Shown in pieces: positions 1-64,000 of a DNA stretch of 64,000 nucleotides. The DNA is from an uncultured Clostridia bacterium (GTDB taxonomy: Bacteria; Bacillota; Clostridia; UBA1381). Within the stretch, counting starts at the first letter, position 1. Each line of letters opens with the position of its first letter. The translations under genes and the position numbers were made by a program. The notes beneath the pieces are model-generated. The model was not told the DNA's origin. It saw nothing but the letters and a program-made list of their open reading frames with translations, and made no database searches. The stretch covers positions 1 through 64,000 of the forward strand of contig CANPXG010000005.1 in the NCBI GenBank assembly GCA_947585795.1. Direction: 5' to 3'.

Positions 1-1
1 A

Positions 2-100
2 AAGGTAGCCGAAAAGCTTATCGTAAAGGAAACCATAGACAACGATGAATTTGAGGAATGTTTTAATATAGAAAAAGGAGGAAACGAAAAATGCAGGTAA
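2..100 (+). CDS. C-terminal tail of FtsH-like AAA protease (partial, 5' end outside window)
   Basis: Frame 2 reads KVAEKLIVKETIDNDEFEECFNIEKGGNEKCR*, resembling the FtsH tail 'LIEKETIDGEEFEALF'. Confidence 0.4.
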   Translation, partial: KVAEKLIVKETIDNDEFEECFNIEKGGNEKCR

Positions 101-291
101 CTAAGGATACGCTCATAGGCGAGGCTCTGGAGATGAACAGGGAAATAGCTCCCATACTCATGGGAATAGGTATGCACTGCCTCGGATGCCCCGCGTCACA
201 GGCGGAGTCGATAGCCGACGCTTGCGCGGTACACGGTATAAACCCCGACGAGCTTGTTAATGAAATTAACGAATTTTTGGCTAAGCACTAA
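91..291 (+). CDS. DUF1858 domain protein
   Basis: ORF MQVTKDTLIGEALEMNREIAPILMGIGMHCLGCPASQ; CLGC motif typical of DUF1858; RBS aaaggagg. Confidence 0.85.
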   Translation: MQVTKDTLIGEALEMNREIAPILMGIGMHCLGCPASQAESIADACAVHGINPDELVNEINEFLAKH

Positions 292-302
292 AATTTTTCT
301 AA

Positions 303-337
303 AAAAATAACCGTCCCTCGGGACGGTTATTTTTTTG
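303..337. terminator. Intrinsic terminator between convergent genes
   Basis: AAAAATAACCGTCCCTCGGGACGGTTATTTTTTT. Confidence 0.85.
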
Positions 338-368
338 CGCCAAAAGCGCAACGGATATATTTAAGGGG

Positions 369-1142
369 TTAATAAGGAAGATAATCTGAGGGATCTACAG
401 CCTCGCCGCCTTTGCTTATCTCAAAGTGAAGGTGCGGCTGCGTTACGTTTTCACCTTTACATTCGCCTAAGGTGCCTATGACCTCACCGGAGTGTATTTC
501 CTTGCCTTCGGTAAGGTTTTCCACGCTCTCAAGTCCCGTATACGTTGTGACGAAGTCTGCGGCGTGGGATATTTGCACGCTTGTACCCATAGCGGTATCG
601 GTTATTTTTTCGACAACTCCGTCAGCCGCGCTCTGCACGCTGCAGCCCGTTTCGGCGGCAATGTCCACGCCGTTGTGAGTGCGCCAGTCCTCGAGGGCGG
701 AGTTATATACAAGCGCTTCGGAAAACGCTTCAAGCATTTCGCCGCTTACCGGCATTACGAATACCGGCTCCTGCGACGCGACGGTGACCGCGTTTCCTTC
801 AACGTCGGGATTGTCCACGGCGTAATCTTCGACCTGCTCCTCCTGAGCCAAGGCGGGGACGTCCTCGTTTACAGGCTCGCTTACCGCCTCACTCTCTTCC
901 TCTGCCGACATTGCGGGGGGAGGGGTAGGGATCACGGCATCGGAGTACTTTTCCACCTCGTCCGAGAATACCGGTAAATCAGAGGTTTCGTTTTCGGCAA
1001 CTTCCGTGCTTACCGCCGGCGAGGAGTCGTCGGTCTGTTTTTCCGTGAAATATCCCGCTATACCGATTACCAATACACAGCAGCAAAGTGCTATGTAAAA
1101 GCCCGGCAGCTTTTTCGCTTCTTTTTGGTTTTGTTTACTCAT
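369..1142 (-). CDS. M23 family metallopeptidase with N-terminal TM segment (SpoIIQ-like)
   Basis: TM helix, then HNGVDIAAETGCSV...THLHFEI-like 'QPHLHFEISKGGEAVDPSDYLPY' of LytM/M23 domains. Confidence 0.8.
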   Translation of the reverse strand: MSKQNQKEAKKLPGFYIALCCCVLVIGIAGYFTEKQTDDSSPAVSTEVAENETSDLPVFSDEVEKYSDAVIPTPPPAMSAEEESEAVSEPVNEDVPALAQEEQVEDYAVDNPDVEGNAVTVASQEPVFVMPVSGEMLEAFSEALVYNSALEDWRTHNGVDIAAETGCSVQSAADGVVEKITDTAMGTSVQISHAADFVTTYTGLESVENLTEGKEIHSGEVIGTLGECKGENVTQPHLHFEISKGGEAVDPSDYLPY

Positions 1143-1309
1143 ATTAAGTCCTCCAATATTTCGTTGTAGTATTTAGTATTGTTGCCTTATTTTTCTCGAT
1201 TATACCCCGCATGGAAAAAATTTTAATAAATAAATATTAAAAACGCTATTCCCAAATTGAAAAATATATAGTATAATAGATTATATAAACAGAAAGTAGG
1301 TGGTCAGTT

Positions 1310-1912
1310 GTGAGAATAGAACGGCTTAACAGCGACAAAGTAAAGGTCACTCTTACAACCGCGGATTTGATAAATCTTGACATAGATATGGAACAGCTAA
1401 CTCCCGACTCACGTGAGCTGCACACGTTCCTGTTTCGTATAATGGAAACGATTCGGGAGGAAACGGGCTTTAACCCTTACAACGGACAGGTGATGGTCGA
1501 GGCCTCCCCCTCGAGGGACGGTATGAGCATAGTGATAAGCCGTCTTGCGACACCCGCGAAACGCGTTACAAAACGGCAGTTTTATACAGCGTCGGGAGTG
1601 AAGGTGGCGACGAAACAAGCGGAAAAGACTTCAATATTTTACTTCGATAACTTTTCGGATCTGTGCGGCGCGCTCGTGCGCGTTGAGGGCGCATCTCTTG
1701 TCTGCGCCACTCTTTACCGCCTGAACAGTACGTATTGCTTCACGATCCCAAATAAACCGTGTCACAAACAATGTATTCATATAATGCTTGAGTTTTCCGC
1801 GAAGCAATCGGCGCATCCGATGCAGATGACGTACATAAAGGAACACGGCACGCTTGTGGCAAAAGGTACAAAGCTCTTTGAAATGACTGAAAAAATAAAG
1901 CAACTTACATAA
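1310..1912 (+). CDS. MecA-like adaptor protein
   Basis: MRIERLNSDKVKVTLTTADLINLDIDMEQLTPDSRELHTFLFRIME N-terminal pattern of MecA family. Confidence 0.75.
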   Translation: MRIERLNSDKVKVTLTTADLINLDIDMEQLTPDSRELHTFLFRIMETIREETGFNPYNGQVMVEASPSRDGMSIVISRLATPAKRVTKRQFYTASGVKVATKQAEKTSIFYFDNFSDLCGALVRVEGASLVCATLYRLNSTYCFTIPNKPCHKQCIHIMLEFSAKQSAHPMQMTYIKEHGTLVAKGTKLFEMTEKIKQLT

Positions 1913-1996
1913 AATTGGTAAAAAAGTATTGAAAAAATCGGATGAGCATAGTATAATACGTATGAAGAATAAATAATTAAAAGGAGAACAACAGCT

Positions 1997-2398
1997 ATGA
2001 CGAATATTTTAGAAACGGTTGTATTCGCGGAAGGCGAAGGAACGACGAGTGCTGCGGGTACCGCGACAGGTACGGCGGCGGGTGCATCTCAAACACCTCC
2101 CGCAAATCCGGTTATGAGCACGATAGTGACGATATTGCCTCTCGTGCTTGTTATTGTGCTTCTGTATTTTATGATGATAAGACCGCAGAGAAAGCGCGAA
2201 AAGGAAACGAAAGCGATGATAAACGCGATGAAGGTCGGCGATAAGGTCGTGACGATCGGCGGTATATGCGGTAAAGTCAGCAAACTAAAGGACGAGTTTG
2301 TTTGGATAGAAACAGGCAATATCGGTACTCAGGACGAAAAGAGCGTCATAAAAATGGAGAGGGACGCGGTTCGTTCGGTGGAAAGCGCGAAAAATTAA
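1997..2398 (+). CDS. yajC: Preprotein translocase subunit YajC
   Basis: Single TM then YFMMIRPQRKREKETKAMINAMKVGDKVVTIGGICGKV. Confidence 0.92.
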   Translation: MTNILETVVFAEGEGTTSAAGTATGTAAGASQTPPANPVMSTIVTILPLVLVIVLLYFMMIRPQRKREKETKAMINAMKVGDKVVTIGGICGKVSKLKDEFVWIETGNIGTQDEKSVIKMERDAVRSVESAKN

Positions 2399-2460
2399 AT
2401 TAGTATAAAAAAACGACCTCCTTAATATATTTATAGTAAAATATTAAGGGGGTTATTTTT

Positions 2461-2817
2461 ATGGCTGTAAATATTAAGGGCGTAATAAAGGGAAGTATAT
2501 TCTCAATTCTTGTCACGATGCTTATTATATTCGTACTGTCCCTTCTGTCGTATTTTACCGGCATAAGCGAATCGGTAATAAACGCCTGCGTGTACGCGGC
2601 GGTGGTGGTGGGCGTGCTTTTGGGTGCGGTGGCGGTATCGCGCGCGGCGGCGGGTAAGGCGTTTGTGCACGTCATGCTCGTATGTCTTATATATATAGCG
2701 GTACTCGTGGGTATATCGGCGCTTATAAATAAAGGTATAGCGTTTAATTCGCACTTTTTCGCGGTGGTGGGCGGTGCGTTCGCGTCATCGTTTCTCGGAC
2801 TTATTATCGGGAAATAA
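2461..2817 (+). CDS. TIGR04086 family membrane protein
   Basis: Four-TM small protein directly after yajC, as in many Clostridia upstream of scfA/scfB. Confidence 0.65.
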   Translation: MAVNIKGVIKGSIFSILVTMLIIFVLSLLSYFTGISESVINACVYAAVVVGVLLGAVAVSRAAAGKAFVHVMLVCLIYIAVLVGISALINKGIAFNSHFFAVVGGAFASSFLGLIIGK

Positions 2818-2921
2818 TCAAAAAACAGAAAAAAATATAAAAAAACCCTTTATTTTTTCAAGAAAGTGTGATATATTTGCGACAAAATAGGAGAGAAAAA
2901 GTAATATGCATATAAAACCTT

Positions 2922-3033
2922 GTAGACATCAGTAGCCACAAGTAGACAGCAGTAGACAAGGAGTAATTTCACACATTTTCTCAAAACGGCTTAAATACTG
3001 GACTTTGTAGACAGTGGCGGTCACGAGTAGACA
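2922..3033. repeat. Phased direct repeats GTAGACA (five copies plus one GTAGCCA)
   Basis: GTAGACA at 2922, 2942, 2952, 3007, 3027 and GTAGCCA at 2932; 10- and 20-bp spacing. Confidence 0.85.
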
Positions 3034-3038
3034 GCATA

Positions 3039-3101
3039 TTAGGGTAATAGTTAGGGTAACAACGAAAAGTTATTAGGGTAAAAACCAAAAAAATAGGGTA
3101 A
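3039..3101. repeat. Direct repeats (T/A)TAGGGTAA, four copies
   Basis: TTAGGGTAA at 3039, 3051, 3073 and ATAGGGTAA at 3093. Confidence 0.85.
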
Positions 3102-3210
3102 AGTTTTAAAACTCGCCTTAAAATTGATTTTTTTGCAAACGATACAAGCAAATTATAAAGTTTTCATAGTTTCTTTATATGATTTGCGAAAAAACATTTA
3201 TACCTAAAAA

Positions 3211-3351
3211 TCGCTTGACGAGGCAAGTGAATATGGTATAATGAAAGTACATGAAGAATTAAATACGGACTTTTATGCCTAAAATCAAGTAAAGTGCATA
3301 GAAGCCCGTTTTTTTTATTCAAAAAATTCTATATGAAAGGTGGTTTTAACA
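3211..3351 (+). promoter_or_regulatory. Leader module M1 (divergent member): promoter, ATGAAG, terminator, RBS
   Basis: TTGACG-N16-TATAAT (3215-3242), acATGAAG, hairpin ACGGACTTTTATGC/GCATAGAAGCCCGT+T8, then gene. Confidence 0.7.
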
Positions 3352-3960
3352 ATGTCTATAAACGTGGTCTACTTATCGGTAATAGGTATAAGCATATGTA
3401 TCGGATATATACGCGGTGGTGTTAAGAGCATAGGCGGGTTGATAGCTATGATTATCAGCTGGGTACTGGCACGGAGCATGGCGGGTGGTATAACGCTATG
3501 GCTATTTGAGAGGTTTGGCATAGAAACATACCTTGCCGGGCTGATAGCTCCGTTCCAAGACGGGACAATAGCGAATAACCTACTCACAGGCGCGGATATA
3601 GTCAAAGAATATACCAATATTCCGTTTGTGACGGGCGTAACTCAAACATTCGCAAACTCACTGAACGTGACAGCATATAACGTATGCACGATGCTTACAA
3701 CGGTGATGGCATTTGCCGTACTGCTGTGCATAAGCGGTCTGATACTGAAAATAATCAATACCGGTGTAAACAGTATACCCATGAGCAAGGGCTTAAACGC
3801 TGTCCTTGGCGGTGTATGCGGACTTATAAAGGGCGTTATTTTATGCCTTGTACTGTATTTCATCTTCATATGCCTTAATTCCCTGTTCGGCGCACATATC
3901 CCGATCGACACGGGGTATTTAACCAATATTTGGCAAAATATTCAGGGCTTACACTTTTAA
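3352..3960 (+). CDS. CvpA-like multi-TM membrane protein
   Basis: Several hydrophobic helices in CvpA-like layout (NVVYLSVIGISICIGYIRGGVKSIGGLIAMIISWVLARSM). Confidence 0.5.
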   Translation: MSINVVYLSVIGISICIGYIRGGVKSIGGLIAMIISWVLARSMAGGITLWLFERFGIETYLAGLIAPFQDGTIANNLLTGADIVKEYTNIPFVTGVTQTFANSLNVTAYNVCTMLTTVMAFAVLLCISGLILKIINTGVNSIPMSKGLNAVLGGVCGLIKGVILCLVLYFIFICLNSLFGAHIPIDTGYLTNIWQNIQGLHF

Positions 3961-4026
3961 CAAAAATTAGGCAAGAATTCCCCCATTCTCTATAGGGGGG
4001 TGAATTGTCCGAAAGGAGGTAAAATT

Positions 4027-5142
4027 ATGTCAAACAAGGCATATAAGTTTAGAATATATCCAAACGCAGAACAAAGTATTTTGTTTGACAAAACCTTCGG
4101 CTGCGTAAGATTTATCTATAATGTGATGCTTGAGGATAAGATTAAGCACTATAAGGAACATGGCAAAATGCTGAACAATACACCCACTCAATATAAGTCT
4201 ACTTATGTATGGCTTAAAGAGGTCGATAGTTTAGCTCTTGCCAATGCTCAACTCAATTTACAAGCAGCATATAGAAATTTCTTTGGTAATCCTAAATGCG
4301 GATTTCCGAAATTCAAGTCTAAGAAGAAAAGCAGATGCTCATATACAACAAACAATCAAGGTAATAATATCCGTATTGTTGATAATTGTATTAAACTTCC
4401 AAAGGTTGGTTTTGTGAAAATAAATCAGCATAGAGCCATTCCTGAGGAGTATAAATTAAAATCTGTTACAGTATCAAAAGACCCTGACGGTAAGTATTAT
4501 GTGTCCATGCTTTTTGAGTATGAAAACAATATACAGCCCGTACAGGTATCCGAAGATAACATTTTAGGTTTGGATTTCAAGGCATCATGCCTTTATGCTG
4601 ACAGCAATGGTAATTTTGCTGATATGCCTAAGTATTACAAAAATTCAAGTAAACGTTTGGCAAAACAGCAAAAGAAACTGAGCCGCAAAACTATAGGTTC
4701 AAAGAACTATCAGAAAGAAAAAAATAAAGTAGCCAAGTTACATAAGCATATTTCCAATCAAAGAAAGGATTTTTTACATAAGAAGTCTACTGAGATAGCC
4801 AATCAGTACGATTTGATATGTATTGAAGACCTTTCGATTAAAGAGATGCTTCAGGAACGTACATATCGTAATTACAGAAAATCCGTACTTGATAACGGAT
4901 GGTATGACTTTACACAGATGCTTATGTACAAACTGAATGACAGAGGAAAACAACTAATCAAAATTGATAAGAGTTTTCCGTCATCTCAGATATGCCATGT
5001 ATGCGGTTACATAAATCCCGCATTAAAGGATGAGAAAATTCACAAATGGGAATGTCCACAATGTGGAGAACATAACGACCGTGATATCAATGCTGCCATA
5101 AACATCCGAAATGAAGGATACAAAATATATCAAGCGGCATAA
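4027..5142 (+). CDS. tnpB: RNA-guided endonuclease TnpB family
   Basis: LGLDFKA (D), ICIEDLSIKEML (E), CHVCGY...CPQCGEHNDRDINAAINI (zinc ribbon and final D). Confidence 0.93.
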   Translation: MSNKAYKFRIYPNAEQSILFDKTFGCVRFIYNVMLEDKIKHYKEHGKMLNNTPTQYKSTYVWLKEVDSLALANAQLNLQAAYRNFFGNPKCGFPKFKSKKKSRCSYTTNNQGNNIRIVDNCIKLPKVGFVKINQHRAIPEEYKLKSVTVSKDPDGKYYVSMLFEYENNIQPVQVSEDNILGLDFKASCLYADSNGNFADMPKYYKNSSKRLAKQQKKLSRKTIGSKNYQKEKNKVAKLHKHISNQRKDFLHKKSTEIANQYDLICIEDLSIKEMLQERTYRNYRKSVLDNGWYDFTQMLMYKLNDRGKQLIKIDKSFPSSQICHVCGYINPALKDEKIHKWECPQCGEHNDRDINAAINIRNEGYKIYQAA

Positions 5143-5302
5143 ATCTCAGCAAGCAATAAATCATAGTAGGGATTGGAATGTCCCGAACTTATACGCTTGC
5201 GGAGATTGTGTAAGACCTATTTATACATTGTATATGTAGGCAACGGTCGTTGAGACAAGAAGCCCCCACTTTAACGCTTGGCGTAAGTGGTGGGTAGTTC
5301 AC
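5143..5302 (+). ncRNA. Probable omegaRNA scaffold of TnpB (3' end of element)
   Basis: Region from TnpB stop to RE ends in a stem-loop plus GTAGTTCAC, the usual guide-proximal end. Confidence 0.6.
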
Positions 5303-5316
5303 GAGGGAGTAGGGAA

Positions 5317-6195
5317 ATGAACGAGAGAGAATGTTACACGATACTGGGTGTTAAGAAGAACGATACGGACGCGGATATAAAGAAAGCATACCGTGACTTA
5401 GCCAAGAGATACCATCCTGATACGAACAGTGACAAAGAAGCGGCACATAAATTTGCACAGATAAGCGAAGCTTATAGGGACATAATGGATATACGCCATA
5501 ACCGGCAACGCCATATAATCAACCGAATACTGATACGTCCCAAGAAAAATACGGCACCGCCGCCTAAACGCGGTTCGGATGTGCGTACCAATGTAGACAT
5601 ATCGTTTGAGGAATCACTGCGCGGTTGCAAGAAAAAAGTGCTATTCACGCGTACAAAACGCTGTGAGTGCGGTAAAGACGGTGTGCCGGATATGTCATGT
5701 ATCAAGTGCGAGGGGAAAGGCGATTATAGGCAGAACAGAATTATGGAAGTCAAGATACCGGCAGGGGTTAAGAATGAACAGTCACTACGTATACCGGGCA
5801 GCGGCAATTCGGGCGAAATAGGTGCGGAGAACGGGGACTTGGTAATAACTGTCCATGTGCCTAAATCTACACGGTATATAGTCAAGGATAAGGACGTGTA
5901 CATCAAGCTGTCCGTTACGTTCCCCGAAGCTGTTATGGGCGCAACCAAAACAGTACGGACAATCTACGGTGATACGGACTGTGTAATACCGCCCGGTACA
6001 CAGTCAGGTACCAAGATATGCTTAGACGGTAAGGGTATATGCTTGAACGGCAGTTACGGGAACGAATACGTAATTATCAACGTAGTCATACCCAAGCTAC
6101 GGGATAAGAGCCAACTCGACATCCTACGCAAGGTATATACAGAATTTTACAGTAAAGAAACGCGAGCGACAGTTCAAGTTCAAAAAAATATATAG
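5317..6195 (+). CDS. DnaJ-like J-domain protein
   Basis: ECYTILGVKKNDTDADIKKAYRDLAKRYHPDTN with HPD; reduced Cys-rich zinc region; DnaJ C-terminal domain. Confidence 0.88.
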   Translation: MNERECYTILGVKKNDTDADIKKAYRDLAKRYHPDTNSDKEAAHKFAQISEAYRDIMDIRHNRQRHIINRILIRPKKNTAPPPKRGSDVRTNVDISFEESLRGCKKKVLFTRTKRCECGKDGVPDMSCIKCEGKGDYRQNRIMEVKIPAGVKNEQSLRIPGSGNSGEIGAENGDLVITVHVPKSTRYIVKDKDVYIKLSVTFPEAVMGATKTVRTIYGDTDCVIPPGTQSGTKICLDGKGICLNGSYGNEYVIINVVIPKLRDKSQLDILRKVYTEFYSKETRATVQVQKNI

Positions 6196-6212
6196 AAAGG
6201 TGCAGAAAAGCA

Positions 6213-6374
6213 ATGAAAGAGAAAACAAAGAAGAACGAGTACGAGAAGAACGAGCAGAAGCAAAGGGAAGAAGAACCTGAGCAGAAGACAGCTTACGGCG
6301 GCAAGCATTACGGCTACTATAACAGTGGGCGCAGACGCTATGAGCGCAGGAAAGCGATACATAGGAGAAGGTGA
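6213..6374 (+). CDS. Small highly charged protein (53 aa)
   Basis: ATG with RBS (gaaaggtg), complete ORF MKEKTKKNEYEKNEQKQREEEPEQKTAYGGKHYGYYNSGRRRYERRKAIHRRR*. Confidence 0.5.
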   Translation: MKEKTKKNEYEKNEQKQREEEPEQKTAYGGKHYGYYNSGRRRYERRKAIHRRR

Positions 6375-6380
6375 TGAGGA

Positions 6381-7925
6381 ATGAGAGTTTACGACGGTAT
6401 TATGGGGTTTGTTGTGGGTGACGCGATAGGTTTACCATACGAGTTCAAGGAACGTGATTCGTTCAAGCTGAAATTATTTGTAGGACATAGGACGCATAAT
6501 CAGCCGTCAGGTACATGGTCGTTTGACAGTTCACTGGTTCTTGCTACCATGGACGCTCTTATACAGAACGATTGTCGGTTCGACCTGAAGCTCTGTACTG
6601 ATATAATGACGAACTTTATCAGGTTCTATAAGGACGGGGCATATACGCAGTACGACGAGTATTTTGATATAGACAACGTCACAAAGAGAGCTGTTAAGGA
6701 CTATATGCGTACAATACCCAACCACGCCTGTGAAGACGAAGCGGCGTGTAACAACAGCGCATTAGCGCGTATATTACCCATTGCGTACCTAAGCCCTGAT
6801 GATGCGGCGGTTGATTTAATAGCCGAGCTGACGCATAAAAACGATGTTTCCACCTATGCGTGTGAGGTATATGTGCGATTGGCAAGGAGATTGCTTGAAG
6901 GGTATTCGCCTATACAAGCATATTACGATGTCATACGCGATATTGAACAGAACCGCTTACATACCCCAAGACCGGACGCGTTTAAGCAGACCTGTACACT
7001 GTACACACTAAGCAGAAATAGCGTCAAGAGCAGTGATTATGCGGTCGATACGCTTGAAGCGGCTATTTGGAGCTTTATCACTACGGATAATTACAAGGAT
7101 TGCATAACGACAGCGGTCGAGTTAGGAGATGATACAAACACTATCGCCGCCCTTGCCGGTGGTTTGGCAGGTATAGCATACGGCATTGAGGGCGAGAACG
7201 GCATACCGCAAGAATGGATAAACAGCGTACCGAAGCATGAGGAAGTACAAAGGCTATGTACCCGGTACGAGAGAGCTATACCGCGCAAGGTAAAGCAAGT
7301 GAACCGTAAACCTATTATACCCGTTGCGGTTCGTGAATGGATATATACGGCGTTGATCGTCGGCATATTCATAGCTGCCGGTTGGACTGTTAAGGCTAAT
7401 GTGTGTGATATAACCCGCGTGGACGGGGTAAGCATGGAGCCGACACTGATGGACGATGACAGGGTGGTATGTACAAAGCTTGATTTTGTACCGCAAAGGG
7501 GCGATATAGTCATGCTGGACAGTACATATAAGGCACGGGAAGAATATATCAAGGCATGGCAGAGCTCGGGTGATAATGTGGTGTACGCCGATGATATGGT
7601 TTTGCCTAATGATTTGAAACCGAAATATTTTGTCAAGCGCGTCATTGCAACAGCAGGGCAAACGGTCGATATACATAACGGCAAGGTGTATGTTAATGGC
7701 AGACGCATTGATGAACCGTATTATCATGGTATAACGTTCAAAACCGATGCTTCCGTACAATACCCTGTTACGGTGGATGAAGGTTGCGTATTTGTTATGG
7801 GTGACAATAGAGGAAACAGCAACGATAGCCGTAACTCCAAGCTTGGCATGGTGCCGTGTGATGCCATTGTAGGCAAAATACAGTACAGGCTATACCCGTT
7901 CCGAGATGCGGGAAGTGTATATTGA
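6381..7925 (+). CDS. ADP-ribosylglycohydrolase-like domain fused to signal peptidase I (S26) domain
   Basis: N-term GFVVGDAIGLPYEFKERD...GTWSFDSS...GDDTNTIAALAGGLAGIAYG; C-term TM, GVSMEPTL (Ser), FVKRVIATAGQTV (Lys), GDNRGNSNDSR. Confidence 0.88.
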   Translation: MRVYDGIMGFVVGDAIGLPYEFKERDSFKLKLFVGHRTHNQPSGTWSFDSSLVLATMDALIQNDCRFDLKLCTDIMTNFIRFYKDGAYTQYDEYFDIDNVTKRAVKDYMRTIPNHACEDEAACNNSALARILPIAYLSPDDAAVDLIAELTHKNDVSTYACEVYVRLARRLLEGYSPIQAYYDVIRDIEQNRLHTPRPDAFKQTCTLYTLSRNSVKSSDYAVDTLEAAIWSFITTDNYKDCITTAVELGDDTNTIAALAGGLAGIAYGIEGENGIPQEWINSVPKHEEVQRLCTRYERAIPRKVKQVNRKPIIPVAVREWIYTALIVGIFIAAGWTVKANVCDITRVDGVSMEPTLMDDDRVVCTKLDFVPQRGDIVMLDSTYKAREEYIKAWQSSGDNVVYADDMVLPNDLKPKYFVKRVIATAGQTVDIHNGKVYVNGRRIDEPYYHGITFKTDASVQYPVTVDEGCVFVMGDNRGNSNDSRNSKLGMVPCDAIVGKIQYRLYPFRDAGSVY

Positions 7926-7945
7926 GAAAAGAGAGGGTACAAGAC

Positions 7946-8662
7946 ATGAAGATACTGTTAATAAGACACGGCGAACCGAACTATGAGAAGAACTGCTTAA
8001 CTATCGGTGGTAGGCAGGAAGCAGACTTGCTTTCTAAGAAGCTCTTGTATGTGCCGATAGACTATGTGTATATCTCGCCATACGGCAGAGCAGCGGAAAC
8101 GGCACAGTACACATTAACAAGGAAAGAGATGAGTGCTACTGTGTTATCGTGGATGCATGAGATAAACATACCGGATATGTATTATGAGCCGAAAAATAAA
8201 TACATATCCTGCCCGGTAGGGTTTTACCCGTCAGATTGGATGGAGAAGGAAGCGAACTTCGACAAAGACAAGTGGCAAGGTACTGAGTTCTACGCTAAGT
8301 ACGATATAAAGAAGGAAACGGAGAATATCCGTAACGGGTTTGACGACCTTTTACGCCGACACGGATATGAGAGGAACGGGTATATGTACAAGGCGGTACA
8401 GGCAAACAGCGATACGTTAGCGTTGTTTTGCCATGAAGGGGTTATAAACTGCATAATGGCGCACGTTCTGAATATATCCCCGGCAATCACATGGAACCTG
8501 TTCTATCCACAAACATCGTCCGTTACAACGCTTATGAGTGAGGAACAGGAAAAGGGTATTGCTGTATTCAAACTCGTATGCTATGGGGACACAAGTCATT
8601 TGCCAAAGAAGGAGCGTATAGATAAAGGCTTAAGAAAGCGGGAGATGTACACGAACGTATAA
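7946..8662 (+). CDS. Histidine phosphatase (phosphoglycerate mutase-like) family protein
   Basis: MKILLIRHGEPNYEKN...YISPYGRAAETAQYT (RHG motif). Confidence 0.8.
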   Translation: MKILLIRHGEPNYEKNCLTIGGRQEADLLSKKLLYVPIDYVYISPYGRAAETAQYTLTRKEMSATVLSWMHEINIPDMYYEPKNKYISCPVGFYPSDWMEKEANFDKDKWQGTEFYAKYDIKKETENIRNGFDDLLRRHGYERNGYMYKAVQANSDTLALFCHEGVINCIMAHVLNISPAITWNLFYPQTSSVTTLMSEEQEKGIAVFKLVCYGDTSHLPKKERIDKGLRKREMYTNV

Positions 8663-8857
8663 AAATCGCTTGACAAAGGCTGTAAAAGTGATATAATGTA
8701 CATATACAGACATGAAGTATTATTAAAAAAGAGGAAAAGTGTATCTTTTCCTCTTTTTTTGTTTACCAAGTTACAAGATAAGGTATATTAGGTTATTCCT
8801 TATCTTTTTATATATATAAACCCAAAAAACCAGTTTTTAATTAAGGAGGAATAAACA
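8661..8857 (+). promoter_or_regulatory. Leader module M2 (class C)
   Basis: TTGACA 8670-8675, TATAAT 8692-8697, gacATGAAG, hairpin 1 AGAGGAAAAG..CTTTTCCTCT+T7, hairpin 2 GATAAGG..CCTTATC+T5, TTAAGGAGG. Confidence 0.85.
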
Positions 8858-9409
8858 ATGATAAAGGAAAAGTTAAGGGTAGACGAGCTGATCAAAAAAT
8901 ACGAATTGGCATTGGCGGGGAATGGCATGATACGTTATAACGGCAAACAAGCCGAAAAGGATAACGTTATTGACGAGCTAAAAGCCCGCAAATCCGATAT
9001 AATCGCTCGACTTGAAGAAATAAACGCCGAAAAAGAAAAGGCAGCTGCTGATCGTGCTGCAAAGATAGCGGCGATAGAAGGTCTTGCAGAAATCAAAAAA
9101 GCCCATGCAGAGATTGAAGAGTGGAATTACCGCTTTGGACAGTCATTCGAGGGCGAATATGCCGTTGGCGGTATGAACGTGGGTAAAAAACCTGAGTATG
9201 ACTTAAAGGCTATGTATAAAAAATACCCTGCGGCGCGCGCTTATCTTCGTGCAGAGGCAGAGTCGCGTAAAAGCAATTACGAATTTGCCGCTATCGGTCG
9301 CAGAGCACTTGAAGCGATTATCAACAACCCTGAAGATTATGAAAATATTATGGCAACAATGGACGCGGAAATTAGCGCGTCTGTGGATAGACATTTGATG
9401 ATGGACTAA
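8858..9409 (+). CDS. Hypothetical coiled-coil protein
   Basis: ORF with RBS directly after module M2. Confidence 0.7.
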   Translation: MIKEKLRVDELIKKYELALAGNGMIRYNGKQAEKDNVIDELKARKSDIIARLEEINAEKEKAAADRAAKIAAIEGLAEIKKAHAEIEEWNYRFGQSFEGEYAVGGMNVGKKPEYDLKAMYKKYPAARAYLRAEAESRKSNYEFAAIGRRALEAIINNPEDYENIMATMDAEISASVDRHLMMD

Positions 9410-9431
9410 TCCAATAAAGGAGGATAAAGAC

Positions 9432-9962
9432 ATGAAACTCACAAGAAAACAGGCGATTAGAAACCACCGCAAAATGTGGAACTGGATAGCCGATGAAACA
9501 GAGAAACGCGACGTAAAGGTCAAGAAGGCTGATTATTTCCGTGAAAACGGCATAACCGATGAGCCTTATACTCTCTGCTATTGTTGTGAATTTGCCCGAC
9601 AACTCGCTTTTAAAGTAAAGGAGTGTATTTTTTGCCCTATAAAATGGGGTGATAATGCAAATGCAACGTGTTGTGATGGTTGTAAAATTTTCCTTAAATG
9701 GATAACATCAAGTGCAGGTGATAAAGATGGTAACAGCTCGGCTCAACTGGCTCGTGAGATTGCAAATCTGCCGGAGAAGCCAAACAGCGAGATTATCCGT
9801 ACAGCTTTCACAGAAGCCGAGAACCACCCCGATGTAGACGAGCTTGACTTCTATACAGCACTCGTTGACTGCGGATTTACGACAGACGATGTTCGCACGT
9901 GTATGGGCGATGAACCCGCAGACCATATGCAGCAGTTCTGCGAAGAACACGGTCTTATTTAA
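9432..9962 (+). CDS. Hypothetical Cys-rich protein
   Basis: YCCEF...CIFCPIKW...CCDGCKIF cysteine pairs. Confidence 0.65.
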   Translation: MKLTRKQAIRNHRKMWNWIADETEKRDVKVKKADYFRENGITDEPYTLCYCCEFARQLAFKVKECIFCPIKWGDNANATCCDGCKIFLKWITSSAGDKDGNSSAQLAREIANLPEKPNSEIIRTAFTEAENHPDVDELDFYTALVDCGFTTDDVRTCMGDEPADHMQQFCEEHGLI

Positions 9963-9982
9963 AAGGAAAGGAGTTAAATACG

Positions 9983-10243
9983 ATGGCAAAATATATTAAC
10001 TGCAAAGGTACGATTCTCAATCTTGACTGTATTGAAGCCTTTGAATGTATATGGGATGATGATAGCTGGGCAATCAGCTTATACTTCAATCATCATAAAG
10101 ACCGATATGTCATGAGACCGTTCCAGTCACATGAGGACGCGTGGGCGCACCTTGTAAACTTGCTACAGAACGGTATAGAAGGCATCATTACTCTTAAAGA
10201 GTATACTCTATATAGAGATTTGAGATACAAAGAAAAGGAGTGA
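9983..10243 (+). CDS. Hypothetical protein
   Basis: ORF with RBS aaaggaaaggag. Confidence 0.6.
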   Translation: MAKYINCKGTILNLDCIEAFECIWDDDSWAISLYFNHHKDRYVMRPFQSHEDAWAHLVNLLQNGIEGIITLKEYTLYRDLRYKEKE

Positions 10244-10248
10244 AAAAT

Positions 10249-10563
10249 ATGAAAAAAATGTTTACTTACGAGAAGAAGATACTTATCATAATGCTACTGA
10301 TTGCTGCGATTATTGCCGGCTTCTTCGTAATGTCAGGTTGCGCCAGTGTACGCCGTTTTGGTAAGACCATATCATCAGACTTTAAGAACGGCTTACAGCG
10401 TGAAATCATTGTCTACGACGCAGTAGGCAACGAACTCTTTAGGCAAGCCGGTAAATTTGATGTGGACTACTCTGAAGAACGCGTTTTATACGACGATGAA
10501 CAGGGTAATCGCCACGTCATATACTTTAAGACCGGTACGGTAGTTATAAACGAACTTGAATAA
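10249..10563 (+). CDS. Putative lipoprotein
   Basis: N-terminal hydrophobic helix with lipobox-like FFVMSGCAS. Confidence 0.65.
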   Translation: MKKMFTYEKKILIIMLLIAAIIAGFFVMSGCASVRRFGKTISSDFKNGLQREIIVYDAVGNELFRQAGKFDVDYSEERVLYDDEQGNRHVIYFKTGTVVINELE

Positions 10564-10574
10564 AGGAGAAAGCC

Positions 10575-11234
10575 ATGAAAAGAGATGATTTACTACTCCA
10601 TGCGAAGCCGATATTGTTCAACACTGACATGGTACAGGCGATATTGTACGGTCAGAAAACGGTTACACGCCGATTACCGTCAAAGCAACTGCGGGAGAAA
10701 TGCGATGAATATATGGAATACGCATTTGATAAGCGCGCCGGTTTCGTGAATAGCGGTGTATATGCTCAAATGCCTACAGCTAAAGATTTTTACGAAAACC
10801 ATAAGCCGTATGCAGAAGGTCAGGTACTGTATGTCCGCGAGACATGGAGCCCTGTATTTGTGCAGCCTAAACGTTATTTATATAAAGCAGATGTTGATCA
10901 GGGTAAAGGTGAAGGCGTTGGATTGCCGTTAAAGTGGCATCCGTCTATCCATATGCCGAAAGAAGCGGCACGGATATTCTTAAAAATAACCTCTGTCCGC
11001 ATGGAACGGTTGCAGGATATTGATTATGAAGGCTGTAAAGCCGAGGGTATTTGGGACGATTATAAGGCTATGAGTGAAAAGCACCATGAAAATCTTGCAC
11101 GAGTAGCCTATGTAAAAGTGTTTTCCGAACTATGGAACGATATAATCAAGCCTACTGACCTACCTCTCTATGGTTGGGACGCAAATCCGTGGGTGTGGGT
11201 AATCGAATTTGAAAGAATGGATATGGCAAGATAA
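10575..11234 (+). CDS. ASCH/PUA-like domain phage protein
   Basis: AILYGQKTVTRRL...GQVLYVRETW...ARIFLKITSVRMERLQDI. Confidence 0.7.
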   Translation: MKRDDLLLHAKPILFNTDMVQAILYGQKTVTRRLPSKQLREKCDEYMEYAFDKRAGFVNSGVYAQMPTAKDFYENHKPYAEGQVLYVRETWSPVFVQPKRYLYKADVDQGKGEGVGLPLKWHPSIHMPKEAARIFLKITSVRMERLQDIDYEGCKAEGIWDDYKAMSEKHHENLARVAYVKVFSELWNDIIKPTDLPLYGWDANPWVWVIEFERMDMAR

Positions 11235-11265
11235 AAACATAATACGTTTGAAAGGAGTAAGGCAA

Positions 11266-11556
11266 ATGGCAAAAAATGATATAAGAGCGATAGCTTATAG
11301 GAAATATCAACTGGACTGGCTCATGGCTCATGATTACGGAATGAGCGACATATCCGACTTGGCTGATGAATGGCATAACGAAAAAGCTAACGGCGATTTT
11401 GAAGGCAGCTTCTTTGACTATATTAAGGAATATGGCTTCCACGGCGTTAACTGGGCGTGCTTCCCTGAATTTATGGACAACGAATACTGCGATAAAGCCT
11501 ATATGAAAATCATCTTATCTAAGCAGGAGTTTGAAATGTACGAACAGGCAGCTTAA
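11266..11556 (+). CDS. Hypothetical phage-type small protein
   Basis: RBS gaaaggag; ORF MAKNDIRAIAYRKYQLDWLMAHDYG. Confidence 0.6.
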   Translation: MAKNDIRAIAYRKYQLDWLMAHDYGMSDISDLADEWHNEKANGDFEGSFFDYIKEYGFHGVNWACFPEFMDNEYCDKAYMKIILSKQEFEMYEQAA

Positions 11557-11583
11557 ACGTCGGATAGAAAGCGAGGTAGAAAT

Positions 11584-12240
11584 ATGAAAGATGTTTTAAT
11601 AAGCATTGCGCCGAAATGGTGTAAACTGATAATGGACGGGCAAAAGACTGTTGAAATCAGGAAATCGCGCCCGAAGATAGATACGCCGTTTAAATGCTAC
11701 ATATACTGTACGCTTTCAGGAAGTAGGGAACTTCTTAAAGAATACGGTGTTGACAACTGGTACAAAGGAAAATGGTCTGATAAAAAGGGTAAGGTCATAG
11801 GCGAGTTCATATGTGACAGGATTTCAAAGTATGAAATGGAATGGCACGGTGGGTACGCTGAAGACACCTACCAAGACATCAGGGGAATTTACTATGACGG
11901 CGACTTAGAGAGAGAAGTGGAAGTCCTTGTTGCAAGCAACGAAATGACGAAGGACGAACTGGATAAGTGCTATCTGTTAGCTGATAGCTGCTTGCCGTTT
12001 GATGACATCGGCAAATATGTATGCGGCAAAGATTTTGGGTTTCACACGTTCTACGGCTGGCATATATCAGAACTGAAAATCTACGACACGCCGATACGCT
12101 TAAGCGAATTTTGCCCGCCGTGTGATCCTGTTCCCGGATGTTTTTGCGATTATTGCAAAACACATGGACGGTATTTAACTAACATGATTATACAACGACC
12201 ACCGCAAAGTTGGCGGTATGTCGAGGGATTATGGGCGTAA
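11584..12240 (+). CDS. ASCH-like domain protein
   Basis: VLISIAPKWCKLIMDGQKTVEIRKSRP...KVIGEFICDRI. Confidence 0.75.
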   Translation: MKDVLISIAPKWCKLIMDGQKTVEIRKSRPKIDTPFKCYIYCTLSGSRELLKEYGVDNWYKGKWSDKKGKVIGEFICDRISKYEMEWHGGYAEDTYQDIRGIYYDGDLEREVEVLVASNEMTKDELDKCYLLADSCLPFDDIGKYVCGKDFGFHTFYGWHISELKIYDTPIRLSEFCPPCDPVPGCFCDYCKTHGRYLTNMIIQRPPQSWRYVEGLWA

Positions 12241-12269
12241 AAGCTTGTATGAAAGGAGAAAATATTATT

Positions 12270-12455
12270 ATGACTATGCGCGAGTTTTTGAAGAATGTTA
12301 AGGAAAACTTTGACATTACACCTGAAACATACAGAATCATTGTCAATATCGTGGAGTATGCCAATATGCAGGGCGATCCGTATGAAGTTCTTCATCTTCT
12401 GCTGGACGACACCATCGGCATAAGCTACGAGGATATTGAAGACATTGAATTCTAA
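12270..12455 (+). CDS. Small acidic hypothetical protein
   Basis: ATG after aaaggagaaaat; MTMREFLKNVKENFDITPETYRIIVNIVEYAN. Confidence 0.55.
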   Translation: MTMREFLKNVKENFDITPETYRIIVNIVEYANMQGDPYEVLHLLLDDTIGISYEDIEDIEF

Positions 12456-12692
12456 AAAAAATCGCTTGACAAGGAGTATGAGTATGGTATAATTAAACTA
12501 AGATATATGAAGATTTTATCTAAAAAGAGGAAAAGTGTATACTTTTCCTCTTTTTTTATTTACCAAGTTGCAAGACGGAAAATTATTGACGGATAATTTT
12601 CTGCCTTTTTATTTATACAACTAACATTGCCCGCCGTCAAGCAATATGGCTTAATATATATAAAAATGGTTTTTATTAAGGAGGAATTTAAA
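12456..12692 (+). promoter_or_regulatory. Leader module M3 (class A)
   Basis: TTGACA 12466-12471, TATAAT 12488-12493, ATGAAG, hairpin 1 12526-12557, hairpin 2 with T5, GCCGT..ATGGC hairpin, TTTTTATTAAGGAGG. Confidence 0.9.
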
Positions 12693-13337
12693 ATGAGAAA
12701 CAGAGTATGGAATTTATTCGATTTAAAAGCGTTGGCAGGTCATTTTTCAAACGAAATAAACATTGACACCACTATAAGTCAAGAGGAGTTAAATGCTTAT
12801 GGCGATATGTGCGGTATTTCGGTAAATCATATAGCCAAAGAATCAGCACAGCAGCCGGGCAAAACATTTCTTACCATAGAAGTAACGCCTGATACAAAAG
12901 TATTTTATTTGTTTGATATAGTGGCGGCGGTAGATGTGAGCAAACAAAAGCAACTCGGCGACATCTTTGATGACGTTACAAATTCTGTTGAATGGCTTGA
13001 AAGCTTAAAATGGGATGACGATTGGTGGAAAAACGCAGCTGAACTAATCAATGTGGCTATTTTGCTGAATACATGCAGCGAAATACAAAAAGAGAAGTTT
13101 ATAGTAAGCACAATAACAAATCCGGCAAGACATCTTTTGAAATACGTTGATGCAGATATACAAATGTTAAATGTATATGATATTAACGAATTTGTCGAAA
13201 AGGCAAATGTTACAAAAGATTATATTGCCGAGATGAAAGCCGAGATTGATGAGATAAAAGAGAAAGAAGTTGCTGAAGTAAAAGCCATGATGGATAAAAT
13301 TTCGGCATTACAGAGTGATTATAAGAAAGGAATATAA
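12693..13337 (+). CDS. Hypothetical protein
   Basis: ATG after TTAAGGAGGAATTTAAA; track ORF starts further upstream inside the leader. Confidence 0.65.
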   Translation: MRNRVWNLFDLKALAGHFSNEINIDTTISQEELNAYGDMCGISVNHIAKESAQQPGKTFLTIEVTPDTKVFYLFDIVAAVDVSKQKQLGDIFDDVTNSVEWLESLKWDDDWWKNAAELINVAILLNTCSEIQKEKFIVSTITNPARHLLKYVDADIQMLNVYDINEFVEKANVTKDYIAEMKAEIDEIKEKEVAEVKAMMDKISALQSDYKKGI

Positions 13338-13338
13338 A

Positions 13339-13632
13339 ATGGCAGACATAAAAATAAAACTGCACCCTTGCTGGTTCTGCGGCTATGGTAAGCTTAAATT
13401 TTCAACGACCAAAAGTAACACAAGACAGTACGCCGAAGGCGCGATAAACTTCACTTCCCGTGTGCGCTGCCCCCGCTGTCATTCACGCGGACCGACAGCT
13501 CTTGTAAAACAAAGCATTAACGAGAAAGGCACAGCCGCGGCAAAAAGAGTTGAAGTTGAAACACTTGCAGCAGAGGCTTGGAACCACCCCAATGGCGCGT
13601 TAGATATCAAAAACATCAATGATGACAAATAA
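13339..13632 (+). CDS. Lar-like zinc-ribbon protein (restriction-alleviation-like)
   Basis: HPCWFCGYGKLKF...VRCPRCHSRGPTALV...AAEAWNHP matches Lar-type CPFCG...C..CG..G...A..WN layout. Confidence 0.6.
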   Translation: MADIKIKLHPCWFCGYGKLKFSTTKSNTRQYAEGAINFTSRVRCPRCHSRGPTALVKQSINEKGTAAAKRVEVETLAAEAWNHPNGALDIKNINDDK

Positions 13633-13651
13633 AAAAGGAGAGTGAAGAACA

Positions 13652-14230
13652 ATGAGAAAGTTTAAGGAAGGCGACAGGGTTCGCGTTCGTTCATGGGAGG
13701 ATATGGAAAAGGAGTTCGGGTTGAAAGACATCTCATACCTTGAAAGTCTCAATATCCCTAACGAACCGTATATTAACACTCCGCTTAGTTTTCTTGACAT
13801 GATGAAACACCTTTGTGGAGAAACCGGCGTGGTTAATATGGTTAAAGAAATAACCTATATTATGTCGGACGGCTCTGAAGCGAAAGCACAGCGGTTATAT
13901 ATCACATGGGACAACTCAAATATCAAATCCGGTTATGCTATGGACAATGGTATGTTCGAGTTAATAACGGAGGAGAAAAAGACATACAAAAATCCTATCG
14001 TAAGTCTTGACGACGAGAATATCGCAAGGAAAGTAACCATTTCGTTTACGTTTGATGAGCCCGTGACAAAGAAAGAGGCTGCGGATAGTATAAATGAATG
14101 GTTTAAGATTAACTGCATATCTGAAGCTTTAGTTGCCTTAACCGGCGACATAGGCGTGAAGTATGCAAGTGTGCAGAAACGGTTGGGTTCAAATGATAAA
14201 GACCCTAACGGCGTTGGACCGAGAAGATAG
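13652..14230 (+). CDS. Hypothetical protein with KOW/SH3-like N-terminus
   Basis: MRKFKEGDRVRVRSWEDMEKEFG; similar N-terminus to 27891..28085. Confidence 0.55.
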   Translation: MRKFKEGDRVRVRSWEDMEKEFGLKDISYLESLNIPNEPYINTPLSFLDMMKHLCGETGVVNMVKEITYIMSDGSEAKAQRLYITWDNSNIKSGYAMDNGMFELITEEKKTYKNPIVSLDDENIARKVTISFTFDEPVTKKEAADSINEWFKINCISEALVALTGDIGVKYASVQKRLGSNDKDPNGVGPRR

Positions 14231-14303
14231 AAAAGGAGAGAGAAGAGCTTCGCTAATGGGGCGATGTGGAATTAACAGTTATATGAGAAAAGAGGTTTTT
14301 AAA

Positions 14304-14657
14304 ATGAGTAAAATAGGAAAAGAAATGCCAAAAGAATACAGCGACAAGTTTGACGAGCTGCGTCAGAACCGTGTGAGAGCAAGCTATTATAAGTACGGTA
14401 CGGCAGCCGACAACTTCGGTATGAAGCTTGTAAACGCGCTGGAATCCATGGAATTATGCGTAAAAAAGTATAAAGAAACCGGCAATACGGAATATTTATG
14501 CGACGCTGCGAACTATTTAATGTTCGAGTATATGTATCCGCAGAAGGAAGGGGCGTATTTCAAGGCTACCGATTCAAAGGATTCAGCGGGTGTAGCAGGT
14601 ACTCCCGTTAAGGAATTATATTCCGATAAGCATTTCGATGCTGTTGCAAGAAGATAA
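14304..14657 (+). CDS. Hypothetical phage protein
   Basis: ATG after agaggttttt; 117-aa ORF. Confidence 0.55.
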   Translation: MSKIGKEMPKEYSDKFDELRQNRVRASYYKYGTAADNFGMKLVNALESMELCVKKYKETGNTEYLCDAANYLMFEYMYPQKEGAYFKATDSKDSAGVAGTPVKELYSDKHFDAVARR

Positions 14658-14678
14658 TTTAAAGGAGCGTGAAGAATA

Positions 14679-14921
14679 ATGCAGAAAGAACTGTTTTTTG
14701 TGCTTGGAGCCGATAATGTATCGACAGATATATCGGTCATGACATTTACGACGCACGAAGCAGCGTACAAGTACCTTAAGGAAGCATATACAGACGTATT
14801 AGACAACTACGACGATGAAAATGTCGAATATAAAGACATAACAGCGTCGGGAGCTAATATAATGCGCTGTAACGGAGATTTCTTCTACTGGACGCTCACA
14901 TCACAAACAGTATCTGTCTAA
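14679..14921 (+). CDS. Hypothetical protein
   Basis: ORF with RBS aaaggag. Confidence 0.55.
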   Translation: MQKELFFVLGADNVSTDISVMTFTTHEAAYKYLKEAYTDVLDNYDDENVEYKDITASGANIMRCNGDFFYWTLTSQTVSV

Positions 14922-14955
14922 AAACGTAAAGATAAATCTTAAAGGAGGTAATATT

Positions 14956-15405
14956 TTGAGAAAAATACGCAAATCGGACATTATGAAGCTTGCACAGATG
15001 GAACCGGAAAATTTTGTGGTTATCAGAATTAACGATGCAGGTTTTCAGATATTGCGTATGCTCGATGTGAAAAAAGACGATTTGTATGGCATAAGGCAGT
15101 ACAATGATACCTATAGTACGACCAAGAAGCCATTGCAGGTATCATGGGGCGATTATATCGCTTGTAAATCGGGATTTTGGGAGTGTATGAACGACATTCA
15201 TAGCTCGCTGAATGAAAGTTATCACATAAACAACTATGCATCTCTCAGCAGCATGTTAGAGAATTTTATGTATTATAACCATAAATTCATCGACGCCCCG
15301 GTTCCGATACGGTTTTATGCTATCACCGCAATGGAGTTCAGCGATGTTGCACCGCTGCTACAAAACGGCATATACGGATTTTTCGTCGAGCGACGTGAAG
15401 ATTAA
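14956..15405 (+). CDS. Hypothetical protein
   Basis: ORF with RBS aaaggagg. Confidence 0.55.
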   Translation: MRKIRKSDIMKLAQMEPENFVVIRINDAGFQILRMLDVKKDDLYGIRQYNDTYSTTKKPLQVSWGDYIACKSGFWECMNDIHSSLNESYHINNYASLSSMLENFMYYNHKFIDAPVPIRFYAITAMEFSDVAPLLQNGIYGFFVERRED

Positions 15406-15425
15406 AAGAGAATAATATAAGTGTT

Positions 15426-15455
15426 AAGGAGTAGTAATAGGGCTACTCCTTTTTG
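15426..15455 (+). terminator. Intercistronic hairpin with U5 just upstream of an RBS
   Basis: AAGGAGTAG-taatagg-gCTACTCCTTTTT followed by GGTTTTTATTAAGGAGG. Confidence 0.65.
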
Positions 15456-15481
15456 GTTTTTATTAAGGAGGAAAAAATACA

Positions 15482-15943
15482 ATGGAAGTAAAGAAAATTA
15501 CGGACGATGCGTTACTTAACATCTTATCGGCAGTTGCTTTGAAGAATGACTACGAATACTCACAGTTCCGTGAGATAGACGGTATGAACTTCATCATTCA
15601 TTGCAACGCTCATCTTAGCAGACGTGGCAGAGAACGTGCCGGCGTTGGCGGTGAAACTCTTTGGGTAGATAAGTGCATAGATCTTCTTACAGAAGACGAG
15701 GACGTATTCTACTCCGTACTGGATAATGACGAAGTGTTTTTGTTTGATGACGAGCAGAACTTCGGCTTCTTCCTGAGAATTGGGTATGAGAACATCGACG
15801 GTGTTGTTATAAATAACATATACATAAAGACGTTCCTGCCTATGCAAACCGGAAGAAAGAAGATATACGTAAACGATTCTGCACTTGTTTCGTACAACAG
15901 AACAAGCCACAGCATATCAGACACAAACAATAAGATCGCATAA
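15482..15943 (+). CDS. Hypothetical protein
   Basis: ORF after TTTTTATTAAGGAGG. Confidence 0.6.
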   Translation: MEVKKITDDALLNILSAVALKNDYEYSQFREIDGMNFIIHCNAHLSRRGRERAGVGGETLWVDKCIDLLTEDEDVFYSVLDNDEVFLFDDEQNFGFFLRIGYENIDGVVINNIYIKTFLPMQTGRKKIYVNDSALVSYNRTSHSISDTNNKIA

Positions 15944-15952
15944 ATTTTCACA

Positions 15953-15986
15953 CTTAAAAAAGGATACAAACGTATCCTTTTTTTGT
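15953..15986. terminator. Intrinsic terminator between convergent genes
   Basis: AAAAAAGGATACaaacGTATCCTTTTTTT. Confidence 0.8.
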
Positions 15987-15989
15987 TTG

Positions 15990-16553
15990 TTATAACGCAA
16001 TAACTCTGTTATCGCTTTGAGCACGCAGATACTCAAACTCAAGCATTAGCTCGGGCTTGAAGTGGGCTGATACGGCGGCAAGAGGGGTATCTGCATGGTA
16101 CATAAGCGTTTCGACTACGCACGTATCTGCAATCTCACAGATGTAATTATACGAATCACGCTCTTTGTACTGTGTAATATTTTGCTCAACAACGCGATCT
16201 ATTTCGGCTTTGTTCTCAGCATAAAGCTTGCGTGCTTCTTCACGCGTTCTGATCGGCATGGTAATATCGGCTGCACTAAAGCATATAGGCAGTCTGTTCT
16301 TTGCATTTACATACGCTGCGTCTTGGATCAGTTTATTTTTCAAACTTCTGCGTATAGCAGCGAGTTTGTTTCTTGTCGGCATACCCATGTTCGTATAACG
16401 CAATGCAATTTCGCGAATACGGGCATCGGCATATGCTTTTGTAAACACAATACTTTCTTCACCAAGCCGTTGCAGCTCGGCAAGCACATTGTTGCGGATA
16501 GTTGCCAATTCGTCGGCATGGTCTTTCATGAATTTGTTTAACATAATAATCAC
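15990..16553 (-). CDS. Hypothetical protein, lone minus-strand gene
   Basis: 187-aa ORF with RBS agagagtgat and its own promoter. Confidence 0.65.
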   Translation of the reverse strand: MIIMLNKFMKDHADELATIRNNVLAELQRLGEESIVFTKAYADARIREIALRYTNMGMPTRNKLAAIRRSLKNKLIQDAAYVNAKNRLPICFSAADITMPIRTREEARKLYAENKAEIDRVVEQNITQYKERDSYNYICEIADTCVVETLMYHADTPLAAVSAHFKPELMLEFEYLRAQSDNRVIAL

Positions 16554-16626
16554 TCTCTTTCATAATAAAAAATGGTATAGTACACCAATTTCTGATGTCC
16601 CATACCGTATTTTTTACTATGTACAC

Positions 16627-16655
16627 ATTATACCACAAATTTAACGATTTGTCAA
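16627..16655 (-). promoter_or_regulatory. Consensus promoter of the minus-strand gene
   Basis: Minus strand TTGACA-N17-TATAAT. Confidence 0.8.
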
Positions 16656-16698
16656 GTATTTTTTGGCAAACACTGAAAAAGCATGAAAAAAATCCCAA

Positions 16699-16892
16699 AA
16701 AATCGCTTGACAAGGAGTATGAGTATGATATAATTAAGTTAAGATATATGAAGATTATATACAAAGAGGAAAAGTGTGTACTTTTTCCTCTTTTTTTATT
16801 TACCAAGTTAGCAATGATGACAGGATAACCGTTCTGTCATTTTTGTATATATAAAAATCAATTTTATGTTTTTTTGAAGGAGGAGATAGCAG
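16699..16892 (+). promoter_or_regulatory. Leader module M4
   Basis: TTGACA 16707-16712, TATAAT 16729-16734, ATGAAG, hairpin 1 AGAGGAAAAGT..ACTTTTTCCTCT+T7, hairpin 2 ATGACAG..CTGTCAT+T5. Confidence 0.88.
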
Positions 16893-17132
16893 ATGATGAA
16901 AGCTATGGAAAAGGTCAAGAGTTTCTTGACAAAAGACAAGATAGTATTCGGGGTATGTAAGAGGGTTGAGGAAAAGACCGGCATCAATGCGGCTATTCTG
17001 CGTGTAATGTTAATCATTATCGGCGCGTTTGTAACGTTCTTACCCACCGTAATAGTCTATCTTGCAGCAGGCTGTATGTTTTCCGTATCGTCCGTAAAGG
17101 GAAACACAACAGAGGAAAAGACCGAGGCATAA
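16893..17132 (+). CDS. PspC-domain membrane protein
   Basis: VFGVCKRVEEKTGINAAILRVMLIIIGAFVTFLPTVIVYLAAG. Confidence 0.8.
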   Translation: MMKAMEKVKSFLTKDKIVFGVCKRVEEKTGINAAILRVMLIIIGAFVTFLPTVIVYLAAGCMFSVSSVKGNTTEEKTEA

Positions 17133-17302
17133 TCATTAAACAACAATGCAAGATGTCCTTACTGTTCCATTCAGAACGGCAGGGGCATCTTGCAGACCGG
17201 CTTTTTACATTACCTCGGTCATTTTTCATGCATACGGATATATTGCTGTGACTTCGGCAACATATATATTAGATTTACATATTACAAGGAAGGAATGATA
17301 GT

Positions 17303-18211
17303 ATGAAAAAAAGAACAAAAAACATTATGATAGGTGCTATTATAGCGATAGTTCTGATTGGGATATGTATGAACACCAAAATATCGGTGAACGTATACGG
17401 ACCGAAAGCAACAGTTGTACCGTCAGCTGCCCCTACTGATTTAAGTGTCCCTGTCGGTTCAAACATGTCAGTCAAGTTTATTGATGTGGGGCAGGCAGAC
17501 AGCACGCTCATAACCGCAGACGGACAGTCTATGCTCATAGATGGCGGGAATGTGGCGGACAGCGACATAATAGCGTCGGTTCTGAAAAAGAATGATATAG
17601 ACCGTCTTGATTATGTTGTGTGCACCCATGCACATGAGGACCATGTAGGCGGGTTATCGGGAGCTTTGTCCGTCGCAAGCGTAGACACTGTGTACGCTCC
17701 CATTACCGGTGCGGACACTAAGGCATACACTAACTTCGTAGAGAAAGTCAGTGAACAAGGACTTGAGCTGACACATCCGGTAGCGGACATGCATATCCCG
17801 TTCGGGAACGGTACAGTAACGTTCTTGGGACCAGTACATGAACAGTATGACGATATAAACAACACGTCGATAGTGCTGCGAATCGACTATGGAAGCACAA
17901 GCTTCCTGTTCATGGGTGACGCTGAACGTGAGTCAGAACAGGATATTTTAAATGAGGGCTATAACCTCAAAGCAGACGTACTCAAGGTAGGACATCACGG
18001 TTCCGCTTCATCTACCACATACCCGTTTTTACGCGAAGTAATGCCCCAATATGCCGTTATATCGTGCGGTAAGGATAATTCATACGGACACCCTGACCCG
18101 CACACTGTGAGCCGTCTTACAGACGCAGGCGCACAGGTACTAAGGACAGACATTGAGGGTGATATAGAAATGGTATCTGACGGCAGCAGTATAGCAATAA
18201 ATAAGGAGTGA
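17303..18211 (+). CDS. Exported/anchored metallo-beta-lactamase fold protein (ComEC-like MBL domain)
   Basis: N-terminal TM; VKFIDVGQADSTLI...DYVVCTHAHEDHVGGLSG...VLKVGHHGSASSTTY. Confidence 0.88.
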   Translation: MKKRTKNIMIGAIIAIVLIGICMNTKISVNVYGPKATVVPSAAPTDLSVPVGSNMSVKFIDVGQADSTLITADGQSMLIDGGNVADSDIIASVLKKNDIDRLDYVVCTHAHEDHVGGLSGALSVASVDTVYAPITGADTKAYTNFVEKVSEQGLELTHPVADMHIPFGNGTVTFLGPVHEQYDDINNTSIVLRIDYGSTSFLFMGDAERESEQDILNEGYNLKADVLKVGHHGSASSTTYPFLREVMPQYAVISCGKDNSYGHPDPHTVSRLTDAGAQVLRTDIEGDIEMVSDGSSIAINKE

Positions 18212-18216
18212 AAACC

Positions 18217-19755
18217 ATGGATTTGAAGAAAACGGTAACGGCGTGCATAAGCGTTATAGCTTTAGCGACAGTATGCATATTTAGCACACCTGTTTTAGCC
18301 GATGACGTAACGGACGAAACATCTGAATACGGGTATATATTCAAGCTAAAGGATGATAATGTTCAGCTCATGGGTACTGATATAAAGAGCATAGACGACG
18401 GTTTGTACTGGGCTAAAGACAAAGAGGAGATACAGAACATAACACAGGATAAAGAAGTTGAATATATAGTCGAGGATAAGCCGTTAGAAACGTACAGTAC
18501 ATATTGTTTGCCGAACGACGAGTTTTACCCGCAAGAATGGCAGTTCGACGCGTGCCATGTTGATACATATATCAAGCACGGTATTAACGGTGAAGGTGTT
18601 CGTGTAGGTATCTTAGATACCGGAATCAACAGAGAACAGGTTGATTTTGTTCATCAAAATATCGATAACGGGTTCAATGCCATATCGTATCTATACGGTT
18701 TGGACGAAATTCGTGACAAGACAAACGACTATAACGGGCATGGAACGAAGGTGACAAGTGTAATAGCGGCTGAGAAGGATAACCGTGTAGGCATGACGGG
18801 CGTGCTGGATAAGTGTACCATAGTCCCAATGAACCTATACAATACCGAAACGCGAATTATGACGGTCAGTTCCTTGCTGTTCGGGCTAAAATATGCCGCT
18901 TTTGAGGATTTGGACGTATTAAATATCAGTTCGGGTGCTACCGACATACCCGATTCTGTCATTGAAACTATGAATAAGTATATAGACATACTGACGGAAG
19001 ACGGAACGATAGTCATAGCAGCGGCAGGGAATGACGGTAAAGGGGATAACGAAATAGTCTATCCCGCCAATTGCCGTAATGTAATAGCCGTAGGTGCGGT
19101 TGAGCCACGAAGCTATACGTTTGCCAAGTGCGATTTTTCGTCCGCAAACAAAACCGTATGGGTATCCGCGCCGGGCAAGAATATGATTATAGCTAAATAC
19201 GACCGTGACACCGGTATGAGCAGTTTTACCACGGACAGCGGCACATCGTTTGCTGCACCAATGGTAGCAGCGGCGGCGGGAGGAGCTAAACAAATTAATC
19301 CCGATATATCGACCGATGACTTTAAACAGATACTGAAAGAAACGTCGCGCGATATAGATTTGGAAGGTTATGACTATGACACAGGTTATGGTATGGTTGA
19401 TTTCAAGGCGATATACGAGTACATGAACGGTCCTGAGCTAATCAGGGATAATGAACTGACAAGCGATTTGGTATACGATCCGATTACCGAAACGGTTACC
19501 TGTACCATAACAAACAAGACCGGTACCGATAACTTTAACACGTTGGGAATATTAGCCATATATGAACCTGACGGACGGCTATACAGCGTAATGACCGCTA
19601 AGTATTTCTATGTGCGTGAACCGCGTGTATTACTGGTACATATGCCGTATATGCAGAGCATGGGCGCAAAGTTCTTTGTTTGGACGGGTACCGACCTCAG
19701 CTTACAGCCATACGTCGGTGCCGAATGCTCAACACTGAAATTGGACGGTGTATAA
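18217..19755 (+). CDS. S8 family subtilisin-like serine protease with signal peptide
   Basis: VGILDTGIN (D), NGHGTKVTSVIA (H), SGTSFAAPMVAAAAGG (S). Confidence 0.92.
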   Translation: MDLKKTVTACISVIALATVCIFSTPVLADDVTDETSEYGYIFKLKDDNVQLMGTDIKSIDDGLYWAKDKEEIQNITQDKEVEYIVEDKPLETYSTYCLPNDEFYPQEWQFDACHVDTYIKHGINGEGVRVGILDTGINREQVDFVHQNIDNGFNAISYLYGLDEIRDKTNDYNGHGTKVTSVIAAEKDNRVGMTGVLDKCTIVPMNLYNTETRIMTVSSLLFGLKYAAFEDLDVLNISSGATDIPDSVIETMNKYIDILTEDGTIVIAAAGNDGKGDNEIVYPANCRNVIAVGAVEPRSYTFAKCDFSSANKTVWVSAPGKNMIIAKYDRDTGMSSFTTDSGTSFAAPMVAAAAGGAKQINPDISTDDFKQILKETSRDIDLEGYDYDTGYGMVDFKAIYEYMNGPELIRDNELTSDLVYDPITETVTCTITNKTGTDNFNTLGILAIYEPDGRLYSVMTAKYFYVREPRVLLVHMPYMQSMGAKFFVWTGTDLSLQPYVGAECSTLKLDGV

Positions 19756-19762
19756 ATATCAA

Positions 19763-20000
19763 AAAAATCGCTTGACAAGGAGTATGAATATGGTATAATT
19801 AAACTAAGATATATGAAGAATTTTATCTAAAAAGAGGAAAAGTGTATACTTTTCCTCTTTTTTTATTTACCAAGTTACAAGACAGGGAATTATTGACGAA
19901 TAATTTTCTGCCTTTTTATTTATACAACTAACATTGCTCGCCGTCAAGCGATACGGCTTAATATATAAAATAAATGGTTTTTATTAAGGAGGAATTTAAA
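19763..20000 (+). promoter_or_regulatory. Leader module M5 (class A)
   Basis: TTGACA 19772-19777, TATAAT 19794-19799, ATGAAG, hairpins 1, 2 and GCCGT..ACGGC, TTTTTATTAAGGAGG. Confidence 0.9.
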
Positions 20001-20600
20001 ATGGGAAAAGTATACTATAAGACATGTAAGGTAGAGCCGAGAAAGACCGCCAATATGATAGAAGCGGCATTACTTGGTGAGAACGGTACTGAAGGCTTTG
20101 CGTATGAGCGCACGGTCAAGTTCAGGAACGGCGTTGAGGTTGACATTAACTGCTATGGCAAGAACACGGTAAATGGCAAAGAAGTCGAGCCTTGGGTTGA
20201 TGTCACAATGTACGACCACGGTGTAAAAATATGTCAAGAGATAAAGAAGCATTTCTTTGGTAACCATTACATGATAGACAACAACGGAAACTGCTATGAC
20301 ATTGCGATCACAAGAGATTTCAGCTTGTTCATGTTTGGCGATTTCTACGAAAAAGACGGCTATCGTTACTTTGCCGTTTCAAAAGAAACCGCACCCGATT
20401 ATACAGAAGCTAAAAAGCTTACGGCGCGTATGCTCTATAGGAACATAGACGATCTTGTCTACAACGATGAATATAAATTCATGCGTTGGAGAGCAAGACA
20501 CAACCATAATGGCAAAAGCTGTGTAGACTGGTTCCTTGAAAGAGAGGATTCGCCGACAAGCTGCCCTGTTTGGGTATTTACCGTAGAACAATACAGATAA
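20001..20600 (+). CDS. Hypothetical protein
   Basis: ATG after TTAAGGAGGAATTTAAA; track start 19974 lies in the leader. Confidence 0.65.
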   Translation: MGKVYYKTCKVEPRKTANMIEAALLGENGTEGFAYERTVKFRNGVEVDINCYGKNTVNGKEVEPWVDVTMYDHGVKICQEIKKHFFGNHYMIDNNGNCYDIAITRDFSLFMFGDFYEKDGYRYFAVSKETAPDYTEAKKLTARMLYRNIDDLVYNDEYKFMRWRARHNHNGKSCVDWFLEREDSPTSCPVWVFTVEQYR

Positions 20601-20618
20601 TGTAAGGAGGAATAGATT

Positions 20619-20816
20619 ATGACACTGTTAAAGAAAAGTTATTGTTGTTCATCCCCGGTGGCTACAGAGGTATCAATTGAGTCGCATATGAACAAGAGAA
20701 TCGTCATAGACGGGGTTAAGTTCGACTCATTCGATAACGCGGTATCATATTTAGTCAATGACGGAATGACATCACGCGGCGCATATGACTATATCATGTC
20801 AGGCGTTTACTGTTAA
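20619..20816 (+). CDS. Small hypothetical protein
   Basis: 65-aa ORF with RBS taaggagg. Confidence 0.55.
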   Translation: MTLLKKSYCCSSPVATEVSIESHMNKRIVIDGVKFDSFDNAVSYLVNDGMTSRGAYDYIMSGVYC

Positions 20817-20927
20817 TCAATCAGTATAAGGGAGCAGATTTTCTGCCCCCCTATATATATTTTTAGGAGGAAAGCATGATGATAAAGATAAATAAGAACG
20901 TAAAAAGTTTAAAGGAGGTGGCGTAAT

Positions 20928-22700
20928 ATGCCGGCAAGTACAACAAATAAGCTGTTCCGCAACAATGCGGCATGGCAGCTGGACAAATTACCCGAACCGT
21001 TTGCAAGTATGAAAAACAAAAACACCGATCCAAACGGCATATCTCCGTCTTTCAACAACAAAGGATATTCACGCATGAACCGAGATATAACCCGTGCAAT
21101 ATTAAATATACGCGGCTATGCGGGCGAGATAGACGGGTATTTATACGGTGATTATGCAGTGGTACAGGTATCGTTCAACACATGTGCGGCTGAACGTAAA
21201 CTCGCGGACGGCACACATGAGGTATGTGTATATAACTCTAACGGTGAATTGCGTGCGGCAAAAATATCCGCCACAGGCAGATATGAGCCGTTTGATACTC
21301 TCGGCTCGCCCAATACAGATGTTGATGTATCTACTATCTGTCTTGCACTGTTAGGTAACTCACTTTCGGGTGAAGTAAAATCTATGCTTAATGAAGGTGT
21401 ATACGATGTCGCTGGCTTAACCGATGAGCAAGCAAATGATTTGTTTTGGTTAAACGACTATATATACCAAACAGTAAATTACGATCCGAACCTCTTGAAC
21501 GTCAATATCGCAGCGGACGGTAATCTCAGTTTGGTAACGAAAAAAACGGTTGAAAGCGGCGCATATAACGGTACTGTTATAGCCGGCACACCCGATATTC
21601 TTTGCGGTAATTCGGGTAAGATAAAGAGCAAGTCTAAAAATCTTACGATGAAAGAAGCGAAGAAAGAGTTTGCCGCGTTTAGTAACAAGCATGATTGGAC
21701 GGATGAGGAGCGCAAGCTTATTCCAAGCTTTGACGATAACTTCCCTGTCCCGCCCGAAGCTATGCGTATTGCCCGTAGGTATGTAGACAGTAAAGACGAC
21801 ATACGTCCTATGGTTAATTTCATGTGGCGCGGTGTTACGGCATACGGTAAATCAACGGGTGTGGAAGCTATCGCGGCTATGCTTGATATGCCGCTTTTGA
21901 GAATGACTTGCCACACAAACATGGAGACACAAAACTTCTTAAGCGATTTTGTTCCCGATACGAGCAGTGCGGATATGTCCCAACTGCCTGATTTTGAAAC
22001 GATCAAGTATGATCCTGTTGGGGCATACCTGACAATCACAGGTGTTGAGGATAGCAACGCAACGCAGGATATGTGCTTAAAAGCATACGGCGAAGCGATA
22101 GCGAAGCAAAACAGTGCAACGCCGAGATTTAAGCATGTTGAGTCGAATTTCGTTAAAGGCATTACGCGCGGGTATATTGTAGAGATACAGGAATGTTCGC
22201 GTATCAAGGACAGCGGCGTACTGGTCGGACTTAATGAGTATGACCGCCCCGGTGCTGTTATTCCGTTAATAAACGGTACATACGCGAAAAGGCATCCCGA
22301 TGCGGTGGTGATATATACGGATAATGTTGGCTATGAATCGTGCAGAACGATTGACCCGTCCGTTATACGCCGTATGTCGTTCATAATCGACTCATATGAG
22401 CTGCCCAAAGAACGAGTTTTGGAGCGTATCAAGTATAACACAGGTTATACAGATACATCAATGCTCAACAAATGCTACGATATTTGGTCGGATTTGGCAA
22501 AATACGCGAAAGAACACGATATAACGGAAGGTACAATAAGTGTGAACGAGTTGGAAATGCTTGTGCAGAGTATCAAATACGACGGTGAGCTTAACTTTGA
22601 CGATAATGTGCGCGAGTGCATTATTGCCAAGGCTACATCGGATAAAGACGAGCAGGACGAACTGTATAACTCATACTTTGTCAACCATTCCGCATTTTAA
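20928..22700 (+). CDS. MoxR/CobS-like AAA+ ATPase
   Basis: WRGVTAYGKSTGVEAIAAMLDMPLLRM...GYIVEIQECSRIKDSGVLVGLNEYD...IDPSVIRRMSFIID; followed by VWA gene. Confidence 0.7.
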   Translation: MPASTTNKLFRNNAAWQLDKLPEPFASMKNKNTDPNGISPSFNNKGYSRMNRDITRAILNIRGYAGEIDGYLYGDYAVVQVSFNTCAAERKLADGTHEVCVYNSNGELRAAKISATGRYEPFDTLGSPNTDVDVSTICLALLGNSLSGEVKSMLNEGVYDVAGLTDEQANDLFWLNDYIYQTVNYDPNLLNVNIAADGNLSLVTKKTVESGAYNGTVIAGTPDILCGNSGKIKSKSKNLTMKEAKKEFAAFSNKHDWTDEERKLIPSFDDNFPVPPEAMRIARRYVDSKDDIRPMVNFMWRGVTAYGKSTGVEAIAAMLDMPLLRMTCHTNMETQNFLSDFVPDTSSADMSQLPDFETIKYDPVGAYLTITGVEDSNATQDMCLKAYGEAIAKQNSATPRFKHVESNFVKGITRGYIVEIQECSRIKDSGVLVGLNEYDRPGAVIPLINGTYAKRHPDAVVIYTDNVGYESCRTIDPSVIRRMSFIIDSYELPKERVLERIKYNTGYTDTSMLNKCYDIWSDLAKYAKEHDITEGTISVNELEMLVQSIKYDGELNFDDNVRECIIAKATSDKDEQDELYNSYFVNHSAF

Positions 22701-22712
22701 GGAGGAAATATA

Positions 22713-24830
22713 ATGGCTGATCTGACAAAACAGGTAAAGAAAATGGCACTGGATGAAGAAAAGAATATACAAGATAAAGATATATTCCTGAGTCCACAAT
22801 TCCATAAAACCTTACAGGGATTTGTCGATGCTATTCTTATAAAGCGCATCAAGAAGAAAGCAAGCCTAACTATTGACTATAACGAGCAACCAAACACGCC
22901 GATAGCATGCACAACAGGAACCAATATATACCTTAACAGCGGAAACCGAGTATCTAACACATACACATCACAAACTAATCGGTTTCTTGCGCTGCTCGGT
23001 ATTTTGTTCCACGAGTGCGCGCATATTCTGTATTTGGACTTCGATGCGGAAAAACGCATAAAGGACGACTTGACGGATAACGGTAACTACTATGGCACAT
23101 TCGACTCATCTGATACAGATACGGTTGAAGAAATCATAGAAGCTATGCAGAACCCGACGTATAGACCTATTTTCGTAAGTCTATACCATCAGTTGTCCAA
23201 TACGTTTTCCGACGCACACGATGAGGGAAAGGCTTGCAGTGAGTTCCACGGCTTGGTTGAGAGAGGTATCACTCTCTCAGCTGAAGCATTGCGGTCATTG
23301 TCCGATTCGGTCGAAACAATGACAAAGGACTACGCAGAAGCCCCAACACCGGAAGCTGCTGTCGAGGTCATGTTATCGCTCATATTAAGCTTTGCAAGGT
23401 ATGGCGAGGTAGTCATAGAGGACGACGTTAAAGCGGAGAATAACGAGTTTATACAGAAGCTGAACAGTCTTGCCCCCGATATAATGCGCGGCAGTACAAC
23501 CGACAGTATCGAGGAGAAGTACACAGCGATTAACGCGTGTATTACAGTTCTGTGGTCGTATATCAGAGATATGCTCTCAGACGAGCAACCGAACAACGGT
23601 TCTGACAGCAATAGTAAAGGTAACCAAGACCGTAACGACAACGGTTCTCAAGGCGATCAGTCAGATAGCACATCTGACGCATCCGATACCGGCACAGGCA
23701 CAGGCTCTCAGGGCAGTAGCGGGAACAGCGGCGGTAAAAGTGATAAGGAAAAGGTAGAGAGTGTTTTAAACGCTATATCAAAAGCGGCTAAAAAATCAGT
23801 ACCTGACGCATCACAAAGCCCTACCGGATTGTCTACGGCGAAACCCGTTCCCAACGCCCAAGCCGATACAAAGGCTATGAGCAAAGAGGAAGCGGAAAAG
23901 ATTATGAACGGTATCATATCGCAAATAAAGAAAGAAGAAGCCGATAAGAGGGCAGAGGATAAGCTTGAACAGGCTATGGAACAGGACATAAACGTTATTG
24001 TCAATGCTGTTAATATGACGTCCCCGCACAAAGGTAAGCCGGTTAATACGCATAGGATATTAACCGTTACTCAGCAGGATATTGACCTATACAACCGACA
24101 GATGCAGGATTTGAAGGTAATATCCAAATCCTTACAGCGTAAGATGCTTAGTATACTGAAGGAGCTTCGTGAGGGTGACGTAATACGGCACAGAACGTTT
24201 GGCAGTAAGCTTGAAGCGAGAGATGCGTATAGGATAGACTCGAAGTATTTCTCAAAGAAAAAGCTGCCTCAGGATGTCCCGGACATGGCTATATCGGTAC
24301 TTATAGACCAAAGTGCTTCTATGGGCGGCGAAAGAATTGCGGCTGCACAGAAAGCTGCTATGCTGTTATATGATTTCGCAAAGGGCTTAGGTATTCCGGT
24401 TATGGTTTCAGGGCATTGCGCGTATGACGGCGGTTTCCACTTTTTCCGATACGCCGAGTTTGACAGCGTAAATGATAAGGACAGATACAGATTGTCGCAG
24501 ATTTCCGCAAAGTCAGCAGGTAATCGTGACGGTATGGCTATGTGTATAGCACTGGATATGCTGTCAAAACGCCCCGAAGAGATTAAGCTGTGCATAGTTA
24601 TCTCTGACGGACAACCCGCTGATTGGGACTATGGCGGCGAAGAAGCTAAAAAGGATATGCAGGAGATCATCAAGCAGTATAAGCATAAAGGTATTCAGAC
24701 TTTCGCGACGGCTATTGGTGACGACAGGAATAGGATAAGGGAAATTTACAAGGACGGTTACTTGGACATTACGGATTTGAACACATTTCCTAAAGCCCTT
24801 GTTAAAATCGTTAAGAAACGAATTGTATAA
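22713..24830 (+). CDS. CobT-like von Willebrand factor A domain protein
   Basis: MIDAS MAISVLIDQSASMGGERIAAAQKAAMLLYDF; IVISDGQPADWDY; acidic linker. Confidence 0.85.
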   Translation: MADLTKQVKKMALDEEKNIQDKDIFLSPQFHKTLQGFVDAILIKRIKKKASLTIDYNEQPNTPIACTTGTNIYLNSGNRVSNTYTSQTNRFLALLGILFHECAHILYLDFDAEKRIKDDLTDNGNYYGTFDSSDTDTVEEIIEAMQNPTYRPIFVSLYHQLSNTFSDAHDEGKACSEFHGLVERGITLSAEALRSLSDSVETMTKDYAEAPTPEAAVEVMLSLILSFARYGEVVIEDDVKAENNEFIQKLNSLAPDIMRGSTTDSIEEKYTAINACITVLWSYIRDMLSDEQPNNGSDSNSKGNQDRNDNGSQGDQSDSTSDASDTGTGTGSQGSSGNSGGKSDKEKVESVLNAISKAAKKSVPDASQSPTGLSTAKPVPNAQADTKAMSKEEAEKIMNGIISQIKKEEADKRAEDKLEQAMEQDINVIVNAVNMTSPHKGKPVNTHRILTVTQQDIDLYNRQMQDLKVISKSLQRKMLSILKELREGDVIRHRTFGSKLEARDAYRIDSKYFSKKKLPQDVPDMAISVLIDQSASMGGERIAAAQKAAMLLYDFAKGLGIPVMVSGHCAYDGGFHFFRYAEFDSVNDKDRYRLSQISAKSAGNRDGMAMCIALDMLSKRPEEIKLCIVISDGQPADWDYGGEEAKKDMQEIIKQYKHKGIQTFATAIGDDRNRIREIYKDGYLDITDLNTFPKALVKIVKKRIV

Positions 24831-24834
24831 TGAA

Positions 24835-24872
24835 TAGGGGAAAGGCTTATATAAGCTTTTCCTCTTTTTTTT
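24835..24872 (+). terminator. Terminator after VWA gene (sequence related to hairpin 1)
   Basis: AGGGGAAAGGCTTATATAAGCTTTTCCTCTTTTTTTT. Confidence 0.8.
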
Positions 24873-24882
24873 ATGTGTGGAA

Positions 24883-24911
24883 TTGACAATTTAGTGAATT
24901 GGATATATAAT
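24883..24911 (+). promoter_or_regulatory. Orphan consensus promoter
   Basis: TTGACA-N17-TATAAT with no sizeable ORF before module M6. Confidence 0.65.
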
Positions 24912-25000
24912 TTAGATTAGAAAAATATTCTATAAGGTGGGCAATAGGAAGTAACCTCGTAAACGTTAAAAAAAGGAAATATGTACGCAAAAACACCTGA

Positions 25001-25199
25001 AAAAACTGCTTGACAAGGCGTGTGGGTGTGGTATAATAAAGCTAAGATATATGAAGATTTTATCTATAAAAGAGGAAAAGTGTACGCTTTTCCTCTTTTT
25101 TTGTTCCTAAGTTCAAGCAGTGATGGACTAACTAAGTAGATCTGTCGCTGTTTTTTATATATACACATACAAAAAAGTTTTTATTAAGGAGGAATATGT
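25001..25199 (+). promoter_or_regulatory. Leader module M6 (class B)
   Basis: TTGACA 25010-25015, TATAAT 25032-25037, ATGAAG, hairpin 1, hairpin 2 AGCAGTGATGGA..CTGTCGCTGTTTTTT; near-identical to M12. Confidence 0.9.
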
Positions 25200-25622
25200 A
25201 TGAAAGTATTCAATGTAAAAATCACCGAAACACTGGAAAGACGGCTTGCCATACCCGCCGATTCGGTTGACGATGCGATAAGCAGCGTAGAGAAGATGTA
25301 TTATAACTCTCTTATTGTCGTATCGGAAGGATATGATGATATAGGACACAGTACGACGGTTGTAGCAGAAAGTTCAATACCATTACCCGATATGGTTTTC
25401 GGCGACATTCGTGTTGACGCAAACGAGGGTAGGTGGAAGCGTTGCAAGGTAAACACAAAGACAAAAGAAGTTTATGGATTTACCATACCTAACAATGCAA
25501 GCGAGGGCGAACTTTTGTTGTGGCTTGCCGATGGTATGTTCAAGGTATACCCCGAAGACATGCAAGGCGTAGGTTATTACTGGACAAAAGGAAAACAAAT
25601 CAAAGGAGGAGAAAAAGCATGA
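25200..25622 (+). CDS. Hypothetical protein
   Basis: ORF after TTTTTATTAAGGAGG. Confidence 0.65.
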   Translation: MKVFNVKITETLERRLAIPADSVDDAISSVEKMYYNSLIVVSEGYDDIGHSTTVVAESSIPLPDMVFGDIRVDANEGRWKRCKVNTKTKEVYGFTIPNNASEGELLLWLADGMFKVYPEDMQGVGYYWTKGKQIKGGEKA

Positions 25623-26638
25623 GAATTATTGAAATGAACGAGGCGCAGGACTGGTTAAAGAAAACCGGCAGTGAAGACACGCTTGTTATCGAAAAGGAAA
25701 CGGAAATCGGTATTGACGAACACGGTTTTAATAACAAATTTCTTTTGTACACGTTTATGGCTATGCTTGAAGAAAAAGAGCAAACGGAGGAATACCCCGA
25801 CGCTATGGCTATTGATTTCTTCGGCAACAGCGGTTGGCTGTTATCTGAAGATGACTTGGCTATCCGTGCTGAAGATGGCACTCTGATTGATAAAATCGTC
25901 GAGGAGTGCGGGTATCGCTGCGGAGATGTGTATCTCGACGGCGAAAAAGATGTTATCGACAGATACGTTGAATATGCGGATAAAAAAAGTGCGGTATTTA
26001 TACTCGGCACTGATTTGGAAATCCAGCAACTTCTTCCGTATCTGAAGGACGGCACATACTGTTTTCTGTTCGAAAGCATTGCCGCTGTTCGCGAGAGGTA
26101 TTTCCGCGAGCAGGAGCGTGACTACAGGCTTAGCGATGCCGAAAATGCCATTGAGAACTACTACTGTTCTTGGCGGCGTAATGATGGTTTCCTGCCCGCT
26201 GATATGCAGCATCATCTGATGCTCAGAGCGCACATAATTGTGGATCGGTTTGAAGAACGGTATGACGCGAACGTTGACGAGAATACGCAGTGGGAAAATG
26301 CAGTTGAATCCGAAGCACAGCAGATCATTCTTGACGCTGTGGGGAATAATAAAAGGATAATGACTATCATAAACAAAGCATCATCCCCGTTTGGATATAA
26401 CTATTTGCAAGCAGCGTATGCGAAGGCAACCGGCGAAACAATACCTTTTGATAGCAAGTGTGCGTTTAACAGATGGTGGCAGGACACGTTTTCGGAATAT
26501 GTCCGGAGCATCGGAATGGAAACCGAATACGGCTGCATAACGGACATGGACTTAAAAGTGTTTATACGCTTTTATAAGTTTGTCGCCGGTAAAGTAGCAA
26601 CAGCCCGAAAGGTTAAAAGGCAGAAAGAAGGTATATAA
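25619..26638 (+). CDS. Hypothetical protein
   Basis: ATG overlaps upstream stop; ORF MRIIEMNEAQDWLKKTGSEDTLV. Confidence 0.6.
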   Translation: MRIIEMNEAQDWLKKTGSEDTLVIEKETEIGIDEHGFNNKFLLYTFMAMLEEKEQTEEYPDAMAIDFFGNSGWLLSEDDLAIRAEDGTLIDKIVEECGYRCGDVYLDGEKDVIDRYVEYADKKSAVFILGTDLEIQQLLPYLKDGTYCFLFESIAAVRERYFREQERDYRLSDAENAIENYYCSWRRNDGFLPADMQHHLMLRAHIIVDRFEERYDANVDENTQWENAVESEAQQIILDAVGNNKRIMTIINKASSPFGYNYLQAAYAKATGETIPFDSKCAFNRWWQDTFSEYVRSIGMETEYGCITDMDLKVFIRFYKFVAGKVATARKVKRQKEGI

Positions 26639-26687
26639 AGAGAGAGGAAGTTTCTTCCTCTCCTTCACTTCAGAAAGGAGAAAGATT

Positions 26688-26993
26688 ATGAGAGATATAG
26701 AAGTTAAATCCGGCGAGTATGAGCACAAGATATACGTTGACGGCGAGCTGTATTACAGCATAGACAATGATTATCTTGCAGAATATGCCATGCTTAATAC
26801 TGAACAAACGAAGGAAACATCTCCGTTCGGTATATCGTATGATGGCGTAAAGCATACCGCAACTCAGTATATTGAGGAAATACGGGAAGAACTTGCTGAA
26901 GATTATAACCTTTCTATACAAGAAGAAATCATATTGAAGGACGCGCTCATAGAAACATGGGTGAAATACTTCAACATCGAGGACGATAATTAA
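26688..26993 (+). CDS. Hypothetical protein, paralog of the next ORF
   Basis: MRDIEVKSGEYEHKIYVDGELYYSIDN. Confidence 0.6.
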   Translation: MRDIEVKSGEYEHKIYVDGELYYSIDNDYLAEYAMLNTEQTKETSPFGISYDGVKHTATQYIEEIREELAEDYNLSIQEEIILKDALIETWVKYFNIEDDN

Positions 26994-27008
26994 AGAAGGA
27001 GGTTAATC

Positions 27009-27356
27009 ATGAGAAAAATTGAGGTAAAACCGGGGTATTACGAGTGGGACGCGTACGTAGACGATAAGCTGTATTACAGCTTTGATGGTACAAATCTCGC
27101 CGGAGAAATACTTGGGTGTGATTATGAGAACGATAATTTCCCTGCCGGTAACGTAGAGGAAATAACAGAAGAAAACATCAAAACTGTCGCTGACATGTAC
27201 GTAGATGAGATGTTAAACGTAAGAGAGGATAAAAAGCATTGGGGCGAAAAAGATAGCGAACTGGTTCGCATTGAATTGACCCCGGCAGAAATATCCGAGC
27301 TTAAAACGCAGCTTGCTACGGCATGGGCAAGACACTTTGACGTTTGCAGAGTTTAA
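27009..27356 (+). CDS. Hypothetical protein, paralog of the preceding ORF
   Basis: MRKIEVKPGYYEWDAYVDDKLYYSFDG. Confidence 0.6.
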   Translation: MRKIEVKPGYYEWDAYVDDKLYYSFDGTNLAGEILGCDYENDNFPAGNVEEITEENIKTVADMYVDEMLNVREDKKHWGEKDSELVRIELTPAEISELKTQLATAWARHFDVCRV

Positions 27357-27376
27357 AAGGAGGTAAGGATGGATAT

Positions 27377-27859
27377 ATGTCTATATATCGGAAAAATAGT
27401 AATCTTATGCTTACACGCGCATTTGAGGCGGAAGAATGCTTAAATTATGCCGTTAAACATAAGATGAATGTCATGTTTACCGATACCGGCTCATCTGAAA
27501 CGGCTAAAATAGCCCTTATGTTCAAAGAAGCCGGATTCGGTATTGACGTTCAGGCAAAAGCGCAATATTCCCCGGACGGTTTACAGTTACCTGATAAACC
27601 TATCTTTATATTCTTGTATAAGGAATATAAAGACTATCCTTATCTGTCACAGACTCGTGATTTTGAACAGCTGAAAAAATGCTATTCAAAAAACACCTTG
27701 AAAGAGTTTGAACACTTAATCAAGGAATATATGGAGTCTATAAACGAGGAGGAAAATCCCGATGAAGTTAGTGTTTCACCGCTTATCGCATGGTTTGAAG
27801 GTCTGATTACTCTTGACGACCTCAAAGACGCATGGGAACCGGACAATATTACAAATTAA
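27377..27859 (+). CDS. Hypothetical protein
   Basis: RBS aaaggaggtaagg; MSIYRKNSNLMLTRAFEAEECLNYA. Confidence 0.6.
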   Translation: MSIYRKNSNLMLTRAFEAEECLNYAVKHKMNVMFTDTGSSETAKIALMFKEAGFGIDVQAKAQYSPDGLQLPDKPIFIFLYKEYKDYPYLSQTRDFEQLKKCYSKNTLKEFEHLIKEYMESINEEENPDEVSVSPLIAWFEGLITLDDLKDAWEPDNITN

Positions 27860-27890
27860 CTTAAAGTATATAAAAGGAGAAGATGAGCGA

Positions 27891-28085
27891 ATGAGAAGAT
27901 TTACTGAAGGTGACAGAGTAATGGTAACGGCTGCTGCGGCTAATCATAAGGGAGAGTTCGGCACTGTTAAGAAATACTACGGCGACAATAATGTCTGTTG
28001 TGTAGAGCTTGATGGCGGTTACAGAACCAATTTCCTTGATACGAGCCTAAAGCTGTTCAAAAACGTAAAGGCAAAGAAGAAGTGA
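27891..28085 (+). CDS. Small KOW-like protein
   Basis: MRRFTEGDRVMVTAAAANHKGEFGTVKKYYGDNNVCCVELDGGYR. Confidence 0.6.
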   Translation: MRRFTEGDRVMVTAAAANHKGEFGTVKKYYGDNNVCCVELDGGYRTNFLDTSLKLFKNVKAKKK

Positions 28086-28105
28086 TACTATAATCACTTC
28101 TTCTT
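28074..28105 (+). other. Perfect 13-bp stem-loop overlapping a stop codon
   Basis: AAGAAGAAGTGAT-actata-ATCACTTCTTCTT; includes TGA of the upstream ORF. Confidence 0.85.
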
Positions 28106-28132
28106 ACTTACACATGAAAGGAGGATATTGCT

Positions 28133-28372
28133 ATGGTTACAGGTATAGACAGCGGAATAGTTTTCAACCTGTGCGACGAAACAAATTCATGGATTGATAT
28201 TTTGGTATGGTGCGATGATGAAGATGCTGAAAAGGCGAAAGAAGTATCAGAGAGGACTCTTGACACTTGGCATGAAGATAGTGTCGACTGCGCTTTCGGA
28301 GATTATTTAGACAGAGAGTTTAAGAAGAACGGCATAAACGCTTATATATACTGGTTGCAGGACAACAACTAA
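28133..28372 (+). CDS. Hypothetical protein
   Basis: ORF with RBS aaaggagg. Confidence 0.55.
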   Translation: MVTGIDSGIVFNLCDETNSWIDILVWCDDEDAEKAKEVSERTLDTWHEDSVDCAFGDYLDREFKKNGINAYIYWLQDNN

Positions 28373-28390
28373 TGAAAGGAGAATATTACC

Positions 28391-29695
28391 ATGATACAGA
28401 ATACAAGAATAGAGATACAGAACATTCCCGTTGACAAAATTTTCCCGCATCCGCAGAACCCGCGCCGTAACATCGGTGATATAACCGAACTTGCGAACAG
28501 TATCAAGGAAAGCGGGGTTTTGCAAAATCTGACGGTAGTCCCGAAAGATGAAGGTACATATACCGTCATAATCGGGCATCGTAGACTTGCGGCGGCAAAA
28601 GAGGCAGGGTTCACAGAAGTACCCTGTGTAATAGCGGACATGGACGAAAAGACGCAGATAGCGACTATGCTCGTCGAGAACGTCAATCGTTCCGACCTGA
28701 CCGTATACGAACAGGCGCAGGGCTTTCAGATGATGCTTGACCTTGGTGAAGACATCGAGAGCGTGTCTAAGATGACAGGATTCTCACAGTCTACCATTCG
28801 GCGCAGAACTAAGCTCTTGCAGCTTGATTCTGCTGCGTTTAAGGCTACAGAAGGTCGCGACATCACTTTGCAGGACTACGAGAAACTGTTCGTGATAGAT
28901 AATCCCGAACGCCGTAACAAGGTTCTGAAACAGCTTGGAACCGATAACTTCCACAATGCGTATTACAAAGCGTTGGAGGAAGATAAGGAAGAAAAGCAGT
29001 ACACAGAAATGATGAAAGCGGTAAAGGAGCTGACAGTTCCTATACCGGACGGCGATAACGTAAACGATTACAAATACATCGGCTGGGCAGTTGACGCGCA
29101 AAAGGTAAGAGATTTGTGCGCGGGAGATTGTCAGTATTACTACAAAATGATGGACTATAACGATAAATACGTTAAGATTTATCGCGATTACGACGAAAAT
29201 GACGCTCTTGCAACCGATAAGAGTGAGAATGCAGAGAAAGCGGCGGCAGAAGCTGAACTTGAAAGACGCAGGACTGAAATCGTCAAGCGTATGTTCACGC
29301 TCCGCAAAAATTTTGTTCGTGATGTGTCCTTAAAGGGTAAGGCATTACTCATAAAAGAGTATGCTACGCGAGTACTGCTGGCGAACGAGAGCGTATATCT
29401 CAACAAAGACCTTATATGCGAAGTGTTAAACATCTCGGTCGAGGGAAAGTCAAAGCCAACATGGGAAGATATACTCCCGAAGTTTGCGGTAGACCCTGAA
29501 CGCGTACTGTTCGCTATGATATATGCACATCTTAACGACAGTACTACTTGGAACTATTTCACTTCGTACTATGCAAACAAACTCAACGAAATATATGATA
29601 TGCTTACAAGGTTCGGGTACACCATGTCGGATGAGGAAAAGGCGTTGATGGACGGCACACACGAGTTGTGCGCGAAGGAGAAAGACAATGACTAA
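28391..29695 (+). CDS. ParB/RepB/Spo0J family partition-like protein
   Basis: IPVDKIFPHPQNPRRNIGDITELANSIKESGVLQNLTVVP...VIIGHRRLAAAKEAG...ENVNRSDLTVYEQAQGFQ. Confidence 0.92.
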   Translation: MIQNTRIEIQNIPVDKIFPHPQNPRRNIGDITELANSIKESGVLQNLTVVPKDEGTYTVIIGHRRLAAAKEAGFTEVPCVIADMDEKTQIATMLVENVNRSDLTVYEQAQGFQMMLDLGEDIESVSKMTGFSQSTIRRRTKLLQLDSAAFKATEGRDITLQDYEKLFVIDNPERRNKVLKQLGTDNFHNAYYKALEEDKEEKQYTEMMKAVKELTVPIPDGDNVNDYKYIGWAVDAQKVRDLCAGDCQYYYKMMDYNDKYVKIYRDYDENDALATDKSENAEKAAAEAELERRRTEIVKRMFTLRKNFVRDVSLKGKALLIKEYATRVLLANESVYLNKDLICEVLNISVEGKSKPTWEDILPKFAVDPERVLFAMIYAHLNDSTTWNYFTSYYANKLNEIYDMLTRFGYTMSDEEKALMDGTHELCAKEKDND

Positions 29696-30155
29696 ATCAG
29701 AGAATATCGGCAAAGAAATGCTGCGGTTCCAAGCCGAGTTAGCGGATGCGTATGGGTACAAGCCCATACCGCCGCTGATAGCTATGGAATACCACGAAAA
29801 GTATATAAATACTTTGCCGGATTGCTTTAAGAACGCTTTAAACGGTGCAAAGACCAAGATATATACCCACGCCGGGACCTTAATAGGCGAGGAGATAAAC
29901 AAAATCGTAGTCGGCGATTACGGTGCATTTGTTGAAATATCACCCGATAGGATAGTGCGTAGGAATATCAAAGTAAAAGAAGGGCAGGAATACAGGTACT
30001 TGGATCCGCAGTTTGCAGAACGTGTTAAGTATCTTTGGCTCACAGCGAGAGATAACTCAAACTGCAAAATATATTTTCAGAAGAAGAAAGTATCATATGC
30101 GGACTATTTGCCGGGCTATTTCTATATAAGTCCGTTTGAGTGTTTAGCGAAATAA
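29688..30155 (+). CDS. Hypothetical protein
   Basis: Start overlaps ParB stop; 155-aa ORF. Confidence 0.6.
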   Translation: MTKSENIGKEMLRFQAELADAYGYKPIPPLIAMEYHEKYINTLPDCFKNALNGAKTKIYTHAGTLIGEEINKIVVGDYGAFVEISPDRIVRRNIKVKEGQEYRYLDPQFAERVKYLWLTARDNSNCKIYFQKKKVSYADYLPGYFYISPFECLAK

Positions 30156-30161
30156 TAAACG

Positions 30162-30197
30162 AGAACGCCCCCTGCATTTGCGGGCGTTCTTTTTTTA
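30162..30197 (+). terminator. Intrinsic terminator
   Basis: AGAACGCCCcctgcatttgcGGGCGTTCTTTTTTT. Confidence 0.88.
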
Positions 30198-30247
30198 TGG
30201 ACAAACGCGAATGAATATGGTATAATATGACAAGGAGGAGAGATACT

Positions 30248-30799
30248 ATGAAAATTTACAATTTAGAAACCTTATATCGGGACTTGCCGGAACAGCTTGA
30301 GGATATTAAATACGGTAGTATGCCTTATGGTGATGAAGATACAGATACGCGCTCGTTTTTGTATATAAACAAGATATGCGTCTTTTGCGATGCATACGAC
30401 ATAATGTATATGCCCGTATCATGTTTAGGACCGTCTATATTGTTTAATCTTACATTAAACGGTGAATTGGCAGCAAACTTTATTCTGCGTATTGATGATG
30501 AGTTAATTGTTGATAATGAGTTTCTTACGGTTATGACGTATACATCCGAAGAAACGATGCGGGAGTTGGCAGAAGATATGTCCTCACTTCATGAAGAAGA
30601 AAATCCTGAAGCATATAATAATTGGCTGAAAGAACAACAAAGCCGCGTGTTGGACATAATTAAAACTCATAACGAAAAAAGAAATTTAGAAAACGATGAT
30701 GAGGGGATTTTAAGCTCGGTCGAAGCATTTGAAAGCTTTATGAAGGAAAACATCAAATTGGCAATTGATGATATAATACAAAAGCGTGAAAAGAAATAA
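30248..30799 (+). CDS. Hypothetical protein
   Basis: ATG after acaaggaggagagatact. Confidence 0.6.
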   Translation: MKIYNLETLYRDLPEQLEDIKYGSMPYGDEDTDTRSFLYINKICVFCDAYDIMYMPVSCLGPSILFNLTLNGELAANFILRIDDELIVDNEFLTVMTYTSEETMRELAEDMSSLHEEENPEAYNNWLKEQQSRVLDIIKTHNEKRNLENDDEGILSSVEAFESFMKENIKLAIDDIIQKREKK

Positions 30800-30812
30800 A
30801 ACAACATGATTA

Positions 30813-31012
30813 AAAAATCGCTTGACAAGGGCAATGGGTATGATATAATTAAATCAAGAGATATGAAGCTAAACATTTAAAGGGGAAAGTGTATGTACTT
30901 TTCCTTTTTTTTATTTAAGTTGAAAGACAGCGGATATTAAGTAATTATCTGCTGTTTTTTTATTTTATCTCTGTAAAAATATATAAAGGTTTTTTAGAAG
31001 GAGGAAAAAGAT
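30813..31012 (+). promoter_or_regulatory. Leader module M7 (class D)
   Basis: TTGACA 30822-30827, TATAAT 30844-30849, ATGAAG, hairpin 1 AAGGGGAAAGT..ACTTTTCCTT, hairpin 2 ACAGCGGATA..TATCTGCTGT+T7. Confidence 0.88.
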
Positions 31013-32356
31013 ATGTTAAACTATTTTGAACACAATCTACCCGAAGCTGCACCGTTATACTTCACCGGTGACAAAGCAGGGCTAACGTGCGTTCTGACGC
31101 GTATTCATGCGCGTATGGAAAAGCTGAACGAGGCTTTAGCTTTAAGCAAAATGCCGGGAGAACAGTTTGCAACCGGTGCAAAAATACTCTTTAACTGCGA
31201 AGCGGATACCGGGGAACCTTTGTTGGACACCTTGAGCAGCGAGGGTATCGCAGCACAGGTAAAGGCAATTGCCGGCAACGCTAAGTACGAGCCAAGAGAA
31301 AACTGGGAAAACACCACGGTTGTAGTGGACACGGCGTTTTTAAGCAACGATGAGTGGGAAACTATCCGAGCAATCGGTATAGGTGGTTCAGACGCGGCAG
31401 TCACGATGGGTGTATCACCGTACCGTACAGAACAGGAGCTGTACCATGACAAGGTTGGGACAGTATTTAAGTTGCCCGAACAAGACACCGGTAAGGATTT
31501 CATATTTGAATACGGGCATAAGGTGGAGCCGTTGGTTATTGACGAGTTCTGCCGCAGAACAGGTGCGAAAGTAATTCCTGAAACTCGTATGTTCGCCAAG
31601 AAGGGTATGCCGTACATTACAGCGAACGTAGACGCATTTGTACGGATGCCGGACGGACGAATCTTCGTGTTTGAAGCCAAAACGACTACATCATTCAATA
31701 AAGACGCATGGCGAGATAACAAAGTGCCGGTACAATACATACCGCAGTGCAGACAGTATCTTGCAGTTATGGATGATGAACGGATCGCCGGTACATATAT
31801 CGGCTGTGTATATGGCAACACACCCAGTGATTTCGTCTGTGCATACATCGAACGCGATATGGACCGTGAGGCAGAACAGCTTGAAACAGAAACAGAGTTT
31901 TGGGAAGATTATGTTCTGACCGGGACAGAACCCGAACCGTCGGGCGACACGCAGAAGGATATTGAAATCATACGCAAAAAGACAGGTTATGCCGATAAGG
32001 ATTTACCGGCAATAGACTTGTGCGATGAAGACATAGCATCCATCCGCGAATATCTTGCGCTTGACGAAGAACGCAAGCTGCTTGAAAAGAAGGCGAAGAA
32101 CATCAAAGACCGCCAAGGACAGCTCAGTATTCCGCTGATAAACCGACTCGGTACAGCGGTCAGGGGTGTAATTTCGGCGGGTGACGACTCAATCTATGAA
32201 GTGTCATACGCGCCGCGTTCACGAACCAGTGTAGACACCGAAAAGCTGCGTTTGGCATATCCGTCACTGTATGACGAGATTGTAACGGTCAATCCCGAAA
32301 GCTCGCGTGTGTTCTCTATCAAGACGAAGAAAATCAAGAACAAGAAAATTGCGTAA
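31013..32356 (+). CDS. YqaJ-type viral recombinase / lambda-exonuclease-like nuclease
   Basis: IGIGGSDAAVTMGVSPYRTEQELYHDKVG...FEYGHKVEPLVIDEF...VFEAKTTT (PD-(D/E)XK). Confidence 0.9.
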   Translation: MLNYFEHNLPEAAPLYFTGDKAGLTCVLTRIHARMEKLNEALALSKMPGEQFATGAKILFNCEADTGEPLLDTLSSEGIAAQVKAIAGNAKYEPRENWENTTVVVDTAFLSNDEWETIRAIGIGGSDAAVTMGVSPYRTEQELYHDKVGTVFKLPEQDTGKDFIFEYGHKVEPLVIDEFCRRTGAKVIPETRMFAKKGMPYITANVDAFVRMPDGRIFVFEAKTTTSFNKDAWRDNKVPVQYIPQCRQYLAVMDDERIAGTYIGCVYGNTPSDFVCAYIERDMDREAEQLETETEFWEDYVLTGTEPEPSGDTQKDIEIIRKKTGYADKDLPAIDLCDEDIASIREYLALDEERKLLEKKAKNIKDRQGQLSIPLINRLGTAVRGVISAGDDSIYEVSYAPRSRTSVDTEKLRLAYPSLYDEIVTVNPESSRVFSIKTKKIKNKKIA

Positions 32357-32372
32357 AGAAAGGAGTTAAGAG

Positions 32373-32594
32373 ATGAGTTTTGCAAGAGATGTTGCAACAA
32401 TGGAACATTGCAGGCTCAATCCGTATCATAGCCCGATACCCGATAAGACAATTATCGGGTATTGCGCTGTTTGCGAATGTGAAATCCACGATTATGAGAT
32501 GTATTATAACGTGGAGGGTACATTGGCATGTAATGATAGGGGCTGCATCAGTGAATATCTTTTCGACCATGTTGCAGAGAATTACAGGGAGTAA
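32373..32594 (+). CDS. Small hypothetical Cys-containing protein
   Basis: ATG after aaaggagttaagag; 73-aa ORF. Confidence 0.5.
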   Translation: MSFARDVATMEHCRLNPYHSPIPDKTIIGYCAVCECEIHDYEMYYNVEGTLACNDRGCISEYLFDHVAENYRE

Positions 32595-32633
32595 AGCTTT
32601 TACAAAGAGAAAAAAACAGAAAGGAGAATGTAC

Positions 32634-32876
32634 ATGAAAGTCTATAAGGTCTTTATAAGATACCACGACCGATTGACTGTTAATATCATAAAGACCGATG
32701 ACATTTACCATGAAATCGGTAAGATATACTGTCAGAGTATGGAATCGATAAAGCGGATAGATTACAAAGAACTAAAAAGCCTTGATAGTTGCCCGATATA
32801 TGAACCGTGCTGTGAAGTATGTTTACAACAGTGCGGTAAATATTTGGCACAGGCAAGGAAGGAGGAGTGTATATGA
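32634..32876 (+). CDS. Small hypothetical Cys-rich protein
   Basis: CPIYEPCCEVCLQQC. Confidence 0.5.
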   Translation: MKVYKVFIRYHDRLTVNIIKTDDIYHEIGKIYCQSMESIKRIDYKELKSLDSCPIYEPCCEVCLQQCGKYLAQARKEECI

Positions 32877-33304
32877 AGATAATAACAAGCAAGGATTTTA
32901 TTGAAGGAGTAAGGGCAAAGGCAATAACATTAAGCCGTATATATGTTTGCTCACCGCTTCGGTCAAGGACTAAATCGGGGCAAACAGCCAATATGATATA
33001 TGCAAAGGATAAATGCAATGTGTTAAACGGCACATTCCGCGAAATCGGCGTTAAAGCATGGGCACCCCACGCTATTCTACCGACGCTGCTGGACGATGAC
33101 ATACCCGAAGAACGCAAGATTGCAATAGATTTTGGCTTAAAACTGCTCGAAATCAGCGATGTAATCTATGTTTTCGGTGAAAGGTTATCTGACGGTATGC
33201 GCGGTGAGATAAAATACGCCGTTGAACATGACAAAATGCTTATCGTTGAACCGAGCATTGAAAAAGCTGTACGCGTATATGTACACAGTATAGATAGGCG
33301 GTGA
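32873..33304 (+). CDS. DUF4406/DUF7768-like (nucleoside deoxyribosyltransferase-like) protein
   Basis: RIYVCSPLRS...FREIGVKAWAPHAILPTLLDDDIPEERKIAIDFGLKLLEISDVIYVFGERLSDGMRGEI. Confidence 0.7.
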   Translation: MKIITSKDFIEGVRAKAITLSRIYVCSPLRSRTKSGQTANMIYAKDKCNVLNGTFREIGVKAWAPHAILPTLLDDDIPEERKIAIDFGLKLLEISDVIYVFGERLSDGMRGEIKYAVEHDKMLIVEPSIEKAVRVYVHSIDRR

Positions 33305-33309
33305 CGGCT

Positions 33310-35568
33310 ATGCTTGAAAGTATAACAGGTAAGAATACGTTTACCGTACATGACGGTGACGGCTATGCGGTATGTAAGTACCGGCTTAACAGCGGTGAAA
33401 CTGTTACCGTTGTAGGCAATGTCCCCACCATGCGCGATTTGAATGTTACCTGTTACGGCAACTGGGTAATTAACGCACGGTACGGACGACAGTTCAAATG
33501 TCAGCATTACGAAATGGTTAAGCCGACAGATGAAAAGGGTGTCATAGCGTATCTGTCATCGTTAAAATGCGGTGTAGGCAAGACGTGGGCGAAACGCATA
33601 TATAAAGAGTTCGGTAAGGAAACATGGGACATAATCGACAAGGAACCGGATAAGCTTATTACCATAAAAGGTTTTGGGCAAAAACGACTTGATAGCCTTG
33701 TAGCGAAGGTAAACGAAACACAGGTAGTCCGTTCGGTTATGTCAGCGTTTGCGGGAGTTATGGACATTTCCGTAAAGAAAGCTGAACAGATAGCTAAACA
33801 GTTCGGGCAGTCGGCGGTTAATATAATACAAAATCAGCCGTATCAGCTTATAGCGGTTAAAGGCTTAGGCTTTAAAACCGTTGAGATGATAGGCAAGCAC
33901 TTTAACGCCAGCCCGTGCGATCCGATGCGTATACGCGGTGCATTGTACTATGTCATAGAAGCAACCGAAGCGAAAGGCAGCACTTGTGTGCTAAAGACGA
34001 CGCTCATAAGCAAGACGTACAGCCTTTTAAATCGTGGTTATGCTCGTGACACGGTTACAAAAGACCAATGCGACACGGAAATACAGCGTTTAACGCTCGA
34101 GGGTAGGTTCGTGATAGAGCCGTACACGATTGATAATGTAACAAAAGAGCTCATTTACCGCGTCGAATCGTATAAAACGGAACAGTCCATTGCCGATAAT
34201 CTGTATAGGATAGCTCACGGCAAGCATAAGAAGTTCAAAGAAGAAGAGATAGAGAAGGAGCTGAACGAATACAGTAAGAAGCACAACTTTAAGTTAGCCG
34301 ATACGCAGAAGGAAGCCATAAAAACAGTACTAACCAATAAAATCACGGTTATAACAGGCGGTCCGGGTACAGGTAAGACAACCATAACCAAAACGTTGTT
34401 GGCAGTGTATAATAACCTGTTCACCTCAACCCCCAATATACTGTTAATGGCACCTACGGGCAGAGCAGCACGACGACTGGCAGAGTCAACCGAGCACGAG
34501 GCACGGACTATTCATTCACATATCGGCTATATTCCGAACGAATCGGGCGAAGGATATTCCGCAGTTAGCGAGTTGGACGCGGACATGATAATAGTTGATG
34601 AAACGTCCATGGTAGACCAGCATATCATGTCACTGCTGCTTAAAGCGGTACAGAACCATACACGCGTAGTGTTTATCGGTGACGCGAACCAATTACCTTC
34701 GGTCGGAAGCGGTAACGTTTTAGCCGATATAATAGCATCCAAGGAGATACCGGTCGTAAAGCTTAGGGTAGTGTTCAGGCAAGGTCAGCAAAGCCCTATC
34801 ATCAAAAATTCACGGGCTATCCTGAAAGGCGAAACCGAGCTTGAGTTTACCAACGACTTTTTCTATAAAGGCGTACAATCGGACATGAAAATACTATCCG
34901 AAGCGTGCAAGTTCTATGTTGCGTGCGTGAATAAGTTCGGCATGGACAATGTGGCGTTACTGACACCATTAAGGGAGAGGACACAGATTTCAGTTGCATC
35001 GTTTAACAAACAGCTACAGCATTATTTCAACCCGAAGCGGGACAATTCGCTAACACTTAAGATTCACGATACCGAGTTCCGTAAAGGTGACCGTATTATG
35101 CAGATAAAGAATACGGCAAATGCGCTGAACGGCGATATAGGGTATATCAAAGACATTGCATATGCGTTTGATCCGCATGACGAGAAAAACTTCTCAGTTG
35201 TTTGCTCGGTCGAGTTCAACGGCGACGGCAACGTCCTTAAATATACCAAAGAAGATATGAAGAATGTCATGTTGGCGTATGCTATGACGGTACATAAATC
35301 ACAGGGTAGTGAATATGAAACCGTTATCTTCATTTCGTCCGACTCGCATTCCATCATCTTACGCCGCGATTTGGTGTATACAGCTATAACACGCGCAGTT
35401 AAGAATGTAGCCATTATCGGTCAGAAACAGGCTTTAAACGACGCTATCATGAACAATAATACGGAAATGCGCTGCACATACCTTAAAAAGCGTATCAGAA
35501 ACGTTTTCGCGAAGAAGCAGCAGAAGAAGGGAGATGAACGTCATGCAGAACAACTTAGCGTGGGCTAA
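33310..35568 (+). CDS. RecD2-like SF1 DNA helicase
   Basis: VITGGPGTGKTTITKT, IIVDETSMVDQ, GDANQLPSVGSGNVLADII, AMTVHKSQGSEYETV; HhH repeats. Confidence 0.93.
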   Translation: MLESITGKNTFTVHDGDGYAVCKYRLNSGETVTVVGNVPTMRDLNVTCYGNWVINARYGRQFKCQHYEMVKPTDEKGVIAYLSSLKCGVGKTWAKRIYKEFGKETWDIIDKEPDKLITIKGFGQKRLDSLVAKVNETQVVRSVMSAFAGVMDISVKKAEQIAKQFGQSAVNIIQNQPYQLIAVKGLGFKTVEMIGKHFNASPCDPMRIRGALYYVIEATEAKGSTCVLKTTLISKTYSLLNRGYARDTVTKDQCDTEIQRLTLEGRFVIEPYTIDNVTKELIYRVESYKTEQSIADNLYRIAHGKHKKFKEEEIEKELNEYSKKHNFKLADTQKEAIKTVLTNKITVITGGPGTGKTTITKTLLAVYNNLFTSTPNILLMAPTGRAARRLAESTEHEARTIHSHIGYIPNESGEGYSAVSELDADMIIVDETSMVDQHIMSLLLKAVQNHTRVVFIGDANQLPSVGSGNVLADIIASKEIPVVKLRVVFRQGQQSPIIKNSRAILKGETELEFTNDFFYKGVQSDMKILSEACKFYVACVNKFGMDNVALLTPLRERTQISVASFNKQLQHYFNPKRDNSLTLKIHDTEFRKGDRIMQIKNTANALNGDIGYIKDIAYAFDPHDEKNFSVVCSVEFNGDGNVLKYTKEDMKNVMLAYAMTVHKSQGSEYETVIFISSDSHSIILRRDLVYTAITRAVKNVAIIGQKQALNDAIMNNNTEMRCTYLKKRIRNVFAKKQQKKGDERHAEQLSVG

Positions 35569-35956
35569 CCCTGCTGGTTCATGCCCCAAGAATCAACGTA
35601 TAAGTCTGAACGGAACCGTATATAGCTTGGTGTGGACGGTTCATGCCGCACATCGGGCAGAGTACAGGAAATGTACCGGTTCCATCGTGATTAACGCATT
35701 CATCAAAAACTTCCTGACGGACATAGCTAAGACGAAAGAGTTTAATGACGCAAGCGGATATGTCACTATCCGTGACTTTAAAACGTACACGTTTGCAGTC
35801 ATTCACATCAACAAAGTATCAAAGTGCATCATGGTTATAACCTGTGGCGACGTGATGAAAATCAATCCGCAAAACGGTGACGTTGTTATTCAACGTGATA
35901 ACGACGGTAAATTATCATGCTACACATGGAAAAAACCATGCACTAAACATCAATAA
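35543..35956 (+). CDS. Hypothetical protein
   Basis: ORF overlapping RecD2 3' end. Confidence 0.5.
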   Translation: MQNNLAWANPAGSCPKNQRISLNGTVYSLVWTVHAAHRAEYRKCTGSIVINAFIKNFLTDIAKTKEFNDASGYVTIRDFKTYTFAVIHINKVSKCIMVITCGDVMKINPQNGDVVIQRDNDGKLSCYTWKKPCTKHQ

Positions 35957-35964
35957 CTAAACAA

Positions 35965-36010
35965 TATCCCATAAGGCAAGCGTATGCCTGCTTTATGGGA
36001 TAATTTTTTT
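35965..36010 (+). terminator. Intrinsic terminator
   Basis: TATCCCATAAgGCA..TGCcTTTATGGGATA + T7. Confidence 0.85.
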
Positions 36011-36097
36011 ATAACCGAAGTGCCTTTTTTGTGATTTTTAGATATGTATATATATGAGAGGGTTGAAATCATACAGTTTTGAAAGCAGGTGACGAAG

Positions 36098-38263
36098 ATG
36101 ATATTGGTTATAGCAGAAAAGCCGGTATTGGCACGAGCCATAGCCGAAGCAATACCGGGAACGGCACAGAATAAGGACGCGTGTATATATAAAGGTGATT
36201 ATATTATTACATGGCTGTACGGGCATATCCTTGAGTTAAAGGAGCCAAAAGACTACGATGAGAGCTATAAGCATTGGGATGTAAACGCACTGCCGATATA
36301 TTTCCCCGACTGGCAGTTAAAAATCCCCGAGGATACCGGTAAAGGTATCAGTAAGAAGTCGCGTGTCAATCAGATAGGCAAGCTCCTAAAACAAGCCGAT
36401 ATGGTTATTCATGCAGGGGATCCGGACGATGAAGGTCAAGTCCTTGTTGATGAGCTGCTGCGTTGGCACAAATACACGGGTAAAGTTATGCGTCTTAACA
36501 CGGCAAATACCACAAAGGCAGCGTTGAAAAAGGCATTGAATAATATGACCGACAACAAAAATCACGAGAATTACGGGTGGTCGGCATATGCGCGGAGTGT
36601 TGCCGATTTAATGGTCGGTGTTAATCTGACCGTGTTGTTTACTTGCAAGAACAATACATTACTGACCGTAGGGCGTGTTCAAACTCCAACGTTGGGCTTG
36701 GTGGTTAATCGTGATAAAATCATCGAGGGACACATTAAGCAGAAATACTATGAGGTTTTTTGCAAGCTCGATATAGACGGTAAATCCGTTCCTGCTCGGT
36801 ATGTCCCGAACAAAGCGGATCCGGCACTGGTCGAAGGTCGTATTATATCCGCTAATTATGCCAAAACCATACGCGATAAGCTTATAGGTCGGTATTTCAC
36901 AGGGATACATATCAGCAAGAAAAAAGTTAAAGAACAGCCGCCTTTGCCGTTTAACTTAGTCAAGCTTCAGTCATATTGCAGCGGGCATTTTAACTATTCG
37001 CCGCAGCAGGTTCTTGATATAACACAATCGCTGAGAGATAACCATAAGGCTATCACATATAACCGTAGTGACTGTCAATACTTATCCGACGAGCATTTTG
37101 ACGAAGCTAAAGACGTTTTGGCGGCGGTAGTGCAGAACATACAGTATTCACCGGCAGAATTAGATCCGAACATCAAATCACGGTGCTTTAACAGTTCCAA
37201 GATTTCCGCGCACTTTGCGATTATCCCGACAGATGAACGAATAGACATGAACAAGCTGTCAACAGAGGAGCGTAACGTGTATTTGGCGATATGTAAGTAT
37301 TATCTCGCTCAGTTCTTGCCAAACGCCGTAAAGGAAACGACAAACCTGAAAATCGACCTTGGTAACGGCGCGGCGATAGAGTCCGTTTCAACTATTATCA
37401 TATCGCCGGGGTACAGGGCAATATTCAGAGAAGTAAAAAAAGACGCATCATCAGACCTAAGCCTAATCGATCCGGAGACATATCAGGGTACAGCCACAGC
37501 CGCAGAGGTAGCCGAAAAAGAAACAAAACCTCCGTCAAGGTATACCAAAGCTTCATTGAACGAGGATATGACATGTATCTCAAAGTATGTTACAGATCCG
37601 CGCATAAAACAGCTTCTATTATCAAAAGACGACGGGAAAGAGGGCGAAAAAGGTTCCATAGGTACTTCAGCTACCCGAAGCGGAATAATAGAGAACCTTA
37701 TCAAGCGCGGTTTTCTGGAAGAACGCGGCAAAAAGCTCATATCTACACCGTTAGGTCGAGAATTGTACAGAATACTGCCTGATGAGTTCAAAAAAGCCGA
37801 TTTAACGGCAGAATGGTGGGAAATTCAAGAGGAAATACGCGAGGGAAGGAAACCATACAAGACACTGATTGAAAGTGTTTTAAAGGCAATTACGGGCGTT
37901 GTACATGACGCTGACAGCTATCCTCGGATAGATAACAGTATCATTCCTTCGCGGGATAATAGGGCGGTGCTCGGTAAGTGCCCAAGATGCGGCGGTAATG
38001 TTATCGAAACAGCATCAAGTTTCTGCTGTGCCAACTGGAAAAGCGGTTGTAAGTTTGCAATATGGAAAAAGAGCAAAACCAAGCTGTTTGCAGATGTAAA
38101 ATTCACACCCACAGTTGTAAAAAAACTGTTAGCGGGTAAATCTGTAAAGATGAAGAACTTGACAAGCAATCAGGGTAAAAAGTTCGAAGCCAACGTAAGA
38201 CTAAAGAATGAACCTAACAGCCAATACAGTTCGGAATTTGAGCTTAAATTTCCTAAAAAGTAA
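36098..38263 (+). CDS. topB: DNA topoisomerase III-like (type IA)
   Basis: MILVIAEKPVLARAIAEAIPG...VIHAGDPDDEGQVLVDELL...TVGRVQTPTLGLVV; C-terminal zinc motif CPRCGGNVIE. Confidence 0.92.
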   Translation: MILVIAEKPVLARAIAEAIPGTAQNKDACIYKGDYIITWLYGHILELKEPKDYDESYKHWDVNALPIYFPDWQLKIPEDTGKGISKKSRVNQIGKLLKQADMVIHAGDPDDEGQVLVDELLRWHKYTGKVMRLNTANTTKAALKKALNNMTDNKNHENYGWSAYARSVADLMVGVNLTVLFTCKNNTLLTVGRVQTPTLGLVVNRDKIIEGHIKQKYYEVFCKLDIDGKSVPARYVPNKADPALVEGRIISANYAKTIRDKLIGRYFTGIHISKKKVKEQPPLPFNLVKLQSYCSGHFNYSPQQVLDITQSLRDNHKAITYNRSDCQYLSDEHFDEAKDVLAAVVQNIQYSPAELDPNIKSRCFNSSKISAHFAIIPTDERIDMNKLSTEERNVYLAICKYYLAQFLPNAVKETTNLKIDLGNGAAIESVSTIIISPGYRAIFREVKKDASSDLSLIDPETYQGTATAAEVAEKETKPPSRYTKASLNEDMTCISKYVTDPRIKQLLLSKDDGKEGEKGSIGTSATRSGIIENLIKRGFLEERGKKLISTPLGRELYRILPDEFKKADLTAEWWEIQEEIREGRKPYKTLIESVLKAITGVVHDADSYPRIDNSIIPSRDNRAVLGKCPRCGGNVIETASSFCCANWKSGCKFAIWKKSKTKLFADVKFTPTVVKKLLAGKSVKMKNLTSNQGKKFEANVRLKNEPNSQYSSEFELKFPKK

Positions 38264-38267
38264 TTTA

Positions 38268-38506
38268 AAAAAATCGCTTGACAAGGAGTATGAGTATGGT
38301 ATAATTAAACTAAGATATATGAAGATTTTATCTAAAAAGAGGAAAAGTGTATACTTTTCCTCTTTTTTATTTACCAAGTTACAAGACAGGGAATTATTGA
38401 CGAATAATTTTCTACCTTTTTATTTATACAACTAACATTGCCCGCCGTCAAGCGATACGGCTTTAAATATATATATTAAACGGTTTTTATTAAGGAGGAA
38501 GAAACA
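38268..38506 (+). promoter_or_regulatory. Leader module M8 (class A)
   Basis: TTGACA 38278-38283, TATAAT 38300-38305, ATGAAG, hairpins 1, 2 and GCCGT..ACGGC, TTTTTATTAAGGAGG. Confidence 0.9.
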
Positions 38507-38647
38507 ATGAAAAAGACAATTGAACAGAAGCAACTGCACAAAATGCTGAAGCACGTCTTTAAGCAACTCGAAAAAGGCGAAAAAGGAACAGCATATATAA
38601 GACTGTTAGACGACGTGCATAGCGTAAACATTCAAATAGGAATTTAA
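38507..38647 (+). CDS. Small hypothetical protein (46 aa)
   Basis: MKKTIEQKQLHKMLKHVFKQLEKGEKGTAYIRLLDDVHSVNIQIGI after module RBS. Confidence 0.6.
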   Translation: MKKTIEQKQLHKMLKHVFKQLEKGEKGTAYIRLLDDVHSVNIQIGI

Positions 38648-38658
38648 GGAGGAATAAA

Positions 38659-39132
38659 ATGATAAAGATGTTTGATGTAAATTCAGACCGCCCGAAGTTA
38701 AACGCCGCAGCGAATGTAATATTTACGATATTTACCGCACTTATGGTAATATCGTCGATATTCTGCCTTATAAAGGCTCTCATTTATCCCATAAATGTAC
38801 TGAACTTTATATATCTCGGCATTTATATAACGGCTAATGTTTTTGGCGTTATACTCATTCTTATACAGGATTTATTAACGCTTAAACAAGATGAGATAGA
38901 CGGTATTGATGAAGATAGGTTTATTAAAGGCTTTGTGAGTATTTTCGGTGAAAGTCGTATTGGCTATATACTCATACTTGTCTTTGGATTTTCAATTTTC
39001 CTATTCCCATCACATGATGTCCAGAACATATTTGAGATTATATTGATATTTGTCCAGTATGCGACGATTATGTCAACCATGCTCGTAGAGGCGCGGAAAT
39101 ATACAGAAAGAAATGCAGAAAGGAGTTTTTAA
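38659..39132 (+). CDS. Hypothetical multi-TM membrane protein
   Basis: Four hydrophobic helices; RBS taaggagg. Confidence 0.65.
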   Translation: MIKMFDVNSDRPKLNAAANVIFTIFTALMVISSIFCLIKALIYPINVLNFIYLGIYITANVFGVILILIQDLLTLKQDEIDGIDEDRFIKGFVSIFGESRIGYILILVFGFSIFLFPSHDVQNIFEIILIFVQYATIMSTMLVEARKYTERNAERSF

Positions 39133-39239
39133 CATGACGGAAAGAACCGTAGATATTGTCATATCGGGATTTGTTTAGCCGTCTGCTGAACACATTCCAT
39201 ATAACATATACAAACAAGTTTTTTAAGGAGGAATAATCA

Positions 39240-39850
39240 TGAATAACAACAAAAAGAATTACACGTTTATAAACGTAGTTACAGCAAACAAGACAAACGG
39301 CACATTTTATGCCATCACAGTGAACGGAATCGCTTTCAGATTCGATCGTCAGCAGACATCTGACGGAAAGCAGGTAATCACAGCGACGATGCCGATTAAC
39401 GGACGCGCGAAGAGCATTAACAAGCTGCTCGGAACGAATTTCGGCGATGAAGATACGATATGGGCGCGCATCAACATATGGGATAAGAACGCAGAGCGTT
39501 TTGCCAAGATGATGAATGCGTACCACAACCCTGAAAAGGTGCGCCTGACGGTTGTAGGCACACTTTCCAAGAACGCGTATACAAAACAGGACGGCACGCA
39601 GGCTGAGGTTGTGAATATCAACGTACAGAACTGGGACCTTTTATGGGCTCCCAAGACGAATAATAATGATAATAACAATACGCCCGCAAACAACACAAAC
39701 GCCGGTCAGAATCAGACACCCGCGAATCCGGCAAACGACAATCAAACTGACTTTGGCGATATTGCCGGCTTCGGTGATGATTTCGGCGGCGACTTCGACG
39801 ACGACGGTTTTGTAAACATCGACGGTTCGGAAGACGACATCCCGTGGTAA
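39240..39850 (+). CDS. Single-stranded DNA-binding protein-like, acidic tail DDIPW
   Basis: OB-fold-like N-terminus, low-complexity NNDNNN linker, C-terminal SEDDIPW resembling SSB tip DDDIPF. Confidence 0.7.
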
Positions 39851-39860
39851 ACCAACAAAA

Positions 39861-39891
39861 ATACTGACACTTCGGTGTCGGTATTTTTTTT
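39861..39891 (+). terminator. Intrinsic terminator with UUCG tetraloop
   Basis: ATACTGACAC-TTCG-GTGTCGGTAT+T. Confidence 0.92.
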
Positions 39892-39896
39892 GTGAA

Positions 39897-40098
39897 AAAA
39901 TCGCTTGACATGGCGAATGGGTGTGATATAATTAAACCAAGAGATATGAAGAATGCATATTAAAAGAGGGAAAGTGTGTGCTTTTCCTCTTTTTTTTTAT
40001 TTTCAAGTTGCAAACAGCGATAGATTATTAAGTAGATCTGTCGCTGTTTGCTTTTTCATATCTTAAGTAGCTAAAAATTTTTTATGGAAGGAGATATG
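39897..40098 (+). promoter_or_regulatory. Leader module M9 (class D)
   Basis: TTGACA 39905-39910, TATAAT 39927-39932, ATGAAG, hairpin 1 AGAGGGAAAG..CTTTTCCTCT, hairpin 2 ACAGCGATAGAT..ATCTGTCGCTGT. Confidence 0.88.
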
Positions 40099-40101
40099 TT
40101 T

Positions 40102-40389
40102 ATGAAGCTAACGAACAACGAAAAGGCTAAAATCAAGAAGATTGCTGCAGAGTATAAGGACGTGTATGTAAAAGAAGGGGCAAAGGCATATGTCGCAAGA
40201 TATATACACGATTTTACGAGCGGTCCTTTATCTCATGCGGAGTCGTTTTTGGCACAGAAGCTGTCCGATATATACCTCGCATTTGTAGACGGTATATATA
40301 CAAGGCAGGAAGCAACAAGCAAGCAAAACGCCCTGCTCAACGGCGCAGAAGTTGAGCAGGGAGAAATTGTTGGGCTGAAAGCAGCGTAG
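40102..40389 (+). CDS. Hypothetical protein
   Basis: ORF after gaaggagat; exact start uncertain (40084 in track). Confidence 0.55.
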   Translation: MKLTNNEKAKIKKIAAEYKDVYVKEGAKAYVARYIHDFTSGPLSHAESFLAQKLSDIYLAFVDGIYTRQEATSKQNALLNGAEVEQGEIVGLKAA

Positions 40390-40411
40390 TTTTTATTAAG
40401 GAGGAATTTAT

Positions 40412-40750
40412 ATGAATAAAGCAACGGCAGATCTGTTACAGATTATAAAAGAAAATCCCGATTTACCGATTGTACCTATAGTAGACGCTGAAATTGTAGA
40501 TGACGACTATGGTCGCTATTTGGGAGCTTGGGGTGGCGCATACGTTGACGAGTACATTGTAGGTAAATACTACGATGACCGCGTTATATTCAAGAGCGAC
40601 AACGATGTATTTAACGCACTCGAACATTGTATGAGCCACGAAAAGTTTGAGGCACTGCCGGACGATGAGGAGAAGTGCAGACCTTATTACGACAATCTCC
40701 CGTGGGTGAAGGCTATTATCGTATACATCAACAAGGTCGATGAAAACTAA
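40412..40750 (+). CDS. Hypothetical protein
   Basis: ORF after TTTTTATTAAGGAGG. Confidence 0.6.
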   Translation: MNKATADLLQIIKENPDLPIVPIVDAEIVDDDYGRYLGAWGGAYVDEYIVGKYYDDRVIFKSDNDVFNALEHCMSHEKFEALPDDEEKCRPYYDNLPWVKAIIVYINKVDEN

Positions 40751-40763
40751 AAGGAGGCAAGCC

Positions 40764-40964
40764 ATGGACGATGTATTGACACCGAAGAATGAAAAGGAAG
40801 ATTCGATTCTTCACTGTAGCAGATGTGGAATGTTCAACAAACCGGAATACATGTTTATTCGACGCCATAGATACTCAACGCTTGTATTATGCAACAGCTG
40901 TGTGAGATGGCTCCGGCAAGAGTTGGGTGAGTATTTACAATCTGTTAAAAATTCAAGGAGGTAA
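40764..40964 (+). CDS. Small zinc-ribbon-like protein (paralog pair, copy 1)
   Basis: LHCSRCGMFNKPEYMF...LVLCNSCVRWLRQELGEYL. Confidence 0.6.
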   Translation: MDDVLTPKNEKEDSILHCSRCGMFNKPEYMFIRRHRYSTLVLCNSCVRWLRQELGEYLQSVKNSRR

Positions 40965-40968
40965 AATA

Positions 40969-41154
40969 ATGGACGATTATATGGACTGGAAAAAGGGTAA
41001 GGAAAACTCATATGTTCTCTGCGACGGATGCGGAGATTTTGTGAAGTTCGGTAAGATGTTTACCAAAACGTACAAGCAATCGGCAATTATGTTATGCCAT
41101 AGCTGTACGCAAAAGCTTCAGCAGCAAATTAACGAGTACATGAACGATTTTTAA
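40969..41154 (+). CDS. Small zinc-ribbon-like protein (paralog pair, copy 2)
   Basis: VLCDGCGDFVKFGKMF...IMLCHSCTQKLQQQINEYM. Confidence 0.6.
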   Translation: MDDYMDWKKGKENSYVLCDGCGDFVKFGKMFTKTYKQSAIMLCHSCTQKLQQQINEYMNDF

Positions 41155-41166
41155 GGAGGAAAGATT

Positions 41167-43329
41167 ATGAATGTTATCAAAAGAAACGGTACAGAAATGA
41201 GTTTCAACACGGAAAAAATCGTTGCGGCGATTATGAAAGCTAACAACGCATTGCCGCGACAGGAGCTTACGGACAGTCAGATACGCGAGGCAGCCGATTA
41301 CATCACGTTCAAGTGTGAACGTCTTAATCGTGCTGTATCGGTCGAGGAGATACAGGACATGGTTGAAAGACAACTTATTGCCATAGGTGCATCCGAAACC
41401 GCAAGAGCGTACATAAAGTACAGATATAAGCGGTACTTGGCGCGTAAGGCTAACACAACAGACGACAGAATATTGTCGATTATTGACACAACGAACGAGG
41501 AAGTCAAGGAAGAAAACTCCAACAAGAACCCCGTCATCGCGAGTACACAGCGCGATTATATGGCGGGCGAGGTCAGCAAAGACTTAGCCGACCGTATTCT
41601 TCTCCCCGAAGATGTTGTAAAAGCCGATAAGGAAGGAATTATAAAGTTCCACGACAAGGACTATTTCGCGCAGCATATTACGAACTGTCAGCTTGTTAAT
41701 CTGAAGGATATGCTTCAGAACGGTACGGTCATAAGCGATACGCTGATTGAGTCACCGCACAGTTTCTCAACGGCGTGTACCATTACAACGCAAATAGTCG
41801 CGCAAGTGGCAAGCAGCCAGTTTGGAGGTCAGAGTATAAGCTTGTCACATCTTGCGCCGTTCGTAGATGTGTCGCGTAAGCGTATACACGCAAAGGTTAT
41901 AAAGGAACTGGAAGGTATGGACGTTTCTAAGGAACGTATCGAAGAAATAGTCGAAAGCCGTGTCCGTGACGAGGTTACGAAAGGTATTCAGACTATCCAG
42001 TATCAGATTATAACCTTAATGACAACCAACGGTCAGGCTCCGTTTGTGACGGTATTTATGTACCTGAACGAAGCGGAGAACGAACAGGAACGCGCTGACT
42101 TGGCACTGATTATTGAGGAAACGCTGAAACAGCGGTATATCGGTGTCAAAAACGAGAAAGGAGTTTACATAACTCCGGCGTTCCCGAAACTCATTTATGT
42201 AACAGAAGAAGACAATATCCATGAAGATTCGCCGTACTGGTACTTAACGGAGCTTGCCATTAAGTGTACGGCAAAGCGAATGGTGCCCGATTATATATCG
42301 GAGAAGATGATGAAAAAACTCAAAGATGAAAATTGTTTTCCGGCGATGGGCTGTCGGTCCTTCCTCGCTCCGTGGAAAGATGAAAACGGCAACTACAAAT
42401 TCTATGGACGCTTTAATCAAGGCGTTGTTACACTCAATCTTGTTGATGTAGCGTGCAGTGCTATTGAACCGGGCGGCGACATTAACACATTTTGGCAGAT
42501 ACTTGACGAACGTTTGGAGCTTTGCCATAAGGCTCTGCGCTGTCGTCATGAGCGTTTGCTCGGTACAAAATCTGACATTGCTCCCATTCTGTGGCAGCAC
42601 GGCGCACTTGCACGGTTGAAGCCGGGCGAAACGATTGATAAACTGCTTTATGGTGGTTATTCGTCAATTTCCTTAGGTTACGCGGGCTTGTGGGAGTGTG
42701 TATACGAACTCACACACAAGAAGCTCACAGAACCGGAAGGGGAGAAGTTGGGACTTGAAATCATGCAGCGTCTTAACGATACCTGTGATAAGTGGAAAGC
42801 CGCTGAAAATATCGGCTATTCGCTCTACGGTACACCGTTGGAAACAACAACCTATACCTTCGCTAAGGCTCTCCAAAAGCGGTTCGGTATAATAAAGGGT
42901 GTTACCGATAAGGCGTATATAACCAACTCGTACCATATCCATGTTACAGAGGAGGTAGACGCTTTCTACAAGCTGGCACAGGAAGCAAAATTCCAAGCAA
43001 AGTCTTTGGGCGGTTGCATAAGCTATGTAGAAGTTCCGAACTTGCAGAACAACCTTGCCGCTGTTAAAAGCATCGTTCAGTTTATGTACGACAACATCAT
43101 GTATGCCGAACTTAACACAAAAAGTGATTTTTGTGAGAAGTGCGGCTTTGACGGCGAGATTGAATGTGTAGAGGACGAAAACGGTAAGCTGATTTGGAAA
43201 TGCCCGAACTGCGGCTGCACAGACCAAGATAAGCTGTACATTGTACGTCGTACTTGCGGCTATCTCGGCGTGAACAAGTGGAATCAGGGCAGAACCGAAG
43301 AAATTAAAGACCGCGTTCTTCATCTGTAA
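41167..43329 (+). CDS. nrdD: Anaerobic ribonucleoside-triphosphate reductase, class III
   Basis: ATP-cone N-terminus; CEKCGFDGEIE..CPNCGCTD; glycyl radical RTCGYLGVNKWNQGR. Confidence 0.95.
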   Translation: MNVIKRNGTEMSFNTEKIVAAIMKANNALPRQELTDSQIREAADYITFKCERLNRAVSVEEIQDMVERQLIAIGASETARAYIKYRYKRYLARKANTTDDRILSIIDTTNEEVKEENSNKNPVIASTQRDYMAGEVSKDLADRILLPEDVVKADKEGIIKFHDKDYFAQHITNCQLVNLKDMLQNGTVISDTLIESPHSFSTACTITTQIVAQVASSQFGGQSISLSHLAPFVDVSRKRIHAKVIKELEGMDVSKERIEEIVESRVRDEVTKGIQTIQYQIITLMTTNGQAPFVTVFMYLNEAENEQERADLALIIEETLKQRYIGVKNEKGVYITPAFPKLIYVTEEDNIHEDSPYWYLTELAIKCTAKRMVPDYISEKMMKKLKDENCFPAMGCRSFLAPWKDENGNYKFYGRFNQGVVTLNLVDVACSAIEPGGDINTFWQILDERLELCHKALRCRHERLLGTKSDIAPILWQHGALARLKPGETIDKLLYGGYSSISLGYAGLWECVYELTHKKLTEPEGEKLGLEIMQRLNDTCDKWKAAENIGYSLYGTPLETTTYTFAKALQKRFGIIKGVTDKAYITNSYHIHVTEEVDAFYKLAQEAKFQAKSLGGCISYVEVPNLQNNLAAVKSIVQFMYDNIMYAELNTKSDFCEKCGFDGEIECVEDENGKLIWKCPNCGCTDQDKLYIVRRTCGYLGVNKWNQGRTEEIKDRVLHL

Positions 43330-43518
43330 AAAATCGCTTGACAAGGATTTTCAATGTGATAAAATAAAATAAAGACATGAAGAATTTCATTAAAGAGGAA
43401 AAGTGTGCGCTTTTCCTCTTTTTTTATTTACCAAGTTATAAGATAAGGCATATTAGTTATTCCTTATCTTTTTATATATAAATCATAAAAAACGGTTTTT
43501 ATTAAGGAGGAATTTAAA
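43330..43518 (+). promoter_or_regulatory. Leader module M10 (class C)
   Basis: TTGACA 43338-43343, TAAAAT 43360-43365, gacATGAAG, hairpin 1, hairpin 2 AGATAAGG..CCTTATCT+T5. Confidence 0.85.
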
Positions 43519-44673
43519 ATGGAGAAAAACACAAGTACACAGAGGCTTTTGGGTGACGACTATTATTATGCGACCCATGATTATGACGAGCTTTTGAACG
43601 AAGCAGAATCGGTTGAGCTTGCGTCAGAGTGGAAGCATGACATTTCATCTGCCAACATTGAGGTGTCGGCTTTTGAGTCGATTGAAGCAGGTGAGATTGA
43701 AAAAGAGCAGGGTATCAACTATACAACATTGCTTGATACCGGCAACAACACACAGCTTTTGCTTCATTACGGGAGTGAACACTATTGTGTGAGCAACACG
43801 GCTATTGACAGCTTGTTTGATACAGCTAAGGTAAGTGGTTCGGCTCTCAGTCGAGTTTCACCATACAGCTTGGCACTCATCTTGAACAAATGCTTAGAGG
43901 TCGCGAAAGGTAAATCATTGCTGCTGTATAGGGGTGATAAGATATGCGCTTGCTTAAGTGAGAACATATACAAAATCATGCCTATCCCGGAACTGTTGAA
44001 GGCTACCAAGCTTGAGCTTGAAAGCAAGTTCGGTGAGATAGACTTTAAAGAAGGTAATAACAGTATCATGTTTACCGATGCCTTGTGGGAATTGCCGGAA
44101 GCTCAAAGCGAGTTGCTGGACAAATACGACAAGGAAGTAGAAACTCATAGGCAGTCCTTATACTCACACGCATATATGCCCGCTGTGCGCTTTATCACGT
44201 CAGATATAGGTAAGTGTTCCGCTACGTTGATACCGATGTTCAGAATCTCAAACAAGGTATATTTCAGACTGAACGACGGAATCAAAGTAGAGCACAAGAA
44301 GGGTATGGGCGGCATAGCAACGTATAAGACTGAGATAAGCAGGATATTTGCTAAGTTCAACGACATAACAAAGGTTATGGCAGAAATGGCAAAATGTGAA
44401 ATAGCGAACCCGCTTAATGCGCTTGTGCTCATGACAAAGAAAGTGGGGATTCCCAAGCGTTTCCTCGGCGAAGCTTATGAGGATATTGAGATGTTTACAA
44501 ATGGTGGTTCCTGCTATATGGACGATCTGTTTCTTGCTATCGCGAGCTGCACAGGAACGGCTACCCGCAGCGGTGCATCGCATTGGCGAGTATTGGAACT
44601 GGAAGAAGCGGTATCGAAAATTATGAGCCTGAAATGGTCGGAGTATGACATACCCGGCGTTGTTGCATGGTAA
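43519..44673 (+). CDS. Hypothetical protein (possibly DUF932-like)
   Basis: 384-aa ORF after TTTTTATTAAGGAGG; family assignment tentative. Confidence 0.55.
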   Translation: MEKNTSTQRLLGDDYYYATHDYDELLNEAESVELASEWKHDISSANIEVSAFESIEAGEIEKEQGINYTTLLDTGNNTQLLLHYGSEHYCVSNTAIDSLFDTAKVSGSALSRVSPYSLALILNKCLEVAKGKSLLLYRGDKICACLSENIYKIMPIPELLKATKLELESKFGEIDFKEGNNSIMFTDALWELPEAQSELLDKYDKEVETHRQSLYSHAYMPAVRFITSDIGKCSATLIPMFRISNKVYFRLNDGIKVEHKKGMGGIATYKTEISRIFAKFNDITKVMAEMAKCEIANPLNALVLMTKKVGIPKRFLGEAYEDIEMFTNGGSCYMDDLFLAIASCTGTATRSGASHWRVLELEEAVSKIMSLKWSEYDIPGVVAW

Positions 44674-44681
44674 GGGAAAGG

Positions 44682-44723
44682 AAATAGTATATATAGAGGG
44701 CAAAAGTTCCCTTTATACTATTT
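44682..44723 (+). other. Intercistronic stem-loop
   Basis: AAATAGTATAtatAGAGGG..CCCTTTATACTATTT between 43519 ORF and 44748 ORF. Confidence 0.75.
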
Positions 44724-44747
44724 ATCGTAAACGGAAAGGAGAAAAAA

Positions 44748-45116
44748 ATGGAACTGAAACAGTTATTAAAAGAACGGGAAGAATATGTTGCTTCTCAGGG
44801 CGGCTATAAATATATTATTGAAGGCGATGAGAACTTAAACAGCCTCAACATAAAGATAATCAATGCATACAAAAAGAAACATGACAGTTGCTGCCTTGTT
44901 AAAATACATCCTGAAAACAACGAGGATTGTGTCACGCCGTATACAGACCAAGTTCTGAAAAACTTTGCGTGTGACGCTGTTATCCCCGAAAGTAACAAGA
45001 TATTACGCGACTTGATTATCTTATATAATCAACCGCGTAATAAGTCCGTAGAACTGTTTAGCACCATAATGGACAGTATTGAGGAAAACGGCGGCATATT
45101 CTTTATTTGGAAGTAA
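44748..45116 (+). CDS. Hypothetical protein
   Basis: ORF with RBS aaaggag. Confidence 0.55.
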   Translation: MELKQLLKEREEYVASQGGYKYIIEGDENLNSLNIKIINAYKKKHDSCCLVKIHPENNEDCVTPYTDQVLKNFACDAVIPESNKILRDLIILYNQPRNKSVELFSTIMDSIEENGGIFFIWK

Positions 45117-45125
45117 AAAAATTAT

Positions 45126-45161
45126 AGAAAAGAGGAAGTATACACATACTTTCTCTTTTCT
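45126..45161 (+). terminator. Intercistronic hairpin, weak terminator
   Basis: AGAAAAGAGgAAGTAtacacaTACTTTCTCTTTTCT. Confidence 0.65.
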
Positions 45162-45183
45162 TATGTACAAGGAGGAAAATATT

Positions 45184-45639
45184 ATGAGAGAAATTTTATT
45201 CAGAGGTAAACGCAAAGATAACGGTGAATGGGTTTATGGTGCGTACATCGTTATGCACCATAATGATAAGCGTACACATTTACATCATTTTATCATTCCT
45301 GACAATAGCGACTTATCTTTTGGTGTAAAAGTTGAGGATATATTAGTCGAGGTTATTCCCGAAACGGTCGGGCAGTACACAGGATTGAAGGACAAAAACG
45401 GTAAGCAGATTTTTGAGGGAGATATTATAAAGACTAAGTTTTTTGGTAAACAAGTAGGGGACGTTGTTGTCGCGGACTATGACGAATTTGTAGTGAAATT
45501 TGATACAGGAGCGTTTTATCTTGTTGAGTGTAAAGCAAGGCGTTTTTCGATGGCATATATTGAAGAACCGTGTTTAGGCTTTGAGGTTGTCGGAAATATA
45601 CACGATAATCCGGGTAGCACAATCAAATCGGAATTTTAA
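45184..45639 (+). CDS. YopX family protein
   Basis: MREILFRGKRKDNGEWVYGAYI...VGQYTGLKDKNGKQIFEGDII (YopX signature). Confidence 0.88.
   Translation: MREILFRGKRKDNGEWVYGAYIVMHHNDKRTHLHHFIIPDNSDLSFGVKVEDILVEVIPETVGQYTGLKDKNGKQIFEGDIIKTKFFGKQVGDVVVADYDEFVVKFDTGAFYLVECKARRFSMAYIEEPCLGFEVVGNIHDNPGSTIKSEF
45202..45368 (+). repeat. Inverted near-identical copy of 56265-56431 (YopX N-terminal coding segment)
   Basis: 167 bp matching the reverse complement of 56265-56431 with only a few mismatches. Confidence 0.88.
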
Positions 45640-45652
45640 GGAGGAAAATATT

Positions 45653-47260
45653 ATGAATTTATCATCTACATCAGAACAGTTTTATCCTACGCCCGATACT
45701 CTTATAACCAAGATGCTTGAAGGCTTGGACATACGCACCGTTGACTATGTCTTGGAGCCGAGCGCAGGAAAAGGAGATATTGCCGATGCTGTTGTAAAAA
45801 AGATTTACGGTTCAAATTATTGGGACGAGTCACGAATAAGGCATATGATTGACTGTGTTGAAATCAACCCGAACCTTCAGCATATCCTCAACGACAAAGG
45901 CTATCGTGTCGTACATGACGATTTTCTGAGCTACAGAACAAAAAAGCAGTACGACCTTATCGCCATGAACCCGCCGTTTAACAACGGGGATTTGCATTTA
46001 CTCCATGCGCTTGGCTTGGTACGCGAAGGCGGTGCTATCATATGCATACTGAACGCAGAAACGCTGCGTAACCCGTATACAAAGTCACGTCAAGTGCTTA
46101 TGCAAAAGCTCAACGAGTACGGTGCGAGTATCGAATATCTACAAAACGAGTTTGTCGATGCGGAACGTAAGACCGACGTCGAGATCGCGCTTGTAAAGGT
46201 AACAACACCCGTTATTGAGCATACGAGCTTTATTTTTGAAGGTCTTAAGGGTAAGGAATACCCCGAAATAGACCATGAATGTAAAGCCCTTGTCGGCGGC
46301 GACTTCATAGCGCAGATAGTCAAGCAGTACGAGCTGGAAGTAGAAATGGGTATAAAGCTGATAGAGGAGTACAAGGCTATGGAGCCGCTTATACTCAACT
46401 CATTTGACAAGTCAAACAACTATAAATCACCCATGCTGTCTTTAAAGGTATATAACGACGATGCTACGGTGAACGAGTATGTAAAGGCGGTTCGCAATAA
46501 ATACTGGTATGCATTGTTTCAGAACGATAAATTTACCGGTAAGCTGACTTCAAATTTGCAAAATGAACTGAATGATAAAGTCAGAGAACTGGAAGATTAC
46601 GATTTTTCAGTATATAACATCGATAAAGTCTATCAGGAAATCATGCAGAAGATGAACAGGGGCGTTGAAGAAACGATCATGAACCTGTTCGACAAGTTAT
46701 CAACAGAACATTCATGGTATCCTGAAACGCAGAAGAATATCCATTACTACAACGGATGGGCGACAAATAAGGCACACAAAATCAACAAAAAAGTCATTAT
46801 TCCCATCTACGGCGCGTTCAGCAGCTATGATTGGAACCGTGATACCTTTGAAACATACCCTGTATTCAGTGTTATGAGCGATATAGAGAAGACATTGATG
46901 TACCTGTCCACCGGCGATACTTGTACAAACGAAGATTTACGCGAACGCCTTCAAATCGCCAACCGGAACGGTCAAACACGAAAGATACCTCTCAAGTTCT
47001 TCAATATTACCCTATACAAAAAGGGTACATGTCATATTGAATTTACCGACTTGGAGCTTCTTGACAGGTTAAACATCTACGGTTCGCGGCGTAAAGGGTG
47101 GTTACCGCCCTCATATGGCAAAAAGCAGTATAGGGACATGACCGACACAGAAAAGAGCGTTATAGACGCATTTCAGGGTGCGGACGAGTACGCTCGTGTT
47201 ATGGCTAACCCCGGTAATTATATCATTGAAACAGACAATATGCTGAAGCTCACGGCGTAA
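45653..47260 (+). CDS. N6-adenine-type DNA methyltransferase-like protein with C-terminal extension (DUF4942-like)
   Basis: FYPTPDTLITKML...VLEPSAGKGDIADA...YDLIAMNPPFNNGDLHLLHAL. Confidence 0.82.
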   Translation: MNLSSTSEQFYPTPDTLITKMLEGLDIRTVDYVLEPSAGKGDIADAVVKKIYGSNYWDESRIRHMIDCVEINPNLQHILNDKGYRVVHDDFLSYRTKKQYDLIAMNPPFNNGDLHLLHALGLVREGGAIICILNAETLRNPYTKSRQVLMQKLNEYGASIEYLQNEFVDAERKTDVEIALVKVTTPVIEHTSFIFEGLKGKEYPEIDHECKALVGGDFIAQIVKQYELEVEMGIKLIEEYKAMEPLILNSFDKSNNYKSPMLSLKVYNDDATVNEYVKAVRNKYWYALFQNDKFTGKLTSNLQNELNDKVRELEDYDFSVYNIDKVYQEIMQKMNRGVEETIMNLFDKLSTEHSWYPETQKNIHYYNGWATNKAHKINKKVIIPIYGAFSSYDWNRDTFETYPVFSVMSDIEKTLMYLSTGDTCTNEDLRERLQIANRNGQTRKIPLKFFNITLYKKGTCHIEFTDLELLDRLNIYGSRRKGWLPPSYGKKQYRDMTDTEKSVIDAFQGADEYARVMANPGNYIIETDNMLKLTA

Positions 47261-47333
47261 CAAATGAGAATTTTTTCTTAAGTGTTGCAAAACGCATAAA
47301 AGAATGATATAATATCAAAGGAGGAAGAATAAC

Positions 47334-48101
47334 ATGAGAGATAAGAAGTATCTTGAAGCAATTAAGGAATTTACCCTGATGGATGATACTTTTATGACTG
47401 CTGTGTTTGACAACAACATCGAGTTCACTGAACATTTGCTGAAGGTCATACTTGAAATTGACGACCTCAGTGTTACAAAGGTTACAGCGCAAAAGGTTAT
47501 GTCAAACATCGGAAGCCGGAATGTACGACTGGACATATTCGCTAAAGATTCCACCGGTAAGTTGTATAATATTGAAGTGCAGCGTAAAAAGGAAGGCACA
47601 ACAATCAAACGCGCTCGCCTGAACAGCAGCAACATTGATGTGAGTATGCTCAATTCCGGTGATAAGTACGACGACTTGATGGACAGCTACGTTATTTTCA
47701 TAACCGAGCATGATTATTTTGGGAAAAATCTTCCAAAGTATACCGTCGAACGCATCGTAATGGAAACCGGCGAAATGGTAAATGATGGCTCACATATACT
47801 GTATGTGAACAGCAATCATATAGATGATACCCCATTGGGTATGCTGATGCACGATTTCTACTGTAAGGAGCCGAGTCAGATGAAAGACGAGATTGCTAAG
47901 GAAAACGTAAAATTCTTTAAAGAAGGAGAGAAAGGAGTGACCGACATGTGCGACATCATGGAACGCCTTATGCAAGAAAGTGTAGAGGAAGACAAAATTA
48001 AAACAATTAAAAACGCACTTGCTGAAAAACTTCCGTATGATATGATTGCAAAAATTGTCCAACTCCCTGTAGAAAGAGTAAAGGAACTGGCAAAATCATA
48101 A
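47334..48101 (+). CDS. PD-(D/E)XK nuclease family transposase (Rpn-like)
   Basis: SRNVRLDIFAKDSTGKLYNIEVQRKKEGTTIKRARLNSSNIDVSML. Confidence 0.85.
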   Translation: MRDKKYLEAIKEFTLMDDTFMTAVFDNNIEFTEHLLKVILEIDDLSVTKVTAQKVMSNIGSRNVRLDIFAKDSTGKLYNIEVQRKKEGTTIKRARLNSSNIDVSMLNSGDKYDDLMDSYVIFITEHDYFGKNLPKYTVERIVMETGEMVNDGSHILYVNSNHIDDTPLGMLMHDFYCKEPSQMKDEIAKENVKFFKEGEKGVTDMCDIMERLMQESVEEDKIKTIKNALAEKLPYDMIAKIVQLPVERVKELAKS

Positions 48102-48145
48102 TGGGAGAGTGCGAACTTCTGATTGAGTAACAAAAGACATGTATT

Positions 48146-48179
48146 AAGAGAAAACCTATATTAGGTTTTCTCTTTTTTT
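48146..48179 (+). terminator. Intrinsic terminator
   Basis: AAGAGAAAACCTAtatTAGGTTTTCTCTTTTTTT. Confidence 0.9.
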
Positions 48180-48184
48180 ATGCT

Positions 48185-48420
48185 CAAAAATCGCTTGACA
48201 AGGAATATGAGTATGGTATAATTAAACTAAGATATATGAAGATTTTATCTAAGAAGAGGAAAAGTGTATACTTTTCCTCTTTTTTTATTTAGCAAGTTAC
48301 AAGACAGGGAATTATTGACGAATAATTTTCTGCCTTTTTATTTATACAACTAACATTGCCCGCCGTCAAGCGATACGGCTTTAAATATATAAAAAATGGT
48401 TTTTATTAAGGAGGAAGAAT
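48185..48420 (+). promoter_or_regulatory. Leader module M11 (class A)
   Basis: TTGACA 48195-48200, TATAAT 48217-48222, ATGAAG, hairpins 1, 2 and GCCGT..ACGGC, TTTTTATTAAGGAGG. Confidence 0.9.
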
Positions 48421-49185
48421 ATGACAGTATTATGTGAAGACACAACCTGCAAATATCACAACAGTCATGATAAATGTATTTGTGATAATATTAAGATTAT
48501 GCATTTAGGTAAATGCGGCTCTCGTCAAAAAGGGCTTTTACATTACATGGCAAAGGCTTTGGCGGCTATGAAGAACAGTAATATGATTTCTTGTGATGAA
48601 CTTAATGACGACGTTTTGTTAGGCTTGTATTTCATTATGAAAATATATCACCTTAACTTTTCGGTGGTCACATATGGTATGTTTAATTTCATAACGCTAC
48701 AAGAAGATGAACATAGCAAGGGACTTACGGCAGATGAGATAATACATAGAACTCAGGATGCCGAAATGGTTGATAAATTCACTGAGGATATACTCAACGA
48801 TAATTTGCCTAAGACTAAAACGCAGGTTGAGGAAAACTCGACCTGTGTCAGAAATAAGGCGGATTTAGGTTACGGCTGGCTATCACCTATGGGCATATTC
48901 ACAGAAGCACCATATGGCATGCATGAAGCGGCTGCCAAAGAAATATGCCTAAGTACCGGGCTTTGTGACGAGTTTCTTCTTGCGGATAGGAACGCCGCGT
49001 ATTGCTCTTATGGCGATTTCCTTATAAATAGGGGGTATTGCCTTATTCATAACCCGTCAGTTTTAGGCGGCGCACATGTCTCACGCAGCGACAAGCGTCT
49101 TACAAAGGCACAGCGCGAGTTTCTGTATAAGTATTTTTACGATAAGGGCGAAACAGATAAAGCAGAACAATTTTTGCAGGAGTAG
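48421..49185 (+). CDS. Hypothetical protein
   Basis: 254-aa ORF; N-terminal Cys-rich CEDTTCKYHNSHDKCICD. Confidence 0.6.
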   Translation: MTVLCEDTTCKYHNSHDKCICDNIKIMHLGKCGSRQKGLLHYMAKALAAMKNSNMISCDELNDDVLLGLYFIMKIYHLNFSVVTYGMFNFITLQEDEHSKGLTADEIIHRTQDAEMVDKFTEDILNDNLPKTKTQVEENSTCVRNKADLGYGWLSPMGIFTEAPYGMHEAAAKEICLSTGLCDEFLLADRNAAYCSYGDFLINRGYCLIHNPSVLGGAHVSRSDKRLTKAQREFLYKYFYDKGETDKAEQFLQE

Positions 49186-49197
49186 GGAGGAGTAGAT

Positions 49198-49377
49198 ATG
49201 ACAACAACTATCAACGTAGATATAAACAAAGGGCTTGACATGACCGAAGAAGAAAAGGAAGCCTTTGTACAGATAATGGACATGAATATTGATTATGGTC
49301 TGTGCGACTTCATTTCAGAGCAAGAACTTTGTTTGTATCAAGCGATTTTACAGGAACGAGAAGAAAATAATAAATAA
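49198..49377 (+). CDS. Small acidic hypothetical protein
   Basis: MTTTINVDINKGLDMTEEEKEAFVQIMDMNIDYGLCDF; RBS gggaggag. Confidence 0.5.
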   Translation: MTTTINVDINKGLDMTEEEKEAFVQIMDMNIDYGLCDFISEQELCLYQAILQEREENNK

Positions 49378-49391
49378 AAAAGGAGAAAGCT

Positions 49392-49538
49392 ATGTTTACG
49401 GTAAAAGTTTGTGCGTGTCTGTTATTCGTTTTCGGAATAGTCTTACTGGTGATAAACGCCGAGGTTAGACGAACCGAAAAAAGATACAAGCGGAGAGAGA
49501 AAATGCTTCGCAAGGCAAGAAAACGCACATATCTCTAA
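49392..49538 (+). CDS. Small single-TM protein with basic tail
   Basis: MFTVKVCACLLFVFGIVLLVINAEVRRTEKRYKRREKMLRKARKRTYL. Confidence 0.5.
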   Translation: MFTVKVCACLLFVFGIVLLVINAEVRRTEKRYKRREKMLRKARKRTYL

Positions 49539-49545
49539 AGCAAAA

Positions 49546-49573
49546 AAGGAAGGGACAAACCTTCCTTTTTTTT
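49546..49573. terminator. Terminator between convergent blocks
   Basis: AAGGAAGGgacaaaCCTTCCTTTTTTTT. Confidence 0.85.
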
Positions 49574-49594
49574 ACGGAAACTTATAGAACATCT

Positions 49595-49831
49595 TTAATT
49601 TTTGTTCTTTGGACGTATTGTTTTACGGTACATCGTCCATTCACCGTTCTCGTCTTGCATAAGGCGAACCAGTATAACCTTACCGTCTTCGTCCTTCAAA
49701 TCGCTAAAATCTTCCACTGCATCGGAAACGGTCTGTAACCGCCAAACCGACACAAGAATGGGAATACCGATAACGATTATTGCAAGAGTTTGCAAGACGA
49801 GCATTAAACATACAAATGACGTAGGTATCAT
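49595..49831 (-). CDS. Small membrane protein
   Basis: N-terminal TM helix; 78 aa. Confidence 0.55.
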   Translation of the reverse strand: MIPTSFVCLMLVLQTLAIIVIGIPILVSVWRLQTVSDAVEDFSDLKDEDGKVILVRLMQDENGEWTMYRKTIRPKNKN

Positions 49832-49843
49832 ACTTTCCTCCTT

Positions 49844-50848
49844 TTAACCACGGACTTTGAACTTTTTCGGTGAATCCGTGTCATCCGATGGCGTATTACC
49901 TTTTACGTCATCAGCGGTACGTTTGCCGTTCTCGGGCTTTTCAGGAACTGAACTATCGCCCATATCGTTTTTTACAAGCTCTGCAACGGACGTTGCAAGA
50001 CCGGCTAAACCCTGTATTTCAGACGGAATGATTATCTTTGTTGCTTTTCCGTCCGCTGCTTTTTCAAAGCTTTCGAGCGATTTCAACGTCAAGTATGCCT
50101 TGCTCGGAGTTGCGTCGTTGATTTTCTTGATACCTTCCGCTACTGCGGACTGTACAGCTATGATAGCTTCAGCTTGACCTTCAGCTTCTCTGATAGCCGC
50201 CTGTTTCTTCGCTTCAGCTTTGAGAATTGCCGACTCTTTCTCACCTTCAGCAAGCAAGATAGCCGATTTCTTTTCGCCCTCGGCGCGTAAAATGCTTTCG
50301 CGTCGTTCTCTTTCTGCTTTCATCTGACGTTCCATAGCATCCTGTATCTCGGCAGGGGGCATTATGTTTTTAAGCTCAACGCGGTTTATCTTTATACCCC
50401 ACGGATCGGTCGCTTCGTCAAGTATCGAGCGCATTTTCGTGTTTACCATATCACGAGAGGTAAGCGTTTCGTCAAGCTCCAAATCGCCGATTATGTTACG
50501 GAGAGTGGTAGCGGTCAGATTCTCAATAGCCATCATAGGACGTTCTACGCCGTATGCGAACAGTTTCGGATCGGTAATTTGATAGTATATGACCGTATCT
50601 ATCTGCATCGTAACGTTGTCCTTCGTTATGACAGGCTGCGGCGGGAAATCCGCGACGTGCTCTTTCATATTTACTTTTTTGGCTATCCGGTCAATGAACG
50701 GAACCTTGAAATGCAAGCCAACATTCCATGTGGCGTAATAGCCGCCAAACCTCTCGATTATGTATGTATGGGCTTGCGGCACAATCTTGATGTTTGCTAT
50801 GACTATGACAGCAAGCAGAATTATAAGTATCATTAAAATAATTCCCAT
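49844..50848 (-). CDS. SPFH/Band 7 (stomatin-like) protein
   Basis: TYIIERFGGYYATWNVGLHFKVPFIDRI...RDMVNTKMRSILDEATDPWGIKINRVELKNIMPPAEIQDAMERQMKAERERR. Confidence 0.93.
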   Translation of the reverse strand: MGIILMILIILLAVIVIANIKIVPQAHTYIIERFGGYYATWNVGLHFKVPFIDRIAKKVNMKEHVADFPPQPVITKDNVTMQIDTVIYYQITDPKLFAYGVERPMMAIENLTATTLRNIIGDLELDETLTSRDMVNTKMRSILDEATDPWGIKINRVELKNIMPPAEIQDAMERQMKAERERRESILRAEGEKKSAILLAEGEKESAILKAEAKKQAAIREAEGQAEAIIAVQSAVAEGIKKINDATPSKAYLTLKSLESFEKAADGKATKIIIPSEIQGLAGLATSVAELVKNDMGDSSVPEKPENGKRTADDVKGNTPSDDTDSPKKFKVRG

Positions 50849-50966
50849 GATAAATCTCCTTTCGTAACTTTATCTAATTTTGCTGTTAAGACATAGACGA
50901 TTTACGGACCGCGTATAAGGGATGGTGTACATTCCCGCTTAGGCGGGTTGCTTTTCTGACACATGA

Positions 50967-51236
50967 TTATTCCACCTTTTCTTTCAGTGATTCTTTACAG
51001 AACGGGCAGCGCGTGTATTTGTTGCCCGGCGCAAAACTTTCCCCACAGTATGGACAATACTTATGTTCTTTTATCGGCGTGCCGTCATCGTCATCGTCGT
51101 CCATAGCCCAATCAAAGACTTTAAAGATAAACACTCCCTTTATAACGAAAACAGCTATGGATATAATCACCCCGATTATACAAATAAGTACTACAGGCAT
51201 AATCATAAGCGGTCCAATAATGAGCTCAGAAGTCAT
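50967..51236 (-). CDS. Membrane protein with C-terminal zinc ribbon
   Basis: TM segments then KYCPYCGESFAPGNKYTRCPFCKESL. Confidence 0.65.
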   Translation of the reverse strand: MTSELIIGPLMIMPVVLICIIGVIISIAVFVIKGVFIFKVFDWAMDDDDDDGTPIKEHKYCPYCGESFAPGNKYTRCPFCKESLKEKVE

Positions 51237-51250
51237 TCATTTCACCCCCT

Positions 51251-51712
51251 TTACTGTTCGGACTGCACCGTTGCTACTTCTATATCTTCACAACGGTTCA
51301 ATATCTTTTTAAGTTCTTCGGATTCAACTACAGTACAGCGAATATTTATTGGGCTGATAGCATAACTATCTTCTATGCTATATACCTTGTATAGCTTGTC
51401 AGCATTGTCCATACAAGGTGTGCCGTCTTCGGTGTACCCATATATCTTTACGGTGTCACCCGCGTTTATGGGCAATGATGCAGTCGTCGGCGTTACCGCC
51501 ATTGCTGTTTCCTTGCTTTGCAACTCATGCTCATACATGTTCACACCTTTTTGCATTACCGGTATTGAACTTAACAAGAAGGCTAAGAATACAAGCATTA
51601 ACGTTATGCCCGCACCAAACCATATTTTTTGTTTATGTAAGAGTATTGCCATGGTTATCATGCCGCCTATTCCGAGGAACGCCAGTATAGCTCCAAAAAT
51701 AAAAATATTCAT
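51251..51712 (-). CDS. Membrane-anchored paralog family, copy 1
   Basis: VTPTTASLPINAGDTVKIYGYTEDGTPCMDNADKLYKVYSIEDSYAISPINIRC. Confidence 0.7.
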   Translation of the reverse strand: MNIFIFGAILAFLGIGGMITMAILLHKQKIWFGAGITLMLVFLAFLLSSIPVMQKGVNMYEHELQSKETAMAVTPTTASLPINAGDTVKIYGYTEDGTPCMDNADKLYKVYSIEDSYAISPINIRCTVVESEELKKILNRCEDIEVATVQSEQ

Positions 51713-51713
51713 T

Positions 51714-52199
51714 TTATTTCAGCCTTTCTTCCTTGCTTACTTTTTTTATTTCAACATCCTTGCTCTTTGAAAGGATTTCTCTCAACTCTTCAACGTCTGC
51801 ATCCGAACAACAAATATCCACCGGAGATATAGAATGTCCATCATCCACAGAATATACCGTATATTCCTTATCAATGTTGTCCTTAAAGACCGTATTATCT
51901 TCGCCGTATCCGTATATTTTTACAGTATCACCTTTTTCTAAGGGCAAAGAGGCTGTTGTCGGCACTACTTGTATTACGGTCTGATCATCCTTTAATGTGT
52001 AACCTTGCTCAACTAAGCCTTTAAATATCATCTGTCCTGAAACAACAAATAACATAATTGAAATAACAGCTGTAACCATAAAAGGCAGTGAAGTGCTTTT
52101 TTTATAATTATTTCTTACAATTACTACCCCAACTATTCCTAAAAAGAGAAATATGACTCCGGTTATGGTGCACATATTCGTTGTAATTTGTATATCCAT
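51714..52199 (-). CDS. Membrane-anchored paralog family, copy 2
   Basis: VVPTTASLPLEKGDTVKIYGYGEDNTVFKDNIDKEYTVYSVDDGHSISPVDICC. Confidence 0.7.
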   Translation of the reverse strand: MDIQITTNMCTITGVIFLFLGIVGVVIVRNNYKKSTSLPFMVTAVISIMLFVVSGQMIFKGLVEQGYTLKDDQTVIQVVPTTASLPLEKGDTVKIYGYGEDNTVFKDNIDKEYTVYSVDDGHSISPVDICCSDADVEELREILSKSKDVEIKKVSKEERLK

Positions 52200-52280
52200 T
52201 TTATTTCACCCTTTCATCTGTTAATTTTTGTTTTTTTACGCAATTTATCGCCTTTTTTACTTTTTTAATACCTATCACGG

Positions 52281-52757
52281 CTACCACCGCAGAGTTATAC
52301 TCCTTATGTATTCAAAAAACTGTATTTCGGGAGCCATATAATATTTTACCAATGTAAATATTGTCGGTATTATTATCAAAAACCCGGCAATACCAAGCAG
52401 AGCAGCTATAAAGTAAAACCCAAACATGAATTGGTCTGCATCATAGCGTTTATCTTTCAATGCGTCTATATCTTTTTTATCCGCGTTTTCTTTTGCTTGC
52501 CGGCATAGCTGAGAGTAGTTATTGCGTTTTTTCCTCTGTCTATTTCCCATAAGCAGAAAGACAACAGCGGCTATTATACAAATAACTCCTATACCCAGCC
52601 AAATATACGAAGAAATTATCTTCCATGCGATGTACTTGCTTGCAATCTCTTGTATATACGAGATTACGTTATCAGATGCCCAGTCAATTGCTATGCCAAA
52701 CTGTTCGGCAAGCTCGTCTATAACAGCTATAATTTGTTCGCTTTGCATTTTAATCAT
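52281..52757 (-). CDS. Hypothetical membrane protein
   Basis: Two hydrophobic helices around a basic loop. Confidence 0.6.
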   Translation of the reverse strand: MIKMQSEQIIAVIDELAEQFGIAIDWASDNVISYIQEIASKYIAWKIISSYIWLGIGVICIIAAVVFLLMGNRQRKKRNNYSQLCRQAKENADKKDIDALKDKRYDADQFMFGFYFIAALLGIAGFLIIIPTIFTLVKYYMAPEIQFFEYIRSITLRW

Positions 52758-52832
52758 CCTTTCCTATATTTACCTATTTTTACTACTGCGTTAAGTATAA
52801 TGATTTGCCATAACCTTCACTCCTTTTAATCA

Positions 52833-52947
52833 TTAAATGCCTACTAAAGAAGCACAGTCCGCTTTAATAAATGAACCATTTTTCATGTCCCTATATACTA
52901 CCTATCCTAAAAAATAAAAAAAGGTACTTTGGTTATAAAAATTTTTT
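52833..52947 (-). repeat. Leader repeat R1 upstream of minus-strand cluster
   Basis: 115 bp identical to 61274-61388; minus strand contains GTAGTATATAGGGACATGAAAAATGGTTCAT. Confidence 0.92.
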
Positions 52948-52998
52948 TAAAAAAATTATACACCACTGTTTTTTGAACATTTGTGGCGAATTTTTACA

Positions 52999-53027
52999 TA
53001 GACATACCCTGCAATGTAGGGTATAAT
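52999..53027 (+). promoter_or_regulatory. Promoter with inverted repeat filling the spacer
   Basis: TAGACA-[TACCCTgcaatgtAGGGTA overlapping]-TATAAT, 17-bp spacer. Confidence 0.65.
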
Positions 53028-53071
53028 GATAATATCAAAGAAACAATGAAGCTAACCGAAAGGAGAAAGGT

Positions 53072-53776
53072 ATGGCAAAGTATACAATTACAATGAGCTG
53101 CGGTCACACAGACACCGTGGAATTGTTTGGTAGGGAAAAGGATAGACAACGGAAAATAGAATATTTTGAGGAACAAGGGCTATGCAAGGAGTGTTACAAG
53201 AAGGAAATGCAGGCACAAGTCGAGAAAGAAGGTTTAGTGTTTAATGCGTCGGTCTTACCAAGCATCTCTGAAAGCGACGGCGATTTCCTGATCTACGTTT
53301 GGTTCAGCGGCAACACTATGCCGCACAAAGAAGAAATCAAAGCATTGGGCGGTTACAAATGGGAAGAATGTCAGGCTGCAAGCAACCTATTATCGTTAAA
53401 ATATGAACCGTGCTGGGGCAAAACAGTTAAATTCCAAAACCTGAAGGAAGAAATCGAAAAAGCCAAATCTATTGGCGCAAAGGAAAAATTTGAAAAAGGA
53501 TTGTTTGCGTCGGCAAATTACGAGATGGCATTAAAAAACAAAGAGAAATGGCAAGCAAACAAAGAACAAATAGACGCTATCCCGAAGCCAATTACTCCCG
53601 AGATTGTAAAAGACCATTACTGGAACGGACGCATATACGGTAAATCAGGCAATTACTGTGTTTATTTAGACAATAAAAAAACACCTATCACAGATGAGCA
53701 AGAAAAAGAAATTACCGCTTACTTAACGGCGAAAGAGGAATATGCTAAAAAAGTTGATGAAATAAAAAAAGCATAG
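53072..53776 (+). CDS. Hypothetical protein
   Basis: ORF with RBS gaaaggagaaagg; MAKYTITMSCGHTDTVELFG. Confidence 0.65.
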   Translation: MAKYTITMSCGHTDTVELFGREKDRQRKIEYFEEQGLCKECYKKEMQAQVEKEGLVFNASVLPSISESDGDFLIYVWFSGNTMPHKEEIKALGGYKWEECQAASNLLSLKYEPCWGKTVKFQNLKEEIEKAKSIGAKEKFEKGLFASANYEMALKNKEKWQANKEQIDAIPKPITPEIVKDHYWNGRIYGKSGNYCVYLDNKKTPITDEQEKEITAYLTAKEEYAKKVDEIKKA

Positions 53777-53793
53777 AAAGTGAGGAAACAAAA

Positions 53794-54120
53794 ATGGACA
53801 GAAGTCATTTAAGAAGGAGCCATGAAGGACTAAGGGCGGACGGTATTATAAAAGACAATTACCCCGGTTTGCCCGAAGAATTAAAGGAATTTAGCTATTA
53901 TTATCGCGACGGCATGACCGGTCACGTCATAATGGCAATTCCGGAATGTAAACTCGCCGAAGCTGAAGAAAATGGGGATTTGGACATGTTTGAATGCCCG
54001 TTTGCGGTCAAATATGTACTGCACAAAGGGTATCGAATGTATAAAAATCACGTCATTTGCGAAGGCAAATACGACAAGATTTTCGGATTGCAAATGGACG
54101 ACAAGTGGATTGAATTATGA
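53794..54120 (+). CDS. Hypothetical protein
   Basis: ORF; stop overlaps next ATG (ATGA). Confidence 0.6.
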   Translation: MDRSHLRRSHEGLRADGIIKDNYPGLPEELKEFSYYYRDGMTGHVIMAIPECKLAEAEENGDLDMFECPFAVKYVLHKGYRMYKNHVICEGKYDKIFGLQMDDKWIEL

Positions 54121-54320
54121 GATATTATGACAAAACAAAACCGTTTTCACAACAGCTAAAAACCGCATTATACGAGGCAGATCTAAGTCAAGCCGAACTA
54201 TCGCGGAAATTAGAAATCTCGATCAAGAACATTGAAGCATGGGTAGCAGGTACTCGAGTTCCACCCGCATGGGCGGCTGAATTACTGCTGAAAGAACTTG
54301 ACGGGCTAAAAAACACCTAA
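54117..54320 (+). CDS. XRE-like HTH regulator
   Basis: FSQQLKTALYEADLSQAELSRKLEISIKNIEAWVAGTRVPPAWAAELLLKEL. Confidence 0.8.
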   Translation: MRYYDKTKPFSQQLKTALYEADLSQAELSRKLEISIKNIEAWVAGTRVPPAWAAELLLKELDGLKNT

Positions 54321-54356
54321 AAATTTCTTTGATAAAATAAAGATGTGAAAACGTTA

Positions 54357-54388
54357 GTCTACCCCCAAAAGGGTATGTGAGTTGAAAT
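54357..54388 (+). other. Solitary CRISPR-repeat-like unit (type I-C-like), candidate RNA anti-CRISPR
   Basis: 32 bp GTCTACCCCCAAAAGGGTATGTGAGTTGAAAT: GTC start, TACCC/GGGTA stem, TTGAAAT end; single copy. Confidence 0.4.
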
Positions 54389-54420
54389 ATTAACAATTAT
54401 TATATTGACGTAACAATATC

Positions 54421-54452
54421 AAAAACCACCTATTGATTAGGTGGTTTTTTTT
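54421..54452 (+). terminator. Intrinsic terminator downstream of the solitary repeat
   Basis: AAAAACCACCTAttgaTTAGGTGGTTTTTTTT. Confidence 0.9.
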
Positions 54453-54497
54453 ATACGCAGTCTTATTTTGTTAAGGAGTGAACCTTCATTACGAACA

Positions 54498-54683
54498 TTA
54501 TCTGTTCACTGATTCAGATATTTGCTGTTGTTTTTCCCCTTTCCACAGGACTCTCTTTTGCCCGTTTTTGCTGACGACCTGATAATAATCAGCCGTTTCT
54601 TTGGCTATATACCAGTTTTCGGGCTTCAATCCCTTAGAAGCAAAGAATATCTTCTGCTTCCTTGTCAGTCGGTGCTTTTGCAT
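54498..54683 (-). CDS. Small basic hypothetical protein
   Basis: 61-aa ORF overlapping end of next minus ORF. Confidence 0.5.
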   Translation of the reverse strand: MQKHRLTRKQKIFFASKGLKPENWYIAKETADYYQVVSKNGQKRVLWKGEKQQQISESVNR

Positions 54684-55174
54684 AACTCTGTTTCCTCCTT
54701 CGCTTTTTTACTTTTACATATTTCTTTTGCCGCCGAACGGTACATCATTAAAAGCATTTCAGATACTGCACGTTCACGGTCTTTTCTCTGCGCCTTTCTT
54801 ACCGACATCAGCGCATGGAAGTTATCATCTGCCGGTACATACACACCGACTCTGAACGGGATTTCATCCTTAACCGCGTCATAGACATCCTTCGGCATAA
54901 CGTAATAGTTATAGTCACCGATGAAATTATGACCGTTCTTAGAATGAAAATCCTCGACTGAGGACTTGATTTCGTAGCAGCAGAAGTCACCTTTCTCTAT
55001 ACCCGATACGGTATTGTTAAAAGGCTTGAACTGCATATAGTCCACTCTGACGGTGTGACTTGTAGCATAATCGAACGTCACTTCCTTTGCACAATATATA
55101 CGGCTGTCATTATGCGGATTTATGTGTTTTTCTGTTAATTCTGACAATAATCTTGTCGTTTCTACTCTCGTCAT
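54665..55174 (-). CDS. Phage protein with possible nuclease-like core
   Basis: VDYMQF...GDFCCYEIKSSVEDFHSKNGHNFIGDYNYYVMP (EIK core). Confidence 0.6.
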   Translation of the reverse strand: MTRVETTRLLSELTEKHINPHNDSRIYCAKEVTFDYATSHTVRVDYMQFKPFNNTVSGIEKGDFCCYEIKSSVEDFHSKNGHNFIGDYNYYVMPKDVYDAVKDEIPFRVGVYVPADDNFHALMSVRKAQRKDRERAVSEMLLMMYRSAAKEICKSKKAKEETELCKSTD

Positions 55175-56016
55175 TTTACAACTTCCTCACTTTCGCCCGT
55201 CCACCATCGAAACACGTCATAGCCGCTTTTCCATGTGCGGGTATCTTTTCCTTCTGCTTCGCGTATTTTTAGCATCCTATCGAACGAGTGTATGTACATT
55301 TGCTCAAATTTCGGGTATCTCTGGAACTCCATTTGCCGATTATGTTTATTCGCTAACGGGCAACCGACACAACCGACTCGCTTAAATCCTTCACAGTATA
55401 ACGGATTGCACTCAATCTTGTTATCGGCTATGTAGTCCCACACATCGGTATCTGCCCAATCTATTATGGGATTTACTACCGTTTTTGCTTGCATCTCACA
55501 TCGTTCAAACCACCGACGTTTCTCGTCGTTATCGTTATTAATGATTATTCTGCTCTCGGCTTTATGTGCGCTGCTCTCATAGATGCCGCGCTTAGTCCTT
55601 GCCCGGCTCTCATCCCACCGTACACCTGTCGCAATAGCCCGATTTTTACCACCCTGTTCCTTTAAGATGTCACAACAATACCTCATTAGCCGTGTCGGCG
55701 GTATTTTCTTAATGGGTATCAGCGACCACATCGATGTCGGCTTGCCTTTATATACAGGATATTCTCTTGTACACTTGATTCCACGTCCCTCAAGCTTACG
55801 GAAGACATGAGATATGTGGTATACCGTTTCAGGTGCGTCAGCGGTCGTATGCGTATGAAGCACTTCAAAGCTGATGCCGCTATTAAGAGCCAGTTGAAGC
55901 AATACATCGCTATCCTTACCACCGCTGTAACAAATGATAAGCGGCGCGTTATAATACGTTTCAGCAGCTTCGGCACCCATTTTTAACCTCTCGATTGCCG
56001 CTTTTTCTTTGTCCAT
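55171..56016 (-). CDS. PAPS reductase-family (PP-loop) protein
   Basis: PLIICYSGGKDSDVLLQLAL...RYCCDILKEQGGKNRAIATGVRWDESRAR...CVGCPLA. Confidence 0.9.
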   Translation of the reverse strand: MDKEKAAIERLKMGAEAAETYYNAPLIICYSGGKDSDVLLQLALNSGISFEVLHTHTTADAPETVYHISHVFRKLEGRGIKCTREYPVYKGKPTSMWSLIPIKKIPPTRLMRYCCDILKEQGGKNRAIATGVRWDESRARTKRGIYESSAHKAESRIIINNDNDEKRRWFERCEMQAKTVVNPIIDWADTDVWDYIADNKIECNPLYCEGFKRVGCVGCPLANKHNRQMEFQRYPKFEQMYIHSFDRMLKIREAEGKDTRTWKSGYDVFRWWTGESEEVVK

Positions 56017-56020
56017 TACT

Positions 56021-56464
56021 TCACCTCCAACAATTCAGGTGGGGATACATTTTTTTCATGTAGTCGACAATAAAGGTAGGGCTGTCATGTATATTACCAA
56101 CGATTTTTGGTTCGCGATCATCTGTTATATAACAACTGCCGCGCACTAAATCTAAGGTGACAACATGCGGTCTGTCAGATAAGCGGTTACTATTTGTACT
56201 TACAACAATATCCCCCTCAAAAATCTGTTTGCCGGTTTTGTCCTCTTTCCCCATACACTGTCCTACCGTTTCGGGAATAACCTCGACTAATATATCCTCA
56301 ACTTTTACACCGAAAGATAAGTCGCTATTGTCAGGAATGATAAAATGATGTAAATGTGTACGCTTATCATTATGGTGCATAACGATGTACGCACCATAAA
56401 CCCATTCGCCGTTATCTTTGCGTTTACCTCTATATAAGCCTTTCATTCTTCTACCTCCATTCAT
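56021..56464 (-). CDS. YopX family protein, second copy
   Basis: MKGLYRGKRKDNGEWVYGAYI...GKQIFEGDIV. Confidence 0.88.
   Translation of the reverse strand: MNGGRRMKGLYRGKRKDNGEWVYGAYIVMHHNDKRTHLHHFIIPDNSDLSFGVKVEDILVEVIPETVGQCMGKEDKTGKQIFEGDIVVSTNSNRLSDRPHVVTLDLVRGSCYITDDREPKIVGNIHDSPTFIVDYMKKMYPHLNCWR
56265..56431 (-). repeat. Inverted near-identical copy of 45202-45368
   Basis: 167-bp segment, reverse complement of plus-strand YopX 5' part. Confidence 0.88.
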
Positions 56465-56472
56465 ATGTTAGT

Positions 56473-56949
56473 TTAATTAACCTTCTTTATCTCTACTTTT
56501 TTACTCTTTTCTAATATATTGCTCAATTCTTCAGCGTCTACATCTGAACAGCGAACATTTATCGGAGATATAGAAAACCTATCTTCCACAGAATATATTG
56601 TATATTCCTTATCAATGTTGTCCTTAAAAATTGTATTGTCTTCGGTATATCCATATATTTTTACGGTATCTCCTCTTTTCAAAGGTAAAGATGCTGTTGT
56701 TGGAGTGACAGATATTACGGTTTCTTCATCATTTAATTTATGAGATTGCTTGTCTATACCTATCACTGTCATACATATCGAAGATACAAGAACAAACGAC
56801 GTTATTGTTTTTAAAAAATCGAGCGTTTTATCACCTATTAAATCTTCGTATTCAAGTATAATTGTAATTATTATGACTACTATTGACATAATCCCCAAAA
56901 TAATTCCAATTAAGGACATCGTACTTATTGTTATACTCATTTTAAACAC
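56473..56949 (-). CDS. Membrane-anchored paralog family, copy 3
   Basis: VTPTTASLPLKRGDTVKIYGYTEDNTIFKDNIDKEYTIYSVEDRFSISPINVRC. Confidence 0.7.
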   Translation of the reverse strand: MFKMSITISTMSLIGIILGIMSIVVIIITIILEYEDLIGDKTLDFLKTITSFVLVSSICMTVIGIDKQSHKLNDEETVISVTPTTASLPLKRGDTVKIYGYTEDNTIFKDNIDKEYTIYSVEDRFSISPINVRCSDVDAEELSNILEKSKKVEIKKVN

Positions 56950-56958
56950 TCCTTTCCT

Positions 56959-58635
56959 TTATACCGCTATCATACGGTTCAATTCCTGCATTGTTTTTAT
57001 CTTAACTCCACACCATTCCGGCGCGTTTGCCCGTACTATCGCCGTTGCAAACGGGGGAGGGACACTGTTGCCGCACCGTGCTATCTGTTTTGTCTTTGGG
57101 TATGGCTTGCCGTTGCAATCGGTTTCAATCTCGTAATCGGAAGGAAAGCCCTGTGCGTTGTATAGTTCTCTCGGTGTGAGCATCCTCATCCCTATATCGA
57201 CTATTCTATATTTCTCATTTTGTACCGTAACAAGTCCGAAACGGTCTTTTGTCGTTATTGTATCTAACGGCTCATCGACGCTCCTGACTGTCCCTGTACG
57301 GTTATACTTAACCAAGAACGCTTGTACTTCTGCAAAATGCCCTCCACCACACGTAATTGTGTTTATCGGCGTATCTACTTTTTGCCCGATACAATGGTTA
57401 TTCATCTGCATTATATGTACCGATACAACAGCATTGTGGTCTATCGCTGTTACGGTCGGCATAGGCTTTTCTATCGAGGCACCGGAACCGACATATCCAC
57501 CGCTGAAATACTTTGAAATGAACGCTGTGACAAGTCCGTATCTATTTGCCGTATCGACTGTCTGCAACGGCTGATTTAATACCTGTCCGCGTGTTTCACG
57601 TTCCGATTGCTCACCGTGATACTGTATAAGCATAGGTGATACAAGATAATTCCTGTTGCCCGTAGTAATAGTCGGTAAAGGCGTATCTATGTCCGCGCCG
57701 ACGTTATTTGTGTTATTGCACATTATAGTCGGGGCAACGATACCTGCCCGATCCGTTTCTAAGAGGAACGGATCGGGGTTATCAACAACGAATTTCTGTA
57801 TGCCTTTTGCAATACGTTTCAGCGTATTCTCTGCTAACGGTTTCTTTCTCTCAAAGATAGAAGGGCAGGGGACAGACCAGTCAATACATTCTGCCGCTGT
57901 ATGCCACGGTTTCAGCCTACCTGTCTTTACTGCTTTACTGTTTGCATCACCATGTGTCGGCAGTGGGAACCGTATCGGCTGTCCGTCGTTACGAAACAGT
58001 ATAAACAACCGTTTCCGTATGGTAGGCGCACCGTAATCTGCGGCTGACAGCACTTTCCACTTGCACTCATAGCCATATGAGCGCATAATGGCTATAAACC
58101 GCTTAAAAGTCTGACCGGTTTTCCTTTTATCCGGTACGAGCTGTTGCTCGGCATACGGCACATACTCGCCCTTTTTAGCAATAGTGCCGTCAACCTTGTA
58201 TATGCATCCGTCTTTGGTTCGTCTTGCACATAGCGGTCCCCATGTCATGAACTCCGGTACGTTCTCCATTGAGATTATCCGTGGATGAACAGTCCCAGCC
58301 CATTTTGTAACTACCCACGCCAAGCTACGGATAGATTTTTTAACCGGCGTACCGCCCTTTGCACGGGAGAAATGCGTACAATCCGGTGAAAAGTGCGCCC
58401 AGCCTACATTACGTCCCTGTGTAGTTTCGTACGGATCTACCTCATATATGTTTTCATTGTAGTGCTTGGTATAAGGGTGGTTACGTTTATGCATAGCAAT
58501 CGCATCCGCGTCATGGTTAATACCTATATCGATAGGTCTGCCTATCGCCAGTTCAAAGCCCGTAGACCACCCGCCGCCACCACAAAAGCCGTCAACCGTG
58601 ATTTCGTCCAGTAAATTTACTTGCGCTTTGTTCAT
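56959..58635 (-). CDS. C5 cytosine DNA methyltransferase
   Basis: VDGFCGGGGWSTGFELAIG...HFSPDCTHFSRAKGG...ISMENVPEF...LTPRELYNAQGFPSDY...QIARCGNSVPPP. Confidence 0.93.
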   Translation of the reverse strand: MNKAQVNLLDEITVDGFCGGGGWSTGFELAIGRPIDIGINHDADAIAMHKRNHPYTKHYNENIYEVDPYETTQGRNVGWAHFSPDCTHFSRAKGGTPVKKSIRSLAWVVTKWAGTVHPRIISMENVPEFMTWGPLCARRTKDGCIYKVDGTIAKKGEYVPYAEQQLVPDKRKTGQTFKRFIAIMRSYGYECKWKVLSAADYGAPTIRKRLFILFRNDGQPIRFPLPTHGDANSKAVKTGRLKPWHTAAECIDWSVPCPSIFERKKPLAENTLKRIAKGIQKFVVDNPDPFLLETDRAGIVAPTIMCNNTNNVGADIDTPLPTITTGNRNYLVSPMLIQYHGEQSERETRGQVLNQPLQTVDTANRYGLVTAFISKYFSGGYVGSGASIEKPMPTVTAIDHNAVVSVHIMQMNNHCIGQKVDTPINTITCGGGHFAEVQAFLVKYNRTGTVRSVDEPLDTITTKDRFGLVTVQNEKYRIVDIGMRMLTPRELYNAQGFPSDYEIETDCNGKPYPKTKQIARCGNSVPPPFATAIVRANAPEWCGVKIKTMQELNRMIAV

Positions 58636-58641
58636 TCTTCG

Positions 58642-58944
58642 TTACCTCTGTTCGTTTAATTCTTCTATCATACGTTTGTAGCTCGCTATGCCTTTTTCCA
58701 TTTCTCCCATTTTTGTACAAATACGCTTGGCTACAATATACATAGCTTCGTCCTTAGCGTCCTCTATGTTATCGGATTTTAAAACTACCTTCTTAGGAAG
58801 ACGCAAATCGTACAGTGCGAGATCAAAAGTCAGCACATATTTGTTGTCCTCGTTAAAGTAGGGGACAGTTATATATGCGATTCTTTGACCTAAGTAAAGC
58901 AGGTTTGTCCTATGTCTTTTTGTTTTCCATTCCATACCAATCAC
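58642..58944 (-). CDS. Hypothetical protein
   Basis: 100-aa ORF between Dcm and DnaN. Confidence 0.6.
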   Translation of the reverse strand: MIGMEWKTKRHRTNLLYLGQRIAYITVPYFNEDNKYVLTFDLALYDLRLPKKVVLKSDNIEDAKDEAMYIVAKRICTKMGEMEKGIASYKRMIEELNEQR

Positions 58945-58959
58945 CTTCTTTCATAGTCC

Positions 58960-60072
58960 TTATCCGAACAAGCGCATGGGCATCATCATATAAACCGCGT
59001 CGTTTTCATGTACAAAGATGCCGCTTGTGGGTGTTCGCATCTCAATCTTTATATTTTCGCCCTCACAAGCATTGATAATATCGCCCAAGAACTTTGCATT
59101 GCCGCCTATACGCAGGTTTTTACCCGACACAGTAGCTCTGAGCTCGTCACGAACCGTACCGCGTCCGGCACTGCACGTTGTTTCAACCTTTTTGTCGTTT
59201 ATATTGAAAATGAATGGCGGCTTGTTAGCCGGGACAAACTCCGAATCGGAAATGAGTACGGCTCTGTTTATGACGCTTTGCATATACTGTTTCTCGACCT
59301 CAATCGTGGTTGTACTCTCCTCAGCGTTTATTATCGGCTTGTAGTTCAAGTACTCGCCATCCATCAAGCTGATAAACATCTCATACGTCGGGTATTTAAA
59401 GCTTACGGTGCGCTCATCTGTTGAGATCTGAACGTTACCCTCAAAAGCAGAGCGTAGATTGAAACATTTCAGCATTGAGGACACGGGAATTATCATATTA
59501 AACGGCTCGCCGGTATAGTCTATTTCTTTGACTACATACGCGATTCTGTGACTATCGCTCGATACGACGCGCAGTGTGTTTGTATCAATCTCAAACTTTA
59601 GCCCGCTGAACATACGATTTTTCGTTTCGTCCGTCGAAGCAAATGGTATTGTCTTGTTTAATATGGCACACAAAATATCGTTCGGGACGGTGACGGAATG
59701 AACATTATCCAATGCTGCTATAGCAGGGAACTCATCCGGGAGCTCACATACTATCTTCAATTTTGAATTTTGTGAAGATAGTTCTGCCGTTGTAGCATCG
59801 TCCTGCACAAAAGACACATCCCCTTCAGGCAATCGACGAATGATATTATCCAATATCTTAGCATCAACAACAGTGCTGCCTTCTTCTTCAACGGAGGCTT
59901 GTGCCGTAGCTTGTATTATGGTTGATACGCCATTACCTGTAACGGTAACTTTATCGTCAGCGGCTTCAATGAGAAGTCCTGCCAGTATCGGTACTTGCGG
60001 CTTAACAGATACAGCTTTCACAGCGGTTCTTACCGCTTGCACAAATGTTCGTTTATCTATCTTAAAACGCAT
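58960..60072 (-). CDS. dnaN: DNA polymerase III beta sliding clamp
   Basis: MRFKIDKRTFVQAVRTAVKAVSVKPQVPILAGLLIEA...VSSDSHRIAYV; C-terminal YMMMPMR. Confidence 0.93.
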   Translation of the reverse strand: MRFKIDKRTFVQAVRTAVKAVSVKPQVPILAGLLIEAADDKVTVTGNGVSTIIQATAQASVEEEGSTVVDAKILDNIIRRLPEGDVSFVQDDATTAELSSQNSKLKIVCELPDEFPAIAALDNVHSVTVPNDILCAILNKTIPFASTDETKNRMFSGLKFEIDTNTLRVVSSDSHRIAYVVKEIDYTGEPFNMIIPVSSMLKCFNLRSAFEGNVQISTDERTVSFKYPTYEMFISLMDGEYLNYKPIINAEESTTTIEVEKQYMQSVINRAVLISDSEFVPANKPPFIFNINDKKVETTCSAGRGTVRDELRATVSGKNLRIGGNAKFLGDIINACEGENIKIEMRTPTSGIFVHENDAVYMMMPMRLFG

Positions 60073-60091
60073 AATTCATTCCTCCTGTCTG

Positions 60092-60868
60092 TCAATCCCA
60101 CGGAAATTCACGCCGCATATTTTCCTCACCAACAATCGGAACAAGGCTATCCTTCATAAACACCGCCATGTGTGTAATGTCGGCTGCCTCGCAAATTTTG
60201 TCCACCCATTCTTTTTTAGGCGTTACCTTGCCTTTGCGGTTTCCCGTTTCCGCACCGACTATTACCCACTTGTCTCTGCCAAAGCTTCCAAGACTCACGT
60301 CCATATATTCCGTAAGAGGTTCTATGCTTGTAAATGTGTTATCCCGAAATCTGCCGGGGTATCTTTTTGCGCTCATACTGTCAAGTGTCGAGCCATACCA
60401 CATATTATCTCTCTGCGGCAGTTTCCCAGCCCGCGCCAAATCACCGTACCGATTTGGATTTTTCGTCAGAAATAAATACCTATGTTGCGGCGCACGTTCG
60501 CAAGCCGCAAATACTTCCTCTATCCAGCTATCCGGCACCCAATCGCCGAATAAATCCGCCATGCTGCAAACAAATATATTTCTCGGTTCTTTCCATTGTG
60601 CCGGCTCGTCGAGGCGGTAACTGTGAAATGTCGGCTCAAATCCATACGGATACGCGCAAATTCTCTCTTTCCCGTCCTTACATTCCATAATTATCGGCTT
60701 GCTCAAATAGTTAATGCCTTGTCGCACTCCTTCTATTGTCATATGTGGAAAATCAAACGGGCGAAATCTCTCCGTGATACGCCGCGCATAACAATATTCG
60801 CACCCGTGTTTACACCCCGTAACCGGGTTCCATGTGCTGTCGCACCATTCAATTTTCGTCTTTTTCAT
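60092..60868 (-). CDS. DUF5131 / phage Gp37-Gp68 family protein
   Basis: KTKIEWCDSTWNPVTGCKHGCEYCYARRITERFRPFDFP. Confidence 0.9.
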   Translation of the reverse strand: MKKTKIEWCDSTWNPVTGCKHGCEYCYARRITERFRPFDFPHMTIEGVRQGINYLSKPIIMECKDGKERICAYPYGFEPTFHSYRLDEPAQWKEPRNIFVCSMADLFGDWVPDSWIEEVFAACERAPQHRYLFLTKNPNRYGDLARAGKLPQRDNMWYGSTLDSMSAKRYPGRFRDNTFTSIEPLTEYMDVSLGSFGRDKWVIVGAETGNRKGKVTPKKEWVDKICEAADITHMAVFMKDSLVPIVGEENMRREFPWD

Positions 60869-61169
60869 GGATACCACCCCCAAATCTTTTTTTGGCTTCT
60901 TCCTCAAGTTTAGATATAATCTCATACAACTCATCATGTGCCAATTTTATTTCACCCGCTGAGTCCGAAAGTGCTAAAATATGCTCGGCACAAACCTTTA
61001 TAACTGTATATAAACCTTTTATTTTCATCCCGGCATATACGTTATATTGCGGCTCGTTGGCGTTGCGAGTTACTAACATATACTCACTGCCGTCTGCACT
61101 ATACGCCGCCGCAAGACGGTCTGTCATTTCCAAAAAAGTTTTTCCTTTATCATTCATGTTTCCTATCAC
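60849..61169 (-). CDS. Hypothetical protein
   Basis: First ORF of the minus cluster downstream of R2. Confidence 0.6.
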   Translation of the reverse strand: MIGNMNDKGKTFLEMTDRLAAAYSADGSEYMLVTRNANEPQYNVYAGMKIKGLYTVIKVCAEHILALSDSAGEIKLAHDELYEIISKLEEEAKKRFGGGIHEKDEN

Positions 61170-61273
61170 TCCTTTTAATCATTCACTTGTTGAAGCGGAC
61201 TATACCGGAAAGGAAGAAAATGTAGGCATCGGAGGTGACAAAAAAAGGAAAAAATCAATCAAAAACCCTTTTT

Positions 61274-61388
61274 TTAAATGCCTACTAAAGAAGCACAGTC
61301 CGCTTTAATAAATGAACCATTTTTCATGTCCCTATATACTACCTATCCTAAAAAATAAAAAAAGGTACTTTGGTTATAAAAATTTTTT
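61274..61388 (-). repeat. Leader repeat R2 upstream of minus-strand cluster
   Basis: 115 bp identical to 52833-52947. Confidence 0.92.
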
Positions 61389-61429
61389 AAAAATTTTTTG
61401 GTTGATGTATAAACCATAAATCTATATAA

Positions 61430-61628
61430 AAAACTGCTTGACAAGGCGTGTGGGTGTGGTATAATAAAGCTAAGATATATGAAGATTTTATCTATAAAAG
61501 AGGGAAAGTGTATACTTTTCCTCTTTTTTTGTTCCTAAGTTCAAGCAGTGATAGGTTAACTAAGTAAATCTGTCGCTGTTTTTTTATATATACACATACA
61601 AAAAAGTTTTTAATAAGGAGGAATATGT
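61430..61628 (+). promoter_or_regulatory. Leader module M12 (class B)
   Basis: TTGACA 61438-61443, TATAAT 61460-61465, ATGAAG, hairpin 1, hairpin 2; near-identical to M6. Confidence 0.9.
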
Positions 61629-62468
61629 ATGGTTAGCACAGCTATCACCAAAACAAACGGTAAAGGCAAAGTCATTGATTTTCGCGATAATTTAACGATT
61701 GCGAACATAGATGATTATGCAAATATGCACGGCACAGGCGGTAAAAATCATGCGCCGAACAGCACAATCACCTGTTGTATTTGTAATTATTCAAAGGGCA
61801 CAGGCGAGAACAGCGTTACAGTTCGTACCAACATCAATATAGATGCTGTATACGCACTGTTTACCGCTACACAGCGCATTATAACCGAAAACACGCTCAA
61901 AGCCGGTAACGAGTCTACAATATCGCAGTCAGGGCTTAATCAGCTGAAGCAGATATATAAACAGCTCGAAGCCGCATATAAGGCATCGCAAAGTACGCCC
62001 ATGACAAGCGATGCAATCAAAAAGATAGGTAACGCCTATCATAAAGCGTTAGGCGAAATAAAGACCGGCAACCGTGCAGGAGTAGCGGACTTCACCTATT
62101 CACAGGATAAGGTAGACGCGTACAAAAAGCAAAACGACGGAACGGCACCGGTGTCCAAGATAAGCATCGTACACTGTCCCATTCGCAAAGACGGACAGGT
62201 AAGCACATACCCGTGGTTCATCAAAATAACCAATGGATATGCGCCCGTTGTTACGCAGAATACCGGCGCAACCACTTACGACGCGAAAAAGATGCAGGTA
62301 AAAGCCGAGGAATATATCAATGTCAATGATAATGATATGTTCCGTATGATGCTTCGTGTTGTCAGATACATCGAAACGTGGGAGAACACGCGCTGTATAC
62401 CGCTATTGCAAAACGGACTGCAAAAACGCGCTGAGGAACGTCAAGCAGCGGCTAATAACCGTTCATAA
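61629..62468 (+). CDS. Hypothetical protein
   Basis: 279-aa ORF directly after M12. Confidence 0.6.
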   Translation: MVSTAITKTNGKGKVIDFRDNLTIANIDDYANMHGTGGKNHAPNSTITCCICNYSKGTGENSVTVRTNINIDAVYALFTATQRIITENTLKAGNESTISQSGLNQLKQIYKQLEAAYKASQSTPMTSDAIKKIGNAYHKALGEIKTGNRAGVADFTYSQDKVDAYKKQNDGTAPVSKISIVHCPIRKDGQVSTYPWFIKITNGYAPVVTQNTGATTYDAKKMQVKAEEYINVNDNDMFRMMLRVVRYIETWENTRCIPLLQNGLQKRAEERQAAANNRS

Positions 62469-62488
62469 TAAGAAAGGAGAAAGAATAT

Positions 62489-62626
62489 ATGAGAAAAACA
62501 CTCTACCCTAAACAGGTAAAAACATTGAAAAATGCTGCGCCGCTAAGGCTCATGGCGACAAAAAAGTATTTGCCGCACCGCAGAGTTTTGATGTGTAACA
62601 AAAAGGAGGTAAGAAGCAATGCCTAA
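62489..62626 (+). CDS. Small basic hypothetical protein (45 aa)
   Basis: RBS gaaaggagaaag; MRKTLYPKQVKTLKNAAPLRLMATKKYLPHRRVLMCNKKEVRSNA. Confidence 0.45.
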   Translation: MRKTLYPKQVKTLKNAAPLRLMATKKYLPHRRVLMCNKKEVRSNA

Positions 62627-63344
62627 TAAGAAGGAAAAAACAATGCCGGACTACAATGTTCGCCGGTGCGGATTCAATCCTGCCGATAAACTGATTGATA
62701 TCGAGGACATGGCTACGGGCAAGTCAAGCAAATACTTGCTCGTTCAGGATCGCGTTTTATGGTTCGTGGTATACTGCGACGAAAATCAGATTAAGGGCGT
62801 AATCGATGATTCTCAGATTGAGTATATCGAAGCACTGAATATGTTCAAAGCCACCTGTGTCATAACAATGGACGGTGAAGTAATCAGTAAGAGCAGCGGA
62901 AGCTGTGTATACACTCCCGGTGATATGGAAAAAGCCATCGAAACGGCGTGTACGTCTGCAAAAGGTCGTGCCTTGGCAAATGCGGGATTTGGTACGGCGA
63001 TGTGCTATCAGGACAGTCCCGAACCGATTCCGTGCGATGCAGGGGTAAAGCCCAAAACAGCACCGACACAGGACAATCCGCTTATCCCGAAGCAGGATAC
63101 GAACACAAATCCGCTTATGCCGCAGAACAATAATAAGGGAAACGCCGCAGAAACCAACAATATGCCTACAACGCTTGCCGAAGCACAGAGCGTTGTACTA
63201 AACATAAAAGGTGATTTTTACGGCAAAACGCTTGGTGAAGTGTTTGCGCTCGATCCAAACTATCTCGCATTCCTGAGAGATAAGTACAACGCATCGAAGC
63301 ATCCCGAATACAAGAAGGCGGCAGAAATAATACTTATGCAATAA
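62619..63344 (+). CDS. Possible single-strand annealing-type phage protein
   Basis: CVITMDGEVISKSSGSCVYTPGDMEKAIETACTSAKGRALANAGFG resembles annealase-type helix; tentative. Confidence 0.4.
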   Translation: MPNKKEKTMPDYNVRRCGFNPADKLIDIEDMATGKSSKYLLVQDRVLWFVVYCDENQIKGVIDDSQIEYIEALNMFKATCVITMDGEVISKSSGSCVYTPGDMEKAIETACTSAKGRALANAGFGTAMCYQDSPEPIPCDAGVKPKTAPTQDNPLIPKQDTNTNPLMPQNNNKGNAAETNNMPTTLAEAQSVVLNIKGDFYGKTLGEVFALDPNYLAFLRDKYNASKHPEYKKAAEIILMQ

Positions 63345-63356
63345 TATAGTTTTTAG

Positions 63357-63384
63357 CAGGGGAACGCGTATGCGTCCCCCTGCA
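63357..63384 (+). other. Intercistronic stem-loop just upstream of an RBS
   Basis: GCAGGGGaACGCgtatGCGTcCCCCTGC then attaaggag. Confidence 0.8.
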
Positions 63385-63401
63385 TTAAGGAGTGATTTAT
63401 A

Positions 63402-63785
63402 ATGACAAATGCACAGATAAATCTGAAACTGTTAAGTGCCGCCGTTGCCTATAAACAATGGCTAATGAACAGCAACGAGGAAAATCGCTGTGCCGTCTAT
63501 CATCGGATAGGGGACACTAAAAGATATTTCAAGATTGAGGTTGATTTATCGGTAGAGCCTGAAGATTTGCTCAAGCAGATACACGAGCTTTTTATTTTCT
63601 TCGATGTTTCCAAGGAAACGATGCCGTTTTTAGATAAGAACGGGCATGGCATTGACGGGTTCCCTCGCAGTATGAAGGAATGCTATGAGCTAATAGAAGG
63701 TGTAAGAGATGAAATAAATCATCTCCACCTGATAATGCACATGGTATATTACGCCGAATACTACAAGGTAAAGAAATCGGCTTAA
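63402..63785 (+). CDS. Hypothetical protein
   Basis: 127-aa ORF with RBS taaggag. Confidence 0.6.
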   Translation: MTNAQINLKLLSAAVAYKQWLMNSNEENRCAVYHRIGDTKRYFKIEVDLSVEPEDLLKQIHELFIFFDVSKETMPFLDKNGHGIDGFPRSMKECYELIEGVRDEINHLHLIMHMVYYAEYYKVKKSA

Positions 63786-63803
63786 TTTAAGGAGGATAAC
63801 ACT

Positions 63804-64000
63804 ATGAATATAGAAATTTTTGACAAGGAAGCTTTTATCGACTGGTATTGCAGCACTAACAATTTTTCTGATGAAAGTACAATTTCTGCCTTTTTATCAA
63901 AAATTATTGGTTATGGGCTGCAAAATAAAACCTATTCAAAAGACCAACTTGTTTATTTCATCCGGGACACAATTCCGTATATAAACGAACCGGCAGAAAT
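63804..64000 (+). CDS. Hypothetical protein (partial, runs off window)
   Basis: ATG after aaggaggataacact; open to the window end: MNIEIFDKEAFIDWYCSTNNFSDESTISAFL. Confidence 0.55.
   Translation, partial: MNIEIFDKEAFIDWYCSTNNFSDESTISAFLSKIIGYGLQNKTYSKDQLVYFIRDTIPYINEPAE

Follow-up and report, generated by a model that had tools for sequence, protein, structure and literature searches.

One short leader precedes nearly all plus-strand operons of an integrative conjugative element in a Clostridia assembly, as well as the T4SS operon on a second contig (C10). In each full copy a consensus promoter is followed by two hairpins with terminator T-runs, P1 and P2, and copies stand at orthologous places in related elements, with P1 conserved in sequence and P2 in shape. 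The reading proposed here, which we hold with about even confidence, is that this shared leader would terminate transcription early by default, and that a common trans-acting factor would control read-through of P1 and P2 for all operons.

Element Context

The window, by which we mean the whole 64-kb stretch of DNA analyzed (W), covers the leading 64 kb of C5, a 76-kb contig in the 2.54-Mb assembly. It belongs to an integrative conjugative element, of which C5 carries the VirD4-type coupling protein and C10 the integrase and the TraG/VirB4-like T4SS ATPase. C5 further encodes a ParM-like actin, ParB, SSB, a YqaJ recombinase, a RecD2-like helicase, a topoisomerase and a CHAP hydrolase, and at 6381-7925 an ADP-ribosylglycohydrolase fused to signal peptidase domains; on C10 the integrase, the ATPase and the T4SS genes lie beside chromosomal genes. 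A scan with the P1 hairpin pattern gave matches in two rabbit-gut Clostridia assemblies, and the 110-kb element H (CANQZS010000001.1) shares synteny with the window, its proteins being about 40-80% identical. The T4SS genes of C10 are orthologous to T4SS genes on the fourth contig of H, and orthology with H and H4 suggests that C5 and C10, unjoined in the assembly, probably form one element. At 41167-43329 the window encodes an anaerobic ribonucleotide reductase 96% identical to that of H, most of its neighbors being 40-80% identical, which may reflect either recent exchange or strong constraint.

Anatomy of the Leader

The promoter block, found mechanically, occurs in 12 copies on the plus strand of the window, and 11 of them (M2-M12) share one layout from promoter to gene (Table 1): a TTGACA-16-TATAAT promoter with TG preceding the -10, an ATGAAG box about 13 nt downstream of the -10, P1 with its T-run, an AAGTT linker, P2 with its T-run, an AAGGAGG-like site and the gene. 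Both hairpins take the form of intrinsic terminators, a stem-loop followed at once by a T-run, in all 11 modules, with fold energies of -10.8 to -15.7 kcal/mol for P1 and -8.2 to -26.2 kcal/mol for P2. M1 and a thirteenth module at contig position ~65,500, the latter with unrelated strong terminators, fit none of the P2 classes discussed below. The P1 pattern matches nine times in the 2.54-Mb assembly, always on C5 and on the same strand, and the reversed control gave no match; the repeat of promoter plus double terminator is not due to chance, because five of the seven promoters that match the consensus exactly (12/12) between 8000 and 27999 of the window are modules.

Table 1. Leader modules of the window, with M3 resolved into its parts, and the T4SS leader on C10.
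Feature	Position	Strand	Remarks
M3 promoter, TTGACA-16-TATAAT, TG ahead of -10	12466..12493	+	12/12 consensus
M3 ATGAAG box, ~7 nt from expected transcript start	12507..12512	+	invariant across aligned W, G and H modules
M3 P1 terminator, AAGAGGAAAAGTGTATACTTTTCCTC + T7	12525..12557	+	hairpin 12525-12550; conserved in sequence
M3 linker, AAGTT	12565..12569	+	AAGTY in most modules, every lineage
M3 P2, class A terminator + T5	12572..12610	+	hairpin 12572-12605; shape kept, sequence varies
M3 ribosome-binding site, AAGGAGG	12678..12684	+	ahead of gene 12693-13337
M1	3215..3317	+	promoter, box, single unrelated terminator; before cvpA-like gene 3352-3960
M2	8670..8810	+	P2 class C
M4	16707..16844	+	P2 singleton; before PspC-domain gene 16893-17132
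M5	19772..19917	+	P2 class A; operon with 590-aa and VWA proteins
M6	25010..25156	+	P2 class B; operon with ParB
M7	30822..30961	+	P2 singleton; operon with YqaJ, RecD2-like helicase, topoisomerase
M8	38278..38421	+	P2 class A; operon with SSB
M9	39905..40056	+	P2 related to class B; operon with anaerobic ribonucleotide reductase
M10	43338..43473	+	P2 class C
M11	48195..48339	+	P2 class A
M12	61438..61585	+	P2 class B; operon with primase-like gene
T4SS leader on C10	G000:C10 ~38,100; L029:4111-4004	-	orthologue L093:2445-2552

On C10 a sigma-70-like gene heads the T4SS operon behind a leader composed of promoter, ATGAAG box, terminator, CAAGTTA and second terminator. The sigma-like gene is also preceded by the module in H and in G071, a genome of another genus, and the leader would therefore govern the transfer operon as well. 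The minus-strand operons of the window are without the module. Two 120-nt repeats (52833-52952 and 61274-61393, 99% identical) lie upstream of such operons and are possibly a second shared control region. For the divergent gene 15990-16544, a consensus promoter of its own leads into a hairpin with T-run, and the ATGAAG box is missing (window 16540-16700, minus strand).

At seven loci P1 also has the form of a terminator when read on the minus strand, as might be expected if P1 and P2 were passive, unregulated attenuators or insulators whose fixed low read-through would limit the cost of the element and block read-through and antisense transcription. Such a passive role, which is also in keeping with the finding of no factor by NusG and Pfam searches, appears unlikely, as it leaves unexplained the ATGAAG box, the AAGT linker and the conservation of P1 sequence across lineages, as well as the position of the stops, always downstream of a promoter.

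In M3, M5, M7, M8 and M10 the promoter begins 9-23 nt past the upstream stop codon, leaving no space for a preceding terminator. Modules placed directly after upstream genes, with no other terminator between, would suit a leader RNA that is itself a cis-acting antiterminator of the put, EAR, canT or conAn2 kind, its box and P1 acting on the transcribing polymerase, so that transcripts begun at a module would get through P1, P2 and any later stop; a polymerase that had come in from an operon upstream or from a spurious start would halt there. The conserved sequence of box and P1 points the same way, as does the outcome of the NusG and Pfam searches, which yielded no protein factor. However, at 452 nt the nearest counterpart in an integrative conjugative element, the RNA antiterminator canT, greatly exceeds the leader in size (PMC11658703); control in cis alone would keep every operon constitutively on, and the possible 5' hairpin at the box is weak. 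We regard a purely cis-acting RNA as improbable. As to that hairpin, its Watson-Crick arms were longer than those of swapped controls (3.72 against 3.28 +- 0.10, with 0 of 1000 reaching the native value), but its fold energy was no better than that of swapped controls and the arm signal was gone once G-U pairs were allowed. Long-range pairing between the 5' box and the stretch downstream of P2 was rejected, since over the modules taken together it did not exceed that of swapped partners (4.96 vs 5.21 +- 0.34 kcal/mol). M7 and M9, and in H the orthologous modules Hi and Hd (H63064, H51734), unlike most other modules, can form a duplex of box region and post-P2 region at -8 to -18 kcal/mol, built from different sequences in W and H.

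The invariant ATG at a fixed position could also suggest ribosome-mediated attenuation, with a leader peptide read from ATGAAG or from a GTG in P1. This is extremely improbable and was rejected: open reading frames from the ATG span 2 to ~40 codons with broken frames, neither frame, length nor peptide is conserved, and the ATG lacks a preceding Shine-Dalgarno site.

Relatives and Distribution

In H, modules stand before the operons orthologous to those that follow M1, M3-M10 and M12. A covariance model, the E-values of which are rough, recovered modules in further genomes, every one from the same family; samples of about 390-400 genomes taken from the class and from the phylum, searched under stricter filters that may miss weak matches, gave none outside the family, and phage records gave matches at chance level only. 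In G071, where element proteins are ~30-45% identical, the modules have diverged in sequence yet retain box, P1, AAGTC linker and P2, and they precede orthologues of the M1 cvpA, the M4 pspC and the T4SS sigma-like genes. Across 29 modules taken from several genomes, box, P1 T-run and linker hardly vary. Some modules are without P1, P2 or a T-run; examples are G071:C30:14087, which has no P1, and G029:C1:6788, in which P2 has no T-run.

A known RNA family was rejected, as Rfam returned no gathering-score match in the window and only sub-threshold matches at the modules. A HEARO RNA (RF02033, E 9e-24) lies at L079:18098-18309, on a module-bearing contig of G071. Strong promoters, many copies and a P1 conserved in sequence might also be taken to mean that the short terminated RNAs, of ~60 and ~105 nt, are themselves the product, as a multicopy small RNA family or sponge; this is very unlikely, as a ribosome-binding site and gene follow the modules directly, the modules are syntenic with the operons, P2 is unconserved in sequence and an Rfam match is absent.

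Sequence Classes and Helix Conservation

The sequence-only reading from which this work started had described a second hairpin that changes in sequence while keeping its terminator shape, and had sorted it into four leader classes. The shape is indeed kept in all 11 full window modules, and most of the sorting held. Class A (M3, M5, M8, M11) is coherent at 86-100% P2 identity, its leaders being alike as far as the ribosome-binding site, as are class B (M6, M12; 90%) and class C (M2, M10; 94%), and M4, which had been set apart, does stand alone by identity. The proposed class D (M7, M9) dissolved: M9 is 65% identical to M7 vs 79% to each of M6 and M12, with which it has the P2 3' arm in common, and M7, whose 3' arm is TATCTGCTGT and not ATCTGTCGCTGT, is a singleton.

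The further suggestion that the classes encode separate expression programs found no support, since they match only partly between W and H. Operons of H carry P2 sequences that differ from those of their orthologues in W. The H loci orthologous to M6 and M12 carry differing P2 types. Those orthologous to M3, M5 and M8 share one type, with a sequence differing from class A of W, and M3/M5/M8 is the only set that stays together as one P2 type in both elements, an agreement that by our own count would arise by chance in about 4 of 84 cases (~1 in 20). One type in both elements, with an element-specific sequence, is expected of copies homogenized within an element. The simplest reading of the classes would thus be duplication of the leader and homogenization within each element, with P2 drifting while still a terminator, and the variety of P2 looks like free sequence drift under a fixed shape instead of separate gene programs. 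The promoter, ATGAAG box, P1 and AAGT linker common to all modules likewise argue for one control and not four.

Stem changes had been described as largely paired or G-U compatible and as pointing to selection on structure. The description stands overall, with the exceptions of a C-A break in M8 and a constant A-C mismatch in class A. Within classes, the changes in the window are all one-sided and mostly G-U compatible, with no case of two-sided compensation, and the window alone therefore shows no covariation and proves little; support for selection on structure came instead from two-sided changes in other genomes. As MAFFT alignment of P2 between classes is unreliable, helix arms were matched up manually, starting at the stem base, and in the resulting counts, in which kinship of the rows is uncontrolled, the P2 base helix of 11 modules from G071, G017 and G021 was paired in 88/88 cells (100%) vs 85.4 +- 2.3% in column shuffles, with two-sided changes at six of its eight pairs and none of 2000 shuffles reaching 100%. 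By the same procedure, P1 pairing over all lineages was 97.0% vs 88.7 +- 1.5% when shuffled (0/2000), and M7 and Hi kept 11/11 P2 pairs with three two-sided changes. Native and chimeric P2 energies showed the shape kept, a result that any two unrelated terminators would give. P1 identity is 91% within W and 78% between W and H, against 64% and 62% for P2; to judge from these comparisons, it is the sequence of P1 that is kept, and only the shape of P2. In the G071 lineage P2 may carry more than shape. The P2 apex CACCTTTTACAAGGTG is conserved in G071 modules (L079, L081, L082) and resembled in G017 and G021.

Proposed Model of Leader Control

From two stops placed after a consensus promoter before most operons, we infer that initiation would be free and the decision would be made at termination. 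RNA polymerase would initiate at the strong sigma-A type promoter and by default stop at one or both terminators, P1 ~60 nt and P2 ~105 nt into the transcript, such that full operon expression would require read-through of both. Control of this read-through would most likely be common to all operons and lie with a factor acting in trans, a product of the element or of the host. It would recognize the ATGAAG box near the transcript start together with P1 and the AAGT linker, the likely recognition site because these parts are conserved in sequence. P2 would serve as a plain second stop of unimportant sequence, which could drift, be replaced and be homogenized among copies, and so give classes A, B and C. 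Termination at P1 and P2, its regulation and the existence of a factor are predictions. It is conceivable, at somewhat less than even confidence, that the element carries a novel antitermination regulon, in which one factor would read a short leader before ~14 operons and switch the element at termination, not initiation.

As internal terminators are few within window operons, there would be little need for long-range processive antitermination, and a local mechanism is favored. Antitermination by LoaP was rejected, a NusG paralogue being absent: each genome, in assemblies that are incomplete, has one NusG-family gene, located off the element contigs. In the Pfam search for antiterminator candidates, most of the conserved small element proteins had no match, and the first genes of operons mostly matched none of the models, among which ConAn1 was not represented. 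Two products of the T4SS operons, one sigma-like and one with an S1 domain, are candidate factors by annotation.

The leader may work like known antitermination and attenuation systems, although sequence does not establish membership of any one. In the conAn system, a ConAn1 protein and conAn2 RNA act at the start of one pLS20-type operon with many internal terminators (PMC8955417). Common to both are a Gram-positive conjugative element, terminators after the promoter and operon expression via read-through; however, the present leader is short and repeated before most operons, annotation of the operon genes with the models above named no ConAn1, and a scan of the window operons found no single large conjugation operon with many internal terminators. 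The canT/T1 system of Tn916 (PMC11658703) is likewise an antitermination step of an integrative conjugative element at a terminator between promoter and transfer genes, but relies on a single cis-acting 452-nt RNA element, unrepeated, where the module leader is short and repeated. The prgQ leader of pCF10 (PMC8265641) resembles the module by layout, with two terminators in series (IRS1 and IRS2) between promoter and transfer operon; read-through is regulated in pCF10, where PrgU, a protein of the plasmid, acts on the stretch immediately past IRS1, although that leader is longer, present in one copy and controlled by antisense RNA. For phage Q and Pseudomonas AlpA, a loaded factor permits terminator bypass (PMC6606751, PMC9371919), and the terminator after the promoter and the signals within and just past the promoter are alike; the DNA binding element and sigma-dependent pause are features of Q and AlpA, and annotation without a dedicated model identified no Q or AlpA homologue. 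HK022 put and the Bacillus EAR RNAs, as cited in PMC11658703, are structured 5' RNAs tied to antitermination, from which the module differs in that its hairpins carry terminator T-runs and match no Rfam family.

Antitermination in conjugative elements has so far been known from single operons, whereas here the leader recurs before most of them. With its position retained even between diverged elements, such a leader would turn termination into the master switch for the element as a whole, and box, P1 and linker together may offer a compact signal by which to seek the factor and to annotate such elements in uncultured gut Clostridia.
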